IMG/VR virus record: IMGVR_UViG_3300049846_001447
Location: 1 to 32,411 of that record
DNA: 32,411 bases
Source of the DNA: a virus
Direction: 5' to 3' (one strand)
In this document: positions 1-32,411 of the stretch, one piece after another
Layout: each line of letters starts with the position of its first letter
How positions within the stretch are numbered: the first letter of the stretch is position 1
Notes under the pieces: generated by a model
Seen by the model: the letters and a program-made list of their open reading frames with translations, nothing else
What the model was told of the DNA's origin: nothing
The model's database searches: none
Translations under genes and position numbers: made by a program

Positions 1-108
1 GGTGTTGAGCATGAAGTTTCTAATGTAAAAATGAACCCAGAAGATATGGGAAAAAAATTAGGTAGAGTTTGCATGTCACAATTTATGAGTTATCTTGATA
101 ATTATTAA
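1..108 (+). CDS. Partial CDS, C-terminal 35 residues, unknown function
   Basis: An open frame runs in from the left edge and stops with TAA at 106-108. The visible residues begin GVEHEVSNVKMNPEDMGK and end SYLDNY. The fragment is polar, has no membrane segment and shows no motif I recognise. The next gene starts 18 nt later on the same strand, so the two are probably co-transcribed. Only the 3' end is visible, so no function can be given. Confidence 0.6.
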   Translation, partial: GVEHEVSNVKMNPEDMGKKLGRVCMSQFMSYLDNY

Positions 109-126
109 AGTAGAAATTTTTTAAAA

Positions 127-297
127 ATGAAAATTAATCTCTGGTATTGTGAATCAATGAAACAGTGGCGATGGATTCTCACTGACGATTCAAGACCTAT
201 TTCAAAACAAGAATCTGGACAACAACCATTTCTTCGTGATGCAATGAATGATGTTGCAATCACTGTAGAATACATGATGGATTGTAAACAGTCTTGA
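127..297 (+). CDS. Small conserved cyanophage-type protein, 56 aa
   Basis: This 56-residue frame starts at ATG 127 and ends with TGA at 295-297. It begins MKINLWYCESMKQWRWILTD and contains a Trp-rich stretch (W6, W14, W16) followed by a hydrophilic, probably helical C-terminal half. From memory, small proteins of this pattern (LWYC, then MKQWRW, then an ESGQQ segment) recur in T4-like cyanophages with no assigned role. No Shine-Dalgarno sequence is obvious upstream, as for other genes at this end of the window. The gene fills the gap between its neighbours well. Function unknown. Confidence 0.7.
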   Translation: MKINLWYCESMKQWRWILTDDSRPISKQESGQQPFLRDAMNDVAITVEYMMDCKQS

Positions 298-390
298 GTT
301 CATTCTCAAGTATTTTGGAGACAGAAAGATTGTTTAGTAACCTATTGGTCTCTAATTCAAATTCAATCTAAAAAATTAAGATTTAAAAAA

Positions 391-831
391 ATGATTTATG
401 TTCATAAAAATTTTGTTGATAAAAGTTGTTGTAATCAACTAATAGAGCATTATAAAAGTAATATTTCAAAAGCAATTACATTTAGAGATACCTTTCCACT
501 TTCAATTTCAAGAATAGAAAATATTACAGATTCTCTTGAAAATCTTTGTTCTTTATTTGGAGAACAATCAAAGTTGGATTTATGTCAAATTGTAAAATGG
601 CCTGTTGGATCAAAACAACATCCACATTTTGATGAGGTTGAAGACACATTTGCATCAATAATTTATCTTAATGATGATTATGCTGGAGGAAAAACTTGTT
701 TTGAAAACATAGAAATTTCTCCAGAGTCTGGAACTATGGTTTTTTTCACAGGCAATAAAATTTTACATTGGGTTAAAGAAGTAAAAAATAATGATAGGTA
801 CACTCTAGCACATTGGTTTGTTAGAAAATAA
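391..831 (+). CDS. 2OG-Fe(II) dioxygenase, prolyl-4-hydroxylase-like
   Basis: This 146-residue protein has the full set of ligands of the 2-oxoglutarate/Fe(II) oxygenase double-stranded beta-helix. The HxD motif is H79-F80-D81, the distal histidine is H126 (in ILHWVKEV) and the 2OG-binding arginine is R136 (in DRYTLAHWF). The segment IIYLNDDYAGGKTCFE followed by PESGTMVFFTG is typical of the prolyl-4-hydroxylase-like branch. Such enzymes hydroxylate an unactivated carbon while decarboxylating 2-oxoglutarate; the substrate is not evident. It is one of three dioxygenases in the window, with those at 12501 and 13146. No clear ribosome binding site precedes ATG 391. At 146 aa it is compact, close to a minimal catalytic domain. 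The family call is firm; the target is unknown. Confidence 0.88.
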   Translation: MIYVHKNFVDKSCCNQLIEHYKSNISKAITFRDTFPLSISRIENITDSLENLCSLFGEQSKLDLCQIVKWPVGSKQHPHFDEVEDTFASIIYLNDDYAGGKTCFENIEISPESGTMVFFTGNKILHWVKEVKNNDRYTLAHWFVRK

Positions 832-845
832 GCACAAATACTTAG

Positions 846-1475
846 ATGAAATCAGATTTTTATATAGATAAGGTAAGTAAGGAAGAAGTTAAAGACCTTC
901 TTTATACCTACCACTACCTTAAAGATGAATCCAAAGATTTTAAATCTGGTTTCAATTATGGACTTTACCGAAACACTTTCACAGATGTCCTTAGAATTGG
1001 CAACTGTCTTGGTGCTTGCATTTTTACTGGTCTCCCAGTTCCAGAAATAGCAAAAGGAGCATTTGGATTAAATCGCAATGAACAACAAGGACTTTTCGAA
1101 CTTTCAAGACTTTGCATCGAACCTGGTACGCAGTCACGAGAATATAACATCACTTCTTGGTTTGTGTCACGAGCGATTAGACAACTTCGGAAAGATACTG
1201 AAGTTAAAGCAATCCTTTCTTATGCTGATTCAAATCACCATTCTGGTACAATTTATCGCGCTTGCAACTTTAAGTACTACGGTCTCACGGATAGAAAAAA
1301 AGATTTCTATTATTCAGACGGAACTAAACACTCTCGTGGAAAAGTAAAAGGTTCTGAAGGTGAATGGAAAGAAAGAAGTAGAAAGCATAGATACTTGATG
1401 GTCTTTGATAAGCAACTACAAAAACGCTTGACGTGGAAAGAAGAATCGTGGTATAATACTCAAGGCGATACTTAA
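846..1475 (+). CDS. Mom-like GNAT-fold protein, putative DNA-modification enzyme
   Basis: This 209-residue protein resembles the Mom family of phage Mu, a GNAT-fold enzyme that converts adenine in phage DNA to a carbamoylmethylated form and so blocks host restriction. Features that suggest this are the H23-Y24 pair near the N-terminus, the LFELSRLCIEPG strand, and the block from Y126-A127-D128 to the G134-T135-I136-Y137-R138 motif, ending CNFKYYGL. The length is similar to Mom (about 230 aa). The last 60 residues are very basic, which would suit DNA contact. It lies 14 nt after the dioxygenase gene. A sigma70-like promoter lies within its last 50 nt. A generic GNAT acetyltransferase is the main alternative. 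The family resemblance is recalled, not searched. Confidence 0.68.
   Translation: MKSDFYIDKVSKEEVKDLLYTYHYLKDESKDFKSGFNYGLYRNTFTDVLRIGNCLGACIFTGLPVPEIAKGAFGLNRNEQQGLFELSRLCIEPGTQSREYNITSWFVSRAIRQLRKDTEVKAILSYADSNHHSGTIYRACNFKYYGLTDRKKDFYYSDGTKHSRGKVKGSEGEWKERSRKHRYLMVFDKQLQKRLTWKEESWYNTQGDT
1428..1457 (+). promoter_or_regulatory. Sigma70-like promoter inside the 3' end of the mom-like gene
   Basis: TTGACG (1428-1433), an 18-nt spacer and a perfect TATAAT (1452-1457) form a strong host-type promoter. Start of transcription is expected near 1464, just before the stop codon of the mom-like gene. No ORF follows before the terminator at 1500-1527. Confidence 0.55.
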
Positions 1476-1527
1476 CCAAACCCCTTCCGTGTGACTTGTA
1501 AAACCTCCTCTTGTAGGAGGTTTTCTT
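1464..1527 (+). ncRNA. Candidate small RNA of about 60 nt between promoter and terminator
   Basis: The expected start of the promoter at 1428-1457 and the end of the terminator at 1500-1527 define a transcript of about 60 nt. It contains no ATG-started frame. Its 3' third is the terminator hairpin itself. This is inference from promoter and terminator spacing only; I recognise no known RNA family. Confidence 0.3.
1500..1527 (+). terminator. Rho-independent terminator
   Basis: AAAACCTCCT (1500-1509) pairs perfectly over 10 bp with AGGAGGTTTT (1515-1524) around the loop CTTGT. A T-rich tail follows. It separates the upstream enzyme genes from the structural block. Confidence 0.88.
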
Positions 1528-1530
1528 GTG

Positions 1531-1538
1531 AATAAATA
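1531..1538 (+). promoter_or_regulatory. T4-type late promoter box
   Basis: AATAAATA matches the late -10 element used by T4-like phages with gp55-type sigma factors. It lies 30 nt before the start of the 1955-aa gene and directly after a terminator. Confidence 0.65.
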
Positions 1539-1568
1539 ACTCATAACGGAACTATAAGTATTAATAAG

Positions 1569-4500
1569 ATGGGTCTTTCACGCCTCGATAATTTTCTGAA
1601 GTCGGCAAGAGGAACAATTCTTTATGTTGATCCAAGTAGTCTTGATTCGACGGATAGTATTGAAAACTCAGGAAATAGTTTAACAAGACCATTCAAAACA
1701 ATTCAGCGAGCACTGATTGAATCAGCAAGATTTTCGTATCAGCGTGGATTAAATAACGATAGGTTCAATAAAACAACAATTGTATTATATCCAGGTGATC
1801 ACATTGTAGATAACCGCCCAGGATATATTCCTACTGGTACGGGAACTTATTCTGCAAGAAGTGGTGCAACAAGTTTAACTGACATAACACAGTGGGATTT
1901 AGATACTCGATATGATTTAACTACTCCAGATAATGCTCTCTATAAACTTAACTCAATTCACGGTGGTGTTATAGTTCCAAGAGGAACATCAATTGTTGGT
2001 ATGGATCTTCGTAAAACTAAGATCCGCCCATTATATGTTCCAAATCCAGAAAATGATAACATTGAAAGATCTGCTATCTTCCGTACAACTGGTGCCTGTT
2101 ACTTCTGGCAGTTTACAATTTTAGATGCAGATCCAAACGGAAACTGCTATAAAGACTATACAAATAATCTATTTGTTCCTAACTTCTCTCACCATAAACT
2201 TTCTGGATTTGAATATGCAGATGGTGTAAATGGAGTAGAAATTAATGATGACTTCTTAAATGGAGCGAATGCAATTTCAACAACCAGAACTGATCTGGAT
2301 ATGTATTATGAGAAAGTTGCAGCAGTTTATGGCGCTTCTTCGGGAAGAGAAATTTCCCCTGATTATGGCACAGGGACTGTAGACATTCAACCAGTTGTTG
2401 ATGAATATCGTATTGTAGGACCAAAAGGTGCTTCTGTAGGTATTAGTAGCATCCGTGCAGGTGATGGAGTCACTGCTACAACTACAATTACAGTAGACCT
2501 TGTAAATACTATTCAGGGTTTAAGTGTTGATAGTCCCATTCATATCAGTGGAGTAAGTGCTGCTGGATACGATGGTCAGTATGTAATTAATACTGTACCT
2601 AGCAGCACTCAAATTACATATAAGGTACAAAATGCACCTACAAACCCACTTCCAGGAGTCACTGGTTCAACATTAAATCTTGTTGTTGATACTGTTACTT
2701 CAGCATCCCCATATATCTTTAATATCTCTGTACGTTCTGTTTATGGAATGTGTGGTTTGCTTGCTGATGGAGATAAAGCAACTGGATTTAAATCAATGGT
2801 TGTTGCTCAATACACTGGTATCGGACTTCAAAAAGATGAAAATGCATTTGTAAGATATGATACTGGTACTGGAGAGTATAAAGATTCAACAGAACTTACC
2901 AATCTTAATACAGATTCTAGGTCAAAATTCAAACCAGAATATGAAAACTTCCATATTAAAGCAACAAACGACTCATTCTTACAGTTAGTTTCTGTTTTTG
3001 CTATTGGATATGCACAGCACTTTGTTGCGGAGAATGGTGGTGATATTGCACTTAATAACTCAAACTCTAACTTTGGTGCGAAAGCACTAGTAGCAACCGG
3101 ATTTAAGAGAGAAGCATTTACTCCAGACGATTATGGATATATCACTCATATCATTCCACCAAAAGAAAATGAAGAAAATGAAATTAGCGTAGAATTTAGT
3201 GCAATTGATGTTGGACTTACTACATCAAAATCCGCAGGTGTTGGTACAACTTCACGTTTATATCTGTATGATGAAATTAATCAAAATGTACCCCCAAGAG
3301 TACTGATTGATGGTTATCATATTGGAGCAAAGCAAAATGAACGATTAAATATTCAGGCTTTTGTTGGTGGAGCACTTACATCATATTCTTCAAGAATTGT
3401 AATGCCTTTTGGTCCTTATAATTCAACACAATCTTCTTCAGAAAAATCATTCACTGTCGGAAGAAGTGTAGCAGGTATTAATAGTATTGCTGCAAATACT
3501 CTTACACTAACTCAAGTACATTCATTCACAAATGGAGAGTCTATTCGTATTATTGCTGATGATGGACACCTTCCAGATGGTTTAGAAGCGAATCAAGTTT
3601 ATTATGCAATTACTAAAGAATCAGCAACTGGAATTGGGACAGATCAAATTAAGATTGCAAAGACTCTGAGTGATGCAATTAATGGATCTGTTTCTGCGAA
3701 TGCAATTACTCTGAATAATAAAGGTGGAACTTTAAGTATTGTAAGTAGAGTTTCTGATAAGAATCCAGGTGATATTGGACACCCGGTTCAATGGGACACA
3801 AGTGGGCAGTGGTATATTACCGCAGACACTATAGACAATGGAGTTTATGAAACTATTAATTCTTTAGGAGTTGCGGGTCTTGGAAATGCAACGACAAGAT
3901 CTTATGTAACACGTAAACCAGACTCTAGAAGTTTAGTTGATACTCTTTATCGAGTTCGTTATGTGCTTCCTAAAGATTCTCCAGCAACAGCAAAACCACC
4001 AACTGATGGATTCATTCTTCAGGAATCTAACAACATTATAGGTGCAGGAACAACCGAAATTGCACAACTTTATAATAGTTCTGGTGCAATTTCAAACTCA
4101 ACTTTACTTAGAAATCCAAAGTTTATTGCAGAAGCTTCTTATTCTTCAGGCACTGTTACGATTCGTGCAGAACTTCCACATAATTTAAAGGTTGGTGACC
4201 AAGTTCAGGTTGTTAATGTATCTCCTACTGGATACAATGGAACATATACAGTTACGTCTACTCCAAGTGCAAAAGAGTTCACATATACAGTAACAACATC
4301 TCTTGGTTCTTTTGTAAATGATACTTCAAACAGAACTTCAGGTCTACCATATTTCAGAAGAAAGAAATATGTAAAAACTTATCAAGTATATAGATCTCAA
4401 GTAGTTCAACCATATGTTGCAAATGTGCAAGATGGTGTTTACTATCTCACGTTAATTAATCATTCAAATAATCCAACAGTTACTCCATTTGCAAATCAGT

Positions 4501-7436
4501 CATTTGCTCAACCTGTTGAAAATCTATATCCACAATCAAATAATGATAATCCAGATTCGGATCCAGATGCAACAAATTCACATGCGCTTCCCAACATCAT
4601 TGGAACTGTTGTAGTTAACGATCCCCAAAAGAGTATTACAAAAGAAACACTAGAGTCTTTTGTAGTTGGTTATGGTATCACTAACATTCAGTCCTCAAGC
4701 GGAACTGCTCATACCATCTATACATCAATTGATCATGGACTCTCTGGAATCACTACTGTTAGTATTGTAAGTGGTGGTAGCAACTATGGATCAAGTGGTA
4801 GTTTTACTGGTAATCTTTACAATGCTAGATTGGTAGGATTTGCAGGATCAACTGCAGGTTCTAATGCAACTGCAAAAATTACTATCACTGCAGGTGCAAT
4901 TACTGGAGTTCAGATTATTGATGGTGGTTCTGCATATGGTATTGGAAATACTCTAACTGTTGTTGGTGTTGCAACTACTACAAGTCACGTTGTTGGTGTT
5001 GTAAGAGTTGAATCTATCTCAAATAACGTTGGAGATTCACTTAAGATTTCTGGTGTTTCCTCTGCAGGGAACTCTGGTTATAATACGATTTATAGAGTTT
5101 CTGGAATTACTACAGGAAAAACAAAAGAAATTAATGTAGTTTCTTCAGAAAATATTTCAAACTTCTCAACAGTAGGACTTGGTTCAACTGTAACATCATC
5201 TTCTGGTTATGTCTTTAGTGGAAAAACTATTGGAATTTCTACTTTCCTTTATAATCCAGTAACTGGACTTGCAACTGTTGGATTTACAACCAGCCACGGA
5301 TTCCGAGTCGATAATAAGATTCGAATTAGTAATGCAAGCGAATCAACATTCAATGGTGACTTCATTATTAAGAATCTAAACAGTTTAACTTCTTTAGTCG
5401 TTAACATTGGTGTAGGCGCAACAACTTCAACATCTGCAACAGGGACTTTAAATGCATATCGTCCTACTCTAACTTCTTATTCTGGTGATTTAGATAAAGA
5501 TACTGAAAATGCATCAGGTCGTTTAGACTATCAATATGCCGGTATTACTACAACTCTTGGAACTTCAATCTTTACAACAGATCCAGATTCAACGACTCTG
5601 AATGTTCTTAATGCCGTTTCTCTTGGATTAAATCTTGGAGACTATCTGTTGATTGATAATGAGATCTTCAGAATCAAGCAAGCAGTCACTTCAAACTCCT
5701 TAGAAATTTTTAGATCTGTTTTAGGTTCTCCAAGACAGACTCACGTTGCTGGATCGGTTGTTCGTAGAATCAAAGTCACTCCAGTCGAACTTCGTCGTAA
5801 CTCAATCATTCGTGCGTCAGGACATACTTTTGAATATCTTGGATTTGGTCCTGGTAACTATTCAACATCATTGCCTGATAAGCAAGATCGTACTTTAAGT
5901 AAAGATGAAATTTTCTTAGCACAATCAACTAAGACTGATGGTGGTCTGATTGTTTACACTGGTATGAACAGCGATGGTGATTTCTTCGCTGGCAATAAAA
6001 AAATCAACTCTGCTACTGGTAAAGAAGAAACCTTTGATACTCCAGTTCCTACAAATACTGGAGAGAAGAATGCGGATGAAATTGTTAATATCACAGAAAC
6101 TCAAAAAATATTTGTTGAAGGTTCTGTAAGAGTTGAAGGTGGAAGAGATAAAAATATTGTATCGGAATTTGATGGTCCCGTAGTCTTTAATAACAAAGTT
6201 ACTACAAATGCAGATATTGAAGCAAACTCACTATTCATTCAAGGTGAGGAAGAAATTTCTAGAAAGTTTAGTATTACTAATGAAAAACCAACAACTTCTG
6301 GAAACTATGGCGATATTGTTTTCAACTCCGAACCAAGCAAGAATGAGTTTGCTGGATGGACTTATGTAACAGAAAACAAATGGGAACCCTTTGGATTTAT
6401 TGGTGCTCCAGGTGTAGGTATTGCATCTGCAGGAAATTATGTTGGATTCTCAACCTTACTGAATCTTGTTGCAACTGGATTTACTTTTGGTATAGATTAC
6501 AATTCTGTAACTGGTGTGAGCACACTCACGTTCATTGCAAATCCAAGAGTAGCAGTTTCAACAGGCGGATTAAATACATTACTTGGAAACTTTAGTCAAC
6601 TAAATTTTGTTGGCGGAGGAGTTACTGTTTCTGGAGACGTAACATCAGGTATTGCAACCATTCAAATTTCAGGTGCTGTTTCTGCTGCAGGAACAACTCC
6701 AGGAGAGCCTTATAACTCACTTCAATGGAATGATAATGATGGATTTGCTGGAGTTCCATTTGCACTCTATGATGATGTAAATTCACTAATTAGAATTGGC
6801 AGTACTACGCAAAATTCCAACGCAATATTCTTTAATGATTCCGGTTCTGTTGGGTTTGCTTCAACTCAACCATCAGCAAAGGTCGAAATTGTTACAGATA
6901 ATGAAACCGCACTTTATATTAAGACTACTGCTGGAAGTGATATTATAAAAGTTGAAAATGGTGTGAATGATACAACACCATTTATTATTGATGGTTCTGG
7001 TAATGTTGGCATTAACACTGGAGCAACTCTTGCAGCATTAGATGTTGTTGGAAATACTGCGGTTACTGGTGCGGTTAGAATTTATGAGACTGATAGAAGC
7101 AACTATGTAGGTTTACAAGTTGGATCTCTGAGTTCTGATTTAACCTTTACACTGCCAACATCATATGGAACAAATAACCAAGTTCTTGCAACTAACGGAG
7201 CAGGAGTTCTTTCTTGGAGAACAATAACTGAAGGAGATATTGTTGCTGCTGGTTCAGGAATTAATGTTTCTCGCTCTGGTCAAAACGTAACAGTTTCTAA
7301 CACTGGAGTAAGAAGTCTGATTGCAGGTGGTGGAATTACACTTTCTGGATCAACAGGTGATGTTACAGTTACTGCAAATGTAACTGTTCCTGTACCTTAT
7401 CCATTCACAACTCGTGGATTCTCAATACCTATCTGA
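1569..7436 (+). CDS. Giant virion/fibre structural protein, 1955 aa
   Basis: The N-terminus (MGLSRLDNFLKSARGTILYV, then SLTRPFKTIQRALIESARFS) is one I associate with very large structural proteins of T4-like cyanophages. Residues about 30-230 look like a pectate-lyase-type right-handed beta-helix, by analogy. Three related beta modules of about 55 residues occur near residues 300-357, 855-910 and 1230-1280; each reads roughly 'G.sVxISGVS..GYNGxYxVtxvpS...fTY'. The middle is Thr/Gly/Ser-rich beta repeat. The C-terminal 200 residues have the ALDVVGN and SLSSDLTFTLPTSYGTNNQVL segments found in cyanophage fibres, and the protein ends PYPFTTRGFSIPI. A late promoter box lies 30 nt upstream and the Shine-Dalgarno sequence is weak. 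A role in the tail fibre or baseplate is inferred; no enzyme site is seen. Confidence 0.8.
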   Translation: MGLSRLDNFLKSARGTILYVDPSSLDSTDSIENSGNSLTRPFKTIQRALIESARFSYQRGLNNDRFNKTTIVLYPGDHIVDNRPGYIPTGTGTYSARSGATSLTDITQWDLDTRYDLTTPDNALYKLNSIHGGVIVPRGTSIVGMDLRKTKIRPLYVPNPENDNIERSAIFRTTGACYFWQFTILDADPNGNCYKDYTNNLFVPNFSHHKLSGFEYADGVNGVEINDDFLNGANAISTTRTDLDMYYEKVAAVYGASSGREISPDYGTGTVDIQPVVDEYRIVGPKGASVGISSIRAGDGVTATTTITVDLVNTIQGLSVDSPIHISGVSAAGYDGQYVINTVPSSTQITYKVQNAPTNPLPGVTGSTLNLVVDTVTSASPYIFNISVRSVYGMCGLLADGDKATGFKSMVVAQYTGIGLQKDENAFVRYDTGTGEYKDSTELTNLNTDSRSKFKPEYENFHIKATNDSFLQLVSVFAIGYAQHFVAENGGDIALNNSNSNFGAKALVATGFKREAFTPDDYGYITHIIPPKENEENEISVEFSAIDVGLTTSKSAGVGTTSRLYLYDEINQNVPPRVLIDGYHIGAKQNERLNIQAFVGGALTSYSSRIVMPFGPYNSTQSSSEKSFTVGRSVAGINSIAANTLTLTQVHSFTNGESIRIIADDGHLPDGLEANQVYYAITKESATGIGTDQIKIAKTLSDAINGSVSANAITLNNKGGTLSIVSRVSDKNPGDIGHPVQWDTSGQWYITADTIDNGVYETINSLGVAGLGNATTRSYVTRKPDSRSLVDTLYRVRYVLPKDSPATAKPPTDGFILQESNNIIGAGTTEIAQLYNSSGAISNSTLLRNPKFIAEASYSSGTVTIRAELPHNLKVGDQVQVVNVSPTGYNGTYTVTSTPSAKEFTYTVTTSLGSFVNDTSNRTSGLPYFRRKKYVKTYQVYRSQVVQPYVANVQDGVYYLTLINHSNNPTVTPFANQSFAQPVENLYPQSNNDNPDSDPDATNSHALPNIIGTVVVNDPQKSITKETLESFVVGYGITNIQSSSGTAHTIYTSIDHGLSGITTVSIVSGGSNYGSSGSFTGNLYNARLVGFAGSTAGSNATAKITITAGAITGVQIIDGGSAYGIGNTLTVVGVATTTSHVVGVVRVESISNNVGDSLKISGVSSAGNSGYNTIYRVSGITTGKTKEINVVSSENISNFSTVGLGSTVTSSSGYVFSGKTIGISTFLYNPVTGLATVGFTTSHGFRVDNKIRISNASESTFNGDFIIKNLNSLTSLVVNIGVGATTSTSATGTLNAYRPTLTSYSGDLDKDTENASGRLDYQYAGITTTLGTSIFTTDPDSTTLNVLNAVSLGLNLGDYLLIDNEIFRIKQAVTSNSLEIFRSVLGSPRQTHVAGSVVRRIKVTPVELRRNSIIRASGHTFEYLGFGPGNYSTSLPDKQDRTLSKDEIFLAQSTKTDGGLIVYTGMNSDGDFFAGNKKINSATGKEETFDTPVPTNTGEKNADEIVNITETQKIFVEGSVRVEGGRDKNIVSEFDGPVVFNNKVTTNADIEANSLFIQGEEEISRKFSITNEKPTTSGNYGDIVFNSEPSKNEFAGWTYVTENKWEPFGFIGAPGVGIASAGNYVGFSTLLNLVATGFTFGIDYNSVTGVSTLTFIANPRVAVSTGGLNTLLGNFSQLNFVGGGVTVSGDVTSGIATIQISGAVSAAGTTPGEPYNSLQWNDNDGFAGVPFALYDDVNSLIRIGSTTQNSNAIFFNDSGSVGFASTQPSAKVEIVTDNETALYIKTTAGSDIIKVENGVNDTTPFIIDGSGNVGINTGATLAALDVVGNTAVTGAVRIYETDRSNYVGLQVGSLSSDLTFTLPTSYGTNNQVLATNGAGVLSWRTITEGDIVAAGSGINVSRSGQNVTVSNTGVRSLIAGGGITLSGSTGDVTVTANVTVPVPYPFTTRGFSIPI

Positions 7437-7438
7437 TA

Positions 7439-7831
7439 TTATGCTCCATCTTCTCTGATTACCACTACATTATAAACTCCGCAATTTGCACTAAAACTTT
7501 GTCCATTTCTAAGCATTATCTCTGTAGGTAATGCTTGGTTTGATTCTTGAGCAAAACCAGCTTCAAACACTGCCATATTATTTGATGTTAAGTTTAATCC
7601 AACACTAACTGCACCAGCACCAACTGAGTATGCTAAGTTTCTACCAATTGCAATAGCGTTTGGAGCAGAAGCACTTACACCAGCCCAATTAATAGTGATG
7701 CCTGAGTTTGATCCACTTGCACCAGATCCACTATAACGGGAACTCATAAAATTGATTATAACTCTCACATTTTGACCAGTATTATTTGTATAAGAAGGGT
7801 TTTGAGGACCACTCAATACTTCCGAAGCCAT
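7439..7831 (-). CDS. Lone minus-strand gene, small beta-rich protein, probably structural
   Basis: This 130-residue frame is the only convincing minus-strand gene in the window. Its product starts MASEVLSGPQNPSYTNNTGQ and is rich in Ser, Gly, Asn and Ala with alternating hydrophobics, which suggests a small beta-sandwich virion or fibre-tip protein. It ends GVYNVVVIREDGA. The start is supported by a Shine-Dalgarno sequence (TAGGAAA about 6 nt upstream on its strand) and by a late promoter box 24 nt upstream. Its stop lies 2 nt from the stop of the 1955-aa gene, so the two transcripts converge with no visible terminator between them. Late promoter and composition argue for a virion protein; I cannot name it. 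Confidence 0.72.
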   Translation of the reverse strand: MASEVLSGPQNPSYTNNTGQNVRVIINFMSSRYSGSGASGSNSGITINWAGVSASAPNAIAIGRNLAYSVGAGAVSVGLNLTSNNMAVFEAGFAQESNQALPTEIMLRNGQSFSANCGVYNVVVIREDGA

Positions 7832-7855
7832 ATGATTTCCTAAAAGTGTTTTTAG

Positions 7856-7867
7856 TATTTATAAATA
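7856..7867. promoter_or_regulatory. Palindromic divergent late promoter pair
   Basis: TATTTATAAATA is a perfect 12-bp palindrome that presents ATAAATA on both strands. The plus-strand box (7861-7867) lies 26 nt before ATG 7894. The minus-strand box (7856-7862) lies 24 nt before the start at 7831. Both distances match those of the other late boxes here. Confidence 0.7.
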
Positions 7868-7893
7868 AGTAAAAAGGTTGGCGCTCTCCACCA

Positions 7894-10725
7894 ATGGCAG
7901 TACAAAAGAATTTTGTAATACAAAATGGTCTAGAGGTAAATAATAACCTCATATTTGCAGATAAAGGTAGCAATAAAGTAGGTATTGCAACCACAAGTCC
8001 ACGACACACTCTACACGTTAATGGTGGAATTGGGGCAACAAACTCTGTAGTTACAGGCATTTCTACAGTTACTGATTTAATCATTGGTGGTAAAGTTAGT
8101 GCCGGAAGTACTTTTGGTGCAGCAGGTCAATATCTAGTTTCTACAGGTGCAGGAGTTACCTGGGGTGCAGTACCAACTGTTAGATCTTTAGACCTACAAA
8201 CAGCAGGAGTAGGAGCAACTACTTTTAATACTACATATGCAGTTGGATTGCTAGATGTATATGTTAATGGTGTTAAACTATCAAGTGATGAGTTTACAGC
8301 AAATAATGGCGCTACTGTTGTTTTAGATGATGCTTGTTTTGGTGGAGAAACGATAGAATTTGTTTCATACTCACCTTTTGCATTAGGTTTTGGGTCAACG
8401 TCAATTCAAGGCATTACCATACTAGAAGAAGGTTCTCCTGTCGGTAGTGCATTACAAGTTACTTCGATTAACTTTGTTGGAGCAGCAGTCACTGCAGTTG
8501 GTTCAGGAATTGGTGTTACTGTTTATATTACAGATACTGATACTTTAAATCCAAACTACTGGGCATCAACAGCAGCGGGTATTCATACACTTTCTAATGC
8601 TGGTATAGGAACCACAAATCCAAGATTTACATTAGAAGTTGGTGCAGTTGGTGCATCGGGAACAACACTTTATGTCAATGGTGATGCAAGAATTACTGGA
8701 ATTCTCACAGTCGGATCTTCAAGTATTACACTTGATGGATCTACAAATATCATTAATGTTGGATCTGGTGTTACAATTGACGGCACTGCAGGAACTATTA
8801 GTGCAACCTCAATTGTTGTTGGTGGAACAACTCTTACTGGATCCGGAGTAACTTATATTACTGCAGGATCAGGTATTTCAGTAGACCAAAATACGGGTAA
8901 TGTAACGATTACTGCTTCTGGTGGTGGAACTTCTTCTCAATGGGTTACAACAGCAGCAGGTATTCATACACTTTCTAATGTTGGTATAGGAACCACAAAT
9001 CCAACAAGTAAACTTACAGTAAAGGGAAATACTTCTCTTGAAACTTTAAGTGTTTCTGGTGTTTCTACATTCACTATTGGAGGGGCAGGAAATTCAGAGG
9101 CAGTTTACTTCAGAAGCAAAACTCAACCACAAGCTTCACTTAAAATTTCTCAAGCAGCAGGAAATGATGATGGTGTCTTAATGACATTTTCAAGTAGTGA
9201 TGGCGATACAGCAACTATTGAAACTGATAGCAACTCAAACCTAATAATTAGCACACAAAACACTTTAAACTTAAGAGCAAACACTAATCAAACTGTTTTA
9301 CAATCTAGTGGTTCCTCTGCAGATCTTTACTACTCTGGGATTAAGAAATTTGAAACTCTTGGTGCTGGCGTAACAGTCACTGGAACTACTTTTACAAATC
9401 AGTTAAGTGTTTCTGGTGTTTCTACTTTATCATCAAATGTATCAGTAGCTGGAACTATCAGTGTTAATGGTGGAGTAAAGTTAGCAACAAATAATGCAAC
9501 AATTGTAGGAACCTCAGGAACTGCTGGAGAAATCAAACAAATTGGTGGTGCTCCATTCTATTATGATGGAAGTGCTTGGAGAGAGTTTGTTCTTTCAAGT
9601 GGGACACCAGTTACTGTTCCAGCAGATACTGAATGGGATAATGTTGTCTTCAGAGCAACTTTTGACACTGACTTCACTGATGCAAAGTTTGGAGCAACAC
9701 CAGTTTATGTAAGTGCTGGTTCTACTATTGTAGGTGCTGCAGTAACGATTGGAACAGGTGCTTTTAGAAATGATGGTACATTAGGTGCTGGTGTATCTTA
9801 TGCGTATAGAAGTGATTATGACTTTACTGGTTCTTGGACTATTGAGTTTTGGATGTATGTAGATTCTGGTCCTACTTATTTTAGTCCTACAACACCAGCA
9901 TCTTTGATTTCTATGCATTCAACCACTGGTATTGGTACTAGTGGGAACTGGTCTCTTGGTATGTATGGAGATCAATATGGAAACAAATATATTACTTGGT
10001 TTAATCAAAATCATCCTACTTACAAAAATGGAACTTCACTGTATCTTGTAGCAGGAGTTACTTGGAATAGCAATATTGTTGATAAATGGAACCACTTTGC
10101 ACTTGTTAGAGAAGCAGATAATGGATCTCTACATTTTTATGTAAATGGAATTGAGACAAGTAACACTACTGGCGATAATATAATTGATAATGATATTCTT
10201 GATATAAGTGGTAACGGATTGTATTTTGGTGGTGATACTACTTTTACAATTGGAACTTTAACTTTTAATTCAAATGAGACTGCTGATGTAATTTTTGATG
10301 ATGTAAGAATTTCTGCTGGTGTTGGAACTGCTGGACAAAGATATAACTCTATTGGAATTTCAACTTACGCAACCTTCACTCCACCAACAACTGCTCTTCC
10401 AACTACTGGAACTCTTTCATCTTATATCCAACCACCAGGAGATAAGTATGGTGAAATCACTTTAGGTGGTTCACCAACCTGGAGAGGAACCTCTGGTGTG
10501 ACTGTTTCTCAACAATCCAGTGGTAATTATCGCGTAAGTTTTGCAAGTACATACACAAATGCTAATGATTACTTTGTATTAACTCAAGCAATGGATCAAG
10601 GATTTGCTTCTTATGTTGGTGTTGCTAGATCTACTACTCACGTTGATTTTGCAATAAACAAAGAAAGTGATAGCACTGCTGTGAATACTGGGTCACTTTC
10701 GGTTCAAATAAAAAATCACATTTAA
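7894..10725 (+). CDS. Tail fibre-like protein with LamG/concanavalin-like lectin domain, 943 aa
   Basis: The N-terminal 570 residues are a fibre of Gly/Thr/Val-rich beta repeats, including two near-identical copies of AAGIHTLSN-GIGTTNP (about residues 228-245 and 355-372). Residues about 575-820 form a LamG/concanavalin A-like domain. Its signature is GSWTIEFWMYVDS, then KWNHFALVRE, GSLHFYVNGIE and VIFDDVRISAGVG. Such domains bind sugars, so this is a good candidate for host lipopolysaccharide or capsule recognition. The last 100 residues are a separate beta domain (GEITLGGSPTWRG to QIKNHI). Transcription probably comes from the divergent late promoter at 7861. No strong Shine-Dalgarno sequence is seen. 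The domain call rests on pattern memory, and the receptor role is inferred. Confidence 0.82.
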   Translation: MAVQKNFVIQNGLEVNNNLIFADKGSNKVGIATTSPRHTLHVNGGIGATNSVVTGISTVTDLIIGGKVSAGSTFGAAGQYLVSTGAGVTWGAVPTVRSLDLQTAGVGATTFNTTYAVGLLDVYVNGVKLSSDEFTANNGATVVLDDACFGGETIEFVSYSPFALGFGSTSIQGITILEEGSPVGSALQVTSINFVGAAVTAVGSGIGVTVYITDTDTLNPNYWASTAAGIHTLSNAGIGTTNPRFTLEVGAVGASGTTLYVNGDARITGILTVGSSSITLDGSTNIINVGSGVTIDGTAGTISATSIVVGGTTLTGSGVTYITAGSGISVDQNTGNVTITASGGGTSSQWVTTAAGIHTLSNVGIGTTNPTSKLTVKGNTSLETLSVSGVSTFTIGGAGNSEAVYFRSKTQPQASLKISQAAGNDDGVLMTFSSSDGDTATIETDSNSNLIISTQNTLNLRANTNQTVLQSSGSSADLYYSGIKKFETLGAGVTVTGTTFTNQLSVSGVSTLSSNVSVAGTISVNGGVKLATNNATIVGTSGTAGEIKQIGGAPFYYDGSAWREFVLSSGTPVTVPADTEWDNVVFRATFDTDFTDAKFGATPVYVSAGSTIVGAAVTIGTGAFRNDGTLGAGVSYAYRSDYDFTGSWTIEFWMYVDSGPTYFSPTTPASLISMHSTTGIGTSGNWSLGMYGDQYGNKYITWFNQNHPTYKNGTSLYLVAGVTWNSNIVDKWNHFALVREADNGSLHFYVNGIETSNTTGDNIIDNDILDISGNGLYFGGDTTFTIGTLTFNSNETADVIFDDVRISAGVGTAGQRYNSIGISTYATFTPPTTALPTTGTLSSYIQPPGDKYGEITLGGSPTWRGTSGVTVSQQSSGNYRVSFASTYTNANDYFVLTQAMDQGFASYVGVARSTTHVDFAINKESDSTAVNTGSLSVQIKNHI
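8571..9020 (+). repeat. Repeated 'GIHTLSN..GIGTTNP' cassette, copies 1 and 2
   Basis: About 70 bp are repeated almost exactly at 8571-8640 and 8951-9020, encoding AAGIHTLSNxGIGTTNP. A third, slightly diverged copy lies at 11041-11109 in the next fibre gene. The repeats are long enough to serve for homologous recombination between fibre genes. Confidence 0.8.
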
Positions 10726-10745
10726 TTATGATGCAGTTGCTATTT

Positions 10746-10753
10746 AATAAATA
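10746..10753 (+). promoter_or_regulatory. T4-type late promoter box
   Basis: AATAAATA lies 19 nt before ATG 10773. A strong ribosome binding site AAGGAG (10761-10766) follows it. Confidence 0.6.
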
Positions 10754-10772
10754 AAAATATAAGGAGAAAGCA

Positions 10773-12419
10773 ATGAGCATAAGGAACAGAGAACTATCTC
10801 AATTTGGTTCTTTTATATACATTGATGACGCCACAAAGACCGTTGGAATTGCAACGACTGCGACTCCTTATGTTGGAATAGGAACCACAAACGCATCTCA
10901 TAAACTAACAGTTGTTGGTAATACAAACATCACAGGAAATGCTAATGTTACTGGTGTTGTAACTGCTACTAACTTTTATGGAGATGGTTCAACACTTAGT
11001 AATGTTACTGCTATTATTGTAGATGGATGGATTTTTAATTCTGCAGGTATTCATACACTCTCCAATGTTGGTGTAGGTACAACAAATCCAACATCAAAAC
11101 TCACTGTTAGTGGTGATATATCAGCAACTGGAACAATTACAGGAAGTAATATAAGTTTAACTGGATTTTCTGTTTCTTCTGGAGTTGTAACAGCATCAAG
11201 GTTTAATGCAACAGTAGGAACAGGCACTGCACCATTTACAGTCAACTCAACAACACTTGTTACAAACTTAAATGCTGACCTTATTCAAGGAAGAACTCCA
11301 CCTGTTGGAGACTTTGTTGGTTCATCAGATAGTCAAACTTTAACAAATAAAACACTACAAAGTCCAGTAATTACTGGTACTGGTTTGCAAATTTCGGGAT
11401 CAACTTCTGGAATTACAACCTTAACCGCACAATCAGTTGCATCAGGAACTATTCTTCTTCCTGCAATTTCTGGAATAGGAACTGTCGTAACCACTGCTGA
11501 TGTTGGAACAATTACATCAGGGATGATTGCAGATTTGAGTATTGTAAATACTGATATTTCTGCAACTGCTGCAATTACATATGGTAAATTAAGTCTTACC
11601 AATTCAATTGTAAATGCAGATATTTCTGCAACTGCTGCAATTACATATGGTAAATTAAGTCTTACCAATTCAATTGTAAATGCTGATATTTCTGCAACTG
11701 CAGCAATTGCAAACTCAAAACTTGCAAACTCTACAATTTCTGGAGTTTCTTTAGGCAGTAACTTAAATGCACTAAGTCTTGGAACTTATTTGACATATGA
11801 TGCAGGAACTACTTACACTGGAGCTACTGCAAGAACTCTTAGTATAAATGCTACAAGTTCTAATACTCTTAGTGCAGTAGTTGCTCGCGATTCTTCTGGT
11901 AACTTCAGTGCAGGTACAATTACTGCAACATTAAACGGAAATGCAACAACAGCAACAACAGCAACCACAGCAACGACTGCAACCACAGCAAATGCGTTGA
12001 ACACATCAAATAATTATCGGGTTAATTCTTTTGGTGTAGGAACCGCTCCATCAGGAACTGCTGGGGAGATTAGAGCAACAGACAATGTTACTGCATATTA
12101 CACTTCTGACATTAATTTAAAAACAAATATTAGACCAATTAATGACTCTCTAAATAAATTGCTAGGAATTAGCGGAGTAAATTTTGATTGGAAAGATGAC
12201 TATTTAAAATCAAGAGGTGGTGAGGATGGTTACTTTGTTAAAAAAAGTGACGTAGGTGTTATAGCACAAGAAATAGAAAAAGTATTGCCCGAAGCAGTTG
12301 CAACAAGAGAAAATGGATATAAAGCAGTTCGTTATGAATTAATTGTTCCACTTTTAATTGAAGCAGTGAAAGAACTTAACGAAGAAGTTAGAATTCTTAA
12401 AGAAAAATTGGGAGAATAA
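10773..12419 (+). CDS. Tail fibre-like protein with C-terminal S74 intramolecular chaperone, 548 aa
   Basis: The shaft (about residues 1-430) consists of 'VGIGTTNPTSKLTV'-type beta repeats and two and a half tandem 22-residue repeats (DISATAAITYGKLSLTNSIV core). The C-terminus is a Peptidase_S74 intramolecular chaperone: SDINLKTNI holds the Ser-Lys dyad S445 and K450 (five residues apart as in the endosialidase family). GVIAQEIEKVLPEAV follows, and then a heptad-like coil (IEAVKELNEEVRILKEKLG). In this family the chaperone trimerises the fibre and is then cleaved before the serine. Cleavage would leave a 444-residue fibre and a 104-residue released tail. The start is well supported by AAGGAG 6 nt upstream and a late box. 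The domain call is strong; cleavage is inferred. Confidence 0.9.
   Translation: MSIRNRELSQFGSFIYIDDATKTVGIATTATPYVGIGTTNASHKLTVVGNTNITGNANVTGVVTATNFYGDGSTLSNVTAIIVDGWIFNSAGIHTLSNVGVGTTNPTSKLTVSGDISATGTITGSNISLTGFSVSSGVVTASRFNATVGTGTAPFTVNSTTLVTNLNADLIQGRTPPVGDFVGSSDSQTLTNKTLQSPVITGTGLQISGSTSGITTLTAQSVASGTILLPAISGIGTVVTTADVGTITSGMIADLSIVNTDISATAAITYGKLSLTNSIVNADISATAAITYGKLSLTNSIVNADISATAAIANSKLANSTISGVSLGSNLNALSLGTYLTYDAGTTYTGATARTLSINATSSNTLSAVVARDSSGNFSAGTITATLNGNATTATTATTATTATTANALNTSNNYRVNSFGVGTAPSGTAGEIRATDNVTAYYTSDINLKTNIRPINDSLNKLLGISGVNFDWKDDYLKSRGGEDGYFVKKSDVGVIAQEIEKVLPEAVATRENGYKAVRYELIVPLLIEAVKELNEEVRILKEKLGE
11553..11717 (+). repeat. 66-bp tandem repeat, about 2.5 copies
   Basis: Units begin at 11553, 11619 and 11685, exactly 66 bp apart, and encode a 22-residue repeat starting DISATAA. 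The first two units are nearly identical at DNA level, so recent duplication or slippage is likely. The period is a multiple of three, so gain or loss of units keeps the frame. Confidence 0.88.
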
Positions 12420-12441
12420 AGGATATAATATTTACAATTTT

Positions 12442-12470
12442 TTGACAAAAACAAAAATTTGATTTAAAAT
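12442..12470 (+). promoter_or_regulatory. Near-consensus sigma70 promoter for the dioxygenase pair
   Basis: TTGACA (12442-12447), a 17-nt spacer and TAAAAT (12465-12470) form a host-type promoter inside a late-gene block. No late box lies in this gap. The ribosome binding site AGGAG (12488-12492) precedes ATG 12501. Confidence 0.7.
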
Positions 12471-12500
12471 CTTACTGAATATGTTATAGGAGTTTAAGAA

Positions 12501-13136
12501 ATGGCATATCAATCAATTTGGTATTTTACAAGCATTCCAGATAAAATTATTAATATCATCGAAGAGGACCTATCGGAAAATTTTGATCCATTACTGGAGG
12601 ACTCAAAAGTTGGTGGAGGTGATTATGGAACAGTTGACAAAGATAAAAGAAATGCGAGAAATGCTTGGGTTCCTACAACACATTGGATTGCAGGATTTGT
12701 ATGGCATTATGTTCAACGTGCAAATCGTGAGAATTTTCTATATGATCTAACTAATGTTGATGGCGAATCGCTTCAATATACAGTTTATGGTGAAGGTGAG
12801 TATTATGGGTGGCACAACGATTCTGGACTTTCTGCACATTACAAACCAATATCATCTGGTAATCGTGGACATGGTGAGCAATTGTTTCAAGATTTTGTAA
12901 ATGAGAATTGTGAAAAAGTAAGAAAACTTTCTTTTAGTTTGCTTCTATCAGATCCAGACACCTATGAAGGTGGAAATTTGCAACTTTTAGATGAAGCAGG
13001 AAAATCTTATATTGTTCCTAGACAAAGAGGAACTATTGTTCTCTTTGATTCTCGGACACAGCACCGCGTTCAAAAAGTAACTAAAGGTGTAAGAAAATCA
13101 GTTGTTGGATGGGTAACTGGTCCACGTTGGAAATGA
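12501..13136 (+). CDS. 2OG-Fe(II) dioxygenase, PKHD/prolyl-hydroxylase type
   Basis: This 211-residue protein shows the iron-binding HxD as H105-N106-D107 (in YYGWHNDSG), the distal histidine H188 (in RTQHRVQKV) and the 2OG-binding arginine R198 (in GVRKSVVGW). RKLSFSLLLSDPDTYEGGNLQ is the typical strand pair of PKHD-type hydroxylases, as in PiuC. Start and length are well supported by AGGAG 8 nt upstream and the promoter at 12442. The next gene, also a dioxygenase-like protein, follows after 9 nt, so the two form an operon. The substrate is unknown; fibre residues, host proteins or a small metabolite are all possible. Its host-type promoter suggests earlier expression than the fibres around it. 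Confidence 0.88.
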   Translation: MAYQSIWYFTSIPDKIINIIEEDLSENFDPLLEDSKVGGGDYGTVDKDKRNARNAWVPTTHWIAGFVWHYVQRANRENFLYDLTNVDGESLQYTVYGEGEYYGWHNDSGLSAHYKPISSGNRGHGEQLFQDFVNENCEKVRKLSFSLLLSDPDTYEGGNLQLLDEAGKSYIVPRQRGTIVLFDSRTQHRVQKVTKGVRKSVVGWVTGPRWK

Positions 13137-13145
13137 GGTAATAAA

Positions 13146-13862
13146 ATGGCAGAACAAATGACACTAGAACAAATTGTCTGGCAAGAAAGAGTTAACACTG
13201 GAACATCACAAACAAATAATGAAGAGTTTGATAAAAATGGATACTTAGTTCTAAGAAATCTATGGAATCCACAAGACCTTTATTGTGAACCACCAGAGAT
13301 TAAGGGACAATATAATTATTATGGAAAAATTGATAAATTTTGCCACTTTCCTTTAGAAATGCAAGTTGAAGGATCCACTTCAAGATACTATTGGCCTCCA
13401 TATAAGTTTACACATTCTCAAATTCGTATGAAACTTGAGCAAGCAATTGGTAAGAAACTTTATAATACCTACTATTATGATAGGTTTTATAATCCAGGAC
13501 AAGCATTATCAAATCACGTAGACCGTCCTGCTTGTGAAATCTCAGTGACCATTCACGTAAGCAGTAATGTCAGCAATCCTTGGCCAATCTGGATTAAAAC
13601 ACCAGATACTTATAGTGATGATAAAAAAACTGAGATTATTAAAGAAGGAGAAAATCGTTCTGTGATTCTTCATCCCGGTGATGGAATGATTTATAAAGGA
13701 TGCGAAAGACCACATTGGAGAGAACCACTTCCAAGAGAATATAAAAGAACTTGGTATGGCAAGAAAGTAGAGAAAGAAGGATTGTATTATCATCAAATTT
13801 TCTTTCATTATGTTCTTGCTGATGGCGTTCGAGCTCATTGTGCAGGAGATTGTTCAAGTTAA
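13146..13862 (+). CDS. Second 2OG-Fe(II) dioxygenase-like protein of the pair, 238 aa
   Basis: The core YDRFYNPGQALSNHVDRPAC carries a HxD motif, H124-V125-D126, followed by a CEISVTIHVS strand typical of the double-stranded beta-helix. GDGMIYKGCERPHWREPLP holds a likely distal histidine H190 with R188 or R192 nearby, and YYHQIFFHYVLADG is a C-terminal strand. The first 100 residues have no family I recognise. The gene follows the other dioxygenase by 9 nt and has a TGAGGT ribosome binding site overlapping its stop. The C-terminus is Cys-rich (AHCAGDCSS). I am fairly sure of the fold, less sure that all ligands are intact, and the substrate is unknown. Confidence 0.78.
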   Translation: MAEQMTLEQIVWQERVNTGTSQTNNEEFDKNGYLVLRNLWNPQDLYCEPPEIKGQYNYYGKIDKFCHFPLEMQVEGSTSRYYWPPYKFTHSQIRMKLEQAIGKKLYNTYYYDRFYNPGQALSNHVDRPACEISVTIHVSSNVSNPWPIWIKTPDTYSDDKKTEIIKEGENRSVILHPGDGMIYKGCERPHWREPLPREYKRTWYGKKVEKEGLYYHQIFFHYVLADGVRAHCAGDCSS

Positions 13863-13866
13863 ATGT

Positions 13867-13874
13867 CTAAATAA
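13867..13874 (+). promoter_or_regulatory. Late promoter box, CTAAATAA
   Basis: CTAAATAA lies 5 nt after the stop of the dioxygenase pair and 51 nt before ATG 13925. The distance is longer than for most late boxes here. Confidence 0.45.
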
Positions 13875-13924
13875 AAATGAATAATATTATCTTTGAATTA
13901 ATAATTTTTAATTAGGAGATACTT

Positions 13925-14317
13925 ATGGCACATTACGCAGAATTAAATGAAAACAATGAAGTCATTAATGTTATTGTCGTAAATAATGAAGACTGCTTAG
14001 ATGAGAATGGAGTTGAAACTGAGGAAGCTGGTATTGAACACCTTTTAAAACATCACGGAGAAAATAGAATCTGGAAAAAAACTTCTTACAATAACAACAT
14101 AAGGTATCGATATGCCTACATTGGTGGAACATATGACCCAGATTTAGATGTATTTTTATATCCAAAACCAGCTCCTTCTTGGGTTTTAAATCATGAAAAT
14201 TATCATTGGGAAGCACCAATTCCAGAACCAGAATTAACGGAAGAGCAAATAAATAACGGACAAGAATATTTTTGGAATGAAGATATTTTAAATTGGCAAC
14301 TTATACCAATCATTTAG
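13925..14317 (+). CDS. Conserved phage protein of unknown function, 130 aa
   Basis: The product starts MAHYAELNENNEVINVIVVN and has WKKTSYNNNIRYRYAYIGGTYD in the middle and PSWVLNHENYHWEAPIP near the end. I recognise this as a family very common in cyanophages and other marine phages, usually beside fibre genes, with no proven role. It is rich in aromatic residues and acidic, and has no membrane segment. The start is supported by TAGGAG (13913-13918) about 6 nt upstream. The next gene starts 5 nt after its stop codon, so the small protein and the glycine-rich protein are probably made together. A virion or fibre-assembly role is inferred from context only. Confidence 0.78.
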   Translation: MAHYAELNENNEVINVIVVNNEDCLDENGVETEEAGIEHLLKHHGENRIWKKTSYNNNIRYRYAYIGGTYDPDLDVFLYPKPAPSWVLNHENYHWEAPIPEPELTEEQINNGQEYFWNEDILNWQLIPII

Positions 14318-14321
14318 TACT

Positions 14322-15410
14322 ATGGTAACACCTGCAGCACCAAATCCAATTTCAATGAGTGATGTTAACGCTGAGTTAAATTCACCACCAACAACAGCTA
14401 GAGCTCTTAATGATACCGCAGTAAGGACTCTTGCAGGTCCTGCATTTGCTACGCCTGGAACCACGATTAGTATGAATGATTTGCGTGGAAAATCTAGGTA
14501 TATTAATGCAAGTGGAGGAAGTGTTACTACTAATGCCGGATTCCGCTACCATACTTTTACTGGTCCAGGAACTTTTACTATTAACTATCTTGCTCCAAAT
14601 CCAACAGATAACACAGTAATAATGTATGGCCTTGGTGGCGGAGGAGGCGGAGGCCTTGGAGGACAATCATTAGATCAAGTTACAAATGCAGGTGGTGGAG
14701 GTGGTGCAGGTGAAGGTCAGACATTTACAATACCTGCTCCACTAGTAGCAGCGGGATCTTATCCAGTAACAATTGCTGGCGGTGGAGCTGGGTCAACTAG
14801 TGAACCTACTAGAGGTTCAACAGGTGGAACTACAACTTGTCCACTTGGAGCTCCAGTAACCGGTGGAGATTTTGAAGGCGGTGGTGGAGGAGGAAGTAGT
14901 AACAGAGTTGTTCCTGCTACAGCAGGTGCTCCCGGTAGAGGTTCTGGTGGTGGTGGTGCATCGATGCCGCCGCCAGCAAACTATGTAGGAGGGCCTGGTC
15001 AGTTTGGCACCCCAGGAAAAGCTGGATCGTGGACATTGGTTCCACCAGTCGGCCGACCAACACAAGCAACAAAAATTGGTGGTGGTGGTGGTGGCCAAGG
15101 ATCTGGTGGTCCACCGACAACAGCTGGTGCGCCTGGTGGTGCAGGTGCTTCTAATCCTATAGATGGAGTTACTAGAGCTGGTGGTGGTGGTGGTTCAGCA
15201 CTTACTCTACCACAAAGAGGAACTGGTGGACCTGGTGGCGGTGGATCCGGTGGATATGTTGGTTCAGGAACACTAACAGGTGGTAATGGTACAGTCAATA
15301 CAGGCGGTGGTGGAGGAGGTGGATGTAATTATAACCCAGGACCCTTTGCCCAGGGACCTGGAGGAAGTGGCGGTTCCGGAATATTAATTATTAGATATCC
15401 ATATTATTGA
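14322..15410 (+). CDS. Glycine-rich adhesin-like virion protein, 362 aa
   Basis: Residues 1-100 form a non-repetitive head (ISMSDVNAEL, then ISMNDLRGKS, then FTGPGTFTINYL), a pattern seen in phage fibre-associated proteins. From about residue 103 the chain has repeated runs of 4-7 glycines spaced by short Ser/Ala/Pro loops, and it ends GGSGILIIRYPYY. This resembles tail-tip adhesins built as a sandwich of polyglycine-II helices, such as gp38 of phage S16, in which loops between the helices bind the receptor. The homology is a suggestion based on composition and the closing motif. Codon choice is mixed for Gly (ggt, gga, ggc), which limits DNA repeats. It starts 5 nt after the previous stop. 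Confidence 0.75.
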   Translation: MVTPAAPNPISMSDVNAELNSPPTTARALNDTAVRTLAGPAFATPGTTISMNDLRGKSRYINASGGSVTTNAGFRYHTFTGPGTFTINYLAPNPTDNTVIMYGLGGGGGGGLGGQSLDQVTNAGGGGGAGEGQTFTIPAPLVAAGSYPVTIAGGGAGSTSEPTRGSTGGTTTCPLGAPVTGGDFEGGGGGGSSNRVVPATAGAPGRGSGGGGASMPPPANYVGGPGQFGTPGKAGSWTLVPPVGRPTQATKIGGGGGGQGSGGPPTTAGAPGGAGASNPIDGVTRAGGGGGSALTLPQRGTGGPGGGGSGGYVGSGTLTGGNGTVNTGGGGGGGCNYNPGPFAQGPGGSGGSGILIIRYPYY

Positions 15411-15416
15411 TAAATA
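15409..15416 (+). promoter_or_regulatory. Late promoter box overlapping a stop codon
   Basis: GATAAATA begins within the TGA stop of the glycine-rich gene and lies 20 nt before ATG 15437. Confidence 0.55.
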
Positions 15417-15436
15417 CTTAAAAATCCTCAAGAAAA

Positions 15437-15772
15437 ATGGCAGTTGCTGAAGTTACAAATATAGTCATTGAAAAAGGAACTGATTTTGAGGCGACTTTTA
15501 ATTTGTTTGATCCTGACCAGTCTGCATCGGTTCTTTCAGGACTCTCAACAACTTATGCAAAGATTCGTAAGTATCCTGATGCAACTGATGGTGAGGAGTT
15601 TTCAAAGACAATCACTGCAGGAACTGGAACTATTAAACTTACATTGACTGCAACACAAACTGCAAATCTTAAAGCAGGTCGAAACTATTTTGATGTTGTT
15701 CTTACATTAGGTGGAAAGAAAACAAAAGTCATTAAAGGAACAGCAATCGTAGAAGAGAGTGCATCTGTATGA
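15437..15772 (+). CDS. Small virion-type beta protein, 111 aa
   Basis: The product starts MAVAEVTNIVIEKGTDFEAT and shows alternating strands (TIKLTLTATQTANLKAGRNY, then FDVVLTLGGKKTKVIKG). This pattern resembles the N-terminal beta-sandwich of baseplate upper proteins (BppU-like), a resemblance I could not test. Similar proteins are, as I recall, annotated as virion structural proteins in cyanophages. Its stop overlaps the start of the next gene (ATGA at 15769-15772), so the two are translationally coupled. A late box lies 20 nt upstream; no strong Shine-Dalgarno sequence is seen. Confidence 0.72.
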   Translation: MAVAEVTNIVIEKGTDFEATFNLFDPDQSASVLSGLSTTYAKIRKYPDATDGEEFSKTITAGTGTIKLTLTATQTANLKAGRNYFDVVLTLGGKKTKVIKGTAIVEESASV

Positions 15773-16095
15773 CTTATAAAGTTACTTTTTCTTCTGGTAA
15801 TAATTACTCCGCTAAACTTTCTCAACCATCTAATTATAAAACAAGTATTTCATATAATATCGAAATTACTCCAATGAACTTAGACGAACTCACAGACGTA
15901 GAAATCAGTGGAAGTAATGATAAGTATGTGTTGATGTACGATGCTGCATCTGGAAAATGGAAAGATAGAAATCCAGATGAGGTTCTCTCTGCAGCAACAA
16001 CAGAGCCAATTCAACCAGGACTTCCAGCAGATTTCGAAAATCAATTGGATGTTGATCTTGATGATCGTATTAATCTAGATGCAGGCGGTTTTTAA
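15769..16095 (+). CDS. Small virion-type protein, 108 aa
   Basis: The frame overlaps the previous gene by 4 nt, which implies coupled translation. The N-terminal third is beta-like (MTYKVTFSSGNNYSAKLSQP). The middle has DELTDVEISGSNDKYVLMYD followed by GKWKDRNPDEVLSAA, a segment I associate with cyanophage structural proteins. The end, LDVDLDDRINLDAGGF, is strongly acidic. There is no enzyme motif and no membrane segment. A role as a small baseplate or fibre-attachment component is likely from context but unproven. Confidence 0.72.
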   Translation: MTYKVTFSSGNNYSAKLSQPSNYKTSISYNIEITPMNLDELTDVEISGSNDKYVLMYDAASGKWKDRNPDEVLSAATTEPIQPGLPADFENQLDVDLDDRINLDAGGF

Positions 16096-16099
16096 TATT

Positions 16100-16107
16100 C
16101 TAAATAC
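16100..16107 (+). promoter_or_regulatory. Late promoter box, CTAAATAC
   Basis: CTAAATAC starts 5 nt after the previous stop and ends 26 nt before ATG 16134, the usual spacing in this window. Confidence 0.6.
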
Positions 16108-16133
16108 TATTATAATCAAATAGTCATAAGAAG

Positions 16134-18815
16134 ATGCCTGCACCAGTACTTCAGTTTAAGAGAGGTAATGCAGGGGTAGCAGGAACAGTACCTGCGCTCC
16201 GTCCAGGTGAACCAGCAATTTCATTAAACAACTTTGATTTCTTTATTGGTATTGATACCTCTGTAGCAAATAATAAATTCTTCGGTTCCCACCGTTACTG
16301 GGGAAGAGAAGATGGAACTAACTCACTTAAACTTAAGTTAGTTGATAAAAACGGAAGCAATTATGTTGCTATTAAATCACCAGATACTCTTGGTGGTATT
16401 GTAACTTATACACTCCCAGGAACTCAAGGTGGAAATCAAACCGTTCTTACTAATGATGGTAGCGGTAATCTTTCTTGGTCAAGTGGTTCATTAAACGCAG
16501 TATTTAGTGGTATCACTACAATTGGTGGTGATTTTCTTGATGTAAATGTAAATAGTGATTTTTCAGGAATTACGACATTCTCTAATACTACTGATAACAC
16601 TTTAGGAAATCCGGATACAGGTGCTGTTCAGATTGATGGTGGTCTTGGAGTTAATAAGAACGTAACTGTTGGTGCAGGTCTCTCTGTTGTAGGTGAGTCA
16701 TATTTTATTGGAACTGCTACTTTCTATGGTGGTCAACTCAATCTTGGTGATAGTGATACTGATAATATTAGTGTTGCTGGGGAATTTGTATCTAATCTTG
16801 TTCCTAATGCAACTAATACCTATGATTTAGGTCTTACTGGAAAGAGATGGAGAAATGGATTTTATAGTGGAAATGTTGATATTACTGGTAATCTGATTGT
16901 AGATGGAACTGCTACGATTGGTGGTGGTACTACAGTTATTCTTTATGGTCAAGATGTTTATATTCAAAACAAAGATATTATTCTTGGATATACTACAAGC
17001 ATAACTGGTGCCGATGCTTCAACTGATGATACTGCAAATCACGCTGGTGTTGCAATTGCATCAACAGTCGGAAGTCCATTAACTTCATTCGCTGCTTCTG
17101 GAATTAATACACTTCCAGATACTTATAAGCAGATGATGTGGTTCCACGCAGGAACTCTTGGATTTGGTACTGATGCATTTGCATTTAACTATGGTGTTGC
17201 AATCGGAACCACAACTATGGCGGATGGAGTTCGCCTTGCTGTTGGTACTGGAGTTACTGTTGGAGATACTTCAGTCAGTGCAACAAACTTCTATGGTAAT
17301 GCATCATCAGCAAATCAAGTTAAAACAGTTACTGCAAGTGACACCAATGCAACATATCATATAACTTTTGTTGATAGTCATAATGGTTCTGCAACCAATG
17401 AGACTGTTTATACTGATGATGGTATCTATTACAATCCAGGTGCTAATAAACTAACTACTCAACACGCAGAATTTACTGGAGATGTTGTTGTTTCCGGAAT
17501 TACATCCCTCGGAGGAAATGTAAATCTTGGTAATAGTGGTTCTGACCTCATTACTGTGGTTGGGGTAACAACATTTACGACATCAAATGTTTATATTAAC
17601 AATCAACTTTATGTTGGTGGTCTGCAGATAACTGGCGGTGCTTCTATTACCGGCGAAGATATTACTGCAAGGCATTTAAATCTTTCTGGTATTGCAACCG
17701 TTACAGGATTAATTGATGGCAATGGTGGGTTAGATATTACTGGACATTCTGAACTTGATGACGTAAATGTTTCAGGTGCAACTACTGTTACATCACTGAA
17801 TGCAACAGGAAATGTAACTCTTGGGGATACTTCTGGAGATACAATTACTGTTAAGGGAACAGCAACATTTGAGCAAACAATTGTTGGTACTGCAACTACT
17901 GCAAATCGTGCTGGATCAATTGATGTTGTAGGTGTAGCGACTAATCAAAACTACTATATTACTCTTGTTGATGGTTCTGGAAATGCAAAGGGAGTGGGTG
18001 TTGATGCAGAACTTCTTTATAATCCAAACACTAATACATTTACTGTTGGAACTGGTGTTGGTATAACTCAGTTCTCTTCATCAGTATCTATAGGAACCTC
18101 AACTTCTTCTGTTCCAACTTCATCTGCAGTTATTGATTATGTAAATGCTGCTGATATTGGAATAGCAGGTAATACTGGAACTGGAACTGTTAATACAACA
18201 CAAACTCTTACAGTTGCAGGAACTGCAAGTGAGATTGAAACTTCTGCTTCTGGACAAACAATCACCGTTGGTCTTCCTGATGCAGTTGTTGTTGGTACTT
18301 CTTTAAGTGCTCCAACACTTAGAGCTGGAACTATTCAATCATCAAACACTGGTGCGACTGCAATTACCATTACGGCAAATGATGTTACAATTGCTGATGA
18401 CTTAACGGTTGGCGGAAACCTCTATGTAAATGGTAACACCACACAGGTCAATACAACTGCAATGACAGTTGAAGACCGAACCATTGAACTTGGTGTTGTT
18501 GATGGTTCTGCACCTTCTACTACAACAACTTGGGATCTTGGAGTTCTATTCAATTATTATGATGGATCTGCGAAGAAATCGGCAGTTGTATGGGAGCAAG
18601 GTGATCAAAGATTTAAGTTAGCAGGTGTTCTTGGTGCTGATAGTAATGGAACAAACAATACTACACCACAACTGACGGTAACAACCTTTGCTCCTATTGA
18701 AGTTTCTGAACTTTGGATTAACAACACTTGCACTGGCGGTGCATCACAAGTCATTGCTTGTTCGGGTGCTGAGTTAGTTCTTCAAAATATCACGGTTGAC
18801 GCGGGCGTCTTTTAA
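16134..18815 (+). CDS. Fibre-like virion structural protein, 893 aa
   Basis: The N-terminus (MPAPVLQFKRGNAGVAGTVP, then LRPGEPAISLNNFDFFIGID) matches an attachment-type domain shared by several phage fibres, in which an 'RG..G..P.L..GE.A' motif precedes the shaft. The shaft consists of repeated 'GNVxLGxxxxDxITVxG' and 'TVGGNLYVNGNTTQVNTTAM' beta elements. Near residues 250-320 and 770-840 two related segments describe 'NKDIILGY' and 'DRTIELGV' strands, a possible internal duplication. The protein ends with a short Cys-containing beta segment (NNTCTGGASQVIACSG). A late box lies 26 nt upstream. There is no S74 tail here, unlike the fibres ending at 12419 and 22364. The exact virion position is unknown. 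Confidence 0.8.
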   Translation: MPAPVLQFKRGNAGVAGTVPALRPGEPAISLNNFDFFIGIDTSVANNKFFGSHRYWGREDGTNSLKLKLVDKNGSNYVAIKSPDTLGGIVTYTLPGTQGGNQTVLTNDGSGNLSWSSGSLNAVFSGITTIGGDFLDVNVNSDFSGITTFSNTTDNTLGNPDTGAVQIDGGLGVNKNVTVGAGLSVVGESYFIGTATFYGGQLNLGDSDTDNISVAGEFVSNLVPNATNTYDLGLTGKRWRNGFYSGNVDITGNLIVDGTATIGGGTTVILYGQDVYIQNKDIILGYTTSITGADASTDDTANHAGVAIASTVGSPLTSFAASGINTLPDTYKQMMWFHAGTLGFGTDAFAFNYGVAIGTTTMADGVRLAVGTGVTVGDTSVSATNFYGNASSANQVKTVTASDTNATYHITFVDSHNGSATNETVYTDDGIYYNPGANKLTTQHAEFTGDVVVSGITSLGGNVNLGNSGSDLITVVGVTTFTTSNVYINNQLYVGGLQITGGASITGEDITARHLNLSGIATVTGLIDGNGGLDITGHSELDDVNVSGATTVTSLNATGNVTLGDTSGDTITVKGTATFEQTIVGTATTANRAGSIDVVGVATNQNYYITLVDGSGNAKGVGVDAELLYNPNTNTFTVGTGVGITQFSSSVSIGTSTSSVPTSSAVIDYVNAADIGIAGNTGTGTVNTTQTLTVAGTASEIETSASGQTITVGLPDAVVVGTSLSAPTLRAGTIQSSNTGATAITITANDVTIADDLTVGGNLYVNGNTTQVNTTAMTVEDRTIELGVVDGSAPSTTTTWDLGVLFNYYDGSAKKSAVVWEQGDQRFKLAGVLGADSNGTNNTTPQLTVTTFAPIEVSELWINNTCTGGASQVIACSGAELVLQNITVDAGVF

Positions 18816-18832
18816 TAACTAAATCATAAGTT

Positions 18833-18840
18833 CTAAATAA
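18833..18840 (+). promoter_or_regulatory. Late promoter box overlapping a terminator arm
   Basis: CTAAATAA ends 28 nt before ATG 18869. Its last two bases are the first two of the terminator stem, so a transcript starting here would lack most of the left arm. Confidence 0.5.
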
Positions 18841-18868
18841 GAGGAGTTTAACACACTCCTCTTTTTTT
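18839..18868 (+). terminator. Terminator whose T-run abuts a start codon
   Basis: AAGAGGAGT (18839-18847) pairs over 9 bp with ACTCCTCTT (18855-18863) around a 7-nt loop, and seven T follow to 18868. ATG 18869 follows at once. Confidence 0.8.
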
Positions 18869-19057
18869 ATGTCTGAAGATGACCTGAAAGCAGTTCTCGC
18901 AAAGTACCAACAAAAAGCATTTGAGTTATTCAATCAAAACATTGTATTAGAAACTCAAGTAGAAAAACTTAATGCAACTGTAAGTTCTTTAAGTGCTGAA
19001 CTTGAAAAGTTACGAAAACCAAAAAGAGGGTCAAAGGTAGAAGAAGACTTTCAATAA
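18869..19057 (+). CDS. Small coiled-coil protein, 62 aa
   Basis: The product starts MSEDDLKAVLAKYQQKAFEL and its residues 15-50 show heptad-like spacing of Leu, Val and Phe (LFNQNIVLETQVEKLNATV, then SLSAELEKL), a likely coiled coil. The C-terminus is basic then acidic. I recall similar small proteins beside fibre genes in cyanophages. The start codon directly follows a terminator T-run, and no Shine-Dalgarno sequence lies at the normal distance; the only GAGGAG is inside the hairpin arm, 22 nt away. The role is unknown; a fibre chaperone or trimerisation factor is a guess. Confidence 0.72.
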   Translation: MSEDDLKAVLAKYQQKAFELFNQNIVLETQVEKLNATVSSLSAELEKLRKPKRGSKVEEDFQ

Positions 19058-19060
19058 ATA
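19053..19060 (+). promoter_or_regulatory. Late promoter box overlapping a stop codon
   Basis: AATAAATA includes the TAA stop of the coiled-coil gene. It lies 52 nt before ATG 19113, further than usual, because a palindrome sits in between. Confidence 0.45.
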
Positions 19061-19064
19061 ATAA

Positions 19065-19084
19065 AAACTCTTATATAAGAGTTT
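19065..19084. terminator. Perfect 20-nt palindrome, possible weak terminator
   Basis: AAACTCTTATATAAGAGTTT is a perfect inverted repeat, able to form an 8-bp stem with a 4-nt loop. Only TTTC follows, so it may be a weak or bidirectional terminator, a processing site or a protein-binding site. Confidence 0.5.
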
Positions 19085-19112
19085 CTAAGGTTCCTACCAC
19101 CGATGAGGTTGA

Positions 19113-22100
19113 ATGAATACCAATCCGATCATTCGTGTAAAGAGATCTCTTGTTCAGGGAAAAGTACCAACTGTTGAACAGTTAGGTCTTGGAGAGATAG
19201 CTATTAACCATTATGATGCAAAAGTATTCATTCGTCAAGATACTCTTGGCGTAGGAATTGGTACAACAGTAGTTCAGATTGGTGTTCAAGGAGTTCAAGG
19301 AACTCAAGGTTTAAGTAATCAAGGTGTTCAAGGTTCTGTAGGAATTCAAGGAAGTTCAGGTGCTCAAGGTGATGTAGGTTCTCAAGGAACTTCAGGAGCA
19401 CAAGGAACTTCAGGGATTCAAGGTGATGTAGGTTCTCAAGGAACTTCAGGAGCACAGGGTACATCAGGAATTCAAGGTGATGTAGGTTCTCAAGGAACTT
19501 CAGGAGCACAGGGTACATCAGGAATTCAAGGTGATGTAGGTTCTCAAGGAGCATCAGGAATTCAAGGTGATATTGGATCTCAAGGTTCTATAGGAGCACA
19601 AGGAGCATCAGGAGCACAAGGAACATCGGGGATTCAAGGTTCTATAGGAGCACAAGGAACTTCAGGAATTCAAGGTGATGTAGGTTCTCAAGGAGCATCA
19701 GGAGCACAAGGAACATCGGGGATTCAAGGTTCTATAGGAGCACAAGGAACTTCAGGTATCCAAGGTGATATTGGATCTCAAGGTTCTATAGGAGCACAAG
19801 GAACTTCAGGTATCCAAGGTGATGTAGGTTCTCAGGGCACATTTGGAACTCAAGGAACGCAAGGAGTTCAAGGAACCGTAGGTATTCAAGGAAACATAGG
19901 TTCTCAAGGTGTTACCGGATCTTTTGGGGGCGCTGCTTTTGATTATACTTTTGATAGTTCCACTGCTGATAGTGATCCGACACAAGGTAAGTTAAGACTT
20001 AATCAAACTGGAATTACTACTGCAACTTATCTTTATATTCATAATGATGACGATAATCTTGTAGATATCACAAGTTTCCTTCAGACCATTGATGACTCAA
20101 CATCTAACATCAAAGGACACTTTACTATTTCTCAAAAGGGTAATCAAGCAAATTTTGGTCTATTTTCAATAGTAGGATTACACACAGAATATACCAATTA
20201 CTTTGCAGTTCCTATTGCATATGTTTCTGGTATTACTACATCATTTGCTAATAATCTTGATATTATTATCACATTCGCAAGAACTGGTGACAAAGGAGAT
20301 ACTGGATTGCAGGGTACTCAAGGAACTATTGGAATTCAAGGTTCATCAGGTGCTCAAGGTACATCAGGTATTCAAGGTGATGTAGGTTCTCAAGGAACTT
20401 CAGGTGCTCAAGGTACATCAGGTATTCAAGGTGATGTAGGTTCTCAAGGAACTTCAGGTATTCAAGGTGCATCTGGTATTCAAGGTTCTTCAGGTATTCA
20501 AGGTTCATCAGGAGCACAGGGTACATCAGGTATTCAAGGTGATGTAGGTTCTCAAGGAACTTCAGGTGCTCAAGGTACATCAGGTATTCAAGGTGATGTA
20601 GGTTCTCAAGGAACTTCAGGTGCTCAAGGTACATCAGCAGCAACTGCAATCACAAATAATACAGACAACTATGTAGTTACTGCAACTGGAAATGGTTCAA
20701 CACCGTTTAATGGTGAAGCAAACTTCACCTTTGATGGGTCAACTGCAAAAGCACCACTTCTTGAATCAACACAATCATCCGGTGATGAGGGTGGAGAACT
20801 AAAATTTAATAAACCAGCAACAAATACCACAATAAACAGTGGTATTGCAATCGATGTTTATCAGGATAAGATTAGATTATTTGAAACCGGTGGAACAAAC
20901 AGAGGTGGTTATTGGGATGTAACTGCATTAGGTGCTGGTGTAACAACTAATTTATTATCTGCAGGAAGCGGTGCTCAAGGAACTTCAGGTTCTCAGGGCA
21001 CTCAAGGTTCTTCTGGGGCACAAGGTGCTGGTGGTGCTCAAGGAACTTCAGGAGCACAGGGAACTTCAGGTGCTCAAGGTACATCAGGAATTCAAGGTGA
21101 TATAGGTGCTCAAGGTACTACAGGCGCTCAAGGTACATCAGGAATTCAAGGTGATATAGGTTCTCAAGGAACTTCAGGAGCACAGGGAACTTCAGGTGCT
21201 CAAGGTACATCAGGAATTCAAGGTGATATAGGTGCTCAAGGTACTACAGGTGCTCAAGGTACTACAGGTGCTCAAGGTACATCAGGAATTCAAGGTGATA
21301 TAGGTTCTCAAGGAACTTCAGGAGCACAGGGAACTTCAGGAGCACAAGGTACTACAGGATCATCTGGAAGTGTTGGTGGAGTTCCTTATACATTCAGTAC
21401 TGATACAAGTTTTGGTGATCCCGGAAATGGTTATCTTAAATATGATAATGCTACAATTGGTTCTGTAACAACAATTCTTATTGATAATAACGATGCAAAC
21501 TCAAACGTTCAAACAACTTGGTATGATACTTGGGATAATAGCACAAATCCAAACCAATATGGATATTTAATTATTCGAGGTGCAGATCCTAATAGCACTA
21601 CAGTTAATGTTTGGAGTATTACTAATCTTGTTGCCAATGAAGGTGGATATTATTCAATTCCTGTTGCACACATTTCTGGTTCATTACCCACTAATAACCA
21701 GCCAGTTGTTGTCGAATTTTCAAGAACTGGTAATATAGGTGCTCAAGGTGCATCAGGTGCTCAAGGTGCTGGTGGTGCTCAAGGTGCATCAGGTGCTCAA
21801 GGTGCTGGTGGTGCTCAAGGTTCTGCAGGAGCACAAGGTGCTGGTGGTGCTCAAGGTTCTGCAGGAGCACAAGGTGCTGGTGGTGCTCAAGGTTCTGCAG
21901 GTTCTGCAGGACCATCAACTGCAATTAATGCGACTGCAGTAACAACTAACGCAACTTTTTATCCAGTATTTGTTGCTGCTGCAGGATCTAACCAAACTCC
22001 TTCCGTAAGAACGACAGCAACGGCATTTAGTTTTAATGCTTCTTCTGGAGATCTTTCAGTTGGTGGAAACGTTACTGCGTATTCTGATAAATCATTAAAA

Positions 22101-22364
22101 GAAAACATCAAAACAATAGACAATGCTGTAGATAAACTGATGAAACTTCGTGGAGTTGAATTTGATAGAATAGATATCGAAGGAAATCCTCATCAAATTG
22201 GAGTCATTGCACAAGAAATTGAAGAGATTATACCTGAAGTTGTTATTACTGACAAAGATGGACTTAAATCAGTTGCTTATGGAAATTTAATTGGTCTAAT
22301 CATAGAAGCATTTAAAGAACAACAAGATCAAATAAACATATTAAAGAAAAAACTTATTGAATAA
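19113..22364 (+). CDS. Collagen-like fibre with S74 chaperone tail, 1083 aa
   Basis: Four blocks of G-X-Y repeats (about residues 57-269, 392-508, 620-755 and 873-933) use triplets such as GAQ, GTS, GIQ, GDV and GSQ, almost without proline. Between blocks 1 and 2 (270-391) and between blocks 3 and 4 (756-872) lies the same type of globular beta domain, with shared segments 'YxVPVAxISG' and 'FxRTGxxG'. A third, different domain lies at about 509-619. Residues 1-56 are an attachment-like head (PIIRVKRSLVQGKVP, then LGLGEIAINHYDAKVFIRQD). The C-terminus is an S74 intramolecular chaperone: SDKSLKENI with S991 and K996, then GVIAQEIEEIIPEVV and a terminal coil. Cleavage before S991 would release a tail of 93 residues. 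A ribosome binding site TGAGGT (19104-19109) supports the start. Confidence 0.9.
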   Translation: MNTNPIIRVKRSLVQGKVPTVEQLGLGEIAINHYDAKVFIRQDTLGVGIGTTVVQIGVQGVQGTQGLSNQGVQGSVGIQGSSGAQGDVGSQGTSGAQGTSGIQGDVGSQGTSGAQGTSGIQGDVGSQGTSGAQGTSGIQGDVGSQGASGIQGDIGSQGSIGAQGASGAQGTSGIQGSIGAQGTSGIQGDVGSQGASGAQGTSGIQGSIGAQGTSGIQGDIGSQGSIGAQGTSGIQGDVGSQGTFGTQGTQGVQGTVGIQGNIGSQGVTGSFGGAAFDYTFDSSTADSDPTQGKLRLNQTGITTATYLYIHNDDDNLVDITSFLQTIDDSTSNIKGHFTISQKGNQANFGLFSIVGLHTEYTNYFAVPIAYVSGITTSFANNLDIIITFARTGDKGDTGLQGTQGTIGIQGSSGAQGTSGIQGDVGSQGTSGAQGTSGIQGDVGSQGTSGIQGASGIQGSSGIQGSSGAQGTSGIQGDVGSQGTSGAQGTSGIQGDVGSQGTSGAQGTSAATAITNNTDNYVVTATGNGSTPFNGEANFTFDGSTAKAPLLESTQSSGDEGGELKFNKPATNTTINSGIAIDVYQDKIRLFETGGTNRGGYWDVTALGAGVTTNLLSAGSGAQGTSGSQGTQGSSGAQGAGGAQGTSGAQGTSGAQGTSGIQGDIGAQGTTGAQGTSGIQGDIGSQGTSGAQGTSGAQGTSGIQGDIGAQGTTGAQGTTGAQGTSGIQGDIGSQGTSGAQGTSGAQGTTGSSGSVGGVPYTFSTDTSFGDPGNGYLKYDNATIGSVTTILIDNNDANSNVQTTWYDTWDNSTNPNQYGYLIIRGADPNSTTVNVWSITNLVANEGGYYSIPVAHISGSLPTNNQPVVVEFSRTGNIGAQGASGAQGAGGAQGASGAQGAGGAQGSAGAQGAGGAQGSAGAQGAGGAQGSAGSAGPSTAINATAVTTNATFYPVFVAAAGSNQTPSVRTTATAFSFNASSGDLSVGGNVTAYSDKSLKENIKTIDNAVDKLMKLRGVEFDRIDIEGNPHQIGVIAQEIEEIIPEVVITDKDGLKSVAYGNLIGLIIEAFKEQQDQINILKKKLIE
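19281..19920 (+). repeat. Collagen-like repeat block 1
   Basis: The block is in-frame G-X-Y triplets, with higher-order units of 36-54 bp such as GDVGSQGTSGAQGTSGIQ. Copies are nearly identical in DNA, so slippage and recombination are expected. Confidence 0.9.
20286..20637 (+). repeat. Collagen-like repeat block 2
   Basis: This is a second G-X-Y block starting GDKGDTGLQGTQ and sharing the GDVGSQGTSGAQGTSGIQ unit of block 1. Confidence 0.88.
20970..21378 (+). repeat. Collagen-like repeat block 3
   Basis: This third G-X-Y block uses GDIGAQGTTGAQGTSG units and repeated 'GCTCAAGGTACTACAGGT' DNA. Confidence 0.88.
21729..21914 (+). repeat. Collagen-like repeat block 4
   Basis: This last, shortest block is made of GAQGAGGAQGSAG units, simpler in composition than the others. 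It directly precedes the S74-bearing C-terminal region. Confidence 0.88.
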
Positions 22365-22390
22365 TTTTAAAAACCAATATAGAATAATTC

Positions 22391-22398
22391 AATAAATA
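22391..22398 (+). promoter_or_regulatory. Late promoter box
   Basis: AATAAATA lies 23 nt before ATG 22422, the usual spacing, which places the glycan-editing pair under late control. Confidence 0.6.
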
Positions 22399-22421
22399 AT
22401 CACAGATTACATTATTGCTGA

Positions 22422-23387
22422 ATGAACTTTGTAAAATTTGCCCTTGAAAATGGCGGTGCAATTAAACCTTTACTCATTCCAGAAGAGCATACGAATGGTA
22501 CGGGTCTATGTAATCCATCAGTTTTTGTAGAGAACGGAAAGATATTAGTTAATCTTCGTCATATTCAATATACGCTTTATCATTCAGAGTTAAACAAATT
22601 TGAGCACCAATATGGTCCATTAGTTTATCTCAACCCAGAGAATGACATTACACTCACAACAACTAACTTTATCTGTGAGTTGAATGAGAGTCTAGATATT
22701 TCTCATTGGTCTAAAGTGGATACTTCTGCTTTTGATAAGAAACCTCTATGGGAATTTGTTGGACTTGAAGATGCTAGATTAGTCAAATGGAATGATAAGT
22801 TCTATCTTACTGGTGTTCGTAGAGATTTGGATACGATTGGTACAGGAAGAATGGAACTTTCTGAACTTGAATTTGCAGAGAATTCAGTCAAAGAAGTTTC
22901 AAGATTTCGTATTCCCGGACCACCACCAGATAATGAATATTGCAATAAAAACTGGATGCCTGTTCTAGACCAACCATTTCATTTTGTAAAATGGACCAAC
23001 GGAACTGAAATAGTCAAAACAATTCCAGAAGAGAATCGTACAGAAACTGTAGTTCTAAAGGATTGGGTTCAAGCACCAAAAGATTTAAGAGGTGGTTCTC
23101 AAGTTCTACCATATAAAAATGGTTATCTAGCAATCAATCACGAGACTGATTTGTTTAAATCAGAAGCAGGAAGAAAGAACGCAACATATCGCCATAAGTT
23201 TACATATTGGGATAAGGATTGGAATATTCAGAAGTTTTCTCCTGTGTTCTCATTCCTAGAAAATCAAATTGAATTTTGCTGTGGTATGGCAAAGTATCAA
23301 GATGATTATCTACTCACGTTTGGTGTTCAAGATAACGCAGCATATATTTTAAGAGTTCCTGGTAATTTGTTGGAGGAGTTTGTATGA
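22422..23387 (+). CDS. GH130/GH43-like five-bladed beta-propeller protein, 321 aa
   Basis: The motifs N31-P32-S33 (CNPSVFVENGKILVNLRH), E116-D117-A118-R119 (GLEDARLVKWNDKFYLTG) and a late GMAKYQDDYLLTFGVQDNAA strand fit the repeated blades of GH130-type mannoside phosphorylases and related propeller glycosidases. The NWMPV and LRGGSQVLPY segments occupy places typical of the central blades. The length, 321 aa, is normal for one propeller domain. There is no signal peptide, so it acts in the cytoplasm. Its stop overlaps the start of the glycosyltransferase fusion (ATGA), so the two are made together. It may cleave, phosphorolyse or only bind a glycan; catalytic residues are not proven. The propeller call is moderately firm, the family assignment less so. 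Confidence 0.7.
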   Translation: MNFVKFALENGGAIKPLLIPEEHTNGTGLCNPSVFVENGKILVNLRHIQYTLYHSELNKFEHQYGPLVYLNPENDITLTTTNFICELNESLDISHWSKVDTSAFDKKPLWEFVGLEDARLVKWNDKFYLTGVRRDLDTIGTGRMELSELEFAENSVKEVSRFRIPGPPPDNEYCNKNWMPVLDQPFHFVKWTNGTEIVKTIPEENRTETVVLKDWVQAPKDLRGGSQVLPYKNGYLAINHETDLFKSEAGRKNATYRHKFTYWDKDWNIQKFSPVFSFLENQIEFCCGMAKYQDDYLLTFGVQDNAAYILRVPGNLLEEFV

Positions 23388-25342
23388 ATAAACTTAAAAA
23401 TTTTCCTTCAGTGATTTGTATAACCCTCGAACAAGACATTCAAAGACAAGATTTAATTATTTCACGTTTTAACCAATATGAAATTAAACCTTATCTATTC
23501 AAATCAAAAAAATATACACAATCGAATGATATTATAACTGGGAAATATGAGCACCAAGTTAATGGACCTACAAAGGGATGCATTGTTTCACATTTAAAAG
23601 CACTTAAAGAGTGGTATGAAACCACTAATGAGAGTTATCTATTTGTCTGTGAAGATGATTTAAGTTTAGATACAGTTTCTTATTGGAATTTTACTTGGAA
23701 TGATTTTATTGATTCACTTACGAATGATTGGGACATTGTTCAACTTCAAATGGTTCGTGATGAATTTACAAAAACAAACTTCCATGTTCGTGAATGGAAT
23801 AGTTGGGGAGCGACTGCTTATATTATTAAAAGGCATTATGCAAAGAAAATCATCGATACTTACATAAAAAATGACACGTATCATCTTGAAATTCCTAATA
23901 GTGATGTAATGCCAATCAACGAAAACATTCTATATACAGTTCTTGGGAAGGCATACTCTGTTCCTCTTTTTATTGAAGACATAGGAGTTTCATCAACTCA
24001 CACAGAGGATAAGGAACTTAAAGGGGGACAAAAACCAAATCACGTTTATTCTTCAAACTTTATTTTGCAATGGTGGAAAGAAAATCAAGCAGACATTAAA
24101 ACAATTATGAATATTTCAACTGATCCTTTGGTTGCTTATGCATATGATACTGAAAATGCAATCAGAAACTTTGAACTTGCACGTTGGTATCACAAAAGGA
24201 AACAAACTGCATCAGCAATTACTTATTACTTAAGAGCAGCAGATCGTACAGAAGATTCGCTACTTGCTTATGAATGTCTGCTTCATATGGCTTCTTGTTT
24301 TCACGATCAAAAGAACAGAAATTATACAGTCAAAGGATTATATCAACACGCAATCAATCTACTTCCAAAGAGACCTGAAGCATATTTCCTCCTTTCAAGA
24401 CACGAAGAATGGAATAAAATGTACTCAGACTCTTACACTATTGCAACTCTAGGTCTTAATGTATGTGATTTTGATTTAGAACCACTAACAACATTCACAG
24501 ATTATCCTGGTAAATATGGTCTTATCTTTGAGAAGGCAGTGTGCTCCTATTGGTGGGGTAAGTCTCAGGAATGTCGTGACTTATTTCAAGATCTAAAGAA
24601 TAATTATGAGTTAGATAAAACTCATTATGATTTGGTAGCAATGAATCTTCAGAATCTTGGTTGCTGGATTCCAAAGAGTATTAAATATGAGAAATCAAAA
24701 TATGAGGAGTTTAAGTATAAGTTTCCTGGTTTAGAAAACATTGAGAAAAGTAATGGACAAGCATTGCAAGATATGTTTATCTTATCGATTCTCAACGGAA
24801 AGAGGAATGGAACTTATCTAGAGATTGGAGCACAGGAACCAATCTTCCAGAACAATAGTGCTATTTTAGAAAAAGACTTTGGTTGGAAAGGAGTTTCCAT
24901 AGAAATTCTTGAGAATCTCTGCAAGATGTTTGCTGAACAAAGGTCCAATCCCATTATTTGTAAAGATGCGACAACGATTGATTATGAGAAACTATTGAAT
25001 GAACATTATACAACGAAAGAGATTGATTACCTACAATTGGATTGTGAGCCTTCTAAAACTACATTTGAAATTCTATTAAGTATTCCCTTTGAACAATACA
25101 AGTTTGCTGTGATTACTTACGAGCACGATCATTATGTGGATATGACTGGAACTTATCGTACAAAATCCAGAAACTACTTAAAGTCTTGTGGATATGAATT
25201 GGTAGTAGCAAATGTATCACAAAATGATAAAACACCATTTGAAGATTGGTGGGTACATCCAGATCTTGTAGATTCAAAAACAATCAAAAAATTCAAAAGT
25301 ATTAAAGAAGTGACTGATGTAAGAGACTATTTTTACCAATAG
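23384..25342 (+). CDS. Three-domain fusion: GT25-like glycosyltransferase, TPR-like helices, FkbM-like methyltransferase
   Basis: Residues about 1-225 resemble family 25 glycosyltransferases (LPS or collagen galactosyltransferase type): the start FPSVICITLEQDIQRQDLII, GCIVSHLKALKEWYE, and the nucleotide-sugar/metal motif E90-D91-D92 in CEDDLSLD. Residues about 255-425 are helical pairs like tetratricopeptide repeats (NFELARWYHKRKQTASAITY, then YQHAINLLPKRPEAYFLLS). Residues about 447-640 resemble an FkbM-family SAM-dependent methyltransferase: AlqDMFILSI-type start, TYLEIGAQEP (from T477), GWKGVSIEI, then DYLQLDCEPS. A coupled beta-propeller gene precedes it by 4-nt overlap. Together they could build and methylate a glycan on fibres or host polysaccharide. 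Domain calls are from motif memory; the acceptor is unknown. Confidence 0.82.
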   Translation: MNKLKNFPSVICITLEQDIQRQDLIISRFNQYEIKPYLFKSKKYTQSNDIITGKYEHQVNGPTKGCIVSHLKALKEWYETTNESYLFVCEDDLSLDTVSYWNFTWNDFIDSLTNDWDIVQLQMVRDEFTKTNFHVREWNSWGATAYIIKRHYAKKIIDTYIKNDTYHLEIPNSDVMPINENILYTVLGKAYSVPLFIEDIGVSSTHTEDKELKGGQKPNHVYSSNFILQWWKENQADIKTIMNISTDPLVAYAYDTENAIRNFELARWYHKRKQTASAITYYLRAADRTEDSLLAYECLLHMASCFHDQKNRNYTVKGLYQHAINLLPKRPEAYFLLSRHEEWNKMYSDSYTIATLGLNVCDFDLEPLTTFTDYPGKYGLIFEKAVCSYWWGKSQECRDLFQDLKNNYELDKTHYDLVAMNLQNLGCWIPKSIKYEKSKYEEFKYKFPGLENIEKSNGQALQDMFILSILNGKRNGTYLEIGAQEPIFQNNSAILEKDFGWKGVSIEILENLCKMFAEQRSNPIICKDATTIDYEKLLNEHYTTKEIDYLQLDCEPSKTTFEILLSIPFEQYKFAVITYEHDHYVDMTGTYRTKSRNYLKSCGYELVVANVSQNDKTPFEDWWVHPDLVDSKTIKKFKSIKEVTDVRDYFYQ

Positions 25343-25364
25343 ACACTTTAAAAACTGACCACTG

Positions 25365-25392
25365 ACCTCCCAGAACCGACCTGGGAGGTTTT
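25365..25392 (+). terminator. Terminator fused to a promoter-like element
   Basis: ACCTCCCAG (25365-25373) pairs perfectly over 9 bp with CTGGGAGGT (25381-25389) around AACCGAC, and TTTT follows. It ends the glycan-editing operon. Confidence 0.85.
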
Positions 25393-25407
25393 ATAGTAGG
25401 TACATAC
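25389..25407 (+). promoter_or_regulatory. Shared early element, copy 1
   Basis: TTTTATAGTAGGTACATAC is identical to 28258-28276. It contains a TATAGT -10-like hexamer (25392-25397), but no -35 is visible at 17 nt. ATG 25420 follows after 12 nt, exactly as in the second copy. Confidence 0.5.
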
Positions 25408-25419
25408 CGCTCAAGACCG

Positions 25420-25524
25420 ATGAGGTACTCCAATCTAGACCGACTGATTTTTGTTGGTTCATTTCTATGGTTTATTCACTGGATTACAAAAGTTTCTGAG
25501 GCAGTTCTGAAGGCACTATTCTGA
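25420..25524 (+). CDS. Very small hydrophobic protein, 34 aa
   Basis: The frame starts MRYSNLDRLIFVGSFLWF and has one likely membrane-facing helix (about residues 9-23), with a basic, polar C-terminus. The stop TGA (25522-25524) shares one base with the ATG of the metallopeptidase gene, so the two are translationally coupled. The start lies at the same distance from the shared early element as the gene at 28289. It is short, so it could be a leader that couples translation rather than a functional protein. Unknown function. Confidence 0.55.
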   Translation: MRYSNLDRLIFVGSFLWFIHWITKVSEAVLKALF

Positions 25525-25949
25525 TGCTTACATTATACACCAGTGGTTACAAGTATAGCAAGCGTCGTTGTGAGGATGTTGTATCTTGGTTCGTTAAGAA
25601 ACATCTTCCAAAACACAAGATTGAAATCGTTGTCAATCACCGTGGAATGTTACGCGATGGAGTTTATGGTTGGGTAGGAGTGACTGATTGTGATTATCGT
25701 CCAAGATCCTTTGAGATTGAGATGCATAATCGTCTGGATATTGATCACTACACCAGAACCCTCCTGCACGAACTCTGGCACGTTTATCAGCACGTTACGG
25801 GTGCTCTTAAGGATAAACACGGAAAGAGGCACTGGAGGGGCATAGACTTCTCTCAGACGGACTATGAGGACCAACCCTGGGAACATCAAGCATTTCAAAT
25901 GGAAGAAGTGCTTTTTGATGAATACCTTGACCACTTGACACACCACTGA
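25524..25949 (+). CDS. HExxH zinc metallopeptidase-like protein, 141 aa
   Basis: The motif H82-E83-L84-W85-H86 (TLLHELWHVYQH) is the zinc-binding and catalytic site of gluzincin-type peptidases, and E120 in PWEHQAFQMEE is a plausible third ligand. It resembles SprT/minimal metallopeptidase families seen in phages. The N-terminal part (residues 1-60) is a mixed alpha/beta domain. There is no signal peptide, so it acts in the cytoplasm, perhaps on host proteins. The start shares a base with the stop of the preceding small gene. A sigma70 promoter for the next operon begins inside its last codons. The metal site is clear; the substrate is unknown. Confidence 0.75.
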   Translation: MLTLYTSGYKYSKRRCEDVVSWFVKKHLPKHKIEIVVNHRGMLRDGVYGWVGVTDCDYRPRSFEIEMHNRLDIDHYTRTLLHELWHVYQHVTGALKDKHGKRHWRGIDFSQTDYEDQPWEHQAFQMEEVLFDEYLDHLTHH

Positions 25950-25963
25950 AAACTCTGTACAAT
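25935..25963 (+). promoter_or_regulatory. Consensus sigma70 promoter overlapping a gene end
   Basis: TTGACA (25935-25940), a 17-nt spacer and TACAAT (25958-25963) form one of the best host-type promoters in the window. It overlaps the stop of the metallopeptidase gene. The ATG at 25962 falls inside its -10 box, so translation must start downstream. Confidence 0.8.
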
Positions 25964-25988
25964 GACCTTTGTGGAGGTTGAAAAGACT

Positions 25989-26207
25989 ATGATTACTATG
26001 AAAGCTTCAAAAACAAAAAAGAAATTTGTAAACATTATTCCAAAGAGTTCTAAAGCAAAGAATCGCTTTGTGAATATTATGCAGTCGCTTCACGCAATGA
26101 AAGTGGAGCAGGAAACTGATACAATGCTCTTTCTTGTTTCTATCAATCGACAATACTGTACTTGGGTTCCTAAAGAAGGTAACGAACATTGGGATGTTGT
26201 GAAATGA
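25989..26207 (+). CDS. Small basic protein of unknown function, 72 aa
   Basis: I start at ATG 25989 (MITMKASKTKKKFVNIIPKS), because the earlier in-frame ATG at 25962 lies inside the -10 box and cannot be in the transcript. GGAGG (25973-25977) precedes it. The N-terminal half is rich in Lys (about pI 10), with a repeated VNII/VNIM pattern; the C-terminal half has a hydrophobic MLFLVSINRQYCTWVPK strand. Its stop overlaps the next ATG by 4 nt. It could bind nucleic acid by charge, but no motif proves it. Confidence 0.7.
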   Translation: MITMKASKTKKKFVNIIPKSSKAKNRFVNIMQSLHAMKVEQETDTMLFLVSINRQYCTWVPKEGNEHWDVVK

Positions 26208-26581
26208 AAAAGCTAATTCTTCTTACTGCAACGTTGCTTTCCTCTCCTGTATTTGCACAGACTGCACCAGTAGTTCCAAAGGCAAAAGTCTATCGTCCTT
26301 TTACATATGAAACCAACTGCATTCTAGAGTACGGTATCCAAACCTATGAAGATGTTTGTAAGGTCATTGAAACACGCGAGACTGGTGGTGCATTGAGAAC
26401 TCGTAACATCTTCTCTAATAAGTTTGGTCTGACTATTAAATCACGCTTCGATAAAGAGAAAGGATTTTTAACTTGGGATTCTCATAATAAATTTGAGTAC
26501 AAGTATGAGTATAAAGTTGGTGGAACAGGTTGGACATATGTAATGCCAGGAGTTATTCTTGAAAATGTGAGTTGGGACTGA
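26204..26581 (+). CDS. Exported small protein with signal peptide, 125 aa
   Basis: The true start is ATG 26204, overlapping the previous stop (ATGA). It begins MKKLILLTATLLSSPVFA, a typical signal peptide with a likely cleavage after A18 (VFA-QTA). The mature protein is about 107 residues with two Cys (in TNCILEYG and DVCKVIE) that could form a disulfide, followed by charged beta-like strands (FEYKYEYKVGGTGW). A periplasmic protein encoded by a cyanophage early operon is plausible for host envelope or superinfection effects, but no family is recognised. The stop shares a base with the next start. Confidence 0.75.
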   Translation: MKKLILLTATLLSSPVFAQTAPVVPKAKVYRPFTYETNCILEYGIQTYEDVCKVIETRETGGALRTRNIFSNKFGLTIKSRFDKEKGFLTWDSHNKFEYKYEYKVGGTGWTYVMPGVILENVSWD

Positions 26582-26754
26582 TGAAAGTTACTGAACATAA
26601 CATTCAGGATACAGACTTGAATTTAGAAGACATTAATTTGTTGATTCGGTTGCTCAAGAAAGAATCAAAAGAGTATAAAGATCGTGCTGTTCTGCTACGA
26701 TATGGAGTTTTGATTGGTAAACTAGTGTGTCTTCGTCACGATCTAATTTCTTAA
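26581..26754 (+). CDS. Small helical protein, 57 aa
   Basis: Start ATG 26581 shares its A with the TGA stop of the exported protein. The product begins MKVTEHNIQDTDLNLEDINL and is mostly helical, with a Leu-rich segment (LLIRLLKKESKEYKDRAVLL). There is no motif, signal peptide or membrane segment. Coupled translation suggests co-regulation with the upstream gene. Unknown function. Confidence 0.65.
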   Translation: MKVTEHNIQDTDLNLEDINLLIRLLKKESKEYKDRAVLLRYGVLIGKLVCLRHDLIS

Positions 26755-26798
26755 AAAAATATAAACTACCTTAAATAGTAGTAGAATAGGAGAAAACT

Positions 26799-26966
26799 AT
26801 GGTTGTTCTACTTGCATCAACCATTATCTCTTGTAATGATGCATTGAATCTCATTCATCGACTCACTAAAGTTGTAGGATTAAGTGAAGTTCAAAGAACT
26901 GAAATTGTAAAAGAAATCCGTAAAGTTGTCTCTTCCTGTCCCGTTAAAGTAGTAAAAAATGACTGA
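26799..26966 (+). CDS. Small conserved cyanophage-type protein, 55 aa
   Basis: A good ribosome binding site, TAGGAG (26787-26792), precedes ATG 26799. The product begins MVVLLASTIISCNDALNLIH, which I recall as a recurring start of small cyanophage proteins (a hydrophobic N-terminus, a Cys, then a helix). It ends KVVKND; the last codons (AAT GAC TGA) share bases with the start of the next gene. The N-terminus could be a short membrane-associated segment rather than a signal peptide. Unknown function. Confidence 0.72.
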   Translation: MVVLLASTIISCNDALNLIHRLTKVVGLSEVQRTEIVKEIRKVVSSCPVKVVKND

Positions 26967-27132
26967 AGAATCTCAAATTGAAAAGTGGAATCGCGGATTG
27001 ACTCTTTTTGAAGAAAGTGTACTCAAACCAGATCCTGAACTTCGTAACTGTGCTCATAATCAAAAGTGCTATAATGAACTGATGGCAGTTCGTGAGCAAG
27101 TCTTACAATATCTTAAGACTTTAAGACAATGA
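26959..27132 (+). CDS. Small hydrophilic protein, 57 aa
   Basis: Start ATG 26959 lies inside the last codons of the previous gene, in the ATGACTGA pattern repeated later in this region. The product begins MTEESQIEKWNRGLTLFEES and is mostly helical, with two Cys about 6 residues apart (NCAHNQKC). Its stop overlaps ATG 27129 of the membrane protein by 4 nt. No motif beyond the Cys pair. Unknown function. Confidence 0.68.
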   Translation: MTEESQIEKWNRGLTLFEESVLKPDPELRNCAHNQKCYNELMAVREQVLQYLKTLRQ

Positions 27133-27368
27133 ACTCATACACCTTTTGGTTGATTATATTTGCTTTTGTTTCTTATTTTATTGCTACAGACCAATCAGTA
27201 GCGAGGGCATTTTATATGCTTACTCAACTTACAAGAGTACAATATGAGAAGACAAAATGGTGGATTCTACATAATCCAGCAAATCCAATTGTAAAGTATT
27301 TGATGTGGAGACGCTCAAATCAACTTGCAAAGGAGTTGATGGAAGAGTTAGAATCAAGAAATAAATAA
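27129..27368 (+). CDS. Small membrane protein, 79 aa
   Basis: The first 20 residues (MNSYTFWLIIFAFVSYFIAT) form one strong transmembrane helix, followed by a basic, amphipathic stretch (RVQYEKTKWWILHNPANPIV) and a charged C-terminal helix. The topology suggests an inner-membrane protein with its long tail inside the cell. It overlaps the upstream stop by 4 nt. Unknown function. Confidence 0.72.
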   Translation: MNSYTFWLIIFAFVSYFIATDQSVARAFYMLTQLTRVQYEKTKWWILHNPANPIVKYLMWRRSNQLAKELMEELESRNK

Positions 27369-27388
27369 TCATTATCTAAATCAGACTT

Positions 27389-27706
27389 ATGTTAAGTACG
27401 CAGTACAGACTGAAGTTAGAAGGGATTTGCAATAAAATTGTAAAGCAAGAAGAAGTATCTCTTTCAGATGTAATTTGGGCAGAAAAACTAGCAAAAGCAA
27501 ATCGTTCTGCTGCAACAATGTTAAGGCAAGCAAGACGCCGTGCAGCAAATCCAGATATGCAAGAAGGAAGTCTGGACGATTTTATGAACGCATTGGATTT
27601 GGGTGATCCCGACCCTTCAAATCATCGTACTGGATTTAATGGTGCTGATGATATTATTGATTTCTTTACTGGAGATAAACCAGACGACTGGAGACAAAGA
27701 GACTAA
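27389..27706 (+). CDS. Conserved cyanophage-type protein, 105 aa
   Basis: The product begins MLSTQYRLKLEGICNKIVKQ. It has a helical, basic middle (RSAATMLRQARRRAANPDMQ) and an acidic, disordered end (GADDIIDFFTGDKPDDWRQR). As I recall, this pattern is widely conserved in T4-like cyanophages without an assigned role. Its stop TAA shares a base with the next ATG (27706). The basic/acidic layout could suit a nucleic acid or protein adaptor, but this is a guess. Confidence 0.78.
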   Translation: MLSTQYRLKLEGICNKIVKQEEVSLSDVIWAEKLAKANRSAATMLRQARRRAANPDMQEGSLDDFMNALDLGDPDPSNHRTGFNGADDIIDFFTGDKPDDWRQRD

Positions 27707-27927
27707 TGAAATATTTACTTTTGCTTCTACCATTGATTACCCTTCCCGCAAGTGCTATTACTTGGAAAGAGTTTTGGGAACCTTTTGAACCAAGAATTTA
27801 TTATAGAGAACCAATCTGTACTGAGGTTGTTTATCGTGAAGAATATGTTCCAGGAAATAGGTGGAATCCTGGATATGTGAGAACTTGGAGAGAACGAGTC
27901 AGAGTTCCTTGTTCAATCTATAATTAA
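27706..27927 (+). CDS. Exported small protein, 73 aa
   Basis: The product begins MKYLLLLLPLITLPASAITW, a signal peptide with probable cleavage after ASA (residue 17). The mature part is short, with two Cys (in EPICTEVV and RVPCSIYN) that could pair, and is rich in Arg, Tyr and Trp (YREEYVPGNRWNPGYVRTWR). It is the second exported small protein in this region, after the one at 26204. The start shares a base with the upstream stop. Function unknown. Confidence 0.75.
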   Translation: MKYLLLLLPLITLPASAITWKEFWEPFEPRIYYREPICTEVVYREEYVPGNRWNPGYVRTWRERVRVPCSIYN

Positions 27928-27966
27928 GTTGTATTAAGCAATCCACACAAACCTCCTAGATAGTGG

Positions 27967-27972
27967 TACAAT
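27967..27972 (+). promoter_or_regulatory. Possible -10 element, TACAAT
   Basis: TACAAT sits in the 109-nt gap before ATG 28037 with AGTAAGG after it, somewhat like the early element at 25389. I see no convincing -35 at 16-18 nt. The rest of this gap holds no gene. Confidence 0.35.
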
Positions 27973-28036
27973 AGTAAGGTCATAAAAATGAACTGAAAAT
28001 TATTTGTTATGATATTCTTTGTGCGTGGAGGTCATT

Positions 28037-28210
28037 ATGCACAATTTAATTTCTTACAATCAACTTGCTGGGTGGAAAAGAGTAGAAAATACGCTAGATG
28101 AGTTTATAGACCAGCACGAAATTATGAATTCCTATTTTGAATGTCTGACTGAATGTGATGAGGATACGCAGAGTTGTAGGAGGATATGTAGAAAACTCTT
28201 GACCACATAA
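28037..28210 (+). CDS. Small Cys-rich protein, 57 aa
   Basis: I start at ATG 28037 because GGAGG (28027-28031) lies 5 nt upstream; the longer TTG-started frame is not supported. The product begins MHNLISYNQLAGWKRVENTL and has three Cys in ECLTECDEDTQSCRRICRKL plus a fourth, in a pattern that could bind a metal or form disulfides. It is followed by a terminator-promoter cassette. Unknown function. Confidence 0.7.
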   Translation: MHNLISYNQLAGWKRVENTLDEFIDQHEIMNSYFECLTECDEDTQSCRRICRKLLTT

Positions 28211-28233
28211 ACCAGTTTAATATCTGTCCATTC

Positions 28234-28261
28234 ACCCTTGACTTTCGCGGTCAAGGGTTTT
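28234..28261 (+). terminator. Terminator containing the -35 of the next promoter
   Basis: ACCCTTGAC (28234-28242) pairs over 9 bp with GTCAAGGGT (28250-28258) around TTTCGCG, followed by TTTT. The TTGAC of the left arm is also part of the -35 box. Confidence 0.85.
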
Positions 28262-28276
28262 ATAGTAGGTACATAC
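28238..28276 (+). promoter_or_regulatory. Sigma70 promoter overlapping a terminator, with shared early element copy 2
   Basis: TTGACT (28238-28243), a 17-nt spacer and TATAGT (28261-28266) form a strong host-type promoter. TTTTATAGTAGGTACATAC (28258-28276) is identical to 25389-25407. ATG 28289 follows after 12 nt. Confidence 0.75.
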
Positions 28277-28288
28277 AGATCCAGACCA

Positions 28289-28738
28289 ATGACCTACAAA
28301 GCACGTCTCAAAGTTTCTTTTGACACCGAATGGACCTCTAATGGATATGGTGCTTTTGATGATGAAACTCTTCCAGAAGAGCACTATACTTTTGAAATTC
28401 CTTGTGAAGACCTCAATGCTATCCAATTGTTCCGTTTCTTTGGCACTATTGCTCGCACGATGGGACACAGTGAGCAAGGTATTATGAAAGGTGCTTGTTC
28501 ACTCGCATTCAATGATATGCGTAGTTTTGAAGATATGAAGAAGGTTGCTGATGAATATGACTTGTTTCTCGCGGAGGAATATAAAAACAAAGTTATTCCT
28601 TTGGAGAATAAAAACTACGAATTAGAAAAACAAGTTCGTGATCTGAAAGCAAAACTTGCGAGGTGTGAGAATCCTGAAGCAGAACAGTATCTTGATGAAG
28701 AAATTGAAGCAATGACTGCTGAAGAGGAAGTAAAATGA
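28289..28738 (+). CDS. Acidic coiled-coil protein, 149 aa
   Basis: I start at ATG 28289 (MTYKARLKVSFDTEWTSNGY); the longer frame from TTG 28238 would start in the terminator and the -35 box. Residues 1-80 look like a small alpha/beta domain (HYTFEIPCEDLNAIQLFRFF). Residues about 105-135 form a coiled coil (NKVIPLENKNYELEKQVRDL), with an acidic tail. The stop overlaps the next ATG by 4 nt. It is the first gene of a long chain of overlapping small genes driven by the promoter at 28238. Function unknown. Confidence 0.75.
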   Translation: MTYKARLKVSFDTEWTSNGYGAFDDETLPEEHYTFEIPCEDLNAIQLFRFFGTIARTMGHSEQGIMKGACSLAFNDMRSFEDMKKVADEYDLFLAEEYKNKVIPLENKNYELEKQVRDLKAKLARCENPEAEQYLDEEIEAMTAEEEVK

Positions 28739-28971
28739 ACCTGATTAACTTTAAGCATCGTGAAGATTTTGGACACGAATGGTATGTTCAGGTTCTCAAT
28801 GTAAAAGGTTGGAGTTTGCTTCAGGCATCTGTGAGTTGGAATGTTTTTCCTGGTTGGCCTTATATTCAAATCAAATCAGGTTCTGGTTCTACTTTGAGTA
28901 TTATGTTCTGGGCATATAAGTTTGGTTTTGATATTGGTATTATTGAACGCACTTGGAGGTGGAATGACTAA
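28735..28971 (+). CDS. Small aromatic-rich protein, 78 aa
   Basis: It overlaps the upstream gene by 4 nt (ATGA). The product begins MNLINFKHREDFGHEWYVQV, is rich in Trp and Phe, and ends RTWRWND; the final N-D codons overlap the start of the next gene. The pattern LLQASVSWNVFPGWPYIQIK is beta-like, perhaps a small barrel. Unknown function. Confidence 0.7.
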   Translation: MNLINFKHREDFGHEWYVQVLNVKGWSLLQASVSWNVFPGWPYIQIKSGSGSTLSIMFWAYKFGFDIGIIERTWRWND

Positions 28972-29185
28972 AAACTATCGTATCAAAAAAGTATCAGACG
29001 GACACTCAACTAGATACTACCCACAACACAAAAGATTTGGATTGTTTTGGTATAATCTATTTGTAGACGAATATAGGGATGGTGATTATGATACATTTGA
29101 AGAAGCACAGTGGCACCTTTGTAACTATTTGAGGAAACCTGTGGTAGAATACCTTGACTTTGATTGTGATTGTGGAGAAAACTGA
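28964..29185 (+). CDS. Small protein, 73 aa
   Basis: I start at ATG 28964 (MTKNYRIKKVSDGHSTRYYP) since GGAGG (28955-28959) lies 4 nt upstream; the longer frame lies wholly inside the previous gene. The start is within an ATGACTAA overlap. The middle (FGLFWYNLFVDEYRDGDYDT) is aromatic, and the end has two Cys (DCDCGEN). It could be a small DNA- or RNA-mimicking acidic fold, but nothing proves this. Unknown function. Confidence 0.7.
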   Translation: MTKNYRIKKVSDGHSTRYYPQHKRFGLFWYNLFVDEYRDGDYDTFEEAQWHLCNYLRKPVVEYLDFDCDCGEN

Positions 29186-29505
29186 TGACTAAATGTATTC
29201 GTGACGGAAAAGTTGCTGTTCTGTATTCTCCTGGATATGGGGCAGGATGGAGCACTTGGAATGGAGACAAGTATCGTGAGTTTCTTCTTCACGATGAGAA
29301 ACTTGTTGACCTTGTAGAATTCAACCAACAAGACAAAATTGAAGAGTATGTGAAATCAGTTTATCCTGGTGAGTATATCTATTGTGGAGGTGCCGACCAA
29401 TTACGAGTAGAATGGGTTTCTCCTGGAACTCAATTCATTATTACGGACTATGATGGGTCTGAAAGTATTCAATACAAAGATGATGATTATTGGAGTGTTG
29501 CCTAA
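29185..29505 (+). CDS. Conserved phage-type small protein, 106 aa
   Basis: The A of ATG 29185 is the last base of the upstream stop. The product begins MTKCIRDGKVAVLYSPGYGA and contains GWSTWNGDKYREFLLHDEKL and then VYPGEYIYCGGADQLRVEWV. I recall this arrangement (a 'VLYSPGYGAGW' strand, then a helix, then 'FIITDYDG') from small proteins shared by many phages. The pattern suggests a compact alpha/beta protein. Its stop shares a base with the next start. Unknown function. Confidence 0.78.
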   Translation: MTKCIRDGKVAVLYSPGYGAGWSTWNGDKYREFLLHDEKLVDLVEFNQQDKIEEYVKSVYPGEYIYCGGADQLRVEWVSPGTQFIITDYDGSESIQYKDDDYWSVA

Positions 29506-29735
29506 TGGATAACAAAGACGCAATTGTTTTTAGTGTATTGGTGATTGGTATCCTGTCTCTCTTTGGAGGTGTTATTGGTATGAATTACTGGGACGCACAA
29601 CAAGTTCGTGTAATGTATCAACAAGCATACGCAAAGAATATGGAATGTAGGATTGCTTATACTCATACAAAAGGTAGTGATTTTGTGAATAAGGTATGTG
29701 GGGAAATTCCAAAGTTTGCTGATTATGATGACTGA
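29505..29735 (+). CDS. Small membrane protein, 76 aa
   Basis: I start at ATG 29505, sharing a base with the upstream TAA stop. The N-terminal part (residues 7-30, IVFSVLVIGILSLFGGVIGM) is one transmembrane helix, and the C-terminal 45 residues carry two Cys (MECRIAYT and NKVCGEI). A single-span protein whose tail may lie in the periplasm. Unknown function. Confidence 0.72.
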   Translation: MDNKDAIVFSVLVIGILSLFGGVIGMNYWDAQQVRVMYQQAYAKNMECRIAYTHTKGSDFVNKVCGEIPKFADYDD

Positions 29736-29943
29736 CCTCAAACTCTGTAAGGATTGTAAGCACTACAAGAAAGATTGGTTTGAGCATCTTACTGGTGGTG
29801 GAGACCGATTTGATATGTGCTACAATCCAGTAGTGAGTGAAAATCTGGTGACTGGAAAAGTTAAAGATCGTTTTTGTGATATGATGAGAATGGAATGGGG
29901 TAAATGTGGTCCAGAAGGTAAGTATTGGGAGGCACGGAAATGA
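29728..29943 (+). CDS. Small Cys-rich, possibly zinc-binding protein, 71 aa
   Basis: The start is ATG 29728 (ATGACTGA pattern over the upstream stop); ATG 29725 directly before it is also possible. The product begins MTDLKLCKDCKHYKKDWFEH, with a C-x2-C pair near the N-terminus and later Cys in FDMCYNP, RFCDMM and GKCGPEG, which could form a zinc ribbon or similar. I recall similar Cys-rich proteins in cyanophages. Binding of metal is inferred. The next gene overlaps its stop by 4 nt. Confidence 0.7.
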   Translation: MTDLKLCKDCKHYKKDWFEHLTGGGDRFDMCYNPVVSENLVTGKVKDRFCDMMRMEWGKCGPEGKYWEARK

Positions 29944-30107
29944 CTAAAATGACTTATGAAGAATGGTGTGAAAAAAATCCAATTGATTGGGATGAGATTG
30001 AAAAAAATGATAATCCAGATATGTTGATTACTAAAACAGGTGTAGAAATGATGCATTATCACCTATACTTGTGGGAATGTAAAAAAGAAGAAGAAACAAA
30101 TGACTGA
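29940..30107 (+). CDS. Small acidic protein, 55 aa
   Basis: ATG 29940 overlaps the upstream stop (ATGA), and GGGAGG lies about 7 nt upstream. The product begins MTKMTYEEWCEKNPIDWDEI, is acidic and ends EEETND. The N-D end again overlaps the next start. No motif. Unknown function. Confidence 0.68.
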   Translation: MTKMTYEEWCEKNPIDWDEIEKNDNPDMLITKTGVEMMHYHLYLWECKKEEETND

Positions 30108-30267
30108 CAAACAACCAACTTGGGATGGGATTTACAAATCTCTTAATGTAGGTATTGTGAATGTTTATGAACTCACCGAACACTTGGATACACTCTACAC
30201 TAAAATTTCTGAACTTGAAGCACGATTGGATAAAGAGGAAGAATACCGACAGGAGCAAAATGACTAA
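30100..30267 (+). CDS. Small coiled-coil protein, 55 aa
   Basis: This frame is only 55 residues long and fills a gap that otherwise would be 150 nt. It starts at ATG 30100 in the ATGACTGA overlap with the upstream stop and ends TAA 30265-30267, overlapping the next ATG. The product begins MTDKQPTWDGIYKSLNVGIV, and its C-terminal half (TEHLDTLYTKISELEARLDK) is a likely coiled coil. Similar spacing and overlap to its neighbours support a real gene. Unknown function. Confidence 0.7.
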   Translation: MTDKQPTWDGIYKSLNVGIVNVYELTEHLDTLYTKISELEARLDKEEEYRQEQND

Positions 30268-30448
30268 ACTCACATCATTAGATTTATACATTCTCACCGA
30301 TACTGTGCTACACTCCATAAGTCACGGTGATTATTGGACTGGTTCTGCTACAAAAGAAGCACGGGATGGTGTCATCAAAAAACTTCAAATGATTATGAAT
30401 GAAATGGAAGTAGAAGTATCTGTGGGGAAAACTGATGACTTTACTTGA
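30260..30448 (+). CDS. Small helical protein, 62 aa
   Basis: I start at ATG 30260 (ATGACTAA overlap), preceded by AGGAG about 4 nt upstream; the longer frame from 30161 lies inside the previous gene. The product begins MTKLTSLDLYILTDTVLHSI and has a WTGSATKEARDGVIKKLQMI helix. The next gene overlaps by 14 nt. Unknown function. Confidence 0.7.
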   Translation: MTKLTSLDLYILTDTVLHSISHGDYWTGSATKEARDGVIKKLQMIMNEMEVEVSVGKTDDFT

Positions 30449-30794
30449 AACACTTGAATACTTTCTCACAGAAACCGCAGCAGATATGGATGGTTTGTCT
30501 TGGGAAATCCGTGAGGAAACTAACTTTGAGGACAACAACATAGACCATTTGACTGAATGTTATGATTTCAATAAAGAACTTTATGATAATCTATTGAAAC
30601 TCAAAAGTATGATTGATGAGAAAGACCCAGTAAAACAAATCCTCAACGACCCTAATGATGAACTGATTGAAAAGTTTGTGGAAAAGAAAAAAGAAGTTAA
30701 TGATAAACTGATTGAGAATGTGCTAAAATGGTCTGATAAAGTTTTAGATGGTATTGATTTGAATGAAAAACTACCCGATGAAGAAAATGACTGA
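30435..30794 (+). CDS. Acidic helical protein, 119 aa
   Basis: The start codon at 30435 lies 14 nt before the upstream stop and has a GTGGGG ribosome binding site. The product begins MTLLETLEYFLTETAADMDG and is highly acidic and helical, with a repetitive charged part (ELIEKFVEKKKEVNDKLIEN). It ends LPDEEND, the N-D again overlapping the next start. It may be a coiled coil. Unknown function. Confidence 0.72.
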   Translation: MTLLETLEYFLTETAADMDGLSWEIREETNFEDNNIDHLTECYDFNKELYDNLLKLKSMIDEKDPVKQILNDPNDELIEKFVEKKKEVNDKLIENVLKWSDKVLDGIDLNEKLPDEEND

Positions 30795-30963
30795 ACCAAC
30801 AGACACAGAAATCCTTGAATTTCTACTCAATCAATTTCAACCACACAATCTCCAAATGAATGGTGAAAGTGATTGGGTTTTTATGAATAGTGGATTTCCT
30901 ATGAACCACGCAAAAGGTAGAAGTGCCCGTGATGCTGTGATTGCTGCTATGAGGGCAAAATGA
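30787..30963 (+). CDS. Small protein, 58 aa
   Basis: I choose ATG 30787, which matches the ATGACTGA overlap pattern; the alternatives 30763 and 30778 lie further inside the upstream gene. The product begins MTEPTDTEILEFLLNQFQPH and ends SARDAVIAAMRAK, a helical basic end. The stop overlaps the next ATG by 4 nt. Unknown function. Confidence 0.68.
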   Translation: MTEPTDTEILEFLLNQFQPHNLQMNGESDWVFMNSGFPMNHAKGRSARDAVIAAMRAK

Positions 30964-31163
30964 CCAAAGTTCAATCAGCATTAGAACGAGTTATTATTGA
31001 ACTTGATAGTTGGTGTGATAATTGGACACCCGCATCTTATAATGACCCTCGCATTAGTTTGAGACAGATTGCTGACCGTGCTCGTAATGTTTTAGAGGAA
31101 GAGAAAAAAACAGAAGAATACGAATACTTCCACATTTCTTATCGTAAAGACGCACCATTCTAA
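30960..31163 (+). CDS. Small helical protein, 67 aa
   Basis: The start overlaps the previous stop by 4 nt. The product begins MTKVQSALERVIIELDSWCD, has a helical, charged middle (ISLRQIADRARNVLEEEKKT) and ends YRKDAPF. No motif is recognised. It is the last of the chain, before a strong ribosome binding site and a mini-ORF. Unknown function. Confidence 0.7.
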   Translation: MTKVQSALERVIIELDSWCDNWTPASYNDPRISLRQIADRARNVLEEEKKTEEYEYFHISYRKDAPF

Positions 31164-31164
31164 T

Positions 31165-31188
31165 AGGAGGAAAATGACTTATAAATAA
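31165..31188 (+). other. Strong ribosome binding site followed by a 4-codon mini-ORF
   Basis: AGGAGG (31165-31170) precedes ATG 31174, which reads only MTYK before TAA 31186-31188. The stop codon lies in a late-promoter box TATAAATA (31180-31187). A 21-residue frame (MSIGTAILYG...) runs from 31190 to 31255, over the terminator. It may be the residue of a disrupted gene or a leader. Confidence 0.4.
31180..31187 (+). promoter_or_regulatory. Late promoter box, TATAAATA
   Basis: This is a perfect T4-type TATAAATA inside the mini-ORF, about 97 nt before the homing endonuclease start and upstream of a terminator. Its use is uncertain. Confidence 0.4.
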
Positions 31189-31225
31189 AATGTCTATAGG
31201 AACCGCAATTCTCTACGGACAGATT

Positions 31226-31246
31226 AGGTGCTTTTGGGCACCTTTT
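31226..31246 (+). terminator. Short terminator before the endonuclease promoter
   Basis: AGGTGC (31226-31231) pairs over 6 bp with GCACCT (31238-31243), followed by TTTT. A late promoter box follows within 5 nt. Confidence 0.7.
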
Positions 31247-31250
31247 CTAT

Positions 31251-31258
31251 TATAAATA
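31251..31258 (+). promoter_or_regulatory. Late promoter box for the homing endonuclease
   Basis: TATAAATA lies 25 nt before ATG 31284, the spacing used by the structural genes. It gives the endonuclease its own late transcription inside an early-type region. Confidence 0.65.
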
Positions 31259-31283
31259 CTAATGCGGTTTCTGTAGAATAACG

Positions 31284-32069
31284 ATGACTTACCAAAGTCC
31301 AAGAATTTACATATACAAAATTACCTTTGAAGAAGTTCCATACTACTATTATGGAGTTCATAAGGAAAAATACTTCAACGAAGAATACTGGGGTTCTCCT
31401 ATAACAAACAAATGGTGCTGGGAACTTTATACTCCAAAGAAACAAATACTTCAACTTTTTGATTTTACAGATGAAGGTTGGTTGAAGGCACAAGAAATTG
31501 AAGAAAGATTGATAAAACCATTTTTTAATACAGATAAATGGTGTCTAAATGAAAGTTGTGGTGGTAAAGTATCTCTAAAAGTTTTGCGTGAAAGTGGAAA
31601 TAAATGTTATGAACTTGGTTTAGGAGTTCATTCACTAACCAAAGAGCAAAGAAGTGAAAATGGTAAAAGGAATGGTAAAATTTCTGGAAAAAAAGGAGGT
31701 AAAAAAGTATATGAACTTGGTATTGGAGTTCACGGAAGAACAAAAGAGCAGATGAGTGAAGATGGGAAACAAGGAGGAAAAAAATCATACGAACTTAAAA
31801 TAGGAATACACGGAATAACCAAAGAACAGATGGTTGAAAATGGTAGAAAGTGTGGAAATAGAACATATGAACTTGGAATTGCAATACACGGACAAAGCAA
31901 AGAAAAAATGACGGAAAATGGAAGAAAAGGTGGAAAAATAGGAGGTAAAAAAACAAGTTCTCAAAGATGGATGTGTCTTGAAACTGGATTTATCACAAAC
32001 GCAGGTGCTCTTTCAAATTATCAAAAGAAAAATGGAATAGACACCTCTAAACGAGTGAGAATAGTGTAA
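31284..32069 (+). CDS. GIY-YIG-type homing endonuclease with NUMOD3-like repeats, 261 aa
   Basis: The N-terminal domain begins with RIYIYKITFEEVPYYYYGVH, a variant of GIY-x10-YIG (YIY and YYG), followed by a likely catalytic Glu in AQEIEERLIKP and a LNESCGG segment as in Seg-like endonucleases. Residues about 110-220 contain four related repeats of roughly 26 residues, each with the pattern 'YELGIGVHG.TKEQM.ENG.K.G.K', which resemble the NUMOD3 DNA-binding motif. The C-terminus (SQRWMCLETGFITNAGALSN) is a domain I recall from phage homing endonucleases. It is basic throughout. Such enzymes nick or cut a target in relatives that lack the gene and so spread. It has its own late promoter and is flanked by terminators, as expected for a mobile, free-standing gene. 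Confidence 0.85.
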   Translation: MTYQSPRIYIYKITFEEVPYYYYGVHKEKYFNEEYWGSPITNKWCWELYTPKKQILQLFDFTDEGWLKAQEIEERLIKPFFNTDKWCLNESCGGKVSLKVLRESGNKCYELGLGVHSLTKEQRSENGKRNGKISGKKGGKKVYELGIGVHGRTKEQMSEDGKQGGKKSYELKIGIHGITKEQMVENGRKCGNRTYELGIAIHGQSKEKMTENGRKGGKIGGKKTSSQRWMCLETGFITNAGALSNYQKKNGIDTSKRVRIV

Positions 32070-32090
32070 GGACACTTCTCAAACAGGCAC

Positions 32091-32117
32091 AAGAGCACTT
32101 TACGGGTGCTCTTTTTT
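32091..32117 (+). terminator. Terminator holding the -35 of the next promoter in its loop
   Basis: AAGAGCAC (32091-32098) pairs over 8 bp with GTGCTCTT (32106-32113) around TTTACGG. A run of six T follows (32112-32117). Confidence 0.85.
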
Positions 32118-32127
32118 GTTGTATAAT
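32099..32127 (+). promoter_or_regulatory. Sigma70 promoter fused to a terminator
   Basis: TTTACG (32099-32104, in the hairpin loop), a 17-nt spacer and a perfect TATAAT (32122-32127) drive the gene at 32151. The arrangement parallels 28234-28276. Confidence 0.65.
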
Positions 32128-32150
32128 ACTTTCATACACACAGAGGACTG

Positions 32151-32393
32151 ATGACTGAACAAGAACTTATTGAACTCTGGGGTGATGGAACCCAGTTTGG
32201 AATGAATACTCTTGGTGCTGGTGTTATGACTGGTGCTCTCAATAATGCTTTCCGTGAGGTTGCTGTAAAGTTTGCTCTTGCGGTTGCTGATAAAGCATAT
32301 GGTATTGGTTATGATATTGGAGCAGGTGATGAGTATGATAGGGGATATGTTGATGGTGTGGAAAGTGTAAGGTCTGGTGTTCTTGGAGATTGA
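32151..32393 (+). CDS. Small protein with Gly/Ala-rich helices, 80 aa
   Basis: AGAGGA lies about 4-9 nt before ATG 32151, which follows a sigma70 promoter. The product begins MTEQELIELWGDGTQFGMNT and has an Ala/Gly-rich helix (ALNNAFREVAVKFALAVADK), then a YDRGYVDGVESVRSG segment. There is no clear membrane helix. Unknown function. It is the first gene of a new transcription unit that runs out of the window. Confidence 0.7.
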   Translation: MTEQELIELWGDGTQFGMNTLGAGVMTGALNNAFREVAVKFALAVADKAYGIGYDIGAGDEYDRGYVDGVESVRSGVLGD

Positions 32394-32396
32394 AAA

Positions 32397-32411
32397 ATGA
32401 CTGACGAACAA
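32397..32411 (+). CDS. Partial CDS, first five codons
   Basis: ATG 32397 begins 3 nt after the previous stop and reads MTDEQ before the window ends; GGAG lies about 9 nt upstream. It repeats the MT- start typical of this region. Nothing can be said about function. Confidence 0.5.

What the first reader, a model, noticed from the sequence alone, without database searches (positions are those of the whole stretch)
22422..25342. Coupled glycan module with a GT25-TPR-FkbM fusion
One polypeptide joins a sugar transferase, helical repeats and a methyltransferase, and is translationally coupled to a propeller glycosidase/phosphorylase-like protein. Making and capping a sugar (methylation) in one chain, next to glycosidase-like activity and fibre genes under a late box, suggests virion glycosylation or host-glycan remodelling. 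I do not know a described system with this exact layout.
Basis: partly seen in the sequence, partly recalled or inferred. Interest (0 to 1): 0.7.

Follow-up and report, generated by a model that had tools for sequence, protein, structure and literature searches.

The report
Phage sugar-transfer operon with swappable domain
An uncultured cyanophage-like virus carries, next to a tail-fibre gene, a two-gene unit that probably builds and methyl-caps a sugar on its own fibre proteins, and the sugar-transferring domain has been exchanged as a precise DNA cassette while the rest stayed put, which would let such phages change their sugar coat.

Summary
22422-25342 is a two-gene operon: T4-type late box (22391), propeller gene, ATGA overlap, GT25-TPR-FkbM fusion, hairpin terminator (25365-25389). 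The propeller's predicted fold is that of GH130 mannoside phosphorylases and GT108 mannosyltransferases; its catalytic Asp (D117) is present in all 49 aligned sequences. The fusion's N-terminus has the GT25 fold (Mimivirus R655, human COLGALT1), with SHxK and EDD in 30 of 30; the TPR resembles that of O-GlcNAc transferase; the methyltransferase keeps its SAM motifs. The layout is not unique: at least seven viral contigs share it. Across 52 non-redundant loci the propeller and one TPR family stay together (49 of 51), while GT25, GT2, GT7, GT17, FkbM, radical-SAM and other domains are reshuffled. The window's GT25 domain was replaced as a ~660-bp cassette (87% to 60% to 87% DNA identity, boundaries ~23400 and ~24060; AU p=0.0095); a second exchange (L011/L012) is clearer (p=7e-5). 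Tail-fibre genes lie upstream in about half of the loci, in nine within ~110 bp. Best reading: late cytoplasmic glycosylation of a virion fibre, TPR holding the substrate. No sugar on a virion has been shown; host-surface remodelling is the main rival.

The parts
22391..22398 (+). T4-type late promoter box AATAAATA, 31 bp upstream of the propeller start
   Evidence: homology to close relative L002 begins exactly here; box conserved in 24 of 46 loci
22422..23387 (+). Five-bladed propeller enzyme, GH130/GT108-like (mannoside phosphorylase / beta-mannosyltransferase clan)
   Evidence: AlphaFold pLDDT 92; Foldseek and VIA-align to GH130 Z up to 23.5, GT108 Z 18.6; profile-profile with bacterial GH130 E 1.6e-7
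22770..22772 (+). Catalytic Asp D117 in GLEDAR, equivalent of BT3780 D142 / UhgbMP D104
   Evidence: invariant 49/49; aligned with GIED of GH130; role of the residue from PMC4599007
23384..23387 (+). ATGA overlap of stop and start codons (translational coupling)
   Evidence: overlap with the next gene in 40 of 46 non-redundant loci
23384..25342 (+). GT25-TPR-FkbM fusion protein, 652 aa
23384..24088 (+). GT25 glycosyltransferase domain (aa 1-235)
   Evidence: Pfam GT25 27.2 bits over cut-off; fold R655 Z 17.4 and COLGALT1 Z 16.9
23651..23659 (+). EDD metal/donor motif of the GT25 domain (aa 90-92)
   Evidence: 30 of 30 aligned sequences
23400..24060 (+). Exchanged DNA cassette covering the GT25 domain
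   Evidence: sliding identity 87/60/87%; domain identities; AU test p=0.0095
24131..24673 (+). TPR superhelix (aa 250-430)
   Evidence: profile E 3e-18; fold of OGT TPR Z 17.2
24746..25303 (+). FkbM (Methyltransf_21) SAM-dependent O-methyltransferase domain (aa 455-640)
   Evidence: Pfam; motif conservation
25365..25389 (+). Terminator hairpin (9-bp stem) followed by TTTAT, ending the two-gene unit
   Evidence: MFE -19.4 kcal/mol, z -3.7
19113..22364 (+). Neighbour and candidate substrate: collagen-like tail fibre (174 GXY triplets) with Peptidase_S74 tip
12501..13862 (+). 2OG-Fe(II) oxygenase plus phrog_2954 gene pair, found just upstream of the propeller in other lineages

Best explanation
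A late-expressed, cytoplasmic glycosylation unit that decorates a virion fibre protein. The TPR superhelix holds the fibre (inferred). The GT25 domain transfers a sugar to Ser/Thr (or a hydroxylated residue) or to a first sugar (fold and motifs shown, substrate inferred). The GH130/GT108-like propeller adds or trims a beta-mannose-type residue using Man-1-P or GDP-Man (fold and catalytic residues shown, donor inferred). The FkbM domain O-methylates and so caps the glycan (family shown, target inferred). Propeller plus TPR are the constant chassis; the sugar-transferring domain is an exchangeable cassette, so that the glycan type can change without touching the chassis (exchange shown, change of glycan inferred).
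For: Late box, ATGA coupling and terminator define one unit. Catalytic residues of all three enzymes conserved. Fold matches. A known precedent for the division of labour: in Caulobacter FlmG the TPR part binds flagellin and the GT part glycosylates it (PMC7591256); O-GlcNAc transferase is likewise TPR plus GT. Fibre, tail or virion genes upstream: S74/collagen fibre within 6 kb in 17 of 36 loci, within ~110 bp in nine loci (window, L004, L011, L050, L072, L092, L104, L111, L143), none at nine stand-alone GT25 loci; other upstream neighbours are virion structural or tail-fibre assembly genes. Cassette exchange.
Against: No glycan has been seen on any such virion. About half of the loci have no recognised S74/collagen fibre within 6 kb; some have aminotransferase or other GT genes there, as a surface-polysaccharide island would. 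The nine control loci are few and not matched for genome position. The inter-domain geometry of the fusion model is uncertain (pTM 0.43).
Confidence: 0.55

Rival explanations
1. Host-surface remodelling: the enzymes alter LPS, O-antigen or capsule of the infected cell, blocking superinfection or freeing progeny from receptor-bearing debris.
For: GT25 is an LPS-biosynthesis family; glycosyltransferases in the host-recognition cluster of pelagimyophages were read this way (PMC7029224); some islands hold GT2/GT7/GT17/WavE domains, an aminotransferase or an alginate lyase.
Against: Late timing is poor for superinfection exclusion; no membrane or lipid-carrier enzymes were seen in the unit; TPR substrate-binding domains are typical of protein glycosyltransferases; fibre genes adjoin the unit in many loci.
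Confidence: 0.25
2. Collagen-type glycosylation: a 2OG oxygenase hydroxylates collagen-like repeats and the GT25 domain galactosylates the hydroxylysine, as COLGALT1 does (a special case of fibre glycosylation).
For: COLGALT1 and Mimivirus R655 are the nearest GT25 folds; collagen-like fibre next door; 2OG oxygenase at 12501, whose relatives lie just upstream of the propeller in other lineages.
Against: The GXY repeats hold almost no Lys or Pro (top triplets GAQ, GTS, GIQ, GSQ; one GDK and one GPS among 174), so Thr/Ser is the likelier acceptor; many loci lack collagen-like genes.
Confidence: 0.1
3. Glycosylation or methylation of phage DNA or of a small molecule.
For: Phage glycosyltransferases are known to hypermodify DNA (cited in PMC12619734); a Mom-family DNA modification gene lies at 846-1475.
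Against: GT25, GH130 and FkbM are, to my knowledge, not DNA-modifying families; late, fibre-linked position; the Mom gene is 21 kb away.
Confidence: 0.07

Closest known systems
FlmG of Caulobacter crescentus (TPR plus GT-B flagellin O-glycosyltransferase; PMC7591256)
   Same: TPR part selects a fibre-forming protein, fused GT part glycosylates it in the cytoplasm
   Different: The GT is a different fold (GT-B, not GT25/GT-A); no fused methyltransferase; no propeller partner; cellular
GT25 enzymes: COLGALT1, Mimivirus R655, bacterial beta-1,4-galactosyltransferases, stand-alone cyanophage GT25 (phrog_2835)
   Same: Domain fold, SHxK and EDD motifs
   Different: Fused to TPR and FkbM and exchanged as a cassette; acceptor unknown; 20% identity to COLGALT1 in the structural alignment
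GH130 mannoside phosphorylases/mannosidases and GT108 Leishmania mannosyltransferases
   Same: Five-bladed propeller over the whole length; catalytic Asp and -1 subsite residues in place
   Different: 10-16% identity, below the Pfam GH130 cut-off; found in operons with GT and methyltransferase domains
Glycosyltransferases of the host-recognition cluster of pelagi- and cyanomyophages (PMC7029224)
   Same: Hypervariable region with tail fibres and GTs in T4-like marine phages
   Different: That work names GT8 and LPS genes, not this propeller-TPR chassis
TPR proteins beside the propeller in cultured cyanophages S-SCSM2R and DSL-LC02
   Same: Same propeller, TPR and FkbM-type domains, overlapping genes
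   Different: No GT25 in front; C-terminal DUF6445 or radical-SAM/SPASM instead; not described as a system in the records

Membership tests
GT25 glycosyltransferase | Family profile match over the curated cut-off | tested here: met
   27.2 bits against 24; phrog_2835 8.5e-47
GT25 glycosyltransferase | Conserved SHxK and EDD motifs | tested here: met
   30/30 aligned sequences
GT25 glycosyltransferase | Fold of solved GT25 enzymes | tested here: met
   9crz Z 17.4 and 9evj Z 16.9 over about 190 residues
GT25 glycosyltransferase | Transfer of Gal/Glc from UDP-sugar | not testable with these tools
   needs an enzyme assay
GH130 / GT108 propeller clan | Five-bladed propeller matching over the full length | tested here: met
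   Z 23.5 (9fj8) and 18.6 (6q4x), model range 1-321
GH130 (Pfam PF04041) | Sequence score over the curated cut-off | tested here: not met
   23 bits against 26; so filed as clan relative, not as a GH130 member
GH130 / GT108 propeller clan | Catalytic Asp and -1 subsite residues | tested here: met
   D117, N31, R46, E116, H240, F285, D304 aligned with GH130 columns, each 49/49; roles from PMC4599007
GH130 phosphorylase | Three basic phosphate-binding residues | tested here: inconclusive
   H240 aligns with the GH130 His and R163, R223 are conserved, but pairing of the two Arg is inferred from spacing only
FkbM methyltransferase (PF05050) | Profile match | tested here: met
   22.7 bits = cut-off for the isolated domain; 21 of 26 members match at E 0.1; in the full protein 19.8, below cut-off
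FkbM methyltransferase | SAM-binding motifs kept | tested here: met
   E480, G482, E507 (24/25, one D), D553
TPR protein | Repeated helix pairs, TPR superhelix | tested here: met
   profile 3e-18, OGT TPR Z 17.2
TPR-GT protein glycosyltransferase (FlmG/OGT-like function) | TPR binds the protein that is glycosylated | not testable with these tools
   needs a binding assay

The most novel reading that the evidence does not exclude
A combinatorial glycan assembly line in tailed phages: a fixed propeller-TPR chassis recognises virion fibres, and recombination swaps whole catalytic domains (GT25, GT2/GT7, GT17, FkbM, radical-SAM and others) in and out of the polyprotein, so that related phages display different sugars on the same type of fibre, a viral counterpart of O-antigen serotype switching.
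Probability: 0.35. Interest if true: 0.82.

Novelty: new variant of a known kind. Interest (0 to 1): 0.62.

Why it matters
Glycosylation of virions of marine phages is, as far as the searches here showed, hardly explored. If the chassis acts on fibres, these abundant viruses have a genetically modular way to diversify the sugars on the very part that touches the host, and cultured relatives (S-SCSM2R on Synechococcus WH7803, DSL-LC02) make it testable now. It would also give a mannosyl-transferring or phosphorolytic propeller a biosynthetic role in phages, and a natural series of domain swaps for learning how TPR-guided glycosyltransferases work.

Tried and rejected
Homology of the propeller to solved structures by sequence profile: no true hit; only fold and profile-profile comparison worked. 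Strict link to collagen-like fibres: rejected, fewer than a third of 61 loci have one within the fetched DNA. Donor of the window's GT25 cassette: no relative above 57% found (pattern-seeded scan, not exhaustive). Simple fast evolution of the GT25 domain instead of exchange: not favoured, since the nested position implied by the rest of the protein is rejected (p=0.0095) and the edges are sharp; the looser grouping of the window with all six close relatives was not rejected (p=0.44), so the donor was still a phage of the same wider GT25 group. Cellular origin of the propeller: the matches in bacterial/archaeal bins are mostly on small contigs, one with T4 gp15, so probably phage. The FkbM domain gave no PDB hit by profile and was not covered by the fold search of the fusion (TPR and GT25 rows fill the list). 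Literature: no paper found on this layout; the library holds open-licence papers only.

Full report
What is there. The window is a 32.4-kb viral record, a T4-like cyanophage-type virus by its tail-fibre genes and nearest matches. At 22422-23387 lies a 321-aa ORF and at 23384-25342 a 652-aa ORF; the stop of the first and start of the second overlap as ATGA, with GGAGG just upstream. A late-type box AATAAATA starts at 22391, 31 bp before the first ORF; such boxes occur 10 times on the + strand and once on the -, mostly 27-74 bp before gene starts. A 9-bp hairpin followed by TTTAT closes the unit at 25365-25389 (z -3.7). So it is one late two-gene operon. In 46 non-redundant relatives (the window included) the box recurs in 24 (about 1 expected from the rate) and the propeller overlaps the next gene in 40.

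The propeller. Pfam gives only a sub-threshold GH130 hit. With 49 aligned sequences AlphaFold returns pLDDT 92. The best folds are GH130 mannoside phosphorylases (9fj8 Z 23.5, 5ay9 23.2, 3wau 22.8), then GT108 Leishmania mannosyltransferases/phosphorylases (6q4x 18.6, 6q50 18.3), then GH43. A profile-profile alignment with 28 bacterial GH130 sequences has E 1.6e-7 and pairs GLEDAR with GIEDCR, N31-P32 with NP, R46 with R, H240 with the His of the GWL-YHG segment, F285 and D304 with their counterparts. By motif and spacing the equivalents in BT3780 are N74, R89, E141, D142, F344 and D363; D142N and D363A kill that enzyme (PMC4599007). All are 49/49 in the phage family. The enzyme is therefore probably active on a beta-mannoside-type bond. 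Whether it uses phosphate, GDP-mannose or water is open; annotators of DSL-LC02 called its homologue beta-mannosyltransferase, and one relative's neighbour is a mannose-6-phosphate isomerase/cytidylyltransferase protein (L146).

The fusion. GT25 passes its Pfam cut-off. AlphaFold gives pLDDT 89.5 but pTM 0.43, so the domains are good and their arrangement is not known. The N-terminal domain matches Mimivirus R655 (Z 17.4) and human COLGALT1 (Z 16.9, 20% identity); the middle matches TPR superhelices including that of O-GlcNAc transferase (Z 17.2). The C-terminal domain is FkbM by Pfam. Catalytic motifs are invariant: EDD and SHxK 30/30, FkbM E480, G482 and D553 in every sequence with the domain.

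How common and how built. Scans with each protein gave 80 and 60 viral loci and two annotated cyanophages. Among 52 non-redundant propeller loci, 49 of 51 with enough downstream DNA have a member of the same TPR family within 6 kb; counting only loci found through the propeller, which removes the search bias, it is 21 of 23, plus both cultured phages. The remaining domains vary: GT25-TPR-FkbM (window, L002-L006, L011, L039), TPR-FkbM, TPR-GT25, GT25-TPR, GT2/GT7-GT25-TPR-FkbM, propeller-GT25, propeller-GT17-methyltransferase, TPR-FkbM-DUF6445, TPR-FkbM-radical SAM/SPASM, with GT47 and WavE domains also present.

Domain exchange. Against its nearest relatives (L002-L005) the window's propeller is 90-95% identical, the TPR 90-93%, the FkbM domain 91-94%, but the GT25 domain only 50-53%, although those relatives' GT25 domains are 86-94% like each other. 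In DNA, identity falls from about 87% to about 60% at ~23400 and returns at ~24060: a ~660-bp cassette that is the GT25 domain. The clade of the window with L082/L083/L086/L087 (the same contigs as L003/L004/L002/L005), starred in the TPR+FkbM tree, is rejected on the GT25 domain (p=0.0095). L011 and L012 are 92-93% alike in TPR and FkbM but 49% in GT25, and L012's GT25 groups with GT25 domains of TPR-GT25 proteins (support 98); L011+L012 is rejected (p=6.7e-5). So two exchanges of the sugar-transferring domain are supported.

Target. Upstream genes are mainly tail or virion genes: S74-tipped or collagen-like fibres within 6 kb in 17 of 36 loci; within ~110 bp in nine loci including the window; other upstream genes are virion structural, tail-fibre or fibre-assembly proteins. 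Nine stand-alone GT25 loci have none. TPR-GT proteins with known function modify proteins, and FlmG uses its TPR part to bind flagellin (PMC7591256). Hence virion fibre glycosylation is the best explanation (0.55). Collagen-type hydroxylysine glycosylation is unlikely for this fibre, as its repeats hold almost no Lys or Pro but many Thr/Ser. Host-surface remodelling remains possible (0.25); pelagimyophage glycosyltransferases have been read that way (PMC7029224).

Shown versus inferred. Shown by computation: operon anatomy, predicted folds of propeller, GT25 and TPR, conserved catalytic residues, conserved propeller-TPR pairing, domain exchange, fibre neighbourhood. Inferred: substrates, sugar donors, order of reactions, fibre as target, change of glycan by exchange.

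Noticed in passing
window 391-1475: A small 2OG-Fe(II) oxygenase followed by a Mom-family DNA modification protein (PF25680 E 4e-23), unusual in a fibre region.
   Followed up: partly
window 12501-13862: 2OG-Fe(II) oxygenase plus phrog_2954 gene (named ferrochelatase, no Pfam match) travel as a pair; they sit just upstream of the propeller in L006-L009, L109 and L112 but 9 kb away here.
   Followed up: partly
L143 12959-15112 (phage DSL-LC02): TPR-FkbM fused to a radical-SAM/SPASM domain in the same operon position, followed by a second FkbM gene.
   Followed up: no
L142 12962-14827 and L105 6250-8091: TPR-FkbM fused to DUF6445, a family of unknown function; the context suggests a glycan- or fibre-modifying role.
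   Followed up: no
L054 7946-9058: An alginate lyase family gene (E 5.5e-47) inside the same island, downstream of the propeller and TPR-FkbM genes.
   Followed up: no
L146 3611-4372: Cytidylyltransferase-like plus mannose-6-phosphate isomerase C-terminal domain protein next to the propeller and TPR-FkbM genes, a hint at mannose supply.
   Followed up: no
L144, L145, L146, L147, L148: Propeller relatives in bacterial and archaeal bins lie on small contigs; L147 carries a T4 gp15 homologue, so these are probably phage contigs misplaced in the bins.
   Followed up: partly
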